This document shows positions 1-64,000 of a stretch of 64,000 nucleotides of DNA, piece after piece. The stretch's first letter is position 1. Each line of letters opens with the position of its first letter. This DNA is from Nitrospirales bacterium. GTDB lineage: Bacteria; Nitrospirota; Nitrospiria; Nitrospirales; UBA8639. The notes beneath the pieces were generated by a model. The model worked only from the letters and a program-made list of their open reading frames with translations. It did not search any database and had not been told where the DNA came from. The stretch spans positions 62,001-126,000 of the forward strand of contig BQIV01000006.1 in the NCBI GenBank assembly GCA_021604005.1. The letters are read 5' to 3'. Both the position numbers and the translations under genes were made by a program.

Positions 1-1376
1 ATTTCCTCAATAAATCCGCCGAACACCTCTCCCTCATAGATATTACGTCCGAAGAGAATGTCCGGAACGTCGAAGGCATAGGCAGCTTGCGTGACGATGG
101 CACGCTGATTATCATTGTCAGGGAATGATTGACTTGGATCCACATCCTGCAATACAAAGTATCCATTGAGCGTCAGTCGGTTTGGGCCGAAGAGGCGGGA
201 CAGGTAGACCAGACTTCCTTTGTAGGAGTTGATGTCATCCCAATTGAAGCCAGGATCCCAATTTTGGTGCGTGAATTGAAACTCCCCAGCAACTTTCCCT
301 TCTCCGACGAGGCGTGACAAACCCACAATACCGTCATATCGTTGTACGTCTTCTTTTCGAGCATGAAAGGTCAAGGCCGGCGTTGTCCGACGTGACCATT
401 GTGCCGCGGCTTTGACGAAGAGATCAAATCCATAGGGGAGCTGAAAGTCGTCAGCAATCGCTGCCCCAATTTCATGACCGACATCGTTGACAAAATGTGT
501 TGGATCGTTGAAATCAGGAATCTTTGAGTCATTAAACCGAAGGTAGCGATAGGTGAGGTCAAATGCGCGGAGTTGACCGACCTGAAAGCGTAGACGGTTG
601 GACGTGACCAGGCCCAATTTTTGGCGAGCAAGTGCCTTGAGTTCCCCCTCGGAAAGCATTCGACTCAAGACACTTTGCGCAAAAAGCGCCTCTCCAGTTA
701 AGTCCCGGCTATCCACCCATTGATAATCAAATGCTACTGTATCGTTACGGGCTTCAGTGATGGTACTGAAGAAAACAGAGGGATCTTGATTCCCGAACGA
801 CAAGCCGATTCCATTGGCTTGATTCAAGTAAAAGAGGGATTTTTTTAAATCGTCGCTGGTTTTTGCATCATTCCGTGCCCCCCACCGTTCTTGAGCTTTG
901 AGATTAGCAATTTTTTCTTGAGCTCGACGATAGCGCTCTTTGGCTGCCATCACGAGCCCTCCGTTTCGTACTCCGCGCATCCATTGCAGGTACTCTCCGT
1001 AGATGAGTTCAAGTGCCGGTTCTTCCGGGTGCAGTTGGATGGCTTGTTCATAATAGGACGCGGCACGTGAATCGCCGGTCCTTTTCATCAGTTCGGCAAT
1101 GATGCAGAGCCGATAGGGATATTCGGGGGAATCTTCGGCCGGTGGCGTCGTCAGACGGCGTTCAATCTCAGACTGGTAGTCTGATGGAGCAATTTTTCCT
1201 GCAAACCATGCACAGGCGTAGGGATCAATTCGTTCTGCGGCCGATGCCAGAGTTGGCGCAGAGAAGAACAAACAGACAATGAGCACCGCACGACATTTAA
1301 TCCAGGTGGAAAGCCGTCGTTGTCTGTCATTCAGGTTAGTATGATTGTCGACCTTGGTTGTGCAGTTTCCAGTCAA
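1..1376 (-). CDS. TPR/beta-strand-rich outer-membrane-type protein, probable polysaccharide export porin (3' end outside window)
   Basis: An open frame runs from a TTG codon at 1376-1374 to the left edge without a stop, so the C-terminus is missing. The start is supported by an AAGGAG site about 8 bases upstream. The product begins with a signal peptide (hydrophobic core VLIVCLFFSAPTLA, likely cleavage at ASA-A). About 100 residues follow with at least one TPR-like helix pair (YYEQAIQLHPEEPALELIYGEY), then about 300 residues of alternating, aromatic-rich strands typical of an outer-membrane barrel. The TPR-then-barrel plan is that of BcsC, PgaA and AlgK/AlgE-type secretins of synthase-dependent exopolysaccharides. 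It lies divergently next to a GT2 synthase locus, which fits an export role. Function is inferred from architecture and context; I do not recognise a named family. Confidence 0.6.
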   Translation of the reverse strand, partial: MTGNCTTKVDNHTNLNDRQRRLSTWIKCRAVLIVCLFFSAPTLASAAERIDPYACAWFAGKIAPSDYQSEIERRLTTPPAEDSPEYPYRLCIIAELMKRTGDSRAASYYEQAIQLHPEEPALELIYGEYLQWMRGVRNGGLVMAAKERYRRAQEKIANLKAQERWGARNDAKTSDDLKKSLFYLNQANGIGLSFGNQDPSVFFSTITEARNDTVAFDYQWVDSRDLTGEALFAQSVLSRMLSEGELKALARQKLGLVTSNRLRFQVGQLRAFDLTYRYLRFNDSKIPDFNDPTHFVNDVGHEIGAAIADDFQLPYGFDLFVKAAAQWSRRTTPALTFHARKEDVQRYDGIVGLSRLVGEGKVAGEFQFTHQNWDPGFNWDDINSYKGSLVYLSRLFGPNRLTLNGYFVLQDVDPSQSFPDNDNQRAIVTQAAYAFDVPDILFGRNIYEGEVFGGFIEE

Positions 1377-1904
1377 TGTGCTTCTCCTTCACGTAAATCG
1401 AACCTCATGCTGTTGATGTGATGAAATATAAAAAAGAATGAAAGAATGTGTATACCAATCACGATGAGGAGCGAACATCGTCAACACAATCCGGATTGGG
1501 TAAGCCCGCGCGCCTGTTCAGGGACCGGTCACTGTGGAGTCGCAGTGACGATTGTCGAAGGTGTTGCGTAAATCTTCACTATTTGACAGTAAAATAGCGC
1601 AACAAAGCAAAACAACCAAGTGTACCGTACGGAACGAAAATAATCAAACTTTTCTAGATTCTTCAGTGTTGATGAGTCACAACATGATCAGTATGTCTCT
1701 GTTGCCACTGAGCTCCCTTCGGTTCATGTGTCCCGCACAGAACCGCAATCGGAAATTTTCCGTAATACTCTGTTATCACACGGCTTTTTACGTAGTGACG
1801 CGGTTGTAATCATATTGTTTTGCCTCGTATACTAACTTGAGCGTTTTTCGTGAATTGCGCCTATTCGACATGAGAGGTGCAGACTGTGCAACAAGGGGTT
1901 TTTC
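1377..1904. other. Divergent intergenic region upstream of the exopolysaccharide genes
   Basis: This 528-base gap separates the minus-strand barrel gene from the plus-strand RHS gene and must hold promoters in both directions. It is AT-rich and has no convincing coding frame; the one plus-strand frame in it (1552-1809) has no ribosome-binding site and no family character. The clearest structure is the inverted repeat at 1528-1549, listed separately. Confidence 0.5.
1528..1549. repeat. Inverted repeat in divergent promoter region
   Basis: GTCACTG (1528-1534) and CAGTGAC (1543-1549) form a perfect 7-bp inverted repeat separated by 8 bases. It has no T-run, so it is not a classic terminator. 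The location between divergent genes would suit an operator, but no regulator is known. Confidence 0.35.
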
Positions 1905-2660
1905 GTGTGCGGACGAATCGCTTCGCAGTACGTAATATGGATCTTCCTCGTCATCGTGATGTGTGTCCATGGGTGTGCGCCACCTCCCAAGGCGTCAAGT
2001 CAAGACTTGGAGGGGGGGAAGAGTCGGCAATACGGTTGGTGGGTCGGACATTTCGGGAAAGAGGCTGCAGTGGATATCGGTTTTCGAGGGGAGGGGATTC
2101 AGATAGAAGTCGTACGAAGCTATCTCTCGCATGCGCGTATTGATAGCCCCATTGGTACGCGGTGGACGCACAATTATTTGATGCACATACGGAATGCTTC
2201 TGATAACCAATTGAAACTTTTTGATGCGGATGGTTCATCGACGTTATTCACTCTTGCAACGCAAGGGACCTTTCTCTCCAAAGAGGACCCCCCTCGCGTG
2301 CTCAAGCAGAATGGTGATGGCACGCACACGTTACATGACAGTACCGGAGTCATCTATGGGTTTAATCATAAAGGCCGTTTAATTCATATTCAGGGGCATC
2401 AATACGGACATACATTATCGGTCGCATATGGGGCTGATGGGTATTTGGAATCGATCAGTGATTCGAAAGGACATGTCATTACTTTTTACTATGATCCCGA
2501 GACGCATAGACTGCGGTCCATTCGAGATGGGCAAGGCCGTTCGGCGACCTATAAACACGACGGTATCGGCAATTTAATTTCAGTCATCAACGCAGAGGGT
2601 ATTACGAGTGCGTACAGTTATGATCGGCAAAGCCATCTTGTCGGCGTCACATTTCCGTAA
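1905..2660 (+). CDS. Short RHS/YD-repeat lipoprotein
   Basis: 251 residues from a GTG start preceded by AAGGGG. The N-terminus has a hydrophobic stretch ending in a possible lipobox (VHGC near residue 24), so it is probably lipid-anchored. The body matches the start of RHS proteins: a DUF6531-like segment (VVRSYLSHARIDSPIGTRW) followed by tandem YD-type repeats such as YGADGYLESISDSKG, YYDPETHRLRSIRDGQG and YKHDGIGNLISVINAEG. It ends after only a few repeats and lacks the core and toxin domains of full-length RHS proteins (usually over 1000 residues). It could be a genuine mini-RHS or the 5' part of a decayed gene; the stop is clean and no RHS sequence continues downstream. It is first in the plus-strand exopolysaccharide cluster. 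Confidence 0.7.
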   Translation: MCGRIASQYVIWIFLVIVMCVHGCAPPPKASSQDLEGGKSRQYGWWVGHFGKEAAVDIGFRGEGIQIEVVRSYLSHARIDSPIGTRWTHNYLMHIRNASDNQLKLFDADGSSTLFTLATQGTFLSKEDPPRVLKQNGDGTHTLHDSTGVIYGFNHKGRLIHIQGHQYGHTLSVAYGADGYLESISDSKGHVITFYYDPETHRLRSIRDGQGRSATYKHDGIGNLISVINAEGITSAYSYDRQSHLVGVTFP

Positions 2661-2777
2661 AGACGGCACAATTGCCAAGACAGAATATTCCTGTGTGCAT
2701 ACCTGTCGCGTCACCCTTGTGCCTGGCTCAGAGAGAGCAATGTTCGCCAGGATGGCGAGAAAGTCAGAAGGTCTACG

Positions 2778-5483
2778 ATGAGCATGTTTCACATCACCGT
2801 ATGGAATGTCATGATTATTGTCTTATTGTTGGCGAATCCTGTCTTGCCCCAGGAACGCCTTTCACCATCTCGTGCGAGTGAAGATCTGAAAAAGGACGGT
2901 TTCCCATGTGCGCTCAGTGGTGGTTGCACCGAAGACATCATCAGTGCGGATCCGACCTTTATTCAAATGCCGGCCGAAGGCCGTGCGGTTGTGACCTCCA
3001 GCCCTCTTTCACAAGGAGGCAATGGGTTAGTTGCCGAAATCCGTATCCCGGGGCATGGCGCACTTGTTCGAGCCAACGTTCCGATTTTTGGTCTGGCCTT
3101 TGGCGATAACTTTAAATCGTACCGTGTGGAATACGGCCGAGGCGACAAGCCGACAGAATGGACCGTGATAGAAACCTCAACAACTCCTCAAACGCACAAT
3201 GATTCTCCTGATAATCTGTATGTATCGGCAGACCTCTCCATCGAGGGGAATCTTGCGACGTGGGATACAGGGCTGAAGAATTATGTCTACCTTCCCACGC
3301 ATCCCAAAGATCACCCGGTTAATTTCAAAGGAACCTATACGGTTCGGCTCGTGGTGTCCTCAGTGGATGGCCACACGCTTGAAGATCGCGTGACGGTACA
3401 TGTGGCCAATGTCATTCCCAATGCTTGGGGCGGACGTGTCGTAAGCCCCGACGAACAGGTGACGTTAGATGTGCCGGAACAGGCTCTGACTGCACCGTTT
3501 AGGCTTATGCTCATACAAGCGACGGCAAATGCCCCCATGACAACGGGACATGGCAGGAAGCCCATTGGGAAGGTGTATGAAGTCAAAAACCCGGGTGAGC
3601 GGTTTACAAAAGAGGTCACCTTGGAGATGACGATTCCAACAGTTGTCCAGAATGATGAGTTTTCCCGATTAGCCATGTACGGGTACGACAACACCAGGCA
3701 CGAATGGGTTCAGCTTCCGACCTTTTTCCGAGCGAATGACGAAGGAAAACTGTTGACTCGTGTGAAGACGTTACATGCGTTCTATGCCGTGATGTCGACG
3801 ACTCGCAAGGGAGAAGGGGCGCATCCCCTTCCGGTTGAGACAGCAGATGACATGGCGAGAAACGTGAATACCGTACCGAACTTCGGCCACTATCTGGTCA
3901 AAGAGAATTTCGAACAGAATATGGGCCAATGGTCGAATCGGGATGGTGCAGTTGGCGCCACGGTTCGCGTCGACACGTCATCGACGTTTGATGGGACGCA
4001 AGCACTGAAAATTGTGAATGCGAATTCCGGAGGGAATTTTGCCGTTAATGTACGGACCACTCCATTTGATGTTCGGGAATTTCCTGTCATCGAGTTTGAT
4101 TATCAAATGGAGCCAGAAGTGAAGATCAACTTCTACGCCAAGGTTTCTGGGCGATGGTACATGGTCGGGCTGACCGATGATCCCATGGAACTCGAACGCA
4201 AACGCGTGAATATCGCACAGATCGGCAATGTACCGGGAATGTTGGCGGACAATCAATGGCATACGGCTCACATCAACCTCTATGACATGTTGCGAACAAA
4301 AACCGGAAACGTCATTGTCGACGCATTGGTTATGGCTGATTGGGATGTAACGGGATACATGAAACTTCAGTTTGGCTCCAATCGCGCAGGAGCGACCTAC
4401 TACATCGATAATTTTCAGATTCGCCGAGAACTCGAACCCGGATGGCACACGAATGATGAGACCATTGTCGTCGACCGGTTTAATCAAAAAAAGGAACGAA
4501 ACCATCTGGGAGGACCATTTGCGGGATTTCAAAATTCCTCCGAAGACGACGGGGGAACGATTCACATAGGGTTTGATAGTGATGACGCAGCCGATCACGG
4601 ACATTCTTTGGCGCTTACCTATGATGTGTCTCGACCACACGCATTCAGTGGCTATATGACCACATTCCCTAATCTAGATCTTCGAGGTTTTCATGCTCTG
4701 AGTTTTTCGGTGAAGAGTCTCGACACGAATCAAGATGTATTTGTTGGACTTCGCGATTCCCTCGGACATGAACACAAGGTACTCTTGAGTACATATCTCT
4801 CCCGGTCCCTTAAGACAGACTGGGATAACGTGATGATTCCATTAACGATATTTGGCCCAGAGCTGCATTTAAAGAAAATCGAACATCTGAGTTTTTCATT
4901 TGCTCATGATCGGCAATCGACGGGCACAATACTTCTGGATGACATACAATTTCACAAACATGTTCAGGCGTTTCATGTTGATAACTTCGAGCAATGGCAT
5001 GGGAAAAACCTGCTTGGCGGTCACCATCGAACGTTTGCGGAAGGGGTTGCCGCGGTGAATGGTGCGTATACCCGGGGGTCGCCAAACGGGTTGTATCGAC
5101 TGTCGTATGGAGGCAATATTGGAACAATTAATGCGTATGCCAGCGATCTCTTAACCTACGCTGGCTGGGAAACTCATCTCGGCGGAATCGACTGTTCGCG
5201 TTGCTCTCAAGTCACGTTCCGCATACGCGGAGGTCAGGGCGGTGAAAAGCCGAATATATATCTCGATGATGGCAACTTCCGGTGGAGTGTCGATCTTGAA
5301 GACTATCAAGAGGTGACGACCGAATGGCAATGGGTCACAATTCCCTTACAGGCTTTCGCTGAGTATGGCGTGGACTTAACACATCTTGAAGAATTCCAAG
5401 TCGTATTTGAGTGGGAACAAATGTCCAGTACGATCTATTTAGACGACGTGTGGTTCGGGGAAGATACGGGGGCGAAACCGTAA
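2778..5483 (+). CDS. Large secreted multidomain protein with carbohydrate-binding-like beta-sandwiches
   Basis: 901 residues with a signal peptide (about 1-25, ending LPQ). Visible segments are an Ig-like region (about 95-210), a ZU5-like domain (about 213-345, starting WGGRVVSPDEQVTLDVPEQAL), and three related beta-sandwich modules (about 370-560, 570-730 and 735-895). Each sandwich begins with a VDNFEQ/VDRFNQ/ENFEQN-type strand and ends with a YIDNFQI or YLDDVWF-type strand. That pattern is typical of CBM11/CIA30-like galactose-binding folds, which often bind beta-glucans. No catalytic domain is evident. It sits between the RHS lipoprotein and a GH17 enzyme, so a role in binding or retaining the polysaccharide at the cell surface is likely but inferred. 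Confidence 0.7.
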   Translation: MSMFHITVWNVMIIVLLLANPVLPQERLSPSRASEDLKKDGFPCALSGGCTEDIISADPTFIQMPAEGRAVVTSSPLSQGGNGLVAEIRIPGHGALVRANVPIFGLAFGDNFKSYRVEYGRGDKPTEWTVIETSTTPQTHNDSPDNLYVSADLSIEGNLATWDTGLKNYVYLPTHPKDHPVNFKGTYTVRLVVSSVDGHTLEDRVTVHVANVIPNAWGGRVVSPDEQVTLDVPEQALTAPFRLMLIQATANAPMTTGHGRKPIGKVYEVKNPGERFTKEVTLEMTIPTVVQNDEFSRLAMYGYDNTRHEWVQLPTFFRANDEGKLLTRVKTLHAFYAVMSTTRKGEGAHPLPVETADDMARNVNTVPNFGHYLVKENFEQNMGQWSNRDGAVGATVRVDTSSTFDGTQALKIVNANSGGNFAVNVRTTPFDVREFPVIEFDYQMEPEVKINFYAKVSGRWYMVGLTDDPMELERKRVNIAQIGNVPGMLADNQWHTAHINLYDMLRTKTGNVIVDALVMADWDVTGYMKLQFGSNRAGATYYIDNFQIRRELEPGWHTNDETIVVDRFNQKKERNHLGGPFAGFQNSSEDDGGTIHIGFDSDDAADHGHSLALTYDVSRPHAFSGYMTTFPNLDLRGFHALSFSVKSLDTNQDVFVGLRDSLGHEHKVLLSTYLSRSLKTDWDNVMIPLTIFGPELHLKKIEHLSFSFAHDRQSTGTILLDDIQFHKHVQAFHVDNFEQWHGKNLLGGHHRTFAEGVAAVNGAYTRGSPNGLYRLSYGGNIGTINAYASDLLTYAGWETHLGGIDCSRCSQVTFRIRGGQGGEKPNIYLDDGNFRWSVDLEDYQEVTTEWQWVTIPLQAFAEYGVDLTHLEEFQVVFEWEQMSSTIYLDDVWFGEDTGAKP

Positions 5484-5721
5484 TACGTATCTGCTGATTT
5501 GATGATATTTTGCGTTGCGTACGCCTTATTCCTTCAAGTTTAAGGCTGATGAACAAGAAATGGGTTCATGGACACGATGACTGAAGAGTGTGTGCAGATA
5601 TTTAGGCGGTTCGTAATACGTTATGAAGAGACGTTGCCTGCCTGAAATCCTTCTGATGCCTACCCTTGTTTAGTATCGTGCCTATTCAGAATGCCCGGAG
5701 CATATATTCTGTACTCGTACG

Positions 5722-6657
5722 GTGAAATTTTCCATGGGTAACTCACACACTATTCAGAGCAACGTCACGTCCCGTTGGTGGGCGATCGGCCTGGGCATAC
5801 TCCTTTGCCTGTTTTCATCGAGTAGGGAAGTGGTCGCTTCTTCTAAGGGCGAGGATATTCTGCACGCGTTTCGTCCTCCAGCCATTGCCTATCAGCCTCG
5901 AGGCTTCTTCCCAGGAGCGGAATTTTCACCCTCGGCATCCCGTCAAATCAGGCAAGAGATCCAACAACTGCATGCGCTAGGCTTTCAAAGCCTTGTCACC
6001 TACGGTGCTCGTGGCGCGATGGGTACGATTCCACAGATCGCTCGAGCAGAAGGTTTTGCGGGAATGGTGATTATGGGAATTTGGGATATTCACTCGAAAG
6101 AGGAGTGGGAGAATGCGGTTGCACAACGAGACTATGTCGACGGCTATTGTTTAGGGAATGAAGGTCTCCTGTTCTTACGGTATACCGTTAAAGAATTAGA
6201 AAAGAAAATGGCTGAATTACGCCGAGATACCGGGAAACCGGTCACCACAGGGGAACCCATCGATAGCTATCTTGAGGGACCGTATCGGGAATGGCTGTGG
6301 AAACATTCCGATTGGCTGTTCCCGAATACGCATCCTTTTTGGGGCGGGAAAACACAGTTTCAAGAAGCGGTTCATTGGGTGCTTGCACGTGTTGATTATT
6401 TGGAAGGCACAACAGGAAGACACGTCATCCTCAAAGAAACAGGTCTGCCGACTCTTGCGTCGAATCCCGAAAGCGAAGAAATGCAACGGGCATTTTTTAC
6501 GGAATTACAATCGACGGGCGTGCCATTTGTATATTTTGAAGCGTTTGATCAGCCCTGGAAATATGAATTAGAAAATCAACCAGAAGCCGAAGGGCATTGG
6601 GGTTTGTACGATGCTCAGGGGCGGCCGAAACTAGCGATTGAGTCCGTTACTCGTTGA
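5722..6657 (+). CDS. GH17-family beta-1,3-glucan hydrolase/transglycosylase (copy 1)
   Basis: 311 residues. The start is taken as GTG 5722; ATG 5734 is an alternative and neither has a clear Shine-Dalgarno. A signal peptide or membrane anchor lies at about 20-40. The rest is a TIM-barrel with the two GH17/clan GH-A catalytic sites: acid/base Glu147 in LGNEGL and nucleophile Glu239 in LKETGLP, plus conserved TTGEP and NTHPFW strand ends. Family GH17 acts on beta-1,3-glucans, and bacterial members, including the domain fused to the GT2 in Pseudomonas NdvB, are often transglycosylases. The next gene overlaps its end and a GT2 synthase follows, so trimming or branching of the nascent glucan in the periplasm is the likely role. 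It is paralogous to 13139-14185. Confidence 0.82.
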   Translation: MKFSMGNSHTIQSNVTSRWWAIGLGILLCLFSSSREVVASSKGEDILHAFRPPAIAYQPRGFFPGAEFSPSASRQIRQEIQQLHALGFQSLVTYGARGAMGTIPQIARAEGFAGMVIMGIWDIHSKEEWENAVAQRDYVDGYCLGNEGLLFLRYTVKELEKKMAELRRDTGKPVTTGEPIDSYLEGPYREWLWKHSDWLFPNTHPFWGGKTQFQEAVHWVLARVDYLEGTTGRHVILKETGLPTLASNPESEEMQRAFFTELQSTGVPFVYFEAFDQPWKYELENQPEAEGHWGLYDAQGRPKLAIESVTR

Positions 6658-6665
6658 GAATACCG

Positions 6666-7358
6666 ATGAAGCTCAAATGGTTCATAATGTGGGGAGGGAT
6701 CGGGCTCTTACTGCTCTCCTCGGTTTCTCCCTCAAGAGCCACAATGGGAGGTATTTCCAATATTGGACCGATCTTCACACAGGGCGATTCGTCCACAGCT
6801 ACGCGGGAATTTGTCGAGTTGGAACAGTCCGGAAGACTGTGGGTTGGACGCCCATCTCAGCATAGTCTGATCGCGATGATTGCGCTGTATGCTCCTGGTC
6901 TTGATAACGGTCATGTCATTTTACGTGAACTCACAACAGCGGAAGGACACCTAACCATACTTTTGACCGCACCCGATGCCATCAGGTCTCACGTGCAACG
7001 CGTGACGCTCTACACGAAGGAATTGCCCGAAACCATCACGTTACACGAACTTGTTGATGGCCAGTGGCAGAAGCGCCTCCCTCAATCCCTCATGATCGAT
7101 TCGTTGAACAAGGGGAAAACCGTATCTCAAGAACTCAAAGCCTTTTCGGTCAAGACCTTGGGCTTTTATTGGGTACTTGAATCAACGGCTCAGACAGCGA
7201 CCATGTTGTCGGCATCCGTGAACACGTCCGCCAGAACGCTCATTGGTGGTGACCTCGCGTGGGGCTTTATGCCATCACTGCTTGGCATTCTGTTGCTGAT
7301 GGTGTGTGGGGCCGTCTCACGGTATGTCCATAAAACAGCGAAATTGCGGGAGCTGTAG
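6666..7358 (+). CDS. Unknown envelope protein with N- and C-terminal membrane segments
   Basis: 230 residues from ATG 6666; a TTG at 6654 would overlap the upstream stop. The N-terminus is a signal sequence (WFIMWGGIGLLLLSS). The middle (about 30-190) is predicted periplasmic and beta-rich. A single transmembrane helix lies near the C-terminus (FMPSLLGILLLMVCG) and is followed by a basic tail, so the bulk is periplasmic and anchored at its C-terminus. No family is recognised. It is sandwiched between the GH17 gene and the GT2 synthase with almost no spacing, which suggests it is a co-polymerase or scaffold partner of the synthase (inference). Confidence 0.65.
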   Translation: MKLKWFIMWGGIGLLLLSSVSPSRATMGGISNIGPIFTQGDSSTATREFVELEQSGRLWVGRPSQHSLIAMIALYAPGLDNGHVILRELTTAEGHLTILLTAPDAIRSHVQRVTLYTKELPETITLHELVDGQWQKRLPQSLMIDSLNKGKTVSQELKAFSVKTLGFYWVLESTAQTATMLSASVNTSARTLIGGDLAWGFMPSLLGILLLMVCGAVSRYVHKTAKLREL

Positions 7359-7359
7359 A

Positions 7360-8883
7360 ATGGTCTGGTCGGCAACGTTTGTCTTTACAGTTCAAGTTAT
7401 CTGCCTGGTGGTGTTTGTGACTTTTGCCTGTTTTAATTATTTGTACGCATTCGCCAGCTTACGCAGACCCGCTATTCCTCGCGTGTCGCATGGTGACCAC
7501 CAAGTGGCCATCGTGGTGGTAGCCTACAACGAACAGTTTGTTCTGGAACGAACGTTAAAAGGATGCGAGCAGTTAACGTATCCGAATCGCTTCACCGTCC
7601 TGGCGGACGATTCGACAGATCCCAACATTATCGCTCAAATACGTCAATTTGCGATTGCCCGTGGCTGTACGCGCCTGGACAATCACCCCTTCGTGCAAGA
7701 GCGAACGACTTCTTCCGGTGACGTGCAACACGAACCGATTGAAATCTGGGAGTCGAAGGATTTTGTCCTGTTCCATCGACCGTCCAAGAATGGGTTCAAA
7801 GCCGGGAGCCTTCGCAAACTCCAGGATTACCTTGCGCACCGTGGCACAAAGTACATGTACTTATTGGATGCCGATTGGAAACCACAACCCGATGCCGTGG
7901 AAAGAACGCTTGAAGTCTTGAAAGCTCAAGACGATATTGCATTCGTTCAAACCAAGCGAGCGGCATTTCCGTATGGTATGAATTTGTTTCAAAAATATGT
8001 GGCGCTGTCTGAGGAGAGCTGTTATTACGTAGATTTTGAAGGCCGACAAGTCTTGGGTCACCCGGCGTTATTTTCCGGATGTTGCACGATGTTTCGCCTA
8101 CAAGCCGTGAACCAAGTTGGTGGATTCACTCCCGGACATTTGACGGAGGATATCGATCTGACCAACCGATTGTGGCTAGCGGGCTGGAAAGGCGTATATG
8201 CGGGCCATGTGGTGAATTATGGAGAAGTCCCTTTTTCCCTGAATCATTTTCGACGACAACAAGAACGTTGGTGTACCGGCACGGCCAGGGTTTTTCGAGA
8301 ATATTTCTGGGATATCATCCGATCCAGTCAGCTTTCAGGTATCGAAAAAATGTCCGCACTCCGTCAAAATGCGTATTATACGACTCCGATGTTGACTGGA
8401 GCGGCGATTCTTCTGGGCATGCTCACGGTGTGGTGGCTTGCTGCAGGGTGGAATTCCTATGAAGTCGAGTATTACCTTTACTTGCTGAACATGGTGAAGT
8501 TTCCATTTACGGTCGCAATCGGTATGTGCCTGCTCTCGAACCTGATTCAACCGTTTATCATGCTTGTCTTTAAAAAACGTTCCTATCGGGATCTTTTTCA
8601 TTTTCCCATGATGCTGTGGTATGGCTGGAGCGTGATGCTTACCTACATCTTGGCAAATATGAAAGGCTTCTTACAGATACAATTAGACTGGTTTCGAACT
8701 CCAAAATTTCTTCGTCATCGAGTGGGCCCTCTTACCACGAGCCCACTATCCGTGCGGGCGGTCAATCTCTGCGTGTGCATGACGTTTATGGGGTTCTATT
8801 TTGTGGAAGGATTTCTGTTTGGATGGTTCGATCTCTGGGGCCTGTTGTTGGTGCCGGCATTCCTAATTGCTTCGCTCAAGTAA
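7360..8883 (+). CDS. Processive family-2 glycosyltransferase (cellulose/curdlan synthase-like)
   Basis: 507 residues from ATG 7360, one base after the previous stop, with GGGAG upstream. An N-terminal transmembrane helix (about 5-30) is followed by a cytoplasmic GT-A domain with every processive GT2 signature: ADD (82-84), DAD (170-172), TED (262-264) and QQERW (300-304). Four or so transmembrane helices follow (about 343-365, 375-403, 412-435, 468-505) and form the translocation channel. It would polymerise a beta-glycan from a nucleotide sugar and push it across the inner membrane. The neighbouring GH17 enzymes point to a beta-1,3-glucan (curdlan or NdvB-like product) rather than cellulose. 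There is no C-terminal PilZ domain and no bcsB- or alg44-like gene in view. Confidence 0.88.
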   Translation: MVWSATFVFTVQVICLVVFVTFACFNYLYAFASLRRPAIPRVSHGDHQVAIVVVAYNEQFVLERTLKGCEQLTYPNRFTVLADDSTDPNIIAQIRQFAIARGCTRLDNHPFVQERTTSSGDVQHEPIEIWESKDFVLFHRPSKNGFKAGSLRKLQDYLAHRGTKYMYLLDADWKPQPDAVERTLEVLKAQDDIAFVQTKRAAFPYGMNLFQKYVALSEESCYYVDFEGRQVLGHPALFSGCCTMFRLQAVNQVGGFTPGHLTEDIDLTNRLWLAGWKGVYAGHVVNYGEVPFSLNHFRRQQERWCTGTARVFREYFWDIIRSSQLSGIEKMSALRQNAYYTTPMLTGAAILLGMLTVWWLAAGWNSYEVEYYLYLLNMVKFPFTVAIGMCLLSNLIQPFIMLVFKKRSYRDLFHFPMMLWYGWSVMLTYILANMKGFLQIQLDWFRTPKFLRHRVGPLTTSPLSVRAVNLCVCMTFMGFYFVEGFLFGWFDLWGLLLVPAFLIASLK

Positions 8884-8900
8884 CAGGCACGGTGTATAGT

Positions 8901-9377
8901 ATGACAAGACGTTTTTGGTATTGTCGGATTCTTGTTGCAGCGGTAATATGGTTGGGGGCGGTTCCCACTAGCGTGTTCGCGCAAGCCGATATCAAAGTCA
9001 AAGTCATCGCCCCATCGGCAGATGGGCAGGAAGTTGGTCGGAGGGCCAATATCAAAGGCACGGCCGTGATACCACAGGATAATTTTCTTTGGATTTTAGT
9101 TCATCGAATTCGAGGGTTTGAAGATCGGTGGTGGCCGCAGGGTGAAGTCACGGTGAATGCCAAGAGTTCCACATGGATAAAAAATGTACGGTTTGGGGAA
9201 AAACGGGATATCGGCTATCAATTCGAAATTGCCGTGATTACGGTCGGCAAGACCGAACATGAACTCTTGAACAGATTTCTATTTTTCGTCAAACAAACCG
9301 GTCGCTCCGACCCGATCATGATGCCGTCAACGACCTCGCCACCGAAGTATCGAATAGTCAAAAAAGTTCGGCATTGA
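8901..9377 (+). CDS. Small secreted beta-sandwich-like protein of the exopolysaccharide cluster
   Basis: 158 residues from ATG 8901, 17 bases after the synthase stop; a longer frame from 8616 would overlap the GT2 extensively and is unlikely. A signal peptide ends near SVFAQA (about residue 25). The mature part, IKVKVIAPSADGQEVGRRANIKGTA and onward, has the opening strands of a bacterial Ig-like fold. No catalytic motif is seen. As last gene of the plus-strand run it is probably a periplasmic accessory of polysaccharide assembly, but no function can be assigned from sequence. Confidence 0.65.
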   Translation: MTRRFWYCRILVAAVIWLGAVPTSVFAQADIKVKVIAPSADGQEVGRRANIKGTAVIPQDNFLWILVHRIRGFEDRWWPQGEVTVNAKSSTWIKNVRFGEKRDIGYQFEIAVITVGKTEHELLNRFLFFVKQTGRSDPIMMPSTTSPPKYRIVKKVRH

Positions 9378-9528
9378 GGTCACTTGATACCTGCCTATCT
9401 TTTTCTCCAGATCGCTCCATGCTACTGTTTCCGACATAGCCGTTTCTCGTAGTGGCTTTCAATTGAACCACAAGAACTGCCTGGGAAAGCGGATTGAAGG
9501 ATTCTCCTAAAAGTTGCCTTCGTGGCTT

Positions 9529-10743
9529 CTAGGGATCTTGCAGGGCGTGAGGGGAATCCGGTTCCCCCTCCAGATACGTAATTGCCTCATTCATAAAGCC
9601 AAAGCCAAACTCTGGGATCAGATTCTCTACATTCTCGATTATAATGAGGTCGTAGTGCGAAAGGAGTTGCTCCCAACTGATATTGGCTTTGGATTCGAGG
9701 ATTGTCCCTGTATACGAACGCAAAGTTTGAAAATAGTCATACACATTCACCTCACGGCACATGCCATAGTGCTTCAATGCATAGGCGAGCTGATACGAAA
9801 AACTGTCTCCGACGATCAACACTCGCGGTTGTTGATCCGGTGAGACATGTGGCCGCTTCACCAGTGGGTACATCTCATCGGTGATGAGTTCATGGGTGGT
9901 ATAGATGTTCATTAATTTGGCCAGATCTGTATCTTCTCGTTCCGGGGATCGTTTCTCAAAACCTGTAATCTCAGGTAGGGATAAGGGCTTGTGGAGTTTT
10001 GGGTTTACCCGTTCGCGAAGATCTTGTAAGACTAAGAAGGCCGCATAGTCATTCCAATGCATCCCACTTTTGGGAAAGAAGGGATGTTCCTGTACATCCT
10101 TGAGTCGAGTCAGGATTGCAGGGCCATCGCTGAATACGATGTTCTGTTTTTCTAACAACGGGACGATTCGTTGATAATCGGAAAAGACCGATGCCTCCAC
10201 ATTCATTCGCTTCTGTTGATGAGTCGAATCCATATACTCCGGGTAAATGTGGGGTTTGCTTGGAGCAAGCACCAGTGCGACAGGCAGATTCCGCTTTTCC
10301 ATCATGAGCTGTTGTAGGGTGGCGAGTTGTTGGACCGCTTCCTCCAATTCGGCATTGGTACGCCAACCGGGCCATTGATAGGCTCTGACCGACAACCCCT
10401 CAAAGAGCCAATCATCCTTCCCCAATAACACCCTGGTTCCCTCCTTCCACTGTACGCTCTGACGAAACACCGTATAGGTGAGTTGATTGGCTAGTCGTAC
10501 CATCACCGAACGAAATCCGATATGGGTGTTCAGCCAAGCTTCAATTTGTGTTTGATATTCCCCAGACAACCAGTTTTGCCAGTTGAGGGCAACCTGAGGT
10601 GCGGAGGAAACTGCGACGCCCTGCAGTGGCTGGACCGCGACGTACGGGCGGTACGTTTGAAGCAAAACTGCCATCGTTACCAGCAAAAGTGAGGCAATCC
10701 AAATACTCCGGAAAAGACGTGCTTTGTGTATGTCGTGTGTCAT
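9529..10743 (-). CDS. AlgJ/AlgX-like SGNH-type polysaccharide O-acetyltransferase
   Basis: 404 residues. One N-terminal transmembrane helix (about 11-31) is followed by a periplasmic SGNH-like domain. Recognisable are GKDDWLF (108-114), the block II strand VALVLAPSKPHIYPEY, the HW motif (His229-Trp230) and the GDSF nucleophile elbow (VLIVGDSFSYQ). AlgJ and AlgX use an Asp-x-His pair and Ser; here the residue two before His229 is Gly, so the usual Asp is shifted or missing. Its ATG overlaps the stop of the MBOAT gene by one base (TAATG), so the two are translationally coupled. Together they should acetylate a periplasmic polysaccharide, most simply the product of the adjacent GT2 locus. Confidence 0.8.
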   Translation of the reverse strand: MTHDIHKARLFRSIWIASLLLVTMAVLLQTYRPYVAVQPLQGVAVSSAPQVALNWQNWLSGEYQTQIEAWLNTHIGFRSVMVRLANQLTYTVFRQSVQWKEGTRVLLGKDDWLFEGLSVRAYQWPGWRTNAELEEAVQQLATLQQLMMEKRNLPVALVLAPSKPHIYPEYMDSTHQQKRMNVEASVFSDYQRIVPLLEKQNIVFSDGPAILTRLKDVQEHPFFPKSGMHWNDYAAFLVLQDLRERVNPKLHKPLSLPEITGFEKRSPEREDTDLAKLMNIYTTHELITDEMYPLVKRPHVSPDQQPRVLIVGDSFSYQLAYALKHYGMCREVNVYDYFQTLRSYTGTILESKANISWEQLLSHYDLIIIENVENLIPEFGFGFMNEAITYLEGEPDSPHALQDP

Positions 10744-12209
10744 TAAAACTGGAAATAAATAAATGGATGATACCCAAGAGTAGCAATATCAATGACCGCT
10801 AGGCCTAACACAACGGTCGCAGCCACTCCTTTATAATAGGGAGCCCATGGGCTGTCCCTTAGCCATATTCGCCCTTTCAGCAGCCATCGATTGTCGTCTG
10901 GCACAAGCGTGATGATGGTCGCTAATCCCATAATGAACATGGTTCGAGAATCTATAATTTCCGATAAAAAATAGCCAAGGTCACGTTCCGCATTGACCGG
11001 AAACTCATAGACCTGTCCCCAACTACTAAAATCAAACAGACATGCGAAATAGAGCAGCGAGAGGTCCAGCGTTTCCATACGAAAGAACACCCACCCAAGC
11101 GTCACAAAGAAAAATGTGACGACTTGCAAAACCCAATTGGGAATCATCGTCCATTTCCATGGTGTGAAAATTTTGTCGAGGGTCAAAAAGCATCCGTGAT
11201 AGATTCCCCAGACAATAAAATTCCAACTTGCCCCATGCCACAACCCTGCCAATAGAAACACGATCCATATATTACAATACTGCCGAATCGGTGTTACCCG
11301 GTTTCCCCCCAATGGAATATAGACATATTCCCGCATCCAGTTTGAGAGTGAGATATGCCAGCGATGCCAAAATTCCGTAAAATTCCGGCTGGTATAGGGG
11401 CGGTTAAAATTCTCGAGGAAATCAAAACCCATCATCTTGCCCAAGCCGATGGCCATATCCGAATAGCCGGAGAAATCAAAGTAAATCTGCAGGCTATAAG
11501 CGAAGATGCCGATCCAGGCATAATGCATCGGCAAGTGATGCAACCAGTATCCGAATATCGTGTCTGCGAGTTGTCCCATCGCATCGGCAATCAGGACCTT
11601 TTTCCCTAGCCCGATGCTAAATCGATAGAGACCCTCCGAAAATTTTCGGCTCGAATGAACGCGTTCCACCAACTGATCCGCCACGTCATGATAACGAATA
11701 ATTGGGCCTGCAATAAGCTGGGGGAACAAGGCGACATATAAGGCGTACGAGACAAAATTACGTGCTGGCCGTACATGCCCCCGATACACGTCGATCATAT
11801 AACTTAATTTTTGAAACGTAAAAAACGAAATACCAATCGGTAGTGCGATATGTTCCCAGGATAGCGGGTCATGTCCCAACCATCCCTGTGTCACGTGTAG
11901 TTGCTCCATAAAGAAATTCGAATACTTTGCATACAGCAATATACCGATATTGATGGCAACTGACACGGCAACGACACATTTCCGTTTGAAGTGTTCGTGA
12001 TCTCCATGCCGGACGAGATATAAACTGAGAAGGTAATCGATGAATGAAGAACTCAATAACACTAGGGCGAACACCGGCTCTCCCCATGAGTAAAAGAGGT
12101 AACTTCCCAGCAGTGCGACCACATTTTTTGACGATCGGGGTGTCAGGTAGTAAACCGTCAGAAACACGGGCAAGAATACCAATAAGAAAATGGTAGAGCT
12201 AAAGATCAT
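10743..12209 (-). CDS. AlgI/DltB-type MBOAT acyltransferase
   Basis: 488 residues and about 11 membrane helices. The MBOAT signature is clear: the opening MIFSSTIFLLVFLPVF, FDFSGYSDMAIGLGKMMGF, FNRPYTSRNFTEFWHRWHI and the active-site helix LLAGLWHGASWN with its invariant His, followed by a second His in IYHG. AlgI-family proteins move acetyl groups from a cytoplasmic donor across the inner membrane for transfer by an AlgJ/AlgX partner, which is the next gene. This pair is convergent with the GT2 genes but encoded within the same block, so modification of that polymer is the natural inference. Confidence 0.9.
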   Translation of the reverse strand: MIFSSTIFLLVFLPVFLTVYYLTPRSSKNVVALLGSYLFYSWGEPVFALVLLSSSFIDYLLSLYLVRHGDHEHFKRKCVVAVSVAINIGILLYAKYSNFFMEQLHVTQGWLGHDPLSWEHIALPIGISFFTFQKLSYMIDVYRGHVRPARNFVSYALYVALFPQLIAGPIIRYHDVADQLVERVHSSRKFSEGLYRFSIGLGKKVLIADAMGQLADTIFGYWLHHLPMHYAWIGIFAYSLQIYFDFSGYSDMAIGLGKMMGFDFLENFNRPYTSRNFTEFWHRWHISLSNWMREYVYIPLGGNRVTPIRQYCNIWIVFLLAGLWHGASWNFIVWGIYHGCFLTLDKIFTPWKWTMIPNWVLQVVTFFFVTLGWVFFRMETLDLSLLYFACLFDFSSWGQVYEFPVNAERDLGYFLSEIIDSRTMFIMGLATIITLVPDDNRWLLKGRIWLRDSPWAPYYKGVAATVVLGLAVIDIATLGYHPFIYFQF

Positions 12210-13138
12210 AAAGGTGATGTTCGGTTAGATATGTGACCGACCTTAAAATTTGCTTTTTGGAGGACATGAGATCATTGGCAACCGTTTCCGGAATGAGCGG
12301 TCAACGAGGGTGAGTCTTTTTGTGATACGTGCACCTTGTTTTCGAAGGATAATACAGCGGGGAGCAGAGGCTGTGAAGGTATTGCGTCTCGAACGTTTGT
12401 CTGCCCTCTCTCACGAATACGGTCTCAAGCCATTGCTTAAGAGTAACGGTGTGATCTCAACAACCCTACTAGTCATATGAACATCTCTCTTCCCCCACAA
12501 TCAATTGGCGAATGAAATGATCGCAGACATCGTCAATATTGGACTGCATCGTTCCCACCATCTCTACTTACGGCGATGTGCCATCAATACACAGCGCTGA
12601 GCACTCCCACTTTTCCTCAGGTTGAAACCCGACGGCTCAGACTGAGACGAAAGGGTAAGGCACCAGTCGAAGGATACCAGAAAAAATAGAAGTGGTGGCA
12701 AGATGCAATGCGAATTATGCAAGCAATGGATGTGACAGAAGAATGCGATTTGCAGTTCAGGGATGTTTCTCGAGAAAGATCTCCGTGCTGCGCTTTCGAT
12801 GTATTGCTTCCATCATGACCAAAGCCGCCAGCTCCATCCGTTCATGATGAGAACACTTCTCCAACGTTAGAACTTGTTCCTTCCCATTGTGTCAATGTCT
12901 TGCCGGTTCCTTTCTGCCTGTTCAAGCTTCTGACGACTCGATGTTTCTGTTGCGTAGTCAATATCGTATGCGGATATGCCGTGGATATCAGATTGAGACG
13001 CAACATGGAGGTCTAGACCCTAATCTAAAAAGGCACGTTGTGTTGTAGGTTGGTACGGGGCCAGTTCATTTTTTCTCGAAATATTCCGAAATAACTGACG
13101 AATATTTTCATTCGTTTTCTACGGAAAGGCAATGAGAG
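12210..13138. other. 929-base non-coding gap between the acetylation pair and the second GH17 gene
   Basis: This is the longest gap in the window and holds promoters for the minus-strand MBOAT gene and the plus-strand GH17 gene. The plus-strand frame 12250-12480 has no family character and I do not call it. A short minus-strand frame (12864-12757, TTG start, 35 residues including RMELAALVMMEAI) looks helical and might be a small gene or a remnant. The last 60 bases before the GH17 start are AT-rich with short inverted repeats around CGAAATATTCCG. The patchy look suggests decayed sequence, but no parent gene or IS is recognised. Confidence 0.4.
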
Positions 13139-14185
13139 ATGAACTGGAGAACACGTTCAGTTGTATGGATTATCCTTGTGGTGCCTAGCATCTCACTAGG
13201 TGCCTTCGACCTGGCGAGTGCGCGTCACACGTCAGCTACGGAAAATTCCAAGTTTTTTTCATACTTGACTGACCAGGAGAATCCGCCATTACTCATCGAT
13301 TATTCTCCGTCTGACTTTGATCCCCGTCATGGCCGTCATTTCCATCTCCCATCTCCAGAGTCGATTGAGAAAGACTTACTAGCCTTGCGGCAAGTGTTTG
13401 ATGGCCTGATCGTGTACAGTTATCATCCACAGGTCACTCCGGTCATACTCGAGAAAGCAAAAGAGTTTCAATTTCGTGCCGTCGTATTGGGTATTTGGAG
13501 CGCACGGTCAACGAGAGAAATTTCCGGGGTAGTTGAACTGGTTCGTCAATATGCGGACAGTATGACGTTGGCGATATGTTTGGGCAATGAAGGCCTGACG
13601 TTTCATCGATATACGATTCATGATTTGATACAAGCCGAGCGTGAGATTCGAGCGTCGCTCGACAGGACCGTTGAAATTCCCATCACGACAAGTGAACCCA
13701 TGAGTAAGTATCGTGATCCTGCTCTGTCTGCGTTTGGGGATTTTTTAGCGCCCAACATTCATCCGGTGTGGGAAAAGCCGGCATTGCCGCCAAAAGATGC
13801 TGTATTCTGGACAAGATCTCAAGCAATTTCTTTGATGAAAAAAGCTCAGAAGCCCGTGCTTGTCAAAGAAACCGGATATCCTCATTCAGGAGAGCGGCAT
13901 TTTACGCCGCAAGCGCAGAAAAAGTTTTGGGATATGTATTTGAGGGAAGAGCCGTTGCTTCATTCACCGACAAATCCTCATGTGTGGGTGTCGTTTGCCA
14001 CGTCGTTCGAGGCATTTTCATTACCGTGGAAAGCTGAACAAAGCGGTGAGCCTGTCGAAGCTGGTTGGGGAATGATGAGTAAAGATCGTGTGCCCTTCCC
14101 CGCATTCTATTCATGGAGTCGCGTGCAGTCGTCCACTCGGGTTCAAAGGGAACGTTCGTATCAGCGAGTTGATGTGAGGCAATAA
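13139..14185 (+). CDS. GH17-family beta-1,3-glucan hydrolase/transglycosylase (copy 2)
   Basis: 348 residues with a signal peptide (about 5-28). The barrel keeps the GH17 residues: acid/base Glu151 in LGNEGL and nucleophile Glu244 in VKETGYP, plus TTSEP and APNIHPVW, which match the corresponding positions of copy 1. Outside these sites the two paralogues differ strongly and this one is longer at the C-terminus, with a basic tail. It would be exported and act on a beta-1,3-linked glucan. It stands alone, separated from the main cluster by the acetylation pair and a 929-base gap, and ends directly in a strong terminator. Two diverged copies may divide trimming and branching or surface release between them (inference). 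Confidence 0.82.
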   Translation: MNWRTRSVVWIILVVPSISLGAFDLASARHTSATENSKFFSYLTDQENPPLLIDYSPSDFDPRHGRHFHLPSPESIEKDLLALRQVFDGLIVYSYHPQVTPVILEKAKEFQFRAVVLGIWSARSTREISGVVELVRQYADSMTLAICLGNEGLTFHRYTIHDLIQAEREIRASLDRTVEIPITTSEPMSKYRDPALSAFGDFLAPNIHPVWEKPALPPKDAVFWTRSQAISLMKKAQKPVLVKETGYPHSGERHFTPQAQKKFWDMYLREEPLLHSPTNPHVWVSFATSFEAFSLPWKAEQSGEPVEAGWGMMSKDRVPFPAFYSWSRVQSSTRVQRERSYQRVDVRQ

Positions 14186-14219
14186 AAAAGGCCCGGAAAA
14201 ATTCTTTCCGGGCCTTTTT
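14185..14219. terminator. Perfect bidirectional intrinsic terminator
   Basis: A 15-bp perfect stem (14185-14199 with 14205-14219) with a 5-base loop, GC-rich in the middle and bounded by A5 on the left and T5 on the right, so it has a U-tract when read from either strand. It starts in the stop codon of the GH17 gene and faces the end of groEL at 14251. It should end both the plus-strand GH17 transcript and the minus-strand rpoH-groES-groEL transcript. Confidence 0.93.
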
Positions 14220-14250
14220 CAAGCGTTCAACGCGCTAAGCTGTTGATGTC

Positions 14251-15975
<1,725 letters not shown>

Positions 15976-15979
15976 TTAG

Positions 15980-16294
15980 TTAGTTTTCAAATACACCTAA
16001 GATGTCTTCTTCCTTCAAGATAAGACAGTCATCATTCTCGATCTTAATTTTGGTCCCCGAATACTTATCAAAGAGAACCTGATCGCCAACTTTGACGTTA
16101 TCCACATCAGGGCCAGCCGCTTCAATCGTGCCACGTTGAGGTTTTTCACGAGCCGAATCAGGAACATAAATGCCTCCTGCCGTTCGTTCCAACTCTTCTG
16201 TATAGGTGACAAACACACGGTCACCTAAGGGGCGAAACCCCTTTGCACTGCTTCCAGCCTTTTCGTCCTTCTTCTCTTTCGTTGATGCTGCCAT
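15980..16294 (-). CDS. groES: Co-chaperonin GroES
   Basis: 104 residues from ATG 16294 with GGAGGAGAGG upstream; a frame opening at 16321 is longer than needed. The core (FRPLGDRVFVTYTEELERTAGGIYVPDSAREK, shown in two parts: FRPLGDRVFV and TAGGIYVPDSA) covers the chaperonin-10 fold including the mobile loop. Compared with the usual 95-97 residues it has a charged N-terminal extension of about 18 residues (ASTKEKKDEKAGSSAK) that is unusual for GroES. It is followed by groEL and preceded by a heat-shock-type promoter candidate and by rpoH. Confidence 0.96.
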   Translation of the reverse strand: MAASTKEKKDEKAGSSAKGFRPLGDRVFVTYTEELERTAGGIYVPDSAREKPQRGTIEAAGPDVDNVKVGDQVLFDKYSGTKIKIENDDCLILKEEDILGVFEN

Positions 16295-16395
16295 GTGACC
16301 TCTCCTCCTTTGTTTAAACACGAAATGACTATGTATGGTGACTTGACATCGGCTCCTGTGCCCTGTCAGTCATTTTTGCCGTATCAACCGTGAAC

Positions 16396-16423
16396 AGATA
16401 AGGCTATTCCAAAAGAAGTCAAG
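16396..16423 (-). promoter_or_regulatory. Candidate sigma32 (RpoH) promoter of groES-groEL
   Basis: Read on the minus strand, CTTGACT (16423-16417), 13 bases, then CCTTATCT (16403-16396) fits the E. coli sigma32 consensus CTTGAAA - N13/14 - CCCCATNT at most positions and lies about 100 bases upstream of the groES start. The same bases can also be read as a sigma70 promoter (TTGACT - 16 - TATCTG). No CIRCE inverted repeat is present, which agrees with sigma-factor rather than HrcA control. Confidence 0.5.
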
Positions 16424-16503
16424 AGGCGTGGTGAAGATATTTTTTCAGCACTGATAGCTGAGTTGGTGGTTTTACTGATTGGGAAAAAACTAAAAAAATA
16501 GCA

Positions 16504-17526
16504 TTAGACCTGAATCTGGTCAAAGTCTGTCAGGTTGTCTTTCATAAATACCCGTAATCGTTTAATTATTTTGGCCTCTACCTGTCTGGCGCGCTCCTTC
16601 GTAATCGAATACTTTTTCCCTAACTCTTCAAGCGTGAGCGGTGTTTCGGAGAGTAACCGGTTTCGCAGGATATCCTCCTCGCGTTCGGTTAATGTTTTGG
16701 CAAATTCCCCCAATTTTTTTCGAAACAGTATTCGTAGTTGATTATCGCCAATTTGATCGTCAACGGCCGGTTGCGATGACGGGAACAGGTCGTAAAAGGT
16801 CCCTTCGTTTTCGTCGGTGAGCGGTTGATCTAAGGATAATTCCCAGCTCCCGAGACGTTGGTCCATCTCAATGACATCTCGTTCACGTACCTGCAATCGA
16901 TCGGCAATTAACCTGGGGTCTGGCACAAATCCTTGTTGTTCGAGCTTGGCTTTTTCTTTTTTGAGATTAAAGAACAGTTTTCGCTGTTCTTGCGTTGTTC
17001 CAATTTTCACAAGGCGGAAATTATTCAAGAGGTAGCGCAAGACATAGGCTCGCACCCACCAGGCGGCATAAGCGTAAAAGCGGACATTTCTCGCGGGGTC
17101 GAATTTCTTCATCGCTTGCAACAGACCAACGTTGCCTTCCTGAATAAGGTCCATTTTGTCCATTCCCACATTGCCGTACTCTGTGGCAATCGCGACGGAT
17201 ATCCGTAAATTGGCAAGAATGAGTTTGACGGCTGCATCTTCTTTCCCTTTGACGTGATATTCGTGAAACAGGCGCAATTCTTCTTCTTTGGTTAAAAACG
17301 GATACCGCCGGACTTCTGCCAGATATCGATCCAGTGTCGTGGTGGGGACCAACGCGGTCGAGACGGTTTCCCATGAGGCATGCGTCGTATCATCAATTAA
17401 CGGATTGTCTGCACTTTGAAAGTCTGAATCGTCGTCTGGTGGGAGAATTTCGATGCTGTCAACGTCTATGTCCACTGGCCAGTTTTCTTCCTCGGAAGAT
17501 TCCGCTTGCGGGTCATGCATATGCAT
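16504..17526 (-). CDS. rpoH: RNA polymerase heat-shock sigma factor (RpoH-type)
   Basis: 340 residues of the sigma70 family. Region 1.2/2 is clear (DRYLAEVRRYPFLTKEEE, LILANLRISVAIA, DLIQEGNVGLLQAMKKFDP, FYAYAAWWVRAYVLRYLL). The RpoH box QRKLFFNL (181-188), which separates sigma32 from sigma70 and RpoS, is present. Region 4.2 has LTLEELGKKYSITKERARQVE. An acidic N-terminal extension of about 60 residues is longer than in E. coli RpoH (284 residues total). It sits directly upstream of groES-groEL on the same strand. No clear Shine-Dalgarno precedes the start (two near-adjacent ATGs in ATGCATATGCATG), so translation may be controlled. Confidence 0.9.
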   Translation of the reverse strand: MHMHDPQAESSEEENWPVDIDVDSIEILPPDDDSDFQSADNPLIDDTTHASWETVSTALVPTTTLDRYLAEVRRYPFLTKEEELRLFHEYHVKGKEDAAVKLILANLRISVAIATEYGNVGMDKMDLIQEGNVGLLQAMKKFDPARNVRFYAYAAWWVRAYVLRYLLNNFRLVKIGTTQEQRKLFFNLKKEKAKLEQQGFVPDPRLIADRLQVRERDVIEMDQRLGSWELSLDQPLTDENEGTFYDLFPSSQPAVDDQIGDNQLRILFRKKLGEFAKTLTEREEDILRNRLLSETPLTLEELGKKYSITKERARQVEAKIIKRLRVFMKDNLTDFDQIQV

Positions 17527-17837
17527 ATGTATGTACCAAGTTTTTAGAGATGGGAGGCTGTATAGCTACATAATTTTTAGCTGCATATACGTAATTATAT
17601 ATGGCTATGGTGGTTATTGTAATGAATTTCTCAAGGTCCTCTCAAGAATTATAGGCACGCTACCAGTCAGACTCACATGGCGTAAATCCCCTTTCTCTAT
17701 CACGAATGATGAATTGAAACCTCGTGAAGTCTCAACTATAGTTTGCTGTGTGCTGAGTGAGCTGTGTGTTGTCTATTCCTGACAGCGTTATTTCGTTCAA
17801 TCCAGTCACAATTTCTTGTCAGATTCGATAATTTTTT
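17527..17837. other. AT-rich divergent region between rpoH and the NarK-like gene
   Basis: 311 bases with no gene. On the minus strand two TATAAT hexamers (17653-17648 and 17599-17594) are possible -10 elements for rpoH, but neither has a good -35. The rpoH leader is very AT-rich with alternating TATATG repeats. No nitrate/nitrite or FNR-type operator is evident in front of the transporter. Confidence 0.4.
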
Positions 17838-19049
17838 ATGATCAGTAAGGGGATTCGTGCGTTACAGAGTGGGTATTGGCCTTCCCTGGTTGGGGCATGG
17901 CTTCACTTTGAAGTGAGTTTTATGGTCTGGGTGCTCATTGGGGCATTGGGAATAGCCATATCTGAAGAGTTTGCACTTTCCGCAACGCAAAAGGGGTTTC
18001 TTGTGGCGATTCCTTTGCTTGGTGGAGGTCTCCTTCGTATTGTCATCGGGCCGATGGTGGATCAGTATGGTCCGAAACGCATTGGTCTCCTTGTTTTGGC
18101 GTGTGAATGCGCTGCACTTGTCTTTGTTTGGCTTTTTGCCTCGACATACTTCGAGTTACTCTGTGTTGGTCTGTTCTTAGGTTTCGCCGGAGCTAGTTTT
18201 GCCGTCGCCTTGCCGCTGGCGAGTCAGGCGTATCCGGCTGCTCATCAAGGGCTTGCCATGGGGGTGGCTGCTATTGGGAATAGCGGTGTCCTCTTGGCGA
18301 CCTTGCTGGCTCCCAGGCTGGCACATGTCGTCGGATGGCGAAATACGTTCGGGCTCATGGTCATCCCGGTTATCGTGACGGCAATTGTTTTTTGGTGTAC
18401 GGTCGTGTCGCCAGAGCCAACGCGAGGACGCAGTGACTTGCGTTCTGCCTTGCAACTATTGCGAAATGCCGTACAACAAAAATTCATGTATTGGTTGTGT
18501 TTTTTATATGGAGTGACATTTGGCGGTTTTATTGGATTGGCAAGTTTTTTCCCCATATTTTTTCACGATCAATATCAGATTGACATGATTGAGGCCGGGA
18601 CGATGACTGCGTTCTGCGGGCTGGCGGGCAGTGTGGCACGGCCGATTGGCGGGCATTTGGCTGATCGGTATGGGGGTACGAAATTGCTTCAAATGCTGTT
18701 TCCTGTTGTGGCCCTTGTGTGTATTGGGCTTGCGCAATTACTGTCTCCTGTGTGGACATATCCTCTGTCCATCAGTGCATTGCTTCTTCTCGGCTTTGGG
18801 AATGGCGTGGTGTTTCAGGTGGCCGCGACTCGATTCCAGCACAGTATGGGGACGGCTTCAGGTCTGATTGGGGCGGCTGGAGCTATGGGAGGCTTTCTCT
18901 TGCCATCATGGTTTGGCATACTCAAGGATCTGACCGGTACATTTTCTTTCGGGTTTTGGGGTTTTGCTTGCATGGCCAGCCTTGCAGGGCTTAGTGTGTT
19001 GTTTATCCATCGCTCAAACCGATTCCCAATTCATCAAGAGTCTGGTTAA
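17838..19049 (+). CDS. NarK-like nitrate/nitrite transporter (MFS)
   Basis: 403 residues and about 12 membrane helices. The major-facilitator loop 2-3 motif appears as GPMVDQYGPKR, and the nitrate/nitrite porter (NNP) hallmarks are visible: the glycine-rich GFGNGVVFQ helix in the C-terminal half and GVAAIGNSGVLLATLLAPRLA in the N-terminal half. NNP carriers move nitrate in, nitrite out or exchange the two across the inner membrane. In a nitrite oxidiser this could serve nitrite uptake or nitrate export; the substrate cannot be fixed from sequence. It stands alone, followed by ribBA. Confidence 0.85.
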   Translation: MISKGIRALQSGYWPSLVGAWLHFEVSFMVWVLIGALGIAISEEFALSATQKGFLVAIPLLGGGLLRIVIGPMVDQYGPKRIGLLVLACECAALVFVWLFASTYFELLCVGLFLGFAGASFAVALPLASQAYPAAHQGLAMGVAAIGNSGVLLATLLAPRLAHVVGWRNTFGLMVIPVIVTAIVFWCTVVSPEPTRGRSDLRSALQLLRNAVQQKFMYWLCFLYGVTFGGFIGLASFFPIFFHDQYQIDMIEAGTMTAFCGLAGSVARPIGGHLADRYGGTKLLQMLFPVVALVCIGLAQLLSPVWTYPLSISALLLLGFGNGVVFQVAATRFQHSMGTASGLIGAAGAMGGFLLPSWFGILKDLTGTFSFGFWGFACMASLAGLSVLFIHRSNRFPIHQESG

Positions 19050-19061
19050 GACCGGTCTTTA

Positions 19062-19070
19062 TGCTAGAAT
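19062..19070 (+). promoter_or_regulatory. Extended -10 promoter candidate for ribBA, next to a palindrome
   Basis: TGC-TAGAAT is an extended -10 element 57 bases before the ribBA start. A 12-bp perfect palindrome AAGACCGGTCTT (19048-19059) lies immediately upstream, where a repressor could block polymerase. No -35 is obvious. No FMN riboswitch fits in the 77-base gap. Confidence 0.4.
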
Positions 19071-19126
19071 GCGAAAATAGTTCACATGAACAGATCACCG
19101 ACTAACCATTTCCGTATAGCTCTCTT

Positions 19127-20335
19127 ATGACAACATCCCAATTTAATACCGTTGAAGAAGCCATTGCTGATATTAAGACCGGAAAGTGCGTCATTTTGGT
19201 CGATGATGAAGATCGTGAAAATGAAGGCGACCTGGTGATGGCTGCAGAAAAAGCCACGGCTGATGACATTAACTTCATGGCCAAATTTGGGCGGGGACTG
19301 ATCTGCTTGACTCTCACGCCGGAACGCGTAGACGAACTCAAACTTCCTCCCCAAGCGACGGAAAACACGGCTCCGTTCGGTACGGCGTTTACCGTCTCTA
19401 TAGATGCCGGTCGCGATATCACGACAGGTATCTCGGCGGCTGATCGAGCGACGACAATCCGAATGGCCGTCAATAAGACATATCAGCCGACGGACTTTGT
19501 CCGGCCCGGTCATATTTTTCCTCTCAGGGCAGATAAAGGAGGGGTGTTGAAGCGCGCTGGCCAAACAGAAGGATCCGTGGATTTAGCGAAACTCGCCGGG
19601 CTATACCCTGCGGGGGTTATTTGTGAAATCATGAATGATGATGGAACGATGGCACGTGTGCCGGAACTTATGAAATTTTCCGAGCAGCATCACATCAAGA
19701 TCATCACTATCAAAGATCTTATCCAGTACCGGCTTCATCAAGAGACATTTGTTCGTAAGGTTGAGAGTGCGAACCTCCCAACGATTTTTGGCCAATTTGA
19801 TGTCGTTGTGTTCGAAAATGAACTTGATCATGGTACGCATGTTGCGCTGACCAAAGGTGAAATTACTAGTGACCCTATGCTCGTTCGAGTGCATTCCGGT
19901 TGTTTTACCGCTGATGTGTTGGGCTCACTCCGTTGTGACTGTCGCGATCAACTCCACCGCGCGATGGAAATGATTAATAAAGAAGGACGAGGGGTCCTTC
20001 TCCATCTAAACCAGGAGGGCCGTGGCATCGGTTTGGCCAATAAAGTGAGAGCTTATCGTCTACAAGATGCAGGAAGTGATACCGTTGAGGCCAATGAGAA
20101 GTTAGGTTTTAAAGCCGATCTTCGGGATTATGGAATCGGGGCGCAGATCTTGGTTCAACTTGGGCTCAAGCAGATCAAACTCATGACCAACAATCCCAAA
20201 AAAATCGTGGGAATTGAAGGATACGGGTTATCCGTTGTCGAACGAGTTCCGATTGAAATTGCCCCTCAAGAATCGAATGTCCAGTATCTCCGGACGAAAA
20301 AGGCCAAGCTTGGCCATATTTTGAATAATGTCTAA
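19127..20335 (+). CDS. ribBA: Bifunctional 3,4-dihydroxy-2-butanone 4-phosphate synthase / GTP cyclohydrolase II
   Basis: 402 residues, the normal size for the fused enzyme. Residues 1-200 form the DHBP synthase ([39 protein letters not shown]); it converts ribulose 5-phosphate to the four-carbon riboflavin precursor. Residues 205-402 form GTP cyclohydrolase II with the zinc cysteines in [16 protein letters not shown] and the NQEGRGIGL loop. Together they start both arms of riboflavin synthesis. ribH follows 100 bases downstream. Confidence 0.97.
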
Positions 20336-20435
20336 CTCATCGTATGCCTTCGATTTTCAACCCATTTCCTAAATCCCAGGACACAGACGACTCAGTGTTC
20401 TGCACACCTTTTCAAGGACCGTGTGGCAGGACCGT

Positions 20436-20975
20436 ATGATTGAACCAGTTGAAGGCGAACTCAAGGCCAACGGGTATCGATTTGGTCTTGTCGTCAGCAA
20501 ATTTAATGAGTTTGTCACCAGCCGCTTGCTTGCCAGTGCTCTCGAGACGTTGAAGCAGTACGGAGCCGTGGAGGATGACATGCACATTGTTCGCGTTCCG
20601 GGAGCATTTGAAATTCCTCTCATTGCTCGACGATTGGCGGTATCGATGCGCTATCATGCCGTGATTTGTTTGGGGGCCGTCATTCGAGGCGACACGCCGC
20701 ATTTCGATTACATCTGTACGGAAACGGCACGTGGGATAGCGCAGGTTGGTCTTGAGGTAAATGTGCCGGTAATTTTCGGTGTCCTTACTGCCAATACGGT
20801 AGAGCAGGCTATGGAACGTGCGGGGCCTCCGGAACGAAACCGTGGCGCCGATGCTGCGCGTTCGGCCATTGAGATGGCGGCATTGATGGCTCATCCGTTG
20901 TTGCAGCCATCTTCCAAGGGTGCCGACGCAAGCGGCACTTCCCGTGACACCATCGATCCGTTGGAATGCTGGTAG
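20436..20975 (+). CDS. ribH: 6,7-dimethyl-8-ribityllumazine synthase
   Basis: 179 residues from ATG 20436, chosen because AGGA lies 5 bases before it; GTG 20421 is an alternative. The family landmarks are present: [14 protein letters not shown] (substrate Phe/Trp pocket), [26 protein letters not shown] with the catalytic His, and PVIFGVLT. It condenses the two riboflavin precursors into lumazine. The C-terminal 25 residues (after MAHPLL) exceed the usual length and are low in family character. It acts downstream of RibBA in the same run of genes. Confidence 0.95.
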
Positions 20976-21251
20976 CCTGGCCTTTCCCCAAAAGACTATA
21001 AACAATCGATCTATAGGTACTTTGTTGTATACGGAGAAAGCGAATGTCTGGTTCCGATATGTACGCCATGTTTCGAGGCAACAGGACGGCACATCATGGT
21101 CCTGGGTAACGGTGAGAAGCGAAAAAGGTGCTGGTATCATGCGGTGCTTTTGTCCGGCCTGCCGTCATCGCTATGAGCCAAAAGACCAATTGAACATGTC
21201 TGAAAACTTCGTTAGAGTTGAAAACGTTTGCTGTACAATCGATTGCCTTTC

Positions 21252-21794
21252 ATGAATGCGTCAACACTTTCACTCGTGACAACGGATAAACAGTATCGTA
21301 CTCGTCGGGCTGCGCGGCAACTGGCCTTGCAATGTTTATTTCAAGAAGAGTTTCAAGAAGCGACGCATGATTCCTTGGATGAATTCTGGCGGGAGCATGA
21401 CACGACCCCAGAGGTGAAAGTGTTTGCCGGCCAAGTTGTGGCTGGAGTGACTGCGCATAAAACAGAGCTTGATACCGTTATCAATGCGTATGCCGTGGAA
21501 TGGTCGTTAAGCCGTATGCCGGTCGTCGATCGTAATATTTTACGGTGTGCGCTTTTCGAGTTTTTCTGGCTTCCGGACGTTCCTGCAAAAGTTACAATTA
21601 ACGAAGCGCTTGAACTTGCCAAACGCTTTGCCGATGAGGAAAGTAAGCGTTTTCTGAATGGAATGTTGGATCGTATTATTCAACAGGAACCGCTGCTTGA
21701 GGCCAAACGTGTCGAAATCACTGCACGCACATCATCCCAGTCGCCTCAGCCTCAGTCCAGTCAATCAATGAACCCGGGGTCCTGCGAAGAGTAA
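21252..21794 (+). CDS. nusB: Transcription antitermination factor NusB
   Basis: 180 residues from ATG 21252; GTG or TTG starts slightly upstream are possible. The NusB helical fold is recognisable from RRAARQLALQCLFQ, EWSLSRMPVVDRNILRCALFE and VTINEALELAKRFADEESKRFLNGMLD. NusB binds boxA RNA with S10 in rRNA antitermination. The last 25 residues are a Ser/Gln-rich tail beyond the family core. ribH-nusB order is common in bacteria. The purB gene begins 4 bases after its stop, so the two are probably cotranscribed. Confidence 0.95.
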   Translation: MNASTLSLVTTDKQYRTRRAARQLALQCLFQEEFQEATHDSLDEFWREHDTTPEVKVFAGQVVAGVTAHKTELDTVINAYAVEWSLSRMPVVDRNILRCALFEFFWLPDVPAKVTINEALELAKRFADEESKRFLNGMLDRIIQQEPLLEAKRVEITARTSSQSPQPQSSQSMNPGSCEE

Positions 21795-21798
21795 CGAG

Positions 21799-23184
21799 AT
21801 GATTGCCCGATATTCACGACCGGAAATGTCCAATATTTGGAGCGAAACGCGTAAGTATGAAACGTGGCTTCGTGTTGAATTAGCCGTCTGCGAAGTCATG
21901 GAACAACAGGGGACAGTGCCGCGAGGCGTTGCCGCCCGCATACGACGAAAAGTTACAATTGATCCCGCTCGGATCGAGGCCATTGAGCAAGTCGTTAAGC
22001 ATGACGTCATTGCATTTCTTGAATCGATAACGGAGCAGGCGGGAAAAGAGGCTCGACATCTCCACGCTGGGCTGACTTCGTCGGACGTGCTCGATACCTC
22101 GCTGGCTTTGCAAATGTGTGAAGCAACGGATCTGATATTAGCGAATGTTGCGACTCTGCTCAAGACGCTTCACACGCGAGCACTTGAACATCAACAGACC
22201 ATGATGGTTGGCCGGTCGCATGGCATTCACGGAGAACCCATATCGTTTGGCTGGAAATTGGCGATTTGGTATCAGGAGTTTCTTCGTCACCAGCAACGAC
22301 TGTATAGCGTACGGAACGACATTGCGGTGGGAAAACTCTCTGGAGCCATGGGAACGTTTGCGCATCTGTCGCCGTCTGTCGAAAAGGCAGTCTGTGCAAA
22401 GTTGAATGTGACGCCTGCGCCGATCTCTAGTCAAATCGTTCAACGCGACCGTCATGCGGCGTATGTATCGGCATTGGCATTGGTGGCTGCAAGCATCGAA
22501 AAAGTCGCGACGGAAATTCGTCATCTGCAACGGACCGAAGTCCTGGAGGCTGAGGAACATTTCGAAGCTGGTCAAAAGGGGTCGTCCGCCATGCCTCACA
22601 AACGAAATCCTGTAGGCTCGGAAAATCTTTGTGGACTTGCGAGAGTGATCCGGGCCAATAGCCTGGCGGCTATGGAAAATGTCGCACTCTGGCATGAGCG
22701 GGATATCAGTCACTCGTCTGTTGAGCGTATCATTGTCCCAGACAGCACGATCTTAATTGATTACATGCTGGTCCGGCTGACAAATATCCTCAAAAACTTG
22801 CAGGTTTATCCGACGCGCATGATGAGCAATTTGCAGATGACGGGAGGACTCGTGTATTCACAACGACTCTTGCTCGCGTTAGTCAACAAAGGCGCCACTC
22901 GAACAGAAGCCTATGAAACGGTTCAGCGACATGCGATGACTTCTTGGAACAACCAAGGGGACTTTCAGGCACTCATTGCACAGGACCCAGTCATTACCAA
23001 ATATTTGTCTGCAAAAGAGATCGCCTCGTGCTTCGAGCCACAGTCATATGTTCGCCATCACAAACAAGTTTTTGCACGAGTATTTGGCAAAAATCCCCCG
23101 AATGCAGCGGCGTCTCGAGCGAGTCGTTTAGCATCGTCGAGACGCCGAAAGACCACAACACGACCACGATCAACACGAGGGTAA
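21799..23184 (+). CDS. purB: Adenylosuccinate lyase
   Basis: 461 residues; start at ATG 21799. It splits SAICAR to AICAR and adenylosuccinate to AMP in purine synthesis. Markers are MIARYSRPEMSNIWSE, TSSDVLDTSLAL (catalytic His region before it, HLHAGL), GRSHGIHGEP and the fumarase/lyase signature GSSAMPHKRNP. The last 25 residues (SRASRLASSRRRKTTTRPRS) form a very basic tail not found in most homologues. First purine gene of the operon, followed at 5 bases by purC. Confidence 0.97.
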   Translation: MIARYSRPEMSNIWSETRKYETWLRVELAVCEVMEQQGTVPRGVAARIRRKVTIDPARIEAIEQVVKHDVIAFLESITEQAGKEARHLHAGLTSSDVLDTSLALQMCEATDLILANVATLLKTLHTRALEHQQTMMVGRSHGIHGEPISFGWKLAIWYQEFLRHQQRLYSVRNDIAVGKLSGAMGTFAHLSPSVEKAVCAKLNVTPAPISSQIVQRDRHAAYVSALALVAASIEKVATEIRHLQRTEVLEAEEHFEAGQKGSSAMPHKRNPVGSENLCGLARVIRANSLAAMENVALWHERDISHSSVERIIVPDSTILIDYMLVRLTNILKNLQVYPTRMMSNLQMTGGLVYSQRLLLALVNKGATRTEAYETVQRHAMTSWNNQGDFQALIAQDPVITKYLSAKEIASCFEPQSYVRHHKQVFARVFGKNPPNAAASRASRLASSRRRKTTTRPRSTRG

Positions 23185-23189
23185 CGATT

Positions 23190-23894
23190 ATGGAATCAGG
23201 AACACTCCTCTACGAAGGAAAAGCCAAAAAAGTTTTTGCCACACCAGATCCGAATCACGTTATTCAGTATTTTAAGGATGATGCCACGGCATTCAACGCC
23301 GAAAAACGCGGGACGATTTTCAATAAGGGAATCGTGAATAATACGATTTCCGTTCGTTTATTCCGGTTGCTCGAAGACGCTGGAATTCCCACGCATTTCA
23401 TTGAACAGATCAGCGATCGGGAAATGCGCACCAAACACTTATCCATCATTCAGATTGAAGTGGTCGTGCGAAATCGAGCCACTGGAAGTCTCGTCAAACG
23501 ATTAGGCTTTGAAGAAGGTATGGCGCTTGATCCCCCGCTTGTCGAGTTTTTCTATAAGAATGATCCGCTCGGGGATCCGTTAATCACCGAGGATCATATT
23601 CGTTTATTACAGTTGGCGACTGACGCGCAAGTGGCTCAATTACGCCAAGCTGCGTTGCGAATCAATGAGGTGCTCACGCCATTCTTCAAGGAGAAGGGCA
23701 TGATGCTCGTCGACTTCAAACTTGAATTCGGAGACGAAAACGGTCAGCTGATTTTGGCTGATGAAATTTCTCCGGATACCTGTCGGTTTTGGGATATTCA
23801 AACTGGTGAACGCATGGATAAAGACCGGTTCCGTAAAGATCTCGGTCGCATCGAAGAAACCTATCAAGAGGTGTTGAACCGTGTGTGTGCTTGA
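23190..23894 (+). CDS. purC: SAICAR synthetase
   Basis: 234 residues from ATG 23190 with GAGG upstream; the frame stays open back into purB but the family start (LLYEGKAKKVF) fixes it here. It joins CAIR with aspartate using ATP. ATP-binding and signature segments IEVVVRNRATGSLVKR and LADEISPDTCRFWD are intact and length is typical of the bacterial monodomain enzyme. It lies between purB and purS in the operon. Confidence 0.97.
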   Translation: MESGTLLYEGKAKKVFATPDPNHVIQYFKDDATAFNAEKRGTIFNKGIVNNTISVRLFRLLEDAGIPTHFIEQISDREMRTKHLSIIQIEVVVRNRATGSLVKRLGFEEGMALDPPLVEFFYKNDPLGDPLITEDHIRLLQLATDAQVAQLRQAALRINEVLTPFFKEKGMMLVDFKLEFGDENGQLILADEISPDTCRFWDIQTGERMDKDRFRKDLGRIEETYQEVLNRVCA

Positions 23895-23912
23895 GCGCAA
23901 GGTTGGACAAGA

Positions 23913-24152
23913 GTGAAAGCGATAATCTATGTCACACTCAAGTCTGGCATTCATGATCCACAGGGACATGCCGTTCAGCAGTCGCTTGAGACCTTCGGCT
24001 TTCACGCTGTGGATTCCGTTCGCATTGGGAAACTTCTCGAAGTCGATCTGAACGAAACTGATCATACGAAAGCGGAAGCTGTCGTGAAAGCGATGTGTGA
24101 CAAGTTGTTATCGAACCCTGTCATTGAAGATTACCGATTTGAATTGTCATAG
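23913..24152 (+). CDS. purS: FGAM synthetase small subunit PurS
   Basis: 79 residues from GTG 23913. The pattern KAIIYVTLKSGIHDPQGHAVQQSL, VRIGKLLEVDL and the ending IEDYRFEL is that of PurS, the small dimeric subunit that bridges PurQ and the small PurL. Its presence shows the three-subunit type of FGAM synthetase rather than the single 140-kDa enzyme. purQ follows after about 107 bases. Confidence 0.94.
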   Translation: MKAIIYVTLKSGIHDPQGHAVQQSLETFGFHAVDSVRIGKLLEVDLNETDHTKAEAVVKAMCDKLLSNPVIEDYRFELS

Positions 24153-24259
24153 GGTAGCAATGATTGCATTGATCATGTCCGTCACTCGTTCAACAACACT
24201 GTGATCAGGATTGACACGTCCTTCCACTGTAACATGTTGATACAAGACGAGAGTGCGCC

Positions 24260-24961
24260 GTGAAGATCGGCATTATTACGTTTCCTGGATCGAATTGTGA
24301 CCGGGATTGCCGGCATGTTGTCAAGACTGTCTTGGGATACCAAGCGCACTTGATCTGGCATCAAGAAACGTCGCTTTCTCACGTCGATGTGGTGATTCTC
24401 CCCGGAGGGTTTTCTTACGGTGACTATCTTCGTGCCGGCGCCATTGCTCGATTTTCACCAATTATGGAATCTATTCGGCAGTTTGCCGAAAAAGGCGGTA
24501 TTGTCCTTGGTATATGCAACGGCTTTCAAATCTTACTTGAGGCGGGGCTGCTTCCTGGTGCCATGCTCAAGAACCGGTATCTTTCCTTCATTTGTCAGGA
24601 TGTGTCTATCAAAGTTGAAAATGCTGAAACGACATTTACAAACGAGTACGCATCTGACCAAGTCTTGACAATGCCTATTGCCCATGCGGAGGGAAACTAC
24701 TATGCCGATCCTATGACGCTTTCGGCATTACACGATCATGCTCAAATTGTCTTTCGGTATTGTGATCAACATGGAGACGTGACCGCCGAGGCAAACCCGA
24801 ATGGATCGCTTGAGAACATTGCCGGGATCCGCAATAAGGCAGGAAACGTGTTAGGCATGATGCCGCATCCCGAACGTTGTGCGGAAGATGTGTTTGGCAA
24901 GACGGATGGGGTCGCACTGTTTAGATCGCTGCGCCATGCGTTGAATCAAATGGTTGCCTAG
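24260..24961 (+). CDS. purQ: FGAM synthetase glutaminase subunit PurQ
   Basis: 233 residues from GTG 24260. A class I glutamine amidotransferase: it begins [16 protein letters not shown], has the nucleophile Cys in GICNGFQIL, and the His-Glu partners in MMPHPER. It makes ammonia from glutamine for PurL. Typical size. A small DUF433-like gene separates it from purL. Confidence 0.96.
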
Positions 24962-24973
24962 CCGGAGGGATGT

Positions 24974-25213
24974 ATGGAAATTTTTCCTGGAGTGTCCATG
25001 GATTCAGCTATTTGTTCCGGTAAACCATGCCTGACGGATACGTCGGTTGATATCGCCACCATTGTCGGTGCCCTAGGAACAGGCCAAGGGTTTGAGGGTG
25101 TACAGGAATCCTTTCAGGTGACCTATGAACAAGTGCTGACTGCCCTTCGGTATGCATCGTATGTGACGGATCATTTACCGCTTCGAATGCCTGCTCACCA
25201 TTCCGAGACCTAA
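24974..25213 (+). CDS. DUF433-like small protein inside the purine operon
   Basis: 79 residues from ATG 24974 with GGAGG just upstream, 12 bases after purQ and ending 1 base before purL. The sequence ([51 protein letters not shown], partly quoted: [13 protein letters not shown] and [11 protein letters not shown]) has the DUF433 pattern of a beta-hairpin followed by a helix-turn-helix. DUF433 proteins are often antitoxin-like, but no toxin gene is adjacent. Its tight placement suggests cotranscription and perhaps a role linked to purine synthesis or simple hitch-hiking; no function is assigned. Confidence 0.75.
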
Positions 25214-25214
25214 C

Positions 25215-27476
25215 ATGTCTGCAACGGACTCTCCCATACAACAAGAACTCATCGAGCAGCATGGTTTGTCGAAGGACGAATACCAGAACATTGTTCAGCA
25301 CTTAGGACGTGAACCCAACCTGACCGAGTTGGGCGTATTTTCGGTGATGTGGAGTGAGCATTGCAGTTATAAAAGTTCGCGAGTGCATTTGAAGCGCCTG
25401 CCGACCGAGGGGGAACGCGTCGTTCAAGGACCAGGAGAAAATGCCGGAGCAGTCGATATTGGTGATGGATTAGCGGCAGTCTTTAAAATCGAGTCACATA
25501 ATCATCCATCCTTTATCGAACCCTTTCAAGGTGCGGCGACCGGGGTTGGCGGTATTCTTCGCGATATCTTCACGATGGGAGCACGACCCATTGCCCTGTT
25601 GAATTCGCTCCGGTTTGGTGCATTAGATCTGCCTAAAAATCGTCATTTACTCAAAGGCGTGGTGTCTGGAATCTCCTGGTATGGGAACTGTATCGGCGTT
25701 CCGACAGTCGGGGGCGAAATTACGTTCAATGACATCTATTCCAAAAATCCACTCGTCAATGTCTTTTGTCTTGGGATCGTTGAGAAAGATCGCTTGCTCA
25801 AAGGGTTGGCCCAAGGTGTGGGAAATCCCGTGTTGTATATTGGCGCGAAAACGGGGAGGGATGGCATTCATGGGGCAACCATGGCGTCGGATAGTTTTGA
25901 TGATCAGTCTGACGCCAAGCGCCCGAATGTTCAAGTCGGCGATCCTTTCCTTGAAAAGTTACTCTTAGAAGTCTGTTTGGAGTTTTTAGAGAAAGATTTG
26001 CTGGTTGGCATTCAAGATATGGGCGCCGCCGGGTTGACGAGTTCATCTTGTGAGATGGCATCTCGTTCCGGCACGGGAATTGAGCTTGACGTCACACATG
26101 TTCCCTGTCGGGAACCTAATATGACGGCGTATGAAATGCTACTCTCGGAATCTCAAGAACGCATGCTCTTAGTGGCCAAACCGGGTAAGGAACATGATGT
26201 GATTGCCATTTGTCAAAAATGGGGAATTGATGCCGCTATCATTGGACGCGTGACCGATGATGGTATGCTTCGCATCAAAGAAGGGGAGGCCGTCGTTGCG
26301 GAAATTCCTGCCAAGGCTCTAGCCGAAGAAGGGCCTCGATATGAACGACCCGCACATCCACCTCAATATCAAGACTTGTTACAGGGCCTTGTCATTGAAA
26401 ATTTGCCAGATGTCACAAATCCGTCTGATGTACTCCTTGCGTTACTGCAGTCTCCGACGATTGCCAGTAAACGGTGGGTTGCGCGTCAGTATGACTATAT
26501 GGTTGGAACCAATACGCTTGTGTGTCCCGGATCGGATGCCGCGGTCGTGAGAATTAAAGGAACCGATAAAGCGCTTGCTCTGACCACAGATGGGAATAGC
26601 CGGTACTGCCTCTTGAACCCCTACTTGGGCGGGGGGTTGGCGGTTGCTGAGGCCGCGCGTAATCTAGCCTGTTCTGGTGCCGAACCGATTGGCGTGACGG
26701 ATTGTTTGAATTTTGGAAATCCTGAGCGGCCGGATATTATGTGGCAATTTATTATGGCGCTTGAAGGCATGAGCGATGCTTGCCGGCACTTCGCGATTCC
26801 AGTGGTAAGTGGCAATGTGAGTTTTTATAATGAAACGAATGGTTTGTCTATTTACCCGACGCCTGTTCTCGGCATGGTCGGGCTGATTGAACCGGCATCA
26901 TGCGTCATGACGCAATGGTTCAAACATGAAGGTGATCAGATTATTGTGTTGGGTGAAACGAAAGAGGATGTCGGAGGCACGGAATATCTGAAGCTCGTGC
27001 ATGCGCGTGAGCAGGGAAACCCGCCATGGCTCGATCTGGATCAAGAACACGCGCTCCATCGCACGTTGCTTCACGCTATTCGTCAAGGTCTCATCCACTC
27101 GGCACATGATTGCTCGGAAGGTGGTCTAGCTGTGACGCTAGCGGAATGTTGTGTGTCGCATCCGTCCACACCACGAGGCGCGACGGTCCAACTTGCTCAG
27201 TCACAGTTACGTGTCGATGCCCTGTTGTTTGGGGAGTCTCCTTCACGTGCGATTGTCACGGCGTCGTCAGCTCATGTAGACGCCCTGATCGGGATTGCAA
27301 ACGAACAAGGACTGTCTGCTGTTGTCATTGGGGAGGTTGGCGGTCAGGCGTTGAATATTACGGTTGTCTCAGACACGCAACACCATATGGATGCCGTTCA
27401 CCTTCCTGTAGAGGTTCTCGCCGATGTGTGGTCGCATTCTTTTGAACGGCAGATTGAGTCATCAGATAAATCGTAA
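25215..27476 (+). CDS. purL: FGAM synthetase large subunit PurL
   Basis: 753 residues, the size of the small PurL used with PurS and PurQ. Landmarks are [15 protein letters not shown] near the N-terminus, [10 protein letters not shown] and [17 protein letters not shown] (ATP and substrate loops), [17 protein letters not shown] and [10 protein letters not shown]. It amidates FGAR to FGAM with ATP and ammonia from PurQ. It starts almost on top of the DUF433-like stop and is followed at 9 bases by purF. Confidence 0.98.
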
Positions 27477-27485
27477 TTCGATACC

Positions 27486-28937
27486 ATGTCCCTTATCACA
27501 CAAGAATCTATTCATGCCGCGTCCGATAAGTTTCGTGAAGAATGTGCCGTGTTTGGAGTGTACGGTCATCAAGAGGCGGCGAACTTAACCTATCTAGGTC
27601 TCTATGCCTTGCAGCATCGAGGGCAGGAAGGGTCAGGTATCGTCTCTGGAGATGGGGAACGTCTGTATCAGCGAAAAGGCATGGGGCTGGTTGCGGACAT
27701 TTATTCAAAAAAGACCTTGAAAGGGTTAGCCGGTAACAGGGCTATTGGCCATAATCGATATTCGACGGCAGGCGAGAGTGACCTGAAAAATGTTCAACCG
27801 CTGACGGTGAATTTTGCCTTGGGCAATCTTGCGCTCGCGCATAATGGCAATCTTATTAATGCGTCGGTTTTGCGCGGGGAACTGGAAGCGTATGGAGCGA
27901 TTTTTCAATCTGAGTCCGACAGCGAAGTCATCGTGCACCTGATTGCGCATTCGCAAGGCGATACGTTGTTAGATCGTGTGATCGACGCCTTGAGTCTCGT
28001 TCGCGGGGCCTATTCTCTCTTATTGTTGGCTGATGATTACTTGATTGCCACACGGGATCCCTACGGGTTTCGTCCGCTGTGCCTTGGACGGTACAAGGGA
28101 AGCTGGGTTGTCGCGTCGGAGACTTGTGCTTTTGATTTGATGGGCGCGGAATTCATTAGAGAAGTTGAACCTGGGGAATTGGTGGTCATTGAGAAGTCCG
28201 GTATGACCTCCTATCATCCGTTTCCCCCAAAAACCTCTGCGCAGTGCGTTTTTGAGTATGTCTACTTTGCTCGTCCAGATTCAAAGATCTTTGGAGCACA
28301 TGCCGTCTATTCCATTCGAAAAGCGCTCGGCCGTCAATTGGCCAAGGAATGTCCGGTCGATGCCGATGTGGTGATACCCGTACCGGATTCCGGTGTTCCA
28401 GCGGCGTTGGGGTATTCAGAAGGTGCCGTCATACCCTTTGAACTCGGGTTGACGCGCAATCATTATGTTGGTAGGACATTTATCGAACCGGAGCAAAGCA
28501 TTCGGCACTTTGGCGTCAAACTCAAACTCAATGCGGTTCCCGAGATATTAAAAGGTAAGCGCGTGATTGTCATCGATGATTCTATCGTGCGTGGGACGAC
28601 AAGCCGGAAAATTGTGAAAATGATTCGACAAGCCGGGGCCAAGGAAGTGCATATGCGCATCAGCTCACCGCCAGTCGTGGCTCCGTGTTTTTATGGCATC
28701 GATACTCCGACCCAAAAAGAATTGATTGGGGCACGACAAAGTCTTGAAAATATTCGCAAGTATATTACGGCTGATAGCTTAGGGTATCTCAGCCTTGAAG
28801 GCATGCTCAAGGTTGCTCCAGGGCACGCCTCTCAATACTGTAGCGCATGTTTTACCGACCAGTATCCAATTTCCTTCACACGTGCGGAACAATTGCAACT
28901 CGGCTTATTCGAGCCCGTACCATCGTCCAGCAAATAA
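27486..28937 (+). CDS. purF: Amidophosphoribosyltransferase
   Basis: 483 residues. It catalyses the first committed step of purine synthesis, PRPP plus glutamine to phosphoribosylamine. The nucleophile is Cys20 in [11 protein letters not shown], so a propeptide of about 19 residues must be removed. The PRPP loop [15 protein letters not shown] is intact. Cysteines in [20 protein letters not shown] and the CSAC pair near the C-terminus match the Fe-S ligands of the B. subtilis-type enzyme, unlike E. coli PurF. Last gene of the operon. Confidence 0.97.
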
Positions 28938-29060
28938 CGCCCTCCATTCTTGCACTTTGTTGCTGCCTAAAAAATCACTATGGTACCATCTACGTATCAT
29001 TTATGTGCATGTGTGCTTTTCAAAACATGATGAGCCGTGTGCAGAAAAAAGGAGAGCATG

Positions 29061-29603
29061 ATGAAACGATATTTTCTGATAGGCTGTTGGATCATCGCCA
29101 TCCTGGTAGCTGCGAATGTCATGAGTTTCGCTTCCGGATTCTTTAAGGTCGGAGAGTCCGCTCCAAACTTTACGCTCACATCTTTGGACGAGCAGTCGGT
29201 CTCTCTTGAGTCCTTGCGTGGAAACGTCGTGGTCTTGGGATTGTTTCATATTTGCGAACCTTGTTTGATCCAAGGCACGAATCTACAGAAAGTTGCTGAG
29301 GCCATGAGGGGGAAAAATGTGGCCGTGGTTGGCGTGAATTCGTCTGGAGATTCCAAAGAGCATGTGATGGAATTCCTCAAAACCTTTCCGGTGCCCGTGA
29401 CGTATCCCTATCTCTTGGATCCAGAGCAAGTCACGGATCAACTATTCGGTGGAGGGAAGTTTATTCCAAATGTGTACATCATTGACCAGCAAGGCGTCAT
29501 TCGTTGGCAACGCGTCGGTAATTTCAATATGGCTGGAGATGATATCATTCTCCAAGAAGTGGAAAAACTCCTAGCCAACCATTCGAGCGCATCAGCCTTG
29601 TAA
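29061..29603 (+). CDS. TlpA-like membrane-anchored thioredoxin-fold protein
   Basis: 180 residues; ATG 29061 is chosen because GGAGAG lies 6 bases upstream (an adjacent ATG at 29058 and a GTG at 29037 also stay in frame). An N-terminal membrane anchor (GCWIIAILVAANVMSF) is followed by an AhpC-TSA/TlpA domain: VGESAPNFTLTSLD, the active site CEPC, and FIPNVYIIDQQG with the cis-Pro. The normal TlpA WCPPC is replaced by HICEPC. Such proteins reduce disulfides in the periplasm, often in cytochrome c maturation. The next genes are unknown, so the target is not clear. Confidence 0.82.
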   Translation: MKRYFLIGCWIIAILVAANVMSFASGFFKVGESAPNFTLTSLDEQSVSLESLRGNVVVLGLFHICEPCLIQGTNLQKVAEAMRGKNVAVVGVNSSGDSKEHVMEFLKTFPVPVTYPYLLDPEQVTDQLFGGGKFIPNVYIIDQQGVIRWQRVGNFNMAGDDIILQEVEKLLANHSSASAL

Positions 29604-29662
29604 GCATTCCTGCTTATCAGGTGAACTATTGGCTCAGACGAAGGAAGGAACGCGAATCGATT

Positions 29663-29902
29663 ATGGATGAATTTGAAGCCGGCAAGCAAAAATTTCTTGA
29701 CGTCGTACATAGTATCGACGCAAATGTAGAGGTGGTGATCCCAACGACCCCGTCAAATAGTCTGTTTCTCATTTCACTCACAAAGGGGGCGAATCGAAAG
29801 TTTATTACCGTTCCAGAAGATGATGTTCTGGATCTTCCGAGCGAAGAGGACATCCTGGCCAAAACGACGACGATGCTCCAAGAAGCGATTGGAGCGTTAT
29901 GA
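29663..29902 (+). CDS. Small acidic protein of unknown function
   Basis: 79 residues from ATG 29663, with AAGGAAGGAA about 12 bases upstream; the frame opens earlier at 29621 without better support. Sequence is acidic with strand-like segments (VVIPTTPSNSLFLISLTK, RKFITVPEDDVLDLPS). No family is recognised. Its stop overlaps the next start (ATGA), so it is cotranscribed with the MBL-fold-like gene. Confidence 0.6.
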   Translation: MDEFEAGKQKFLDVVHSIDANVEVVIPTTPSNSLFLISLTKGANRKFITVPEDDVLDLPSEEDILAKTTTMLQEAIGAL

Positions 29903-30498
29903 AACAAATTCTTCCTCGTATTTGGCAATGGTCCTGGTTTTCAGAAGACAAGCACATGGATTTTAACGGATATCTGCTTGCCACTGGCGAGCATCGGATT
30001 CTCGTCGACCCTCCGCCGTTGACGCCAATTGAGATGACGCAAGTTCGTCAAGGAGAGTCGATTGATTATATTGTTGTGACAAACCGTGACCATGAACGTG
30101 AAGCTCAGATGTTGCAAGCTACGTTGCAGTGCCGGTTGCTTATTCCCGAAGGCGATGCGGGAGACATGTCCGTTCAGGCCGATAAAACGTTCAAGGATGG
30201 CGAATTGCTGCCAGGAGGTATTTGGGTGATTCACTTAGCCGATCAAAAATCTCCGGGCGAAAGTGCCTTGTTTCTTGAATATGGGAAAGGCGTGCTCATT
30301 GTTGGCGATGCGCTGATTGGGAACCCTGCCGGTGCACTCTCCATGTTACCGGCTGAAAAATATGCTGATGCAGCCAAGGCACGTGAGGGCTTGCGTCGTT
30401 TACTCAAGTATTCCTTCGACAGTCTACTTGTTGGAGACGGCGTCCCTATTCTCACGAATGCCAAAGCCGCTGTTGAACACGTGTTGCATCCGTCTTGA
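29899..30498 (+). CDS. MBL-fold-like protein with altered metal-binding motif
   Basis: 199 residues. The order of strands and loops follows the metallo-beta-lactamase fold: MDFNGYLLATGEHRILVDPPP, VVTNRDHERE where HxHxDH is expected, PGESALFLEYGKGVLIVGDAL near the later Asp, and a closing LLVGDG. The first two histidines of the motif are replaced (TNRDHE at 61-66), while Asp and the last His remain. A single-metal or non-catalytic role is possible; related hydrolase-like proteins with this variant are known. Overlaps the preceding gene by four bases. Confidence 0.7.
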   Translation: MKQILPRIWQWSWFSEDKHMDFNGYLLATGEHRILVDPPPLTPIEMTQVRQGESIDYIVVTNRDHEREAQMLQATLQCRLLIPEGDAGDMSVQADKTFKDGELLPGGIWVIHLADQKSPGESALFLEYGKGVLIVGDALIGNPAGALSMLPAEKYADAAKAREGLRRLLKYSFDSLLVGDGVPILTNAKAAVEHVLHPS

Positions 30499-30511
30499 CC
30501 TGGTGCCAGCC

Positions 30512-31315
30512 ATGTACGAATCCCAATCGACACATCTGAACCGACTTGGCAATCAGCACTTCTCTCGTGGGTTCTATACCGATGCGTACTATTGCTATGC
30601 CCGCGCGTTGGAAGCGGATCGGCAGAGCGGAGATCAACGTGCGTTGGCCATGACCTTGGGAAATCTCGGGAATATTTGTGCCGTCAGCGGCCGACGGCAA
30701 CAGGCACAAACCCATTATCATGAGGTACTTGAAATTCAGAAAATTCTCGGCGATGACCGAGGCATAAGCACCACGCTTGCCAATTTAGGAAACCTGTCCG
30801 CGGATGCAGGAGAATGGGAGCGTGCTCAAGCGTATTATTTAGAAGCCTTAGATTTAATGAATGAGATCAAGGATGTTGCCGGCAAAGCGGTATTGCTTTC
30901 AGACCTTGGACTTATTGCACGAGAAACTCAACAATTTGATCAGGCTTTACAATACTATCATGAATCTCTTACGCTTATGCGCCGTGTCGATAATCAAGAA
31001 GGGCAAGCTGATGTTTTTCGCATGATGGCCCGGCTGTATCTTGCGCAGCACCGATACGATGAAGCCATTGCCTGTACCCACACAAGCCTGGCTATGGCCG
31101 AACGCCTTCATGATGAATTGCGTATGGGTGGCGCCTGGTACGTCTTGGCAAGTTGTCTTGAAGCACAAGGTCTGTGGTATGACGCCGTTCAGTACTTAGA
31201 GCGTGTCGTACGGGTTGATCAGAAATATGATCTTCCCAAACTACAAGAAAATATCCGTCGCCTTCACCATCTTCGTGAACGTGCAGCAGAACTCGAATCT
31301 CCGCATTCATTATGA
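30512..31315 (+). CDS. Tetratricopeptide-repeat protein
   Basis: 267 residues from ATG 30512; an in-frame GTG at 30503 and a long upstream extension into the previous gene are less likely. At least six TPR units are visible, for instance LGNQHFSRGFYTDAYYCYAR, LGNICAVSGRRQQAQTHYHE, LGNLSADAGEWERAQAYYLE, LGLIARETQQFDQALQYYHE and the later MARLYLAQHRYDEAIACTHT. There is no signal peptide, so it is cytoplasmic. It resembles tandem-TPR (LGN/kinesin-light-chain-like) scaffold proteins. The next gene overlaps its stop by 4 bases, so the two probably work together; the partner is unknown. Confidence 0.8.
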   Translation: MYESQSTHLNRLGNQHFSRGFYTDAYYCYARALEADRQSGDQRALAMTLGNLGNICAVSGRRQQAQTHYHEVLEIQKILGDDRGISTTLANLGNLSADAGEWERAQAYYLEALDLMNEIKDVAGKAVLLSDLGLIARETQQFDQALQYYHESLTLMRRVDNQEGQADVFRMMARLYLAQHRYDEAIACTHTSLAMAERLHDELRMGGAWYVLASCLEAQGLWYDAVQYLERVVRVDQKYDLPKLQENIRRLHHLRERAAELESPHSL

Positions 31316-31746
31316 ATCCGTCTAGTCGTGACACACCATCTTGGACACAGGTTCGGTCGTATTTACTCGAGCATGTCCCTGGTTGGTCACCTACGCAGCC
31401 AGAGGAACCCTTAACGCTACAACTCGACGACGATGACTGGCTGTTGGAAGTGACTCCTGACGGAGTCCTGAGCGTTCAGGCCGGCTATCTGCTTGAGGAC
31501 ATGCAAAGTATTCTGTCTGATGGAACCGCAGAAGATTTGGGATCTGACGAATTGGCCAAACAAGCAAAGTTTTATTTGCAACAAATGGTGTCCAAACATC
31601 GTAAGCGCTTAACGAGCGAGGGATTTACCGAACGAACGGAAATGAATGATGAATTTGTGGCCATGATGTTCGAACGTCCCCTTGATTTTACAGATCTTCC
31701 CGCCATTACGGCATCGATTCAACTACATCGTTCTAAATTTCAGTAA
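31312..31746 (+). CDS. Unknown acidic cytoplasmic protein coupled to the TPR gene
   Basis: 144 residues, starting inside the stop of the TPR gene (ATGA overlap). Rich in Asp, Glu and Leu (LTLQLDDDDWLLEVTPDGVL, ILSDGTAEDLGSDE). No signal peptide or membrane segment, and no family recognised. Translational coupling suggests a partner or client of the TPR protein. The operon seems to end here. Confidence 0.6.
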   Translation: MNPSSRDTPSWTQVRSYLLEHVPGWSPTQPEEPLTLQLDDDDWLLEVTPDGVLSVQAGYLLEDMQSILSDGTAEDLGSDELAKQAKFYLQQMVSKHRKRLTSEGFTERTEMNDEFVAMMFERPLDFTDLPAITASIQLHRSKFQ

Positions 31747-31839
31747 TACACTGCCTCAATTGGTAGGGCCAGCGTGGTCCAAATTGTCCTACCGTAGACA
31801 TGTACTGGTGATACGCTCAGGTTATGAGAAGGATGCCTC

Positions 31840-32850
31840 ATGATGTCCCCACCACGGATTCGAAATTTTGAAGATTTCCGTCATGCCTTTTTTGGCTTTC
31901 GATTACCGCGAATCATCGTCACGGCGTTAGAACTTGACCTGTTCTCCGTCATGGGGCACACCCTCTGGACGGTGAAATCCTTGGCACATGCTCTTCAGGT
32001 GAGTGAACGCGGGCTGGATATTCTCTGCCGCAATTTAGCCAATGCGGGGTTGGTCCAGAAACGAGGCACACGGTATCAATGCGGACACGTGGCGCAGCGT
32101 TTCCTGAATCGTCAGAGCCATGAGTATCGTGGAGCCTATCTTGAGCTCATGCGGCAGCAATGGGATGATTGGGGACACTTAACGCAATCCGTGAAGACTG
32201 GGCAGGCAATCGATGTGAATGAACCTGAGAGCAATGCGTATCGTCGGTCGTTTAGTTGGGCCATGCATGAACGTTCCATGGATTCAGCTCGTCAGGTTGC
32301 CAAACAACTCAATCTCAAGCAGGCAAAATCATTGCTGGACGTTGGTGGTGGCCCAGGCACCTATGCGTTGGAATTTTTAGCCAAAAATCCGAAGTTATCG
32401 GCTACGCTGTTGGATAGACCTGAGGCACTGGCGGTTGCACAAGAAATTGCCGGACCATTGCGACATGGAAAACGATTAGCCTATCAGCCTGCAGATTTTC
32501 TGGCCGATCCTATTCAGGGCACCTACGATATTCTGTGGCTATCCAATATTATTCATATTTATTCGCCATCAGTGAACAGACGTCTCTTTCGTCGGCTTCG
32601 CTCACACCTCAATCCCGGAGGCCGGATATATATTCAAGATGCATTTTTACTGGATAACCATGGGCTCCGACCAGCAGAAACCAACCTCTTTGCAGTAACA
32701 ATGCTCTTATTTACGGAAAGTGGAAATACCTATAGTGCCGTTGATATTCAGGCATGGCTTAAAAAGGCCGGCTATGTACGTCCGGGGATGACCTCTCTTC
32801 AAAAGGGAACTGGAGATTGGGACGGCATGTTGATCCACGCCTTTGGGTAA
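31840..32850 (+). CDS. SAM-dependent O-methyltransferase (hydroxyneurosporene/phenolic type)
   Basis: 336 residues. The N-terminal third is a winged-helix dimerisation domain (RIIVTALELDLFSVM, LARALQ-like LAHALQVSERGLDILCRNLA). The C-terminal part is a class I methyltransferase with the SAM motif SLLDVGGGPGTYALEF, DRPEALAVAQEIAG and the substrate helix region NIIHIYSPSVNRRLFRRL. This is the Methyltransf_2 plan used on phenolic, quinone-like or carotenoid hydroxyls. The substrate is unknown. Convergent with the histidine kinase that follows. Confidence 0.83.
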   Translation: MMSPPRIRNFEDFRHAFFGFRLPRIIVTALELDLFSVMGHTLWTVKSLAHALQVSERGLDILCRNLANAGLVQKRGTRYQCGHVAQRFLNRQSHEYRGAYLELMRQQWDDWGHLTQSVKTGQAIDVNEPESNAYRRSFSWAMHERSMDSARQVAKQLNLKQAKSLLDVGGGPGTYALEFLAKNPKLSATLLDRPEALAVAQEIAGPLRHGKRLAYQPADFLADPIQGTYDILWLSNIIHIYSPSVNRRLFRRLRSHLNPGGRIYIQDAFLLDNHGLRPAETNLFAVTMLLFTESGNTYSAVDIQAWLKKAGYVRPGMTSLQKGTGDWDGMLIHAFG

Positions 32851-32916
32851 CGGCGTTCCACCTGCTCTCTGCCACGTCACACCTGTCAATGTTCTCTTTC
32901 GAGAGTTCCGTGCCCA

Positions 32917-35139
32917 TCACGACGAGAGTTGCGACATGTCTTCTGTCTTGCCAACGAGCAGTGCAGCACGGTCCGGTACCGGTAAATTTATGAAGAAGGT
33001 TGCGCCTTTTCCTAATTCGCTCTTCACCTCAACATGGCCATGATGTTCTTGAATGATTTGATGCGAAATCGCCAATCCTAATCCGGTCCCTTCATGCTCT
33101 TCACTATGATGTTTTGTGGTGAAAAACGGATCGAAAATATGCTCAAGGTCATTCTGGGCAATGCCGGAACCGGTATCGCGTACTTCAATTTGGACCCAAC
33201 GTTTGCCATTCTCTTGCGGGACGGTGTAGCTGCGTACTGTAAGGGTGCCTCCATGGGTTGACATCGACTCCGTTGCGTTTAAAAAGAGGTTCAAAAGGAC
33301 TTGTTTGATTTGCTGACGATCAACGTAGACCGTTGGTAAATCATGCGCGAGATCGGTTTCAATGACGACGACTTCATGCGATGCTCGAACTCGTAACGCA
33401 TAGAGGCAGGATTCGATAATTTCATTCATATCTTCATGTTTTAAAAATGGTTCGGTTGGACGAGCATAATCTAAGATTTCTTTCGTGAGCCGTTCGATGC
33501 GTAAGACATCTTCTTTGACGACTTGTCCGAACCGTGTCACGAAGGATTGATCGGTGGCACGTTCCGGGACTAAGTCCACAAAGGCCTTGATTGATGTCAG
33601 CGGATTGCGAATTTCATGCGCTAAACCACCGGCCATGGTTTCCAGGGAGCGTAGTCGATCCGTTCGTCTCACTAAGGCTTGTGACCGCTTCAGTTCTTCA
33701 TAGAGCAGTGCATTGTCTAACGCAATGGCGGCTTCATGTGACACAGTCGTTAAGAGATCGATGTCGAGTGAAGTGTACGATGCCATCGACGTCTTGGCTC
33801 CAAGCGCACAGATTCCTAAGAGCCGTCCTTTGTTTATGAGTGGGAGGCAGACATCAATGCCTCTGACTTCAAGGTCGGCTTTCAAGTCGTGTAATGGAGA
33901 CGATTCCGATGCATCTTCTAATTCTTCGCGTATGACGATCGCTTGTACGGCGGTGAGATGTTTTGGTAAACGATCCTCAAACGTGAGTCTCGGCAACTGC
34001 TCGGTCTTGGTATCGATTCCGAATTGGGATACCGGAATGAATCCTCCTCGTTCGGTTTCTACCAGATATAATACGACGCGCTGAATGCCCATGACCTGTC
34101 CCAGCATATGTACGATTTCGCGAGCCAGCGGCTTGAGTTTTAAGTTGGTGACCAGTGATTTAGAAAATCTTGACAGTGCCTGGTACATGTCATGGCGTTC
34201 ACGAAATAAGGCTTTGGAGACGGCGATGTGGAGACAGGACATAATGCGATAGGCGAGTATAGTGAGTAATGTCACCACCACCAGTAACACTACGGAAAAC
34301 TCAAAGTTGATTTCTTGGAAATATACCTCTTGGGCATAGAGAAACACGGCAAAGGCCGGCAGGGAGATCACGGCTAGGGGAAATAGAAAGGTCACGCTTT
34401 TTTCTATGGCAAGCGTGAAATCGAAAATGCGATATCGAATGAGTGAAAAGGCCATGGCGACAAAGTACAGGCTGACGAGAATTGTTCCGTACGGTGGGAG
34501 CGGAACCCCATACCATAACGGAAAGTTCGTGGCGCCACCTCCCCAGCCGACCAATGATCCGGTAATCAGAACTAAATATTGATTGCGGCGCATGCCCTTT
34601 GTGTTTTTGTAGGCTCTGGCAAACAAGTATGTGGCATAGGTAAGCGAAAAGATAAACCAGAGAAGAAACACGGGAAAAACCACTCCCGGTCGTGGCCAGT
34701 AGGCAAATCCCATTTGTCCTTCGACTCGATCGACCATCAGGGGCGTGAAGTCGAACAAGAGCAGGAGGACAGTCAGAACGCTGCCTGCAAGCAGTAAATG
34801 TCGATGTTTTGTGTATAAACCTAGGAATGTCAGGACATGGTATAGATGGGTGATAGGAATCAGAATCGCGCCAGCCATGAGTAACCTGACAAAGAGCAAG
34901 GCCATCTCTTCTGAGTTGGTGAGATGCCACGCGCAGTAAAAGTAACTCCAGATTGAGAGACTGAGGCAATAGACCCCAAATGCTTGATGCTTGAGATTAT
35001 GCGGAGCCCGGGAATATAGGAATAATCCAAGGCCTGAGCCGAGAAGCCCATTCATGAGACTGCTGAATGCGTAGAAATTCATGAGAAATTCGGCGGTAGC
35101 ATACGACAAACCCCCATTCACTTGAGCCATGATGCTCAA
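32917..35139 (-). CDS. Membrane sensor histidine kinase with GAF domain (orphan)
   Basis: 740 residues. About eight to ten N-terminal helices (1-310) form a 7TM/HisK_N-like sensor, followed by a GAF domain (about 330-480). The kinase core has the HisKA H-box GGLAHEIRNPLTSIKAF with the phosphorylated His near 508, the N-box QVLLNLFLNATES, G1 DTGSGI, F-box FDPFFTTK and G2 GTGLGL. It resembles PrsK-type kinases of PEP-CTERM/exopolysaccharide systems, but that is a guess. No response regulator lies beside it, so its partner is elsewhere. Confidence 0.87.
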   Translation of the reverse strand: MSIMAQVNGGLSYATAEFLMNFYAFSSLMNGLLGSGLGLFLYSRAPHNLKHQAFGVYCLSLSIWSYFYCAWHLTNSEEMALLFVRLLMAGAILIPITHLYHVLTFLGLYTKHRHLLLAGSVLTVLLLLFDFTPLMVDRVEGQMGFAYWPRPGVVFPVFLLWFIFSLTYATYLFARAYKNTKGMRRNQYLVLITGSLVGWGGGATNFPLWYGVPLPPYGTILVSLYFVAMAFSLIRYRIFDFTLAIEKSVTFLFPLAVISLPAFAVFLYAQEVYFQEINFEFSVVLLVVVTLLTILAYRIMSCLHIAVSKALFRERHDMYQALSRFSKSLVTNLKLKPLAREIVHMLGQVMGIQRVVLYLVETERGGFIPVSQFGIDTKTEQLPRLTFEDRLPKHLTAVQAIVIREELEDASESSPLHDLKADLEVRGIDVCLPLINKGRLLGICALGAKTSMASYTSLDIDLLTTVSHEAAIALDNALLYEELKRSQALVRRTDRLRSLETMAGGLAHEIRNPLTSIKAFVDLVPERATDQSFVTRFGQVVKEDVLRIERLTKEILDYARPTEPFLKHEDMNEIIESCLYALRVRASHEVVVIETDLAHDLPTVYVDRQQIKQVLLNLFLNATESMSTHGGTLTVRSYTVPQENGKRWVQIEVRDTGSGIAQNDLEHIFDPFFTTKHHSEEHEGTGLGLAISHQIIQEHHGHVEVKSELGKGATFFINLPVPDRAALLVGKTEDMSQLSS

Positions 35140-35262
35140 GCAATGGGCAGTTGCCTACATGTGAATAAAGCCGGATGAAGCGAGATGGTATGAATGCGAG
35201 AAGAAAACTAACTGTAGCACTCCAGGGAGGTCTTGCCAAGGGGGGACGGGTGTAACAGGGGA

Positions 35263-35287
35263 CCGGAGAATTTAAGTAATTCTCCGG
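35263..35287. repeat. Hairpin-forming inverted repeat between two minus-strand genes
   Basis: CCGGAGAATT (35263-35272) and AATTCTCCGG (35278-35287) form a perfect 10-bp stem with a 5-base loop. It lies downstream of the LuxD-like fusion gene and upstream of the histidine kinase start on the same strand. There is no U-tract, so it could be an RNA-processing or weak terminator hairpin or an operator. Confidence 0.45.
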
Positions 35288-35351
35288 CCATGTGATTCCC
35301 GAGCCTTAGATGAACGAGTATCATCACGCGCGATGCGCGAGTCATTTACGG

Positions 35352-37703
35352 CTATGCGGCATTCGCGAGGGTCGTGTGCGGGACGGCCGACGTTGCTGTT
35401 GAGAGAGAGTTTTTTTTAATGACTGCAATATAGGCTTGATTCGCAAAGGTACTATACACCTTTGGTGTAACTGAGGGGTCGACTTGTTGCAAAAGATAGC
35501 GTAGTTCGTCTTCACCGTGAAATTGGAAGATACCATCTCCTTCTGCCTGCCGAATTTTGCCGGAATTACTTAACAGATTTCTGGCTTCTTCCACTTCCTC
35601 GGGTTTTGTTGTTTCTTGGACAGAATTTGTATAAATGACCGACAGGTCCGAGTTTGGTTTCAGATTACTGAGGACAAGCGTGCCGTTTGGTGTCAGTACC
35701 CGAAACAGCTCGCGCAATGTCGCGATTGGATCATTGAGGTATCCGAGGACAAGATTCGAGACAATTTTATCAAATGTATTGTCGTGAAACGGGAGAGGAT
35801 GATTTAAGTCTGTACAGGAAAAGGTACTCTCGATGTCCAGGCTATCCGACTGATGGCGGGACACAACCGTCTGAAGGTTTTTTTGCGCATGCTGCAAGGC
35901 GGCTGGAATAAAATCAATGCCGACATATCGCAATGGTTTTGGCCGTTCCTCTTGTTTCGTCTGACTATTCATTTTCTCGTGTAGGTAGAAGAATGGCGCA
36001 AAGTTGCCATTGCCGCATCCTGCATCAAGAATGGTTTCGCCGGCTTCCACGGGGCCCATGAGTTTGACCATATGACTCAGTAATTGTTGATAGTCTCCAT
36101 AGTTCACGATGTGGTGAAAATGAGCAAGGTAATCGTGCCAAAAGTCTGAGAGTTGCTCGGTCATGCCTCCGGCTTTTCGTTGCTCTCGCTCCTGCTTATT
36201 TTGTAAGCCAATAGCTTTTCGTGTCGGTTCAATGAGGGCGGGGTGTGCGGGCAAGACGTTGAATAGTGTTTGGCAATGTTTTGCTATTTGCCGATAGACG
36301 AGTTTCGCTTTGCGGGGATTTTCGAGAATACGGTGAAGACCGCCGGGAATGACGTACCAGTCTAGGAGTTCCTGTTTACAACCGGTTGTGACGGTTTTGA
36401 GGGAATCATGTTGTACCCATGCGTCGCGTTCGGCACTCACGATAATCACCGGCGTACGAATGGCCGAGACATCGTGAGTCGTTGACGACATATCTGAAAA
36501 ATGTCCATTGAGAGCATCCGCTAACCAATGTTGTACGGAAACATTAAATCCTAATATATTCGAGACGCCCTTTCTTTCACCTTGTTGATAGTTTCCAACA
36601 AGGTCTTCTTGGTGGACCGCGTGAAGCGTATGTTGAACGTCGATGATGGGCGTGATGAGAATCAAGGCGTCGATGTTGGCGTGTTGCGCCGTGGCTTTGA
36701 TCGCCACTCTTCCGCTCAGGCTTGTCGCCACTAATCCGCGCGGGCTCTGTGGCCAGGTTTGAGCGGCATATCGTACAACGGTTTCAAGGTCTTCACGCAT
36801 GGTGGATAATGTGGTGTCGACATGTTCACCGTCGCTATCTCCGACATGATTCGTATGGTCGTATCGAATGACCTGAAATCCATTTAATGCAAAATAATAT
36901 GCGAGTGTAATGTATTCACGCTTCGTTTCCCCATACCCTGGGGAAATGATGATCACCGGGCTCCCCGGGGGCAGAGAGGATTCCGGGGCATCATGATAGG
37001 CACGAATTAGCTGTCCGTGCGTATTGGGAAATGCCAGGGGAGTGCTGACAATGTGCATGCCGTGCGACTCGGGTTGTTTTGACTTCTGGCCATGAACTGA
37101 CTCTTCTTCACACGTAAGTGTTTTCAAACATCTACGCTGCATGCCGTGAGGAAGGGGTTCAATAATTCGAGCGACGCGTTCTTGCGTCGTATCGTTTGTT
37201 GTGTGCGAGCCTGCCACCATTTGTATGGGCTCCATTTTCCATAAGCAATCCTTTGAATCTGCTGAAACGAGCGTTCCTCGTAAAAAGGTGGAAGAATCGG
37301 GAGAGGAAGGATGTAGTAATGCCCGTTTGACTTGATGCCACTTCAAATCATCGAGCGGGTCATACGCAACGTCTATCCGCACTCGAGCCCAGCGGCTTTC
37401 AGGCGTATCTCCCAGTGGTGTGACTCGTTCGATATGACTTTCCATTGACACGTCAAATCCTGGTGCGTGTAATTCCATGTGCAGCGTCTGAGAGAGTACG
37501 ACTAACGGATATCCGTCAATCACCAGATGGACATGTGAGCGAGTCATGGAGTCGACGTAACCCTCCCAGGAAGCTCCATTCCCTTCAAGTGAAACATGTA
37601 GCCCAATGGAAGATGGATGAGCCTGGGTTGTCCGGACGATGTTTGGTTGTACGGTACCCGCGGTACGTGAATTCTTTAGAGACGTTATGGAATGCATACC
37701 CAC
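35352..37703 (-). CDS. LuxD-like acyl hydrolase fused to a class I methyltransferase
   Basis: 783 residues in three parts. Residues about 30-125 are a beta-rich N-domain that may be a degenerate PilZ-like barrel (no RxxxR is seen, so weak). Residues about 215-480 are an alpha/beta-hydrolase close to LuxD acyl transferases: ISPGYGETKREYITLAYYFA, RYDHTNHVGDSDG, the nucleophile elbow ATSLS (Ser328), Asp427 in ERDAWV and His457 in GGLHRILEN. Residues about 535-760 are a methyltransferase with ETILDAGCGNGNF and a DxF-type motif IV (NTFDKIVSNLVLGYL). LuxD cleaves fatty acyl-ACP to free acid; a fused methyltransferase could methylate the product or act separately. No luxC or luxE is nearby. Confidence 0.78.
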   Translation of the reverse strand: MGMHSITSLKNSRTAGTVQPNIVRTTQAHPSSIGLHVSLEGNGASWEGYVDSMTRSHVHLVIDGYPLVVLSQTLHMELHAPGFDVSMESHIERVTPLGDTPESRWARVRIDVAYDPLDDLKWHQVKRALLHPSSPDSSTFLRGTLVSADSKDCLWKMEPIQMVAGSHTTNDTTQERVARIIEPLPHGMQRRCLKTLTCEEESVHGQKSKQPESHGMHIVSTPLAFPNTHGQLIRAYHDAPESSLPPGSPVIIISPGYGETKREYITLAYYFALNGFQVIRYDHTNHVGDSDGEHVDTTLSTMREDLETVVRYAAQTWPQSPRGLVATSLSGRVAIKATAQHANIDALILITPIIDVQHTLHAVHQEDLVGNYQQGERKGVSNILGFNVSVQHWLADALNGHFSDMSSTTHDVSAIRTPVIIVSAERDAWVQHDSLKTVTTGCKQELLDWYVIPGGLHRILENPRKAKLVYRQIAKHCQTLFNVLPAHPALIEPTRKAIGLQNKQEREQRKAGGMTEQLSDFWHDYLAHFHHIVNYGDYQQLLSHMVKLMGPVEAGETILDAGCGNGNFAPFFYLHEKMNSQTKQEERPKPLRYVGIDFIPAALQHAQKNLQTVVSRHQSDSLDIESTFSCTDLNHPLPFHDNTFDKIVSNLVLGYLNDPIATLRELFRVLTPNGTLVLSNLKPNSDLSVIYTNSVQETTKPEEVEEARNLLSNSGKIRQAEGDGIFQFHGEDELRYLLQQVDPSVTPKVYSTFANQAYIAVIKKNSLSTATSAVPHTTLANAA

Positions 37704-38194
37704 ACCTCATCGTTAAATTGTGCCTAATATATTTACCTAGCTAAATTTACTTGTATTCAGGGCAAGACCGATCCACACGACAGATCGAACTGCCAACAAA
37801 TTAGAAAATTAGAAAAGGTATGATGTATGAAATAGAGGGGGGAGAAACGTGTATCGGTAACTGTTGAGTCTTACGCTGTCTGTATCATGAATTCATAATC
37901 GTGTTAGAAAAAATTTTCGAATTTACAGAAGGGATACAGCAACCTCTATGCCAACAACACATGCAAGAATATTTTCCATGAGAGGTTGCAAATACCTGAT
38001 TATTTCTAGGAATAATCTGCTGATCAGGGCATTTCTTTCTTGTGTCTTTGCTGTGCATTTCTTGTGGTCTGTCGAGATCATGACAAGGTGCAGTCATCTG
38101 CGTGGTGGTATTTGACATCATGAATACTCATAATCCATTGACTCGTTGTGTGCCGATCCCTAGAATTTCACAAACTTCACGAGGAGGCTTCATT
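37704..38194. other. AT-rich divergent region between the LuxD-like fusion gene and the EF-G paralogue
   Basis: 491 bases with no convincing gene. A minus-strand frame at 37885-38121 is cysteine-rich but has no ribosome-binding site or family character. The region has AT-rich stretches suited to divergent promoters. A strong ribosome-binding site GAGGAGG (38181-38187) belongs to the EF-G-like gene. Confidence 0.45.
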
Positions 38195-40300
38195 ATGACC
38201 AATGCTAGCCAGCCCATCCGTAACGTAGCTCTTATCGCTGCTCCAGGTTCAGGGAAAACGCTGTTGTGTGAAGCGTTGGCCTATACGGCCAATGCGATCG
38301 ACACCATGGGGACGACTGATAAGGGAAATACGATTTCAGATTTTGAGCTCGAAGAAATTCACCGTCACCATTCGGTAAGTGCGTCCCTTCTGCAATTCGA
38401 ATGGAAGGGCACGCGGATGAATGTGATCGATACCCCAGGGGCGTTAGATTTTTTGAGTGAGGTGAAGTCATGTCTCGGGGTCGTGGATGGTGTGATTTTG
38501 GTGGTGGATGCTGAGGATGGCGTCAAAAGTGAGTTAGAGAAAATCTGGGAGCATATGCGGGAGCGAGGCGTGCCGTGCCTCCTCTTTATCAATGGCCTGG
38601 ATAAAGAGCGGGCCGAACATGTGACGGTGATTCAGCAATGTTGTGACGCGTTGGCAATCAATGGAGTGCCGCTGACTCTCCCTGCCGGTAAAGATGTGAC
38701 GGAGTCGGGAATCATCGATGTCATTCACCGAACCGTTATTTCCTCAAATAAGAGGACGCCGAAAATTCAATGCCGGGAATGTTCTGCAGATGATGCGCCG
38801 CAGTTTGAGGAGACCCGGCGGCAATTGGTTGAAAACGTTGCTGAAACCAACGATCAGTTGGTTGAGAAATATTTAGTGGATGGTGATTTGTCGAATGAAG
38901 ACCTTGTTGAAGGTCTTACGTTTGGGACTTTGGAAGGACGCATTATTCCAGTCTTGTGCGGTTCCGCACTCCACAATGCTGGGACGTCCTTGCTCCTGGA
39001 TGCGATTCATGATTATTTGCCGTCCCCAGATGATTGGTCACACACACATCCAATCAGCGGGAAAGATCCGCATTCGGGAGAAATTCTTATTCGTGAGGGC
39101 CATGTGTCCGAACCTTTTTCCGGAACAGCTTTTAAGACGACGATCGATCCGTTTATGGGTCGGCTGACGTATGTGCGTGTCCATTCCGGCGTCTTGCAGG
39201 CCGACTCCGGATTTTTCAATGCCACGCAAGGAACCAAAGAAAAAGGCGGACATATTTTTTGGGCATTAGGCAAGAAGTTTACGCAGACCCGGACTATTCA
39301 TGCAGGGGACATTGCCGCAATTGCGAAACTAAAAGACACGCAAACAGGCGATACCTTGTGTGAGGAAAAACACCAGATTCAGTTTGCATCGCCACAACTG
39401 ATACGACCGGTGATGTCCTTTGCCCTTGAACCCAAGAGTACACATGACATTGATAAAGTCAGCGTCGGTTTGCACAAACTCGTTGAAGAAGATCCTTCGT
39501 TAGAATTTCTCAGGAATGAAGAAACGAAGGAAATGCTGATCAGTGGAGTTGGGCAGACACATATCGATGTTACCTTGGAGAAGTTGAAGCGGAAGTATGG
39601 GGTTGAGGTGAATCTTCATACTCCCAAAATTCCCTATAAAGAGACGATTCAGCGAATGGCACAGGCCCAAGGAAAATACAAAAAACAGACAGGGGGGCAT
39701 GGACAATATGGCGATTGCTGGCTGCAACTTGACCCGCTGCCGCATGGTTCAGGGTTTGAGTTTCAGAACAAAATCGTTGGAGGCGCTATCCCACGGAATT
39801 TTATTCCAGCTGTTGAAAAGGGCATAGTCGAGGCCATGCATCACGGGACGGTTGCCGAGTATCCGGTTGTCGACATTCGAGTGACGGTCTATGATGGTTC
39901 GCACCATCCCGTTGATTCATCGGAAATGGCATTCAAGGTAGCCGCTTCGATGGGCTTTAAAAAAGCGATGGAGTTAGCCCAGCCAACGCTATTGGAGCCA
40001 ATCATGCTGCTAGAAGTTACCGTTCCCGATGATATGGTTGGCACAATCATCGGCGATCTTAATGGCAGGCGGGGGCGAATACAGGGGATGTCAACAAAAG
40101 GCCATCATCAAATCGTCAAAGCCATCACGCCTCTTGCTGAAATTCTTCAGTATGCGTCGGCTTTAACATCGATGACGGCAGGAAAAGGGAGTTATATCAT
40201 GGAGTTTTGGGGCTATGAGGAAGTTCCAAGAGAGCAGAGGATGAAGATTGTTGCCGAGCATAAAAAAGACCTAGCGGAAGTCTCATCGTCGGCAAGCTGA
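38195..40300 (+). CDS. EF-G-like GTPase with atypical switch residues
   Basis: 701 residues from ATG 38195, 7 bases after GAGGAGG; a longer frame back to 38102 is not needed. All five EF-G domains are present, with domain II (GRLTYVRVHSGVLQADSGFF), domain IV GGHGQYGDCWLQLDPLP and domain V LLEPIMLLEVTVPDDMVGTIIGDLNGRRG. P-loop is APGSGKT (Lys21). Switch II reads DTPGALDF, with Ala83 where the catalytic His of DTPGHVDF stands, and the G4 motif is NGLD (133-136) instead of NKxD. It is thus an EF-G paralogue of the EF-G2/FusA2 type, perhaps poor in GTP hydrolysis or altered in nucleotide choice. Its cellular role is unknown. It stands alone. Confidence 0.88.
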   Translation: MTNASQPIRNVALIAAPGSGKTLLCEALAYTANAIDTMGTTDKGNTISDFELEEIHRHHSVSASLLQFEWKGTRMNVIDTPGALDFLSEVKSCLGVVDGVILVVDAEDGVKSELEKIWEHMRERGVPCLLFINGLDKERAEHVTVIQQCCDALAINGVPLTLPAGKDVTESGIIDVIHRTVISSNKRTPKIQCRECSADDAPQFEETRRQLVENVAETNDQLVEKYLVDGDLSNEDLVEGLTFGTLEGRIIPVLCGSALHNAGTSLLLDAIHDYLPSPDDWSHTHPISGKDPHSGEILIREGHVSEPFSGTAFKTTIDPFMGRLTYVRVHSGVLQADSGFFNATQGTKEKGGHIFWALGKKFTQTRTIHAGDIAAIAKLKDTQTGDTLCEEKHQIQFASPQLIRPVMSFALEPKSTHDIDKVSVGLHKLVEEDPSLEFLRNEETKEMLISGVGQTHIDVTLEKLKRKYGVEVNLHTPKIPYKETIQRMAQAQGKYKKQTGGHGQYGDCWLQLDPLPHGSGFEFQNKIVGGAIPRNFIPAVEKGIVEAMHHGTVAEYPVVDIRVTVYDGSHHPVDSSEMAFKVAASMGFKKAMELAQPTLLEPIMLLEVTVPDDMVGTIIGDLNGRRGRIQGMSTKGHHQIVKAITPLAEILQYASALTSMTAGKGSYIMEFWGYEEVPREQRMKIVAEHKKDLAEVSSSAS

Positions 40301-40319
40301 TGGGGCTGACTGACGCGAA

Positions 40320-41699
40320 CTAGGGAAGGGTTTTCAGGACGACAAAGAACGCACGCGTTTTTCGAAGGACCCGCAATAAAATAGTGTCCCCAGGTATGAC
40401 CCGTTCGAGGGCGTCTGAAAACTGACCGACTGATCGTACAGGTTTCCGGTTCACTTCCGTAATTAAATCTCCTTCTTGCAGTCCTTCTACGTGGGCGAGA
40501 CTTCCACGTTCGACTCGAGAAACTAAAATTCCAGCCTGTTCCTCTAATTCAAATTTGTCGGCTAACGCTGCGGTTAACGTTTGTACGTCAATCCCAAGGG
40601 TGACATCCCTCTTATGTTGAGGCAGTGAAGCGGCCACGGGGGTTTTCTGACGTTCTCCCATGGCAACGATGATCGTGGTTGGTGTTCCATCGCGAATGAT
40701 TTGGACTGTTGCCGTTTCGCCGGGCCCCACTTGCGCGACAAGGCGAGACAATTGGTTGGGGGTATGGACAGGGGTTCCCTCAATGGTCGTGATGATATCG
40801 CCGGGAAGAATGCCAGCACGATGAGCCGGTTCGTCTTCAAACACTTCATTGACCAGTACGCCTTGGCCTTTGGTGGCATGTAGCTTTTTGGCAAGTTCTG
40901 TGGTGATAGGTTGAATCCCCACGCCAAGCCACCCACGTACAACGCGGCCATGCGCCTGTAGTTGCTTGACGATGCGTGCAACCATGTCCGACGGAATAGA
41001 AAACCCAATCCCTTGTGCCATATGAATAATAGCGGTGTTAATGCCAATCACTTCCCCCCGCAAATTAAACAACGGACCGCCCGAGTTTCCTGGATTAATC
41101 GCGGCGTCGGTTTGAAGGAAATTTTCATATTTGGAGAGGTTGAGCCGTTCTCGCCCAATACCGCTCAACACGCCAAGGGTCACAGTTCGATCCAACCCAA
41201 GAGGATTTCCTACAGCGAGAACCCATTGTCCGACCTTCAGAGTCGATGAGTCTCCAAAGACGGCATTCGAAAGCTTTCGGTCCATATCGACTTTCAAGAG
41301 TGCGATGTCCGTATCTTTATCGCGTCCAACAACGTTTGCAAAGACTTTCGTTTTATCAGATAAACGGATTTCAGCTTCCATGGTATCGTCACCAAGCACA
41401 TGATTATTGGTGACAATAAATCCATCGTCGCTGATAATGACGCCTGACCCGGTCCCAGGTACGCGTGTCGTTGAGAGGCCCCGCGACATGCCAGTCTTAC
41501 GCACAGGAGAAATATTGACGACTGTCGGCGTTACTCGCTCAGCCAGTGCGGCTATGGAGTTCTGAATGTCCTCTAGCATTCGCAAGCCACGCATTTCAGA
41601 TTCGCTTGAATCAACTTCCGCAAATGTGATGCTCGTTGTGAGTAATAGGAAAAGGCAGAGGACGCTACAGGTATTGATTTGGCTTTGAGGAAATTTCAT
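40320..41699 (-). CDS. degP: DegP/HtrA-type periplasmic serine protease
   Basis: 459 residues with a signal peptide (about 1-27). The trypsin-like domain has His100 (TNNHVL), Asp131 (TDIALLK) and Ser206 (GNSGGPL). Two PDZ domains follow (RGWLGVGIQPITTELAKKL and the C-terminal EEQAGILVSRVERGSLAHV). It degrades or chaperones misfolded envelope proteins. It is downstream of plsY on the same strand with a 52-base gap, so it may share that transcript. Paralogues degP, degQ and mucD are hard to separate; the symbol is approximate. Confidence 0.92.
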   Translation of the reverse strand: MKFPQSQINTCSVLCLFLLLTTSITFAEVDSSESEMRGLRMLEDIQNSIAALAERVTPTVVNISPVRKTGMSRGLSTTRVPGTGSGVIISDDGFIVTNNHVLGDDTMEAEIRLSDKTKVFANVVGRDKDTDIALLKVDMDRKLSNAVFGDSSTLKVGQWVLAVGNPLGLDRTVTLGVLSGIGRERLNLSKYENFLQTDAAINPGNSGGPLFNLRGEVIGINTAIIHMAQGIGFSIPSDMVARIVKQLQAHGRVVRGWLGVGIQPITTELAKKLHATKGQGVLVNEVFEDEPAHRAGILPGDIITTIEGTPVHTPNQLSRLVAQVGPGETATVQIIRDGTPTTIIVAMGERQKTPVAASLPQHKRDVTLGIDVQTLTAALADKFELEEQAGILVSRVERGSLAHVEGLQEGDLITEVNRKPVRSVGQFSDALERVIPGDTILLRVLRKTRAFFVVLKTLP

Positions 41700-41751
41700 G
41701 AAAATCCTTTAATATTTCACTCTTTCGTTATGTCTGATAAGTAATATTATG

Positions 41752-42363
41752 TCAACTAGAGTGCATGCCAAGCTTTCCCTCGGTTCCTGCGAGCAGCCGG
41801 CTGATATTGTCTTTATGTCGAAAGAGAACGAGAGCACTCACTCCAATCGTAAAGAAGACAAAGGCCAAGGATTGCGAGAAGACGGCATAGGCAAAGATTG
41901 GGAGCATAAGAAATGCGGCAATTGCGCCGCCGGACGAATATCCAAATCCCCAGACCGCGAATAGCCAGACCGCGGTCACGCTTAATCCAAGTCCAAGGTG
42001 AAGTCCTCCAACGGCCGCCAAGGCTGTCGCAACGCCTTTGCCTCCATGAAATTTGAGGAATACGGAAAAGATGTGACCAGCTATGACTGCGGCCGCAATC
42101 AACAGTACCGCAAGTTCTTCGTGTATATAGCGTTGCGCGAGCCAGGCCACGAGAAACCCTTTTCCGGCATCACCAATCAATGTGATCAGGCCTGCCTTTT
42201 TGCCTGAAACTCGTAAGACATTTGTAAATCCAATATTCCCGCTTCCAGTGGTCCGTGGATCTTGAGTCTTGCAGACTTTTGATGCGAAGACGCCAAATGG
42301 GATGGAGCCAATTCCGTAAGCACAGATAAGGCTTAGGATCATCTGTGTCCAATTTAGATCCAT
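41752..42363 (-). CDS. plsY: Acyl-phosphate:glycerol-3-phosphate acyltransferase PlsY
   Basis: 203 residues and about five to six membrane helices. The three PlsY motifs are visible: GSIPFGVFASKV, GSGNIGFTNVLRVSGKKAGLITLIGDAGKG and GHIFSVFLKFHGGKGVATALA. It transfers the acyl group from acyl phosphate to glycerol-3-phosphate, the first step of phospholipid synthesis. pgsA lies 34 bases upstream on the same strand, so both probably share a transcript. Confidence 0.96.
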   Translation of the reverse strand: MDLNWTQMILSLICAYGIGSIPFGVFASKVCKTQDPRTTGSGNIGFTNVLRVSGKKAGLITLIGDAGKGFLVAWLAQRYIHEELAVLLIAAAVIAGHIFSVFLKFHGGKGVATALAAVGGLHLGLGLSVTAVWLFAVWGFGYSSGGAIAAFLMLPIFAYAVFSQSLAFVFFTIGVSALVLFRHKDNISRLLAGTEGKLGMHSS

Positions 42364-42396
42364 ATGCTGTTGCAGCTACTATGACCTGACATGTTT

Positions 42397-43014
42397 TTAG
42401 AGATATTGAGGACCGACTTTTCGCAAAACTTCTACGATGTATTTCGTGCCGGAAACGACGGCAAAAAATAACGCAGCCCATAACAGCCATGTTCCCAGTT
42501 CGTGTAACGAGACAAGCGGAAGATGAATGACATCTTCAAGGATTAATGCAATTATCCCTAAAATCTGAGTAACGACTTTAATTTTTCCAAGTGAATCGGC
42601 AGCGATGATCACACCTTCTCGAGCTGCAACGGCCCGTGCTCCCGTCACGATAATTTCCCTTGCAATAATGGCAATAACCAACCAAACTCCTACCCGTTGA
42701 AATTGAACCAACAATACTAAGCCGGCGGCGACGAGTAGTTTATCCGCAACCGGATCAAGCAATTTACCTAAATTGGTTATCTGACCACGGCGCCGCGCCA
42801 CGTACCCATCTAGCAGATCTGTGAGTGCGGCAATGGCAAAGACGAAAGCGGCCGCCAGGGCTCGTTCATCGGTAGGAGTTGAAAAGAGATAGACAAAAAC
42901 GGGTATAAGAAAAATGCGGGAAAGCGTTAGCGAGTTTGGCAGGTTAAAATACGCTTCTTTATTGTGTAAATCTTCAACAGAATGTTTAATTTTGACGGCC
43001 TCTGAGGATGACAT
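42397..43014 (-). CDS. pgsA: CDP-diacylglycerol-glycerol-3-phosphate 3-phosphatidyltransferase
   Basis: 205 residues from ATG 43014; an ATG at 43023 adds three residues. A polytopic membrane enzyme with the CDP-alcohol phosphotransferase motif LTDLLDGYVARRRGQ followed by GKLLDPVADKLLVA, giving the needed Asp residues. It makes phosphatidylglycerophosphate for phosphatidylglycerol and cardiolipin. Sits between kdsA and plsY. Confidence 0.95.
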   Translation of the reverse strand: MSSSEAVKIKHSVEDLHNKEAYFNLPNSLTLSRIFLIPVFVYLFSTPTDERALAAAFVFAIAALTDLLDGYVARRRGQITNLGKLLDPVADKLLVAAGLVLLVQFQRVGVWLVIAIIAREIIVTGARAVAAREGVIIAADSLGKIKVVTQILGIIALILEDVIHLPLVSLHELGTWLLWAALFFAVVSGTKYIVEVLRKVGPQYL

Positions 43015-43103
43015 ACCCACCACGCCTCTCCCTTATGAGCGAATCATGAGCAATGCAAGAGGACGGAGAATAGCGGTTGCAAAATTACAAAAATTCCTAT
43101 GGG

Positions 43104-43943
43104 TTACGTTGAGATTCCCTTGGGTGCCGCATGACAGATCATGAGTAATTCTACCAGCAATGCCCGCAAATCCGATAGCCGCACCATGTTGGGGCCGTCC
43201 GATGGGGCGGAATCTGGGTTGGGATGGACTTCCATAAAAAACCCATGGCATCCGACGGCGGCAGCGGCACGTGCCAATGGCGCGACGAATTCCCGTTGGC
43301 CGGAAGAATGCGTTCCTCCTCCCCCAGGTAATTGAACGCTATGGGTCGCATCGAACACAATGGGATAGCCAAATTGTTGCATGATCGGAAGTGCTCGCAT
43401 ATCCACCACAAGGTTGTTATATCCGAATGACGTACCGCGTTCTGTTAAGAGGATGTGTTGCGCACCGCTCTCTTCCAGTTTTTTGACCACATTTCCCATT
43501 TCCACCGGGGCCAAAAACTGCCCTTTTTTTACATTCACCACGCGTCCGGTCTTGGCCGCCTCAACTAGAAGATCCGTTTGCCGGCATAAAAACGCTGGAA
43601 TTTGCAGAACATCGACGACCTCTGCCGCGCGTGGAATTTCATGAATATCATGAACATCGGTTAATATGGGAACCTTCACCTCTTCCTTGACTTTTTTGAG
43701 AATTTCAAGGCCCTTGACTTGTCCTAATCCACGGAATGAGGAAATGGACGTCCGATTAGCCTTATCGTACGAGGACTTGAAAATATAGGGAATGCCAAGG
43801 TCCTTGGTAATCTCGGCGACACACATGGCGGTATCGAGGGCCAGCTTCTCGTTTTCTATGACACAGGGGCCCGCAATTAAAAAATGGGGACGTGTCCCGC
43901 CGACGTGAAATGGTCCAATTGTGATTTCTCGTTGCGTGGTCAT
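43104..43943 (-). CDS. kdsA: 3-deoxy-8-phosphooctulonate synthase
   Basis: 279 residues from ATG 43943, which is the family start ([14 protein letters not shown]); the frame extends into pyrG but that part is not homologous. Signature segments [42 protein letters not shown] and [12 protein letters not shown] are all present. It joins arabinose-5-phosphate and PEP to give Kdo-8-phosphate for lipopolysaccharide. A Gram-negative-type envelope is implied. pyrG ends 19 bases upstream. Confidence 0.97.
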
Positions 43944-43962
43944 GATCGGTAGTTGAGAGGCG

Positions 43963-45588
<1,626 letters not shown>

Positions 45589-46386
45589 TTAGGCTGTGCT
45601 GACTGATGATGGTGAATAACGTAGTGACGGTTCAGTGTTCTGCATGTATTGGTCCTCTGCGGCCTTCAGTTCTTCAGGCCGGTCGATTCGAAGTGACGTA
45701 TGTGTTGTTTCCCACACGTGGATTGGAATCCCATGTTCTAAGGCGCGAAGCTGTTCAAGTTTTTCCGCATCTTCCAGCGCTCCGGTTGGGAGATCGGCAA
45801 ACTGCAACAGGGTCTCACGTTGAAAAATATAGACTCCGAGATGGCCGTAGTGCGCAACAGATTCTGTCACATGTGTATGGCTATCACGGACATAGGGAAT
45901 TGGCAATCGAGAAAAATAGAGGGCATTGTGCTGCGTATCCGTGACGACTTTTACCAGTGAAGTATCTTCCACGTCTTCTGCTGCCGATAATCGACGCTTT
46001 AATGTTCCCATCACATGGTCACTCTGTAAAAACGGGTCGATTAAATCACGTAATAACGAAGGGTGTAACGGAATTTCATCAGCCTGCAGATTGACAAGAA
46101 CGGAGCAATCCAGTTGCGTTGCGGCTTTGGCGATACGGTCCGTTCCGGTTCGACATGGCGTATCGATACGCATGACGTGTCCGCCAAATTGTTCGACGGT
46201 ACGAACGATACGGTCGTCATCGGTCACAACCCGCACGTCGGAAATCTCTGGAACCTTGGCCGCCGCTTCATACACATGTTGGATCAAGGGCCGACCAGCC
46301 AGCAATGCTAGTGGTTTCCCTGGAAATCGCGATGATCCGTAACGGGCTGGAATCAGCACTCCGACAGATGGTGACTTATGAGGCAT
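45589..46386 (-). CDS. kdsB: CMP-Kdo synthetase
   Basis: 265 residues from ATG 46386, which overlaps the end of the heptose kinase gene by 11 bases; the longer frame to 46482 lies within that gene. Signature motifs are VLIPARYGSSRFPGKPLALL, NLQADEIPLHPSLL and YFSRLPIPYVRD. In the usual motif NxQGDxP, Gly is replaced by Ala. It activates Kdo as CMP-Kdo for lipid A core synthesis, matching kdsA downstream. Confidence 0.95.
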   Translation of the reverse strand: MPHKSPSVGVLIPARYGSSRFPGKPLALLAGRPLIQHVYEAAAKVPEISDVRVVTDDDRIVRTVEQFGGHVMRIDTPCRTGTDRIAKAATQLDCSVLVNLQADEIPLHPSLLRDLIDPFLQSDHVMGTLKRRLSAAEDVEDTSLVKVVTDTQHNALYFSRLPIPYVRDSHTHVTESVAHYGHLGVYIFQRETLLQFADLPTGALEDAEKLEQLRALEHGIPIHVWETTHTSLRIDRPEELKAAEDQYMQNTEPSLRYSPSSVSTA

Positions 46387-47356
46387 TGCGTAATGCTTTC
46401 TTGAGTTGTTCTTGCGTGACGCTGGCCGTTCCGACCATGCCAACCACGACGCCTGCGGCTTGATTGGCAAGAAAGGCTGCATCGCGAAACGATGCGCCTG
46501 TGCTCACGGCTAAGGCCATGGTACTGACGACGGTATCTCCGGCACCCGTCACATCGAAGACTTGACGGGCTTTTGAAGGAATGTGGACCGGTTTCTTTTT
46601 CTCTTGAAACAGACTCATGCCCTGTTCGCCACGTGTAATCAGGACGGCCTGACAACGGTGAGTTGTTTGGAGCACGTGCCCAACCTCATCAATGGGATGA
46701 TCCGTATTGCCGACAACACCAGCCGCTTGATAGGCCTCAAGATGATTGGGCGTCATGACGGTCACGCCTTGATAACGGGAAAAATGTTCAACTTTTGGAT
46801 CCACAAGAATAGGAATCTTATAACGCGTCGCCGCTTCGGAGATGGCGCTCATGAGCGACGCCGTTGCCACGCCTTTGGCATAATCGGAAATAACCAGACA
46901 ATGAATGTCCGGCAACCGTGATATGACATAGCGGAGCACTTTTCGCTCGGTGGCGGATGACAGGTCGCTCTGTTCCTCAACATCAAATCGGACAACTTGT
47001 TGATTGTGCGCAATGACGCGAGTTTTTCGGGTCGTAGGACGGGCGGCATCGATGACCACGCCCCCACGGTTCCGTCGATAGACGCTCAGGGCTTTCAGTA
47101 AGGCATGGCCTCCCTCATCGGATCCAATAACCCCGCATACATCGGCTTGGCCGCCGAGTGACACGATATTGTGATACACGTTGGCTGCTCCGCCGAGACA
47201 GAGGGACTCGGATTCCACGTGTACGACAGGAACGGGAGCCTCGGGAGACATTCGATTCACCTTGCCCCAGATGAAATGATCCAAGATAAGATCGCCAAGA
47301 ACCAGCACCTTGGCCCGGGAAAACCGCTGAATGTACCCTTCAAGTTTTTTCGTCAT
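46376..47356 (-). CDS. hldA: D-glycero-beta-D-manno-heptose-7-phosphate kinase (HldE kinase domain only)
   Basis: 326 residues, matching the kinase domain of HldE (RfaE) without the nucleotidyltransferase half. PfkB-family fold: VLVLGDLILDHFIWGKV, LGGAANVYHNIVSLGG, and the ATP/anion-hole motif FDVTGAGDTV with the catalytic Asp. It phosphorylates heptose-7-phosphate at C1 for the LPS inner core. The adenylyltransferase partner must be encoded elsewhere. Overlaps kdsB by 11 bases and lies 2 bases from the end of lepB. Confidence 0.92.
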   Translation of the reverse strand: MTKKLEGYIQRFSRAKVLVLGDLILDHFIWGKVNRMSPEAPVPVVHVESESLCLGGAANVYHNIVSLGGQADVCGVIGSDEGGHALLKALSVYRRNRGGVVIDAARPTTRKTRVIAHNQQVVRFDVEEQSDLSSATERKVLRYVISRLPDIHCLVISDYAKGVATASLMSAISEAATRYKIPILVDPKVEHFSRYQGVTVMTPNHLEAYQAAGVVGNTDHPIDEVGHVLQTTHRCQAVLITRGEQGMSLFQEKKKPVHIPSKARQVFDVTGAGDTVVSTMALAVSTGASFRDAAFLANQAAGVVVGMVGTASVTQEQLKKALRNAS

Positions 47357-47358
47357 CG

Positions 47359-48117
47359 TTAGAGAATGAATTTCCCAATTCGTTCCCAGCGCACCCAGTC
47401 AACCCATGAGCCCTGCCCATTCCATGACCAATAGCTCATAAACGCTTTACCTTTAATTTTATCCACCTTGACAAACCCCCAAAACCGGCTGTCTAAACTT
47501 TGATCGCGGTTATCGCCCATCACAAAATACGATTTCTCGGGGACGGTAATTGGACCGAAATTATCGCGTTGATTAATGTGCCCATCGATGATGCCGGGAT
47601 CGATACGTTGTGTGTAGGCTTCATCGCGAAGGGGTTGTCCATTGATATAGACCACTTTATTTTTGGTCTGGATCGTATCGCCAGGCACGCCAATGATCCG
47701 TTTGATGAAGTCCTTCTCTTCATCTTCAGGATACCGGAAGACAATAATGTCGCCGCGTTGCGGGTCGCCAAATTTCCATAGTATTTTGGATGAATAACAG
47801 GTGACAGGTGGAAAGCTGACCGATACCGTGCAGTCCGTCGGCCATTGCAGGCCATACGCCAGCTTGCTGACTAAAATATGATCACCGATGAGGAGCGTCG
47901 GGATCATTGAGCCCGATGGAATTTTAAAGGCTTGGACGACAAAGACACGAATAAAAAACGCCAAAATAATCGCAATGACAATCGCTTCGGCATATTCACG
48001 TATGATGGACTTCTGTGAGCCTTCGCCTTCGTTTTCGACAGATGCTGGGGGTGACTCTTTCAGCGTTCCCTCGCCCTGTTTTGGGGGTTCGTCTTCAGTT
48101 GGAGTCATCTTAATCAC
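47359..48117 (-). CDS. lepB: Signal peptidase I
   Basis: 252 residues. One N-terminal transmembrane helix (about 42-62) follows an acidic, low-complexity cytoplasmic head of about 35 residues. Catalytic Ser70 in PSGSMIPTL and Lys139 in [11 protein letters not shown] are present, and so is the box [15 protein letters not shown]. It removes signal peptides from exported proteins. It overlaps lepA by 8 bases, the classic lepA-lepB order. Confidence 0.96.
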
Positions 48118-49924
48118 TGTCAGTTTTGAGAATGGCTAAGAATGCCTCTTGTGGCACTTCCACACGCCCTAACTGTTTCATCCGTTTTTTACCTTCTTTC
48201 TGTTTCGCCCACAGCTTTCGTTTTCGTGAAATATCTCCGCCATAACATTTGGCCGTCACGTTCTTTTTCAAGGCGCCGACTGTCTCACGCGCAATGATCT
48301 TATTACCAATGGCCGCTTGGATTGCCACTTCAAACATCTGTCTGGGAATCAGTTCTTTCATTTTTTCGGCTAGTTGCCGTCCCCGTTGCTGAGCCTTATC
48401 GTAATGGGTAATCACCGAAAGTGCATCAACATTTTCGCCGTTCAACAAAAGATCTAATTTGACTAGTTTTGACGGACGGTAGCCGGTTAATTCGTAATCC
48501 AGCGAGGCATAGCCTTGTGTTCGTGATTTTAAGCGATCGTAAAAATCTAACACCATTTCATTTAATGGCAACTCATACGTGAGCATGACTCGAGTGGGAT
48601 CGAGATATTGTAGGCCGAGTTGTACCCCTCGCCGTTCCTGACAGAGTTGTAAAATATTGCCCACATACCGTTCAGGCGTGATGATCGTAGCCTTAATGAA
48701 CGGCTCTTCCATCTTCTCAATCATTGACGGGTCTGGGAGTTTCGCCGGGTTATCGATGTCGAGGATTTCATTCTTCGTCGTATAGACACGATAGATGACC
48801 GTCGGTGCTGTACTGATAAGGTCGAGGTTATATTCCCGTTCCAGGCGTTCGCGAATGATTTCCATATGCAACAAGCCAAGGAATCCGCAACGAAAGCCAA
48901 ACCCTAAGGCCAAAGATGTTTCAGGTTCGTAGCCAAAGGAAGAATCATTGAGTTGGAGTTTTTCCAACGAATCGCGCAAGTCTTCAAACTTAGCATTATC
49001 GATGGTATAGAGGCCGCAGAACACCACGGGCTTCACGTCCTGATATCCAGGAAGAGGTTCTTGAGCCGGCCGGCTGGCATTGGTAATTGTATCCCCGATT
49101 TTCGTATCGGCCAGATCTTTCATGCCGGCGCACAAATAGCCCACTTCGCCGGTTCCCAAGCGTTTGGTTTTGGTGCGTTTAGGAGTAAAGACCCCGACTT
49201 CATCGACTTCAAACACTCGTTGGTTTGACATCATTTGGATTTTCATGCCAGGTAGGATTTCTCCATCAAAGACGCGAAGTAAGACAATGGCACCTTGATA
49301 GCTGTCGAACCAGGAATCGAAAATGAGGGCTTTCAGTTCACGATCGGAATGGCCCGTTGGTGGCGGGATGGTCTGAACGACTGCCCCTAAGACATCAGGG
49401 ACTCCCCTACCATCTTTAGCGCTAATGTAATGCGTGTCATCGACATCGAGCCCTAAGGTTTCTTGTATTTGCTGTTTGACTCCCTCAATATCCGCACTGG
49501 CTAGGTCGACTTTATTGATAACCGGAATAATGGTCAGGTCGTTCGCAATTGCTAAATACACATTCGCAATGGTTTGGGCTTCAACCCCTTGGGTGGCATC
49601 GACTAATAGAAGTGCGCCTTCGCAGGCTGCGAGGCTACGTGATACTTCGTAGGTAAAATCAACATGGCCTGGGGTGTCGATAAGATTAAGAAGGTAGTCG
49701 ACGCCATCACGTGCACGAAACGTGGTCGTGACGGCATGCGCCTTAATCGTAATGCCGCGTTCACGCTCCAGGTCCATCGCATCCAGATACTGTTCCCGAA
49801 ACTCTCGTTTCGTAATGGCCCCTGTGATTTCAAGGAACCTATCAGCCAGGGTGGATTTCCCGTGATCGATATGAGCGATAATGCAGAAATTACGGATTCG
49901 AGATAGCTGAGGTTGGTCTTTCAT
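48110..49924 (-). CDS. lepA: Elongation factor 4 (LepA)
   Basis: 604 residues from ATG 49924, close to the family start ([16 protein letters not shown]); GGAG is almost adjacent, so ATG 49951 is also possible. The GTPase motifs are complete: [24 protein letters not shown] and VINKVDLA. The C-terminal LepA-specific domain ends with the basic [21 protein letters not shown] region. It is a ribosome-associated GTPase acting on initiation and translocation. lepB is translated from an overlapping frame; bioA is divergent. Confidence 0.97.
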
Positions 49925-50015
49925 CTCCAATTGGTTGATTGTAGTAAGCATTTTCCAGGTTGTCAAAAGAGAATATCCACTCCTATACTCGCCTAAGATT
50001 AGAAGGGACTGCAAC

Positions 50016-51377
50016 GTGAAACCCCGCACAACACAGAAGCACCTCGGCACGCTCGACCATCGGTATCTTTGGCATCCCTTTACCCAAATGCAGGAGTGGG
50101 TTGAAAAAGCGCCAATTATTATTGAGCGTGGTGAAGGCCCGTACTTAATTGACAGTAATGGTCGCCGGTATTTGGATGGCACATCATCAATCTGGGTGAA
50201 TATCCATGGTCACCGGCATCCAAAAATCGACAAGGCCATTCGTCGTCAACTCAAGCGCGTGGCCCATAGTACGATGTTGGGGCTTTCGAATCCTCCGGCT
50301 ATTCTTCTGGCCAAGAAACTGATCGATATTGCGCCTCCAGGTTTATCACGGGTGTTTTATTCAGATGATGGGTCCACGGCTGTCGAGGTGGCATTAAAAA
50401 TGGCCATTCAGTATTGGGCCCAAGTCAAACCGTCTCAGCCTCGAAAGCAAACATTTATACATCTGAGTCAAGCCTATCACGGAGACACGGTAGGTGGTAT
50501 GAGTGTCAGCGGGGTTGAACTGTTTCATAAACCTTTTCACGCAGTTCTTTTTCAAAGTCATGAAATTCCTTATCCTCACTGTTACCGCTGTCCGTTAGAC
50601 CTGACATTTCCTTCCTGTCACATCGACTGCCTGAGTCCACTTGAAGAGATACTTCAACAAAAACATGAAGAAATAGCCGGTGTGGTCGTTGAGCCTATGG
50701 TTCAGGCTGTGGCGGGTGTCATCCCTTCTCCCCCGGACTACCTGAAAAAAATTCGTGACTTGTGTACAAAATTTCAGGTGTTACTGATAGCCGACGAAGT
50801 GGCAACCGGCTTTGGTCGTACAGGGAAAATGTTTGCCTGTGAACATGAAGACGTCATGCCGGACCTCATGGCGGTTTCTAAGGGACTGACTGGTGGGTAT
50901 ATGCCATTAGCGGCAACACTCACAACTGAAAAAATCTATGACGCATTTTTAGGGAATTATGATGAATGGAAGACGTTTTTCCATGGGCATAGCTATACGG
51001 GAAACCCGCTTGGGTGCGCCGCCGCCCTTGCAAGCATAGAAATTTTCGATGAAGAACAGACGCTTAAAAAGTTAAAGAAAAAAATTAGATTACTAGGAGA
51101 ACTCCTTAAGCCTCTCAAACAGCAAATTTCAATAGGAGACATTCGGCAATGCGGATTCATGGTGGGCATCGAACTCGTGAAAAACAACACCACCAAGACA
51201 CCTTTTCCGCTCACAGACCGAATGGGGCATCAGGTGACAAAAGAATGTCAAAGACGCGGACTTCTTATCCGACCAATCGGCAATGTCCTGGTCCTCCTTC
51301 CTCCTCTCAGTGTTACAATAAAAGAACTTAAGAAAATGGTGAAAATTCTTGGGCAGTCTATTCAAGCAGTCGTGTAA
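50016..51377 (+). CDS. bioA: Adenosylmethionine-8-amino-7-oxononanoate aminotransferase
   Basis: 453 residues from GTG 50016, with GAAGGG 9 bases upstream; the frame opens at 49935 over the lepA start region but without homology. A class III PLP aminotransferase: [10 protein letters not shown] and [12 protein letters not shown] at the N-terminus are BioA-specific; [15 protein letters not shown] binds the cofactor phosphate; [11 protein letters not shown] has the PLP Asp, and the lysine is in [12 protein letters not shown]. It makes 7,8-diaminopelargonate for biotin. No other bio genes are in the window. Confidence 0.96.
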
Positions 51378-52401
51378 ATTCTCGTTGTTTATATTGCTGC
51401 GGAAAATTACGCAGCTTTTCACGTTCGCTATTGCATTTTTTGCAATGGTGGCCATTCTGTGCTCTCCTTTTGGGTGTGGAATCTCAGATTATAAAAGGGG
51501 ACGTATGGAGTCCGTCCTAGCGTCTCAAGAAGGAATTTCTTTTGTGCGGCCAACAAATATAGGTTTGCGAACCTCAAGTGTTGATGACTCTGAAACCATG
51601 ATTGTTTTGGTGCCGGAACAGATCAGTAACGACACGATTCCAGAAGTAATGCTTTGGGAAAGTCCGTTTCAAAAAAGTCAGCAATGGATAGTAGAAGGTT
51701 GGAAAAATATGAAGAAGGGGGCAACGAATGGTAGAAAAGCAGGACTTACTATCGGGAAGTTTTTCTGTCCTTCATCATTAGGAAACTCTGTTCCTTCTTT
51801 AGAGGGTTATCTTGCCGTTCTCCTTTTATGTGGCGGTGGTGTCGTAGGAGGAAGTACTGTTGGGTTGGTAATGGGCGGAGTGGTTGGGCCAATTCTGTAT
51901 TTTGAGGATGATGTGACATCTCAAAGCCTGTCTTATCAAAACATAACGATTCTCAAGCAGGGCTTGATTCGAGGAATTTGGAAGGAATTAGTGGCCTTAG
52001 GGCCTCTCAATCGTCTGGGAACTAACGGGGCTACGGCAAATGAGGGGGAATTGTCCAAAGAGTTTGCGTTTGGCTCATTGCAGCATCCATATAATGCACA
52101 AATGGAGATTCAACCTCTTCGACTTCAATTAGTGCAACTCTCGACGTCTGATTTTCCTCAGTTAGCATTAAGGTTTGAGGTGAATGTGAACCTTTTTGAT
52201 CTCTCGCAACAGGTGATCGCGAAACAACGTATTCATGCAAACTATGGAGAGTTTACTTACCAGGAGTGGGCAGAAAATAATGCGCAAAGACTCAGATCGA
52301 CAATCCGTCAGATATATAAGCAAAACGCTGATCGAATTGCTGATGCTCTGAGATCATCTGGGCATCGGAAGAAAATCTTGCAGCATCATTTGCTGCGGTA
52401 A
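51349..52401 (+). CDS. Unknown envelope protein with a glycine-zipper membrane segment
   Basis: 350 residues as drawn from a TTG that overlaps bioA by 29 bases; the true start is uncertain (TTG 51382 or ATG 51445 are alternatives). A hydrophobic N-terminus ends in a possible lipobox (FGCGIS), followed by a soluble part. At about residues 160-182 is a glycine-zipper membrane stretch (LLLCGGGVVGGSTVGLVMGG). The C-terminal 150 residues are soluble (LQLVQLSTSDFPQLALRFEV). Higher AT content than neighbours. No family is recognised; lipoprotein or pore-like function is possible. Confidence 0.6.
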   Translation: MGSLFKQSCKFSLFILLRKITQLFTFAIAFFAMVAILCSPFGCGISDYKRGRMESVLASQEGISFVRPTNIGLRTSSVDDSETMIVLVPEQISNDTIPEVMLWESPFQKSQQWIVEGWKNMKKGATNGRKAGLTIGKFFCPSSLGNSVPSLEGYLAVLLLCGGGVVGGSTVGLVMGGVVGPILYFEDDVTSQSLSYQNITILKQGLIRGIWKELVALGPLNRLGTNGATANEGELSKEFAFGSLQHPYNAQMEIQPLRLQLVQLSTSDFPQLALRFEVNVNLFDLSQQVIAKQRIHANYGEFTYQEWAENNAQRLRSTIRQIYKQNADRIADALRSSGHRKKILQHHLLR

Positions 52402-52477
52402 GGAAGGGCCAGGGCGGTCGCGGCTGTCGAATAAATACAATCCCATTCACTGAAATCAGGAGCAAAGACGGAGGTCT

Positions 52478-52536
52478 GGATTTCCGCTTTCACACCTGCG
52501 CGTCAAAGCGCTTCGGCGCGTAGACGCGGGAATGCC
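52478..52536. repeat. REP/MITE-like imperfect palindrome
   Basis: A GC-rich, imperfect inverted element: GGATTTCCGC at 52478-52487 faces GCGGGAATGCC at 52526-52536, with an inner perfect palindrome AAGCGCTT (52506-52513). Ends of the form GGATTCCCGC...GCGGGAATG are typical of interspersed REP-like elements in many genomes. It sits in the gap between two convergent genes. Copy number cannot be seen from this window. Confidence 0.4.
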
Positions 52537-52657
52537 ACCTAGGCTTGCCCTATTCTTGTACAGCTGGGCATTGAGCAAGAGGAGGAACGTATTTGGAACG
52601 ACTCTAATAGTTCTATGAGAAAACATCGCGATAGCATGCAGTACCTTTGCCATATGT

Positions 52658-53590
52658 TTATGAAACCGGTGATTCGTTCGTGGGGTGGGATCGTAAGGCG
52701 TAGGGCAATTCCTTGGCGGCTTTTTTCTTTTCCGGTTTTCTGACGAGATCGGGCCGGGCGTGGAGTATCCAGGTGATGGCTTGCTCGTTATAGCTTCTGA
52801 GTTGACTATGGATGACCCAACGGATGTCATTGACGGAATCCACATAGTGATCAAAATCTTCTTGGGTCATGACGTCCGGTGTGAGTTCTAAGAACGTGCG
52901 GAGCAGATTACTTTCACACCCCGAGACTTGCTCCTGAAAGGATGGAAAGACAAAATATTTGGCCAAGTCCTGCCTATGACATAAGACGCGAGCGAGTTGA
53001 TTATAGTTTCTTTCCTTATGCTCCTTGCCACGTATTCCAATGATGTCTTCGCCGTAGAGATACACCTTTTCGAACGTAATAACATACGGGGCTTTTCGTA
53101 GGAGTGTGTCAAATAAGTCCGTGTCTGCGTTTAGCAGTTGTTCGTCAAATGCCAAAGAAACGGTGTGCCTGGCCATGTCTGGACATGTGTTGAGCATATC
53201 AATCATTCGTTCAAAGCAGGCTTCCTGGAGTTTTCTGTCAAGATAATCGATGATGGATTCGATGGTTTGAATATCTTCTCTGGTTATCAGTGTGCAATCT
53301 CGTTGAATAATCTCTTTGGCTTTTCTGACTCGACTTCGAACGAGCTCGATCTTTGACCCGCCGTTAATCATATGCGCATTGTCGTAGTCTGCGCGTTTGT
53401 CTTCATGGCTCAGTACGGCATAGGCTTCATTGATGATGAACATTCTCTCTTTTGCGGCCTGCCGTTCCCACTGCGGGACGAGATCTTCATGGTTTTCTTT
53501 GACAAACTTCCGCCAGGCATTCTGAATTTCTTTGAGCAGAGCATCTTCAGGTACGCCGAGAATCTGGTAGTAATTTTTTCCGTCAATCAT
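52658..53590 (-). CDS. J-domain protein with a non-canonical HED motif
   Basis: 310 residues. The N-terminal 70 residues match a DnaJ J-domain (MIDGKNYYQILGVPEDAL, helix II QNAWRKFVKE, helix III NEAYAVLSHEDKRADYD). The HPD tripeptide that activates DnaK is replaced by HED (34-36). The remaining 240 residues are helical with repeated units such as DLFDTLLRKAPYVITFEKVYLYGE and LLRTFLELTPDVMTQEDFDHY, with no zinc-finger or DnaJ C-domain. If active it would be a specialised co-chaperone; loss of HPD suggests reduced DnaK stimulation or a J-like scaffold. No function is assigned. Confidence 0.75.
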   Translation of the reverse strand: MIDGKNYYQILGVPEDALLKEIQNAWRKFVKENHEDLVPQWERQAAKERMFIINEAYAVLSHEDKRADYDNAHMINGGSKIELVRSRVRKAKEIIQRDCTLITREDIQTIESIIDYLDRKLQEACFERMIDMLNTCPDMARHTVSLAFDEQLLNADTDLFDTLLRKAPYVITFEKVYLYGEDIIGIRGKEHKERNYNQLARVLCHRQDLAKYFVFPSFQEQVSGCESNLLRTFLELTPDVMTQEDFDHYVDSVNDIRWVIHSQLRSYNEQAITWILHARPDLVRKPEKKKAAKELPYALRSHPTNESPVS

Positions 53591-53688
53591 AGGTGAGCCA
53601 CGACGATGAGGGAATGGAGTGAATGATATTCATGTCTGTGAGTATACGTACCGGTCAGAGTGTTGGCGTTATCATACGTGGAGTCATC

Positions 53689-55443
53689 TTACCCTCGATA
53701 GAGACGGACGGTGACTTTCTGCCCTTTGAGTCGTGTTCGTGTAAACGCGTTGATGATTCCTTTGGCGAATTCTTGTGGGACGTGCACATGTGAAGATTGT
53801 TCAGAAATTGTAATGGAGCCGAGTAGATTCGAATTCAGTTTTGCTTCGTTGGCGATCGCTCCCACGAGATCTCCCGGACGAATTCCTGCCGTTCGGCCAG
53901 CGCTAAATTGTAAGGTGACCATATCGGACGTTCGCGTAGCGCGATCACGTTTTCTTCCAGGTTTTCCTGGAGTTCGTGATGATTTATCGTTGTGTGGTTG
54001 GTCCGGGGTTGCTCGTCGAACGCGTCGGGATCGTTGAGGTCGGGTGTGTGCCTGATCCAAAAAAGCCGGAATATCTTCGTCTTTGTGTTCCCCATGGGTT
54101 GTACGGGCCACGATCTGCATGGCTGCCGCAGCGATATCCGCGGGGTCAAATGTTTCTGTGAGTGAGGCCACAATCTTTTTGAATCGTGCAAATTGTCTGG
54201 CGTGCAGCGTTTCCATAATTGACGTTTCAAGACGTTCGAGCCGTTTGGCTTGGAGATCGGCTACGGTTGGGAGCGTGGCCATGTCGACAGTGGTTTGTGT
54301 GCGTCGTTCAATGTTTTGCAATAACCAGCGCTCACGCGGTTCAACGAACGTGATGGCGGCACCGGCACGGCCGGCACGGCCAGTTCGTCCTATGCGATGG
54401 ACGTACGCTTCGGGAGACGAAGGCACATCGTAATTCATGACATGCGACACGTGCGAGATATCTAATCCCCGTGCCGCGACATCTGTCGCAATCAAGAGTT
54501 CGGTAGTTCCTAATCGGAATGCATTCATCACACGATCACGCTGGACTTGACTCAGGCCACCATGCAGTGCTTCAGCGCGATACCCGCGACTATTTAATTG
54601 TGAGGTAACCTCGCCAACTTCTAATCGAGTTCGGCAAAACACGAGGGTTGAGTGCGGGCTGGACATTTCTAATATACGGACAAGAGCGGCAATTTTGTGC
54701 TGCCGGGCAATCAAATAACCAATCTGGCGTACACGCGGAACAGCCCCGGCTTTGACCTCTTCCTTTTTAATTTGAATTTCGACGGGATTGTGTAAATGAC
54801 GACGAGCGATTGAGGCAATGCGGGAAGGCATAGTGGCGGAAAACAATGCGGTTTGTCGCGTTGCCGGTGTTTGTTGAAGGATAGCATCAAGATCTTCGGC
54901 AAACCCCATATTAAGCATTTCATCGGCTTCGTCCAAGACAACGATTGCGAGATCGTTGAGCTGAAGGGTCGTACGGCGGATATGATCCAGTGCACGGCCT
55001 GGCGTCGCCACGACGACATCGACGCCACGTTTGAGTGCGACAAGTTGTGGCCGAATCGCCTGCCCGCCGTAGACTGCCAAAATGCTGATGCGTTGCTCCT
55101 TGCCATAGCGCTGGACGGCGTCGCTGACTTGTATCGCCAATTCCCGTGTTGGCACCAGAATAAGTGCAAATGGATGGTGTTGCCGATCTGCATGGGCAAA
55201 TCGTTGAAGGAGGGGAAGAGTAAACGCTGCGGTTTTTCCCGTTCCGGTGGCGGCGCGGCCCAACAGATCGAGACCGGCCAAGAGTGGCGGAATGGCTTCC
55301 TGTTGGATTGGGGTGGGTTCTTCGTACCCGAGAGTGTCAAGCGTGGTGAGGAGTGCTGCTTCAAGACCAAGGGCGGCAAACCCAGGAGAAAAGCCTTTCA
55401 TGGTCGGAGCTGCGGATGTGTGGGTTGCTTTGCGTGTCTTCAT
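53689..55443 (-). CDS. DEAD-box RNA helicase with DbpA-like RNA-binding domain
   Basis: 584 residues. All helicase motifs are visible: Q motif GYEEPTPIQ, walker A AATGTGKT, PTRELA, TPGR, VLDEADEML, SAT, and HRIGRTGRAGRAG. The C-terminus (about 500-584) is a DbpA/CsdA-type RNA-binding domain (TLQFSAGRTAGIRPGDLVGAI). A basic linker separates the two. Such proteins help ribosome assembly and mRNA decay, often in cold. Similar to CsdA/DeaD; the exact paralogue is uncertain. Confidence 0.92.
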   Translation of the reverse strand: MKTRKATHTSAAPTMKGFSPGFAALGLEAALLTTLDTLGYEEPTPIQQEAIPPLLAGLDLLGRAATGTGKTAAFTLPLLQRFAHADRQHHPFALILVPTRELAIQVSDAVQRYGKEQRISILAVYGGQAIRPQLVALKRGVDVVVATPGRALDHIRRTTLQLNDLAIVVLDEADEMLNMGFAEDLDAILQQTPATRQTALFSATMPSRIASIARRHLHNPVEIQIKKEEVKAGAVPRVRQIGYLIARQHKIAALVRILEMSSPHSTLVFCRTRLEVGEVTSQLNSRGYRAEALHGGLSQVQRDRVMNAFRLGTTELLIATDVAARGLDISHVSHVMNYDVPSSPEAYVHRIGRTGRAGRAGAAITFVEPRERWLLQNIERRTQTTVDMATLPTVADLQAKRLERLETSIMETLHARQFARFKKIVASLTETFDPADIAAAAMQIVARTTHGEHKDEDIPAFLDQAHTRPQRSRRVRRATPDQPHNDKSSRTPGKPGRKRDRATRTSDMVTLQFSAGRTAGIRPGDLVGAIANEAKLNSNLLGSITISEQSSHVHVPQEFAKGIINAFTRTRLKGQKVTVRLYRG

Positions 55444-55610
55444 GAAATGTATGAGTCCCCTTCAGATCTTCTCCCTGTCACCTTTCTGACACTGTATCAA
55501 TGGAGATACGAAGAGGTCGCAGAGTTGAACGTTATACGAGAATAGTAAAAAGACAACGATGTGTCGTTAATGAGAAGAGGCGAATGCTCTCGCGACCACC
55601 TGTGGTCGTG

Positions 55611-56411
55611 CTATCGTATTTCAATCCGTTGGCCGATGGTTCCCCGGCAGCTATTGGCGGCATGACCCTGCTTGATAAAGACTTCAAGGTGTGCATTGCT
55701 ATTGAGGAGTGCCTCGGGCATACCCAATGCCCCTTCTGCATAATGCGTTTTCATTCCTTTGATCATGATATCGCCAACCTGTATAACCTCAACCTCTCGT
55801 TTCGTGACGGTACGAAAGGTTTCAAGGTCTGCTGGTGTAATATTGGATATCATATTGCCGAAACGGTCAATATACACAATTTTCCCCACGAGTTTCCCAT
55901 TCTCCATTTTGGCGTCTGACGTGGGAAGCGTGACGTAATCGTGGATTAGCGGTCCGTATGATCCCGGCATTTGCCCTTTCGTCAGCCAGGCAGCGGCAGG
56001 GGAAAATACATCACGTCCATCAAATGTTGCGCCTTCCGAATCTAATCGATACTGTTTATTTTCAATGGCGCGAACTTCAACAGACCGCTCTTCTTCAAAG
56101 ATATAAGTCAAGACGCCATTGTCGGGAGCGAGAAAGAAGTATCGTGCCGTCGACACTAAAATCGCCCGACGATCACTGCCGACACCCGGATCGACGACGA
56201 CGACATGAATCGTTCCATCGGGAAAGTAGTGATAACACGACTTGAGATGGAAGGCGGCTTCTTCCACACCCTGCGGTGTGATGTCATGGCTCAGGTCGAC
56301 GAGACGGACTTGCGAGTTGATGCCATACATTACGCCCTTCATGCTTGGCACGAAATAGTCGCGATGGCCAAAATCCGTTAACAGGGTGATGAGTGATGTT
56401 GCGGATGCCAT
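55611..56411 (-). CDS. S-adenosyl-L-methionine hydroxide adenosyltransferase (DUF62)
   Basis: 266 residues from ATG 56411, right after the greA stop. Family hallmarks are LLTDFGHRDYFVPSMKGV (the N-terminal Asp binds ribose), VVVDPGVGSDRRAIL, FLAPDNGVLT and DGRDVFSPAAAWL. The family contains SAM hydrolases and the related fluorinase/chlorinase; the fluorinase-specific insertion is not evident, so it probably hydrolyses SAM to adenosine and methionine. Sits in an overlapping run with greA and carB, which may be coincidental. Confidence 0.9.
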   Translation of the reverse strand: MASATSLITLLTDFGHRDYFVPSMKGVMYGINSQVRLVDLSHDITPQGVEEAAFHLKSCYHYFPDGTIHVVVVDPGVGSDRRAILVSTARYFFLAPDNGVLTYIFEEERSVEVRAIENKQYRLDSEGATFDGRDVFSPAAAWLTKGQMPGSYGPLIHDYVTLPTSDAKMENGKLVGKIVYIDRFGNMISNITPADLETFRTVTKREVEVIQVGDIMIKGMKTHYAEGALGMPEALLNSNAHLEVFIKQGHAANSCRGTIGQRIEIR

Positions 56412-56412
56412 G

Positions 56413-56889
56413 TCAAATCTCCTCAAACCAAATTTTTTGAATTTCGTATTCTACCGTCCCGGCGGGGCGTTTAATTTCAACGATATCACCGACGCGGTGC
56501 CCAATTAAACCACGTCCGATGGGTGATTGGACGGAGATGCTTCCCGTTTTGAGATCGGCTTCTTCAAGTCCGACAAGCCGATATTGCTTTTCTTCGTTCG
56601 ATTCAATGTCGGTCAGTTGGACCGTTGACCCAAAGACGACGGTCTCACTCGGTCCCGGCGTGACTTCGATAACTTCAGCTTCACTTAATTTATATTCAAT
56701 CTCGGCGATGCGAGTGGCAATAAACTGCTGTTCTTCTTTTGCCGCTTTATATTCGGCATTTTCACGCAGGTCGCCATGTTCGCGTGCCTCGGCAATGGCT
56801 TGAATGTTTCTGGGGCGGTCTTCCTTGCGAATCCTGTTTAATTCTTCTTTTAACGCGTCATATCCTCTCTGAGTCATAGGAATTTTCAT
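56413..56889 (-). CDS. greA: Transcript cleavage factor GreA
   Basis: 158 residues. The coiled-coil N-domain ([37 protein letters not shown] with its acidic D and E tip) and C-terminal domain ([23 protein letters not shown]) are complete. It rescues backtracked RNA polymerase by stimulating transcript cleavage. It overlaps the end of carB by four bases (ATGA), so it is cotranslated with carB. Confidence 0.97.
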
Positions 56890-59800
56890 AACTGCATACC
56901 CTTTAATGCGGCTTGATATTCTTGAAGTGGACGAACTCTGAGTTTCCCTTTTCGCATGGCTTCCATGCCCAGCACAGCGGCCTTGGCTGCAGGAATTGTT
57001 GTAAAATAGGGAATGCCCTGATACAAGGCTTCTTTTCGAATCGGTGCAGAATCATCTTGAGATGCGGCGCTCCCCACGGTATTCACGACCACGCATATTT
57101 GACCGTTTTTAATGACATCCACAATGTGCGGCCGTCCTTCTTTGATCTTATTAACGGACTCGACGGCAATATCATGCTCCCGCAAATAGGCAGCCGTTCC
57201 TTTCGTGGCTTGAAGCGTAAAGCCTAATCGGCATAACCGTTGTGCGATATCCACGGTTCGAACCTTGTCTGCATCTTTGACGCTTAACAACACCACGCCG
57301 GACTTCGGCAGTGCATTGCCTGCTGCAGCCTGAGATTTGGCAAAGGCCCATCCAAAGTCCCCATCGATACCCATGACCTCGCCTGTCGAACGCATTTCCG
57401 GGCCAAGCAGCACATCCAGGGCTCCAAGTTTTGTAAAAGGAAACACCGCCTCCTTCACGGACATGTGGGTCAGGGTTGGCGCCTCGGTCAACCCCAACTC
57501 TGCCAATGTTTTTCCCAACATGACCTTTGTCGCAAATTTTGCCAGTGGGATTCCAATGGTCTTGCTCACGAATGGGACGGTACGAGATGCGCGAGGATTG
57601 ACTTCGAGCACAAACACCTGACCCTCTTGAACGGCAAATTGAATATTCATGAGCCCCACAACATGTAATGACTTGGCCAATGCGATGGTTTGTTTCGTGA
57701 TCTCTTCAATAATGGTTGGGTTCAACGAATACGGAGGCAGGGAGCAGGCGGAATCTCCAGAATGAATCCCGGCCATCTCAACATGTTCCATGATGCCTGC
57801 GACCACCACCTGTTGACCGTCGGAAATGGCATCGACATCGACTTCAATGGCCCCATCAAGATAATGATCAATCAACAACGGGTGCGTGGCAAGATTGTGC
57901 GCATGCGTATGAAGATAGCGGGCCAGTGCATCCGCATCATAGAGAATTTGCATCGCACGCCCTCCCAAGACATAGGACGGGCGGGCCATGACGGGATACT
58001 GAATGGTTTCAGCAATGTGATGGGCTTCGTCATGACTCTGCGCCATCCCGCTTCTCGGTTGCCGCAACTGCAGTTCATCGATCAATGCCCCGAATCGCTT
58101 TCGATCCTCCGCACGATCAATCGCGTCAGGGCTTGTCCCCAGAATCGGTGCCCCGATGTTGGCCAATCCCCATGACAGTTTGAGTGGCGTTTGTCCGCCG
58201 AACTGCACAATAAGGCCGAACGGTTGTTCGACGTCGAGAATATGTGTGACATCTTCCATGGTCAAGGGTTCGAAGTATAAGCGGTCGGAAATGTCGTAAT
58301 CCGTGCTCACCGTTTCGGGATTACAATTCACCATGATCGTTTCAATGCCTTCTTCTTGAAGGGCCATGGCTGAATGCACACAGCAATAATCAAACTCAAT
58401 TCCCTGCCCGATTCGGTTCGGTCCTCCGCCTAAAATAATCACTTTTTTTCTGTCCGTCACGCGGGCTTCGCATGCCGTGCCATAGCTTGAATAGAGATAC
58501 GGAGTGTGGGCCTCGAATTCCGCCGCGCATGTATCGACACGTTTATAGGCAACCGGAAGCGATAGGCCCGATGAAGACAGCAAGGCGTGCATGGTGTCCA
58601 CCGGATGTTTCAATAATTGCGTCAGCCGCTCATCGGAAAACCCCAGCTGCTTGGCCCGTGTGTATCGCTCGACGGTTATGGCATCACGCGCGTGAACGAG
58701 AACCGACTCAAACTCGACAAGCTGACGAATTTCTTCAAGAAACCATGGATCAATATGCGTGATGGCATACAATTCATCACGTGTCAGGCCAACACGAAAG
58801 CCATCGGCCACTTGCCACATGCGATTGGCCGTTGGCGTTTGGAGGGCCGTGCGAATTTCCGCCATCACTTCTTGATCGGTCTGTGCCGATTGATTTGTTT
58901 GATACAGTCCATCCAACCCATACATCGAACAGAGCCCAAAGCGATCGATTTCTAAGGACCGAATGGCTTTCTGTAACGCTTCTTTAAATGTCGCACCAAG
59001 CGCCATGGCTTCACCGACCGATTTCATATGTGTGGTGAGTGTGGGGTCGCTCCCTTCAAATTTTTCGAAGGTAAATCGAGGGATTTTTACCACGACATAG
59101 TCAATCGTCGGTTCAAAGGAGGCCTTTGTCACTTTGGTAATATCATTGGTGATTTCGTCGAGGGTATAACCCACGGCGAGCTTGGCGGCAATTTTCGCAA
59201 TGGGAAACCCTGTCGCCTTTGACGCGAGTGCGGAACTGCGCGACACTCGGGGATTCATTTCGATAACAATTTGATCTCCGGTTTTCGGATTCACGGCAAA
59301 CTGAATATTGGAGCCTCCCGTGTCAACCCCAATTGCTCGAATAATGCGAATTGCGGCATTTCGCATGCGCTGATATTCTTTATCCGTCAAGGTTAACGCC
59401 GGGGCGACCGTAATGCTGTCCCCTGTATGTACGCCCATGGCATCAAAATTTTCAATGGGGCACACAATCACGACATTGTCGTTCAAGTCGCGCATGACCT
59501 CTAATTCGTATTCTTTCCACCCAATCAGTGATTGTTCGATGAGGGCTTGTTTGACCGGACTGGTGACGAGCGCCCATTCGACAAATTGTTCGTACTCTTC
59601 GCGATTATAGGCGATGTTTCCGCCGGCGCCTCCCAGTGTAAAGGATGGACGCACAATTGCCGGGAAGCCGATTGTTTCAATCAGTTGAATGGCTTCTTGG
59701 CGAGAATGAATGGATCCGCTCAGTGGTACGTGAAGGCCAAGGCCTTGAATAATATCCTTGAATTGTTCGCGGTCTTCCGCTTTCTGAATCGCCGCATAGG

Positions 59801-60155
59801 AAGCGCCGATGGTGTGGACGCCGTATTTTTCCAGGACGCCGCGTTGATACAACTCGACGGTCAAATTGAGCGCCGTCTGTCCACCCATGGTTGGAAGCAA
59901 GGCATCCGGACGATCGCGTTCTAAGATACGTTCAACGACTTCACAGGTAATCGGCTCCACATAGGTTCTATCTGCAAGATCAGGGTCCGTCATGATGGTG
60001 GCGGGATTGCTGTTGATCAATATGACTTCAAACCCTTCCTCTTTTAACGCCTTGCAGGCTTGCGTGCCGGAGTAGTCAAACTCGCAGCCCTGGCCAATCA
60101 CAATCGGGCCTGAGCCAATGAGCAAAATTCGGTGAAGATCAGTCCGTCGTGGCAT
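56886..60155 (-). CDS. carB: Carbamoyl-phosphate synthase large subunit
   Basis: 1089 residues. Two ATP-grasp halves, opening [21 protein letters not shown] and repeated later as [21 protein letters not shown], followed by an MGS-like regulatory domain (about 950-1089) ending in the [17 protein letters not shown] segment. Together with CarA (62297-63487) it makes carbamoyl phosphate for arginine and pyrimidines. The two genes are not adjacent here: M48 protease and sppA lie between them. Confidence 0.98.
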
Positions 60156-60160
60156 AATAG

Positions 60161-61030
60161 TTATGGTTGTATATGGTGACGAGGTTCGGCTTGAGCATCG
60201 GTCGAATCGTCTAAGAGCGGATCAGGATGATACAATTCGAGTGCCTTGGGCAGCCAGGCTTCGATTTGGTTAATTCGCGTCACATCCGACGGATGGGTTG
60301 ACAGAAACTCGGGGACTGCGGCATTTGATCGAAAACAAAACCGCCCGATCATTTTTCGCGGACACCCGCTCATACGTTCCCAAAACGGCACCGCTTCGCG
60401 TGGATCGTAGCCGGCTTTCGCCATCAACTGGAGACCGATATAATCGGCTTCTGATTCTTGCTTACGCGAGTTTGGCAGCGCAACCCCTACCCCATAGGCA
60501 CTCATGGCACCAATTGCGACGCCTGGGTCGATTCCCCCTACGGCCGCCCCGGCCAGTGTGCCAATTTGTGCAATTTGCTCGAGAATGCCACTGCTGTACC
60601 GTTCAGCACCATGACGCTGTAACGCATGTGCGACTTCATGCGCCATGACAGTCGCGAGTCCGGCCTCCGTCTTGGTATACGGCAGCAGTCCGGTAAAGAT
60701 AGCAACCTTTCCACCTGGTAAGGCAAACGCGTTGATTTGGTCATCATCTTGAATCACCGCAAATTCCCAGTGGTACGAGGGTTTGTTCGCTGCTGCCGCA
60801 ATACGGCGACCAACGCGATTAACCATTAAGGTAATCTTAGGATCCGTGCTGAGTGGCGCATTAGCCAATACTTCTCGAAAGGCCGATAAGCCAAGAGAAA
60901 TTTCTTTCTCTTCAGAAATATAAATAAACTGGTCTCTGGCAGTGCCAGGAGCCTTTTGGCAACTATCAAGGACAAGCATGGTGAGTATGCCGACAAGCGC
61001 TCCAACGCTTATGAAGAGTTTTCTGTCCAT
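60161..61030 (-). CDS. M48-family metalloprotease lipoprotein (LoiP/BepA-like)
   Basis: 289 residues from ATG 61030; TTG at 61057 would extend it. The signal peptide ends in a lipobox-like LVLDSC, so the mature protein is probably membrane-linked in the periplasm. The zinc site is HEVAH ([14 protein letters not shown]) with the third ligand Glu in [11 protein letters not shown]. It degrades or helps assemble outer-membrane proteins. No C-terminal TPR is present, which distinguishes it from BepA. Located between sppA and carB. Confidence 0.9.
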
Positions 61031-61135
61031 ACCAAGCTCATACGCCAGACACGCCAAAAGTTGTATGTTTCAAGTCTAAGGTTGTGCCTATTTCCCTAGG
61101 GCACCTCTAGATGTTGAACCTGAAACTTCCCCGTC

Positions 61136-62128
61136 TTACGGTATCCACATATACAGAAACTGTGGGGTACTGCCGTTCAGCAATGTCAGAAGTGACAACG
61201 GTTTCAGATCTGAAAGTTTCTGAATTTCTTCTCCCCCAATCATCATACTCGAATAGATGTTGTGTTTATAGCCTCCGGCCCGATGATAGGTCACAACCTG
61301 GGCGTCATCTAATCCGGCTTGTTGTTTGGCGACAGCGATGGCATCTTCCAAATAGCCGATGCTATCGATAAGCCCGGCGTCTTTGGCCTGCGTTGCTGTA
61401 TAAATTCGGCCGTCGGCTAAACGCCGGATCTCTGTGTCGTCAAGATCGGGCCGTCCGGTCTTCACGACCGTGAGAAACTGATCGTACATGGAATCAATGA
61501 CTCCTTGAAAAATAGCATGTTCTTCTTCTGTCATTGATCGAAAGGGGGCACCCATCGATTTCTTAGGGCCGGACATAATGGCGCGAGGTTCAACCCCAAT
61601 TTTTTCAAGTAGGCCTTCAGCATTGATCGTCACCATAATCACCCCAATACTTCCGGTTATCGTCGAAGGGTGAACGGCAATGTGATCGGCTGCGGCTGCG
61701 AGATAGTATCCTCCGGACGTTCCGAGATCGACAATCGAAGCGATCACTGGCATGTCATGTGTTTTCTTGAATTGCTGAATTTCGTGATAGAGAATATCCG
61801 ACGCGGTGACCGTGCCGCCTGGGCTATTAATATGGAGGAGAATGGCCTTCACCTGATCATCTTTTCCGGCCTTTGTCAGCTCTTCTTTCACGCGCGCTGG
61901 AAGACTTGGACGATCGAATAATTTGTCAGCGAAGCCTGAGGGTTTAGCCGATGTCAGCATACCTTCGATATTGATCATGACGATTTTCTGTTCGCCTTCG
62001 CCCGCAACCCTGGACTCCTCTAAGGGTCCGATAGATGGAAAGAGTGATGGCTGACTAATACAGCCGGTCAAACTGAGGCTCATACACAGGATGGCAATGA
62101 ATTGACCGGCATGTTTTCGGCAACGCAT
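61136..62128 (-). CDS. sppA: Signal peptide peptidase SppA (short 36K type)
   Basis: 330 residues from ATG 62128, chosen because it makes a compact lipoprotein signal (IAILCMSLSLTGC); GTG 62263 with GAGG nearby would add 45 residues. The catalytic domain shows HINSPGGTVTASDILY, the nucleophile Ser in DLGTSGGYYLAAAAD and the Lys in GPKKSMGAPF. This family cleaves leftover signal peptides in the inner membrane. Single-domain form, unlike the tandem E. coli SppA. Confidence 0.9.
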   Translation of the reverse strand: MRCRKHAGQFIAILCMSLSLTGCISQPSLFPSIGPLEESRVAGEGEQKIVMINIEGMLTSAKPSGFADKLFDRPSLPARVKEELTKAGKDDQVKAILLHINSPGGTVTASDILYHEIQQFKKTHDMPVIASIVDLGTSGGYYLAAAADHIAVHPSTITGSIGVIMVTINAEGLLEKIGVEPRAIMSGPKKSMGAPFRSMTEEEHAIFQGVIDSMYDQFLTVVKTGRPDLDDTEIRRLADGRIYTATQAKDAGLIDSIGYLEDAIAVAKQQAGLDDAQVVTYHRAGGYKHNIYSSMMIGGEEIQKLSDLKPLSLLTLLNGSTPQFLYMWIP

Positions 62129-62296
62129 GCCTCGTACGATGAGCGGACAGCCACTCCCTTGGATGCGCCTTGTCTGTCCGGCTCCTTCTGCTTGGTGACA
62201 GAATTGGGATGCCTGATGCCTTGCCGGCTCTGTCAAATTCTTTATGCGTTTCTGCACACACACACCTCGTTGGGACTGTTGGAGCTGATGGAGTTG

Positions 62297-63487
62297 TTAG
62301 GTCGTTTGTTGCTGCATGAGTTTTTCTACAAACTGGCGAAAAAGATACGCTGAATCGTGCGGGCCAGGCGAGGCTTCGGGATGATATTGTGTCGACATGA
62401 TAGGCATGTCCACTCCCAGCAACCCTTCACAACACTCATCATTTAAACTTCGATGGGTAATGAGAACCTGTCCCCAAGGTGACTGAAACATTTCCGGGCC
62501 CTGTGAACCGGACTCATGGGGTCCGGACAGTCCGACTGCGAAATTGTGATTCTGTGACGTAATTTCGACTTTCCGCGTTCGTAGATCGAGAACCGGGTGA
62601 TTGGCCCCATGATGTCCGAATTTTAATTTATGGGATTCCAAGCCTAAAGCCAGTCCAAGAATTTGATGGCCAAGGCAAATGCCAAAAATCGGACGCCAGC
62701 CTATCAACGTCCGAATGGTCTCAACGGCATAGGGAACGGCATCGGGATCGCCCGGGCCGTTGGAGAGAAGGATGCCGTCTGGCGTCATGGCTTTCACCGC
62801 TTCGGCAGAAGTCGAAGCGGGAACGACATGGACCTCGCACCCAACGTCGACGAGACGTCGAAGAATATTGAGTTTTACACCGAAGTCGAATACGACAACT
62901 TTATACGAGGTTGACGGTTTGGGCGTGGAGTCTGGGTGGCCGGATGAAATTTCGGTCGGCCAGAGTCCGGTGCCTTCGTTCCACGAATAGGGTTCTGTAC
63001 AGGTGACGCGAGACACAAGGTCTTGCCCGACAATTGATGGTGTGTGACGAGCCTTTTCAATGAGGGTCTTTGGATTCATGGTAATGTGTGAAATGACGCC
63101 TGGTTGCGAACCTTGATCACGTAAGTGCCGGGTTAATGCACGGGTATCGATTCCTTCGATGCCAACAATTTTTTGTCGAACCAAGTAATCGGAAAAAGAT
63201 TCTTGGGATCGCCAATTACTCGCCGTGTGTGAGGCTTCACGAACAATGAATCCTTCAGCCCACGGTCGTATCGATTCGCCATCTTCGTCGGTGATTCCAT
63301 AGTTGCCGATATGCGAACAGGTCATGACCACAATCTGTCCCGTATAGGATGGATCCGTTAAGACTTCTTGATAGCCCGTCATGGCCGTATTAAAAACAAC
63401 CTCGCCGGATGTTTCTCCGGCATAGCCAAGTGCCGTGCCTTCAAAGGTTGTTCCATCAGCAAGTGCTAAAAGAGCTTTCTTCATCAT
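62297..63487 (-). CDS. carA: Carbamoyl-phosphate synthase small subunit
   Basis: 396 residues. The CarA N-domain (LALADGTTFEGTALGYAGETSGEVVFNTAMTGYQEVLTDPSY, partly quoted: GYQEVLTDPSYTGQI) precedes a class I glutaminase with nucleophile Cys in FGICLGHQILGLALG and the His-Glu pair in QYHPEASPGP. It feeds ammonia to CarB. It ends 34 bases before the region of sppA's alternative start. Confidence 0.97.
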   Translation of the reverse strand: MMKKALLALADGTTFEGTALGYAGETSGEVVFNTAMTGYQEVLTDPSYTGQIVVMTCSHIGNYGITDEDGESIRPWAEGFIVREASHTASNWRSQESFSDYLVRQKIVGIEGIDTRALTRHLRDQGSQPGVISHITMNPKTLIEKARHTPSIVGQDLVSRVTCTEPYSWNEGTGLWPTEISSGHPDSTPKPSTSYKVVVFDFGVKLNILRRLVDVGCEVHVVPASTSAEAVKAMTPDGILLSNGPGDPDAVPYAVETIRTLIGWRPIFGICLGHQILGLALGLESHKLKFGHHGANHPVLDLRTRKVEITSQNHNFAVGLSGPHESGSQGPEMFQSPWGQVLITHRSLNDECCEGLLGVDMPIMSTQYHPEASPGPHDSAYLFRQFVEKLMQQQTT

Positions 63488-63517
63488 CGTAGAATGTGTT
63501 GCGTCATAAGGGGTGAG

Positions 63518-64000
63518 TTAGAAGCCATCCCGTACCTGCTCTCGTGCGCTGTGCCAGGAGATGAGGACATGCCGGATTTTTGAGACCAATAAACCGGTCG
63601 CCAAGGCCACATTGACGAGATAGAGGGCACGTGAAATCATATGCATGCGAAAAAACTGATCGTACGCCGTTTTTTTGTCCAGTTCGCTCACAGCTTCAAA
63701 TGCTTGTTCCTGAAGGGCAATGGTTTTAGGGCCAATCACGCCCATAATCACACTCGTCGTGATCGCCATGCCGAGTAATAAGATAATTTCGATTCGAGTG
63801 ATGGGAAACAGCATATTCGACGAGCCGGTCATCGTCCAATATCGACATCCAACCATGACAATCAAAAAGATCAGGATACCAAGAGTCAAGAGACTATAGC
63901 CATCGAAGACTCGACGCAAAAACCGCCCGCCTTGTTCCATGCTGAATGAATTAAAAACGGCTGGAATGACGACGGCGATAATCATCAGCAGACCACCGAC
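63518..64000 (-). CDS. DUF4149-like membrane protein (5' end outside window)
   Basis: The frame is open to the right edge, so only the C-terminal 160 residues are visible. It reads on from GGLLMIIAVVIPAVFNSFSM (typical of DUF4149/TMEM205-like membrane proteins) into three or four hydrophobic segments (GILIFLIVMVGCRYW, IILLLGMAITTSVIMGVIG, ALYLVNVALATGLL). An ATG at 63985 is internal to the homology and is not the real start. Function unknown. carA follows 30 bases downstream. Confidence 0.72.
   Translation of the reverse strand, partial: VGGLLMIIAVVIPAVFNSFSMEQGGRFLRRVFDGYSLLTLGILIFLIVMVGCRYWTMTGSSNMLFPITRIEIILLLGMAITTSVIMGVIGPKTIALQEQAFEAVSELDKKTAYDQFFRMHMISRALYLVNVALATGLLVSKIRHVLISWHSAREQVRDGF

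Follow-up and report, generated by a model that had tools for sequence, protein, structure and literature searches.

Does the first 14 kb of this window, the whole 64,000-nucleotide stretch of Nitrospirales DNA that we analysed, encode one complete system for making and exporting a polysaccharide, or a smaller conserved unit with other genes placed beside it? A sequence-only reading of positions 1-14185 had proposed a complete synthase-dependent secretion system for an O-acetylated beta-1,3-glucan, in which a GH17 enzyme fills the place of the hydrolase. We compared the locus in this genome with that of four congeners and 11 more distant genomes (n = 16). The genes concerned are the following:

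1..1376, minus strand: TPR/beta-rich secreted protein, genus-limited candidate exporter, its 3' part cut at the window edge (full protein 617 aa, L001:15523-17376, minus strand)
1905..2660, plus strand: RHS251, putative lipoprotein with DUF6531 (E 9e-10) and three YD repeats (RHS_repeat, E 4e-12)
2778..5483, plus strand: CBM901, secreted, with a PKD/ZU5-like region and CBM30/CBM11-like domains (Pfam CBM30, E 2e-12)
5722..6657, plus strand: GH17a, predicted secreted GH17-type beta-1,3-glucan hydrolase/transglycosylase, core gene (GNEG and KETG motifs, profile matches, likeness to NdvB)
6666..7358, plus strand: TM234, core gene without a named family, with a signal peptide, a beta-sandwich in the periplasm and a TM anchor at the C-terminus
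7360..8883, plus strand: GT2 synthase without PilZ, core gene (ADD, DAD, TED, QQERW; Pfam Glyco_trans_2_3, E 9e-21)
8901..9377, plus strand: small secreted protein 3' of GT2 (an ORF opening at 8616 would overlap GT2; the true start is 8901)
9529..10743, minus strand: ALGX-domain SGNH-like protein, accessory (Pfam ALGX, E 3e-15)
10743..12209, minus strand: AlgI/DltB-type MBOAT, accessory (Pfam MBOAT, E 4e-31; DltB-like, E 6e-47, below cut-off)
13139..14185, plus strand: GH17b, predicted second secreted GH17-type enzyme, genus-limited (motifs, congener matches)

The RHS gene, TM234 and the convergence of the acetylation pair (MBOAT and ALGX-domain genes) to GT2 had been overlooked in the sequence-only reading.

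The conserved object at this locus is the overlapping trio GH17a, TM234 and GT2, whose adjacency, gene order and strand are kept in 16/16 genomes. Its carriers span Nitrospirota, Pseudomonadota and Myxococcota (the last by tree placement), and in distant bacteria the trio is frequently adjoined by a giant surface-type RHS/YD-repeat protein with sugar-binding domains. No universal outer-membrane exporter was seen at the trio loci compared. Gene linkage and conservation are direct observations, as are the catalytic motifs and domain content, and they support the linkage of GH17 enzyme and GT2 synthase as a conserved unit.

The GT2 open reading frame extends from 7306 to 8883, with a conserved start at 7360, and contains every motif previously read from it. 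ADD (residue 100), DAD (187), TED (280) and QQERW (318) make up the D,D,D,Q..RW signature of processive GT2 enzymes of synthase-dependent EPS systems (Bcs/Alg/Pga type), a signature that discriminates neither glucose from GlcNAc nor 1,3 from 1,4 linkage. A Pfam domain search of GT2 gave no hit to PilZ, the c-di-GMP receptor. In our tree the protein belongs to a clade of its own (support 100/100), apart from the BcsA, NdvB, PgaC and OpgH examples, NdvB being a single long-branch row whose place is unsure. It is 22% identical to NdvB and 26% to the GT2 of BgsAB. Tree and identity rule out orthology with NdvB or BcsA, with the same reservation on the placement of NdvB. No relatives were found among viral contigs.

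Both GH17-type enzymes carry the two catalytic glutamates claimed for them, the proton donor in GNE and the nucleophile in KETG, matching the E(T/S)GxP pattern of the family; E143 and E235 of GH17a are invariant across 13 aligned orthologues. Neither protein reaches the Pfam cut-off for GH17 (PF00332), with GH17a scoring 12.7 against 28.2 bits and GH17b giving no hit. A profile of the GH17a family does find GH17 enzymes of solved structure (6fcg, E 4e-11; 4wtp, E 2e-10), and the family placement therefore rests on this profile match and on similarity to NdvB of P. aeruginosa, whose GH17 domain is matched by both GH17a and GH17b (31%) and is the best GH17a match among plasmid records (31% identity). 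Next to the synthase, GH17 probably takes the place of a periplasmic hydrolase or transglycosylase. Orthologues of GH17b are present in all five genomes of the genus (67-74% identity) and none were found outside it, where a trio genome matches with its own GH17a alone, except for a second, weak match in G328.

Glucan degraders commonly carry GH17 and CBM30/CBM11 families, and 6fcg, the top solved match of GH17a, is named as a GH17 glycoside hydrolase. On these grounds GH17a and the CBM proteins could be imagined to bind and cut external laminarin-type glucans, with the product of GT2 unrelated. Such foraging is very improbable in our judgement: the tight GH17a-TM234-GT2 linkage is invariable across phyla, and the scan of flanking genes turned up no set of transporters or glucosidases.

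The middle gene of the trio encodes a predicted single-pass protein. The AlphaFold model of TM234 has a beta domain at residues 50-170, mostly with pLDDT 75-94, and a helix at the C-terminus; the fold search gave no confident match, the middling ones falling on beta-sandwich domains with Z of at most 7.5. With these and no profile match to BcsB, we rejected TM234 as a BcsB homologue.

The large multi-CBM-like protein reported from the sequence is indeed encoded at 2778-5483, and its CBM30/CBM11-like region of ~900 aa tracks the trio. CBM901 was found in 5 of 715 sampled genomes, each trio-bearing. Among 346 Nitrospirota genomes, the three with CBM901 are precisely the three with GT2; among 369 Gammaproteobacteria two have it, and both carry the trio. 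Within the comparison set it occurs in 5/5 genomes of the genus and 7/11 outside it, adjoining the trio every time; it was not found in four gammaproteobacterial trio genomes (draft MAGs) and is therefore not essential. Outside the genus the CBM region usually belongs to an RHS/YD-repeat protein of ~2000 aa encoded adjacent to GT2 and makes up its C-terminal half, to which CBM901 is 44-50% identical; RHS251 aligns with the N-terminal RHS part of the same fused proteins. The RHS251 match is full or near-full-length in three congeners and contig-cut in the fourth. In this genus the RHS-CBM protein is split and reduced, RHS251 being its reduced N-terminal half and CBM901 the remainder. The fused proteins at L022, L033 and L029 have DUF6531, a long YD-repeat shell and an RHS core motif that precedes the CBM part, as in Rhs, WapA and TcC-type shells. 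They differ from those shells in that some 850 aa of glucan-binding domains close the post-core region and in that the gene adjoins a polysaccharide synthase; in the window, just DUF6531 and three YD repeats are left. A literature search, with subscription papers mostly outside it, found nothing on RHS, CBM and a polysaccharide system together.

The closest precedent for the pairing is the NdvB or 'Orphan' cyclic-beta-glucan synthase of Pseudomonas, a GH17+GT2 fusion proposed to make cyclic beta-1,3-glucan (PMC10237404). The GH17 and GT2 pairing as such is therefore already described, and we count the precedent in favour of a beta-glucan synthase module. In both systems a GH17 domain and a GT2 without PilZ are coupled across the inner membrane; NdvB is one fused polypeptide versus three genes here, including TM234, and the accessible part of that source mentions no CBM/RHS partner. 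The resemblance, with the lack of an exporter conserved beyond the genus, also speaks for a module that makes a periplasmic oligosaccharide or an osmoregulated cyclic beta-1,3-glucan without export, the TPR/beta-rich and CBM proteins serving other ends. We hold this to be rather unlikely, since GH17 and GT2 are separate genes in 16/16 genomes and the two GT2 proteins are distant, and the signal peptide or lipobox of the CBM/RHS partner suggests that the polymer is encountered at the outer membrane or outside it.

An exporter had been proposed at 1-1376, on a gene that the window edge cuts. In a model built from three sequences of the whole protein, TPR-like helices appear in part of the N-terminal region (pLDDT about 70-82), and the beta-rich part stays under pLDDT 50 (mean 35). 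A naive strand test for alternating hydrophobicity gave z 0.8, not separated from shuffles, and scored CBM901 at a higher z; the test is thus uninformative. No sequence or profile match was found to the PDB, Pfam (including BCSC_C), PgaA or BcsC. The protein is present in 5/5 genomes of the genus and in 3 of 296 Nitrospirota genomes, all three of this genus, with orthologues in 0/11 trio genomes outside it.

The acetylation pair is narrower still. The AlgI-type MBOAT was correctly recognized and has its active-site His (LWHG, residue 323). AlgX and AlgJ are expected to carry DxHW. The partner, previously called AlgJ-like, has an ALGX domain and the GDSF serine, with SGMHWN instead of DxHW in both species, such that Gly replaces the DxH aspartate. 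The pair is convergent to GT2, outside its operon, and occurs in 2/16 trio genomes, this one and the sister species G004; elsewhere we found only a weak 26% AlgX match in G335, away from the locus. In G001 and G002 its position is taken by genes for a methyltransferase and an 816-aa product; in G003 it is empty. The neighbouring small secreted protein is 75% identical in G004 over the part from 8901 on, and G002 has a secreted protein of 144 aa that weakly resembles it (E 0.009).

These distributions bear directly on the sequence-only reading, in which all genes at 1-14185 form a single dedicated system for an O-acetylated, exported beta-1,3-glucan. Every listed gene exists, side by side, and a single G004 contig joins CBM901, GH17a, TM234, GT2 and AlgX/MBOAT in unchanged order. 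Yet the acetylation genes are at the locus in two of five genomes of the genus, their SGNH-like member lacks the DxH aspartate, and the candidate exporter and GH17b were not found outside the genus. We regard the single system as improbable. Co-occurrence in relatives, whose failure was to refute that reading, holds for GH17 and its synthase and fails for the acetylation genes and, beyond the genus, for the candidate exporter; the MBOAT/AlgX genes and the candidate exporter are, judging from their distribution, local additions to the conserved trio.

Known systems resemble parts of this arrangement. Like Bcs (BcsA-BcsB-BcsZ-BcsC), it has a GT2, an anchored periplasmic partner and a glycoside hydrolase, and in this genus only a TPR/beta-rich protein; unlike Bcs, there is no PilZ, the hydrolase is GH17, and neither TM234 nor the TPR protein has a profile match to BcsB or BcsC. 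The alginate machinery (AlgI/AlgJ/AlgX) likewise has an AlgI/DltB-type MBOAT beside an ALGX-domain protein, whereas the pair described here is confined to two species. In rhizobia, the BgsAB system for a mixed-linkage glucan (PMC5567048) combines a PilZ-less GT2 with a membrane-attached partner gene; that partner is HlyD-like (in one Bradyrhizobium relative) and no GH17 adjoins it.

We favour, with about an even chance of being right, an analogue of NdvB divided into separate genes: GT2 would make a beta-1,3-containing glucan of the cell surface or periplasm, GH17 would remodel it and the RHS-CBM protein would bind it. We infer the sugar, the linkage, the direction of export and the roles of TM234 and the RHS-CBM protein. 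The core would be a membrane-bound beta-glucan synthase module, in which GT2 polymerises the glucan, probably from UDP-glucose, and threads the chain across the inner membrane; TM234 would be its single-pass periplasmic partner, in the position that BcsB has relative to BcsA. Secreted GH17a would cut and/or transglycosylate the emerging beta-1,3-linked chain, and a glucan-binding protein would hold the glucan at the cell surface, one RHS-CBM protein in most other lineages and the lipoprotein RHS251 with secreted CBM901 in this genus. Here the TPR/beta-rich protein may also move the chain across the outer membrane, and the second GH17 may trim it; in this species and its sister G004, the AlgI/AlgX-like pair may acetylate it. 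Against this reading stand the lack of a universal exporter at the loci, the four trio genomes without CBM901, GT2 motifs that are silent on sugar and linkage, and a TM234 with neither a confident fold match nor a profile match to BcsB. More tentatively, GH17, the anchored beta-sandwich subunit and a GT2 of its own clade could constitute an undescribed class of beta-glucan synthase module, spread between phyla, with the RHS/YD-repeat shell turned from toxin carrier to glucan-binding surface component for one polysaccharide.

If true, GH17 transglycosylation of nascent beta-1,3-glucan would take place in the periplasm as a step that can be separated off and that has a membrane subunit of its own, and the NdvB reaction could thus be dissected gene by gene. 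RHS/YD-repeat shells would also have a role apart from toxins, one connected with a polysaccharide, and the locus would point to a matrix glucan in the Nitrospirota, whose matrix chemistry is little known.

The core of the locus is a trio of genes encoding a GH17-type enzyme (GH17a), a predicted membrane protein (TM234) and a GT2 synthase. These genes overlap or abut: GH17a ends at 6657 and TM234 starts at 6654 or 6666, while TM234 ends at 7358 and GT2 starts at 7360. In the 4.7 Mb source genome, where the window corresponds to C6:62001-126000, the surrounding genes are arranged as follows.

Left side, beyond the TPR/beta-rich protein: 247-aa protein with HExxH, then 189-aa secreted protein
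Left end, minus, cut by the window edge: TPR/beta-rich protein, 617 aa, candidate exporter
1905-2660, plus: RHS251, DUF6531/YD-repeat protein
2778-5483, plus: CBM901, secreted CBM30/CBM11-like protein
5722-6657, plus: GH17a
6666-7358, plus: TM234
7360-8883, plus: GT2 synthase
After GT2, plus: small secreted protein
9529-10743, minus: AlgX-like protein
10743-12209, minus: MBOAT protein
13139-14185, plus, ahead of groEL: GH17b, second GH17-type enzyme

The order RHS251-CBM901-GH17a-TM234-GT2 is the same in four congeners (G001-G004; records include Nitrospirales bacterium NPIRA01, NPIRA04 and OFTM51), to the limits of the contigs, with trio identities of about 50-83%. The TPR protein and GH17b were found in all five genomes of the genus, the G004 copies lying on other contigs. 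A third GH17b-like gene lies outside the window (G000:C28:5306-6253, minus strand; 37% identity to GH17b), with one in-frame TAA within the matched stretch. The 247-aa HExxH protein (HEQVH; L001:14746-15489, minus strand), for which a Pfam search gave no match, adjoins the TPR protein in the source genome and G001-G003; it has two copies in G002 and is lipoprotein-like in G003, where a 387-aa SGNH/GDSL-looking protein (L018:10729-11892) lies between the two.

Scanning a species-genome collection with the GT2 alignment identified at least 14 loci, an undercount because the scan relied on two short peptide patterns; 11 lie outside the genus (56-61% identity). GH17a, TM234 and GT2 occur in order on one strand in all 14, in the window and in G001. 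Carriers outside the genus belong to Nitrospirota (OFTM76, Candidatus Manganitrophus), Gammaproteobacteria and 'Deltaproteobacteria' MAGs, the last placed in Myxococcota by the tree tool. GT2 was found in 3 of 346 sampled Nitrospirota genomes, all of the source genus, and in 6 of 24 genomes of one gammaproteobacterial order. In the GT2 tree, Manganitrophus clusters with the Gammaproteobacteria (support 90/73, below the star threshold), which hints, short of proof, at transfer between phyla.

CBM901 relatives adjoin the trio in all five genomes of the genus and in 7 of the 11 carriers beyond it, with 44-50% identity across about 850-890 aa in intact cases. All five occurrences in the sampled sets accompany the trio: three among the 346 Nitrospirota, in the same genomes as GT2, and two among 369 Gammaproteobacteria. 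At loci L022, L033 and L023 (the last truncated by the contig end), the CBM901 region forms the C-terminal part of a single 1691-2280-aa protein, with an RHS/YD-repeat shell as its N-terminal part; at L030, thrombospondin-3 repeats replace the shell. The RHS core motif precedes the CBM part in the fused proteins. In Rhs effectors the toxin sits after the RHS core, the place taken here by the CBM part. Between core and CBM part, the L023 protein (11709-16784, minus strand) has a variable region that differs from those of L022 and L033, with hydrophobic segments at this place, a pattern resembling polymorphic Rhs tips. The same arrangement of RHS shell and CBM part, interrupted by frame changes through decay or assembly error, is seen in Manganitrophus GAC4 and M_MetaBat.51 (L029:2577-8411, L028:3852-7460). 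In the source genus the RHS-CBM protein is two genes, each product with its own signal; RHS251 has three YD repeats and a lipobox reading VTGC or ISGC in congeners and the less canonical VHGC in the window.

The GT2-GH17b interval (8884-13138) is a swap site, also found at this place in L015, L016 and L019. It holds AlgX and MBOAT in the source genome and G004. In G001 and G002 the genes at this place encode a methyltransferase, an 816-aa membrane protein and a secreted protein of 144-146 aa; in G003 the interval is empty. No AlgX relatives were found elsewhere in G001-G003. With AlgX and MBOAT at the locus in only two of five genus genomes, acetylation is accessory and lies outside the conserved system, and the single O-acetylated secretion system proposed in the sequence-only reading is unsupported. 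Between MBOAT and GH17b (12210-13138), about 930 bases contain no ORF of 100 aa. Small secreted proteins and the methyltransferase N-terminal part downstream of GT2 (window 8901-9377; L015:1799-3157; L032:13262-13696) look similar by eye; the small proteins share weak similarity (E 0.009), and all of these may represent a single beta-domain family redeployed next to the synthase.

GT2 has the full set of processive-synthase motifs, with a single TM segment at the N terminus and several at the C terminus; a search for PilZ in it gave no match. GH17a retains both catalytic Glu when aligned to a solved beta-1,3-glucanosyltransferase, and TM234 is modelled with a signal peptide, a beta-sandwich and a C-terminal TM helix. 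The GH17-GT2 pairing is already known as a fusion protein, whereas three features appear new, as far as sequence and literature searches show: its organisation as three genes, one of them TM234; a GT2 clade of its own; and the module's tie to an RHS-CBM protein. In NdvB, the GT2 chain is proposed to reach a periplasmic GH17, which would cut and cyclise it (PMC10237404). By analogy, we infer that GT2 and TM234 would extrude a beta-1,3-containing glucan, its sugar, linkage and location being likewise putative, that GH17a would remodel it, and that the CBM protein would bind the product.

Follow-up and report, generated by a model that had tools for sequence, protein, structure and literature searches.

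Fatty-acid signal logic is found in the DSF/Rpf system (RpfF-RpfC-RpfG), and LuxD, the myristoyl-ACP thioesterase or acyl transferase of the lux operon (PF02273; PDB 1tht), sets fatty acids free from acyl-ACP. Carboxylates are among the groups that class I methyltransferases can methylate. Closest in layout to the locus described here is the Ralstonia phc operon, which the relevant passages of PMC8578825 give as the methyltransferase PhcB, the kinase PhcS, the REC-kinase PhcR and the REC protein PhcQ; according to passages of PMC8578825 and PMC11960443, the 3-hydroxy fatty acid methyl esters made by PhcB are sensed by the neighbouring kinase PhcS.

The window, a 64,000-nucleotide stretch of a Nitrospirales contig (BQIV01000006.1), holds a gene that joins a LuxD-like hydrolase to a SAM-dependent methyltransferase and lies directly upstream of a histidine kinase gene. 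The fusion had been proposed in a first-pass annotation, and is confirmed by Pfam domains, by homologs and by the motifs of an alignment (A1) of 26 members, comprising the window protein and 25 relatives. The motifs then picked out (RYD..HVG, ATSLS, DAWV, LHRILEN) are invariant or near-invariant columns of A1. The features of the enzyme gene are as follows.

35352..37703, minus strand: fusion gene for a PilZ-like domain, a LuxD-like hydrolase and a SAM methyltransferase, 783 aa
37245..37604, minus strand: predicted diverged PilZ domain in which the c-di-GMP motif lacks its [DN]xSxxG part (AF2 model, VIA-align, hhalign, motif check)
36186..37016, minus strand: LuxD-like alpha/beta hydrolase domain (Pfam PF02273, 1tht by sequence and fold, tree)
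36720..36722, minus strand: putative catalytic Ser328 (ATSLSGR), aligned to the Ser of LuxD ASLSA, conserved
36423..36425, minus strand: putative catalytic Asp427 (ERDAWV), aligned to the first Asp of LuxD DDWV, conserved
36333..36335, minus strand: putative catalytic His457 (GLHRILEN), aligned to the His of LuxD SHDLGEN, conserved
35583..36044, minus strand: SAM-dependent methyltransferase core (LDAGCGNG, VGID, SNLVLGY, NLKP; Pfam and conserved motifs)

The frame is open over 783 codons from a GTG start at 37703; the ATG at 37697, in the same frame, offers an alternative start and was used for the window protein in A1. This ORF is real, neither a chance frame nor a lone reading, because 27 of the 48 genomes searched in the same family hold the fusion at E < 1e-100 and the 25 A1 relatives are 34-54% identical to the window protein. 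Contigs C30 and C9 of the window's own genome gave matches of the ordinary hydrolase and methyltransferase kind. Rfam gave no matches over the whole window, and a promoter and terminator scan gave the same counts as in shuffles. Divergent from the fusion gene lies an EF-G-like gene (38102-40300, plus strand), with homologs in the same place at 15 of 54 named loci.

Several lines of evidence mark the hydrolase as LuxD-like rather than an ordinary S33 enzyme. PF02273 scores 94.1 bits in the window protein against a Pfam cut-off of 20.3 (Hydrolase_4 scores 75.2) and matches 26/26 A1 members at E ≤ 0.01. NCBIfam LuxD is the best of 44 families for the protein at 92.7 bits, short of that model's equivalog cut-off of 420 bits. 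Vibrio harveyi LuxD (1tht) is the top PDB sequence match of the hydrolase part (2.9e-20; next 1.5e-7), and also stands first in a Foldseek search with the whole-protein AF2 model (pLDDT 73; 8.3e-17, next other protein 1.3e-12), whose list is mainly hydrolases and says little on the other domains. Three matches were found among 72,556 plasmid records, and the best (7e-15) is an acyl transferase encoded between acyl-CoA reductase and acyl ligase genes on a laboratory plasmid, i.e. a lux-type LuxD. When 41 hydrolase domains were placed in a tree, several of them long-branched including the single LuxD row, a 100/97 branch parted 36 rows (the fusion proteins together with LuxD and one protein from Burkholderiales) from five ordinary S33 hydrolases. 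The first-pass annotation had named grouping with ordinary serine hydrolases as an outcome that would overturn it; the domain lies on the LuxD side of that branch, so the outcome found is the opposite one. A phage search gave no match for the hydrolase. The Burkholderiales protein is a LuxD-like hydrolase in a 399 aa frame (L145, genome G365), the sole A1 match among 300 Burkholderiales genomes and one that covers the hydrolase part only.

The Ser of ASLSA, the first Asp of DDWV and the His of SHDLGEN, which we take to be the catalytic residues of LuxD, align with Ser328, Asp427 and His457. An active-site survey took 105 proteins, 85 of them with distinct C-terminal ends and 79 of these outside a long paralog type treated below. 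Among these 79 homologs the triad is intact wherever its sites are covered: Ser in 75/75, Asp in 78/78 and His in 79/79, the Ser site being missing in four rows and the Asp site in one. Fold, triad and motifs are thus common to LuxD and the window hydrolase, but the latter is flanked, in one polypeptide, by a PilZ-type domain and a methyltransferase, and its gene adjoins a kinase instead of a reductase gene. The lux partners had been called absent. This holds for LuxE, with no match in the window's genome, and less cleanly for LuxC, with two weak matches there (5.7e-5 and 3.4e-4) above Pfam's low cut-off; since the same model matches 9 of 14 control genomes, E. coli included, we read these as probable cross-hits to aldehyde dehydrogenases.

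The methyltransferase is matched by several class I models (PF13847 at 8e-20, PF08241 at 5.1e-15), and both glycines checked in SAM motif I are conserved in 79/79 homologs outside the long paralog type. Its best NCBIfam methyltransferase model is BioC, at 50 bits against 185, and the subfamily does not reveal a substrate, which we counted against a role as signal maker. Two proteins of about 1000 aa (L187, L188) come from another taxonomic family of the same class as the window's family, with C-termini that match the methyltransferase of the fusion.

The N-terminal domain had been called sensory-like, a description that we correct: on modelled structure it is a diverged PilZ domain. When a separate AF2 model of it (pLDDT 91) was compared with other structures by VIA-align, PilZ-containing chains, among them BcsA, YcgR, PP4397 and MrkH, filled the first 19 rows (Z 9.7-6.8) of 995 chains aligned, and hhalign, comparing the profile of the window clade's N-terminus with that of the Pfam-recognised Nitrospira-side PilZ domains, gave 95% at E 2e-8. 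Plain Foldseek gave no match below 0.001, though PilZ chains are among its top rows; the Pfam PilZ model matches 0/26 A1 members, and the N-terminal sequence found nothing in the PDB below E 0.4. Pfam does recognise PilZ in homologs from Nitrospira and other groups (L048, L034, L036, L037, L059, L117, L118, L121, L133, L135, L136, L139 and L082). Of 14 Nitrospira-side PilZ domains, 14/14 carry RRxxxR and 5/14 the strict [DN]xSxxG, most of the others having Ser for Asp/Asn; in the window clade [DN]xSxxG is found in 0/26 and an upstream RxxxR in 2/26. The window N-terminus thus shares its predicted fold with the c-di-GMP receptors YcgR and BcsA but lacks their binding motif, and its clade has probably kept the fold and lost c-di-GMP binding.

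A functional pair is supported most strongly by the gene immediately downstream, a tight partner of the fusion enzyme that the first-pass annotation did not mention.

32917..35082, minus strand: partner histidine kinase (Pfam HisKA_7TM, GAF, HisKA and HATPase_c; synteny), from the conserved start MNFYAFS, the ORF running upstream to 35139
34417..35046, minus strand: 7TM sensor region and putative signal receptor of the kinase (PF16927, 57.5 bits; tree)

A 7TM profile was built from seven segments of the window and five of these loci, which match by construction; with it, 77 of the 79 distinct fusion homologs are seen to have a same-strand 7TM kinase no more than 500 nt downstream. The two misses are L007, where by eye a glutamine-synthetase-like gene follows on the opposite strand, and L013, for which the downstream stretch covered is only 280 nt. 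Pfam finds all four kinase domains in L034, L048, L060 and L065, and three in L082, where HisKA is not listed. The kinase type is rare in the genomes searched for it: IMCC26134 (G279), Nitrospira defluvii (G287) and G283 have one HisKA_7TM gene each, the adjacent one, while G280 and the window's genome have three each. In the kinase tree, the adjacent kinases of four phyla, together with proteins from L203 and L205, lie on one side of a 99/96 branch. The link to signalling that had been suggested thus gains support from genomic context.

A relation to the PrsK/exosortase kinases was rejected, the window kinase scoring 122 bits against the TIGR02916 cut-off of 300. L203 (3365-5542), on contig C18 of the window's genome, encodes a second 7TM protein, which falls near the partner kinases and in which HisKA and HATPase were not detected; a separate PAS-kinase-REC protein follows. 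A further 7TM kinase of that genome (L204) has no fusion-type enzyme in the stretch read. By eye, an inverted repeat (GGAGAATT..AATTCTCC; 35260-35291, minus strand) lies between the fusion gene and the kinase, unflagged by the terminator scan. Beyond the kinase, on the opposite strand, is an O-methyltransferase gene (PF00891 with a dimerisation domain; 31840-32850, plus strand) with a homolog in 12 of 54 named loci.

Fusion and 7TM kinase lie adjacent in at least four phyla (Nitrospirota, Verrucomicrobiota, Omnitrophota and Elusimicrobiota). The matches listed include N. defluvii (L048), Omnitrophota (L060, L061), Verrucomicrobiota with Opitutaceae among them (L063-L081, L084-L086), and one Elusimicrobiota record in two overlapping frames (L082); many listed records are metagenome-assembled, and the single Elusimicrobiota one may be a misbinned contig. 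A first search of genome contigs with the window protein alone as query had found nothing. In the phylum sample, 54/245 genomes match A1 at 1e-25, about 25 of them by score with the full-strength form and the rest mainly with the long paralog; the samples of Verrucomicrobiota and Omnitrophota gave 4/194 and 1/145. Within the window's own family, the genus coded g2 has the fusion in 0/14 genomes. This patchy family distribution was counted against the signal-maker reading.

Relatives surround the pair with further signalling genes, such as those for REC-histidine kinases or REC-HD-GYP proteins. Further genes of the verrucomicrobial loci encode a divergent GAF-kinase, a REC-HisKA-HATPase protein and a GAF protein to which REC matches weakly. 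A FadL/OMPP1-type outer-membrane protein (Pfam 4.7e-50 in L065) is encoded upstream in 15 of the 18 loci that offer 3.2 kb or more on that side, being absent in L069, L073 and L080; four loci with a shorter upstream stretch were excluded. In Omnitrophota L060 the additions are another 7TM kinase and a REC-HD-GYP protein. Beside the window's fusion gene there is no response regulator, FadL gene or HD-GYP gene; the first two absences, like the gap of about 270 nt between the putative synthase and the kinase, across which the two genes need not be co-transcribed, were counted against signal making.

Compared with PhcBSRQ, fusion loci likewise place a methyltransferase gene next to a histidine kinase gene, and the REC-HisKA-HATPase gene in the verrucomicrobial L065 cluster is like PhcR. 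To our knowledge, however, PhcB has no acyl hydrolase domain, and no fusion was found in the 300 Burkholderiales genomes; the likeness claimed is one of logic and layout, not membership of PhcBSRQ. With DSF/Rpf, related clusters (L060, L148) have REC-HD-GYP regulators in common, but the fusion enzyme lacks an RpfF-type crotonase domain and the window's gene has no HD-GYP neighbour.

By analogy with PhcB-PhcS we favour, at a little under an even chance, a fusion enzyme that releases and methylates an acyl group, so making a lipid signal that the adjacent kinase senses. The LuxD-like domain would hydrolyse an acyl thioester, probably acyl-ACP, through its Ser-Asp-His triad, and the fused methyltransferase would act on the released acid, giving most simply its methyl ester, or on a derivative of that acid. 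The 7TM-GAF kinase may then sense this lipid-like product and would pass a phosphoryl group on to response regulators, whose genes lie elsewhere in the window's genome and next door in relatives; the PilZ domain may ancestrally have placed the synthase under c-di-GMP control. Signalling could also run the other way. A receiver domain at the N-terminus of some Nitrospirota homologs (L034, L037) suggests that the enzyme may be the kinase's output, not its input, and the main rival makes it an effector: the 7TM kinase would sense an external cue, and a phosphorelay, with c-di-GMP as well in former times, would control a LuxD/methyltransferase enzyme that remodels membrane or envelope lipids. PilZ domains in several families speak for this, and the verrucomicrobial FadL-type protein would suit lipid handling. 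However, the 26 A1 members and the scanned L065, L072 and L060 have no receiver domain and keep the same kinase, and no recurring lipid-biosynthesis gene stands beside the pair among the clusters read. We consider an effector role unlikely, if well short of negligible.

Having both activities in one polypeptide beside a kinase could also mean that they oppose each other, an esterase against a carboxyl methyltransferase (cf. CheB/CheR), setting a protein or lipid methylation level that the kinase reads; a paralog branch that has lost the triad yet mostly kept SAM motif I would accord with this. The LuxD-like character of the hydrolase in PDB sequence, fold and tree argues against it, as does the absence of any chemoreceptor gene among those noticed around the pair, and we hold opposing activities to be improbable. 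Even more so is a housekeeping enzyme for lipid or polyketide tailoring, with a kinase kept alongside by descent only: both domain families are broad and, in the window's family, the housekeeping genes nearby are conserved, but the adjacency recurs in four phyla with differing other neighbours, and the kinase type is rare.

The paralog branch just mentioned consists of Nitrospirota proteins of about 1200-1450 aa arranged REC-PAS-(kinase-like)-PilZ-PilZ-LuxD-MT (L146-L186, e.g. L146:3753-7952, minus strand). Downstream in L146 and L148 are a GAF-kinase and an NtrC-type regulator, with a REC-HD-GYP protein also in L148. From 44 sequences, 42 were kept after exclusion of L187 and L188 as another type. 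At the nucleophile position 41/42 have Asp and L059 has Gly, and 0/42 confidently keep the catalytic His, L176 showing a His in a poorly aligned stretch. Because the nucleophile has changed and the His is lost, this hydrolase is probably dead and the protein a regulator instead. Many genomes of the phylum carry the long paralog without the active form, which disfavours a simple receptor role for it.

In the open-licence literature we found no description of the fusion or of its pairing with the kinase. What is new here is the enzyme architecture within a predicted lipid-signal circuit. The pairing, in relatives of nitrite oxidisers and a few other phyla, suggests an undescribed fat-derived signalling system. 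That it is a cell-cell or self-signalling system of at least four phyla, several nitrite-oxidising Nitrospira lineages included, with a fused acyl-releasing and methylating synthase, a dedicated 7TM kinase and, in Nitrospirota, a dead-hydrolase (Ser to Asp) REC/PAS/PilZ copy as regulatory reader, is possible but on balance doubtful. If true, nitrite-oxidising Nitrospira and several poorly cultured phyla would have a lipid-type signalling circuit with synthase and receptor identified, making signalling in nitrifiers directly testable; LuxD, known from bioluminescence, would have been recruited to signal synthesis; and active synthase, REC-fused synthase and dead-hydrolase regulator would form an evolutionary series.

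A simpler arrangement occurs in the genome of Omnitrophota L060, where L205 (4487-8045) encodes a PilZ-methyltransferase protein without the hydrolase, directly upstream of another 7TM kinase; its domain matches are weak, below Pfam cut-offs except as related models. Methyltransferase and kinase may thus be the minimal pair, a PhcB-like one.
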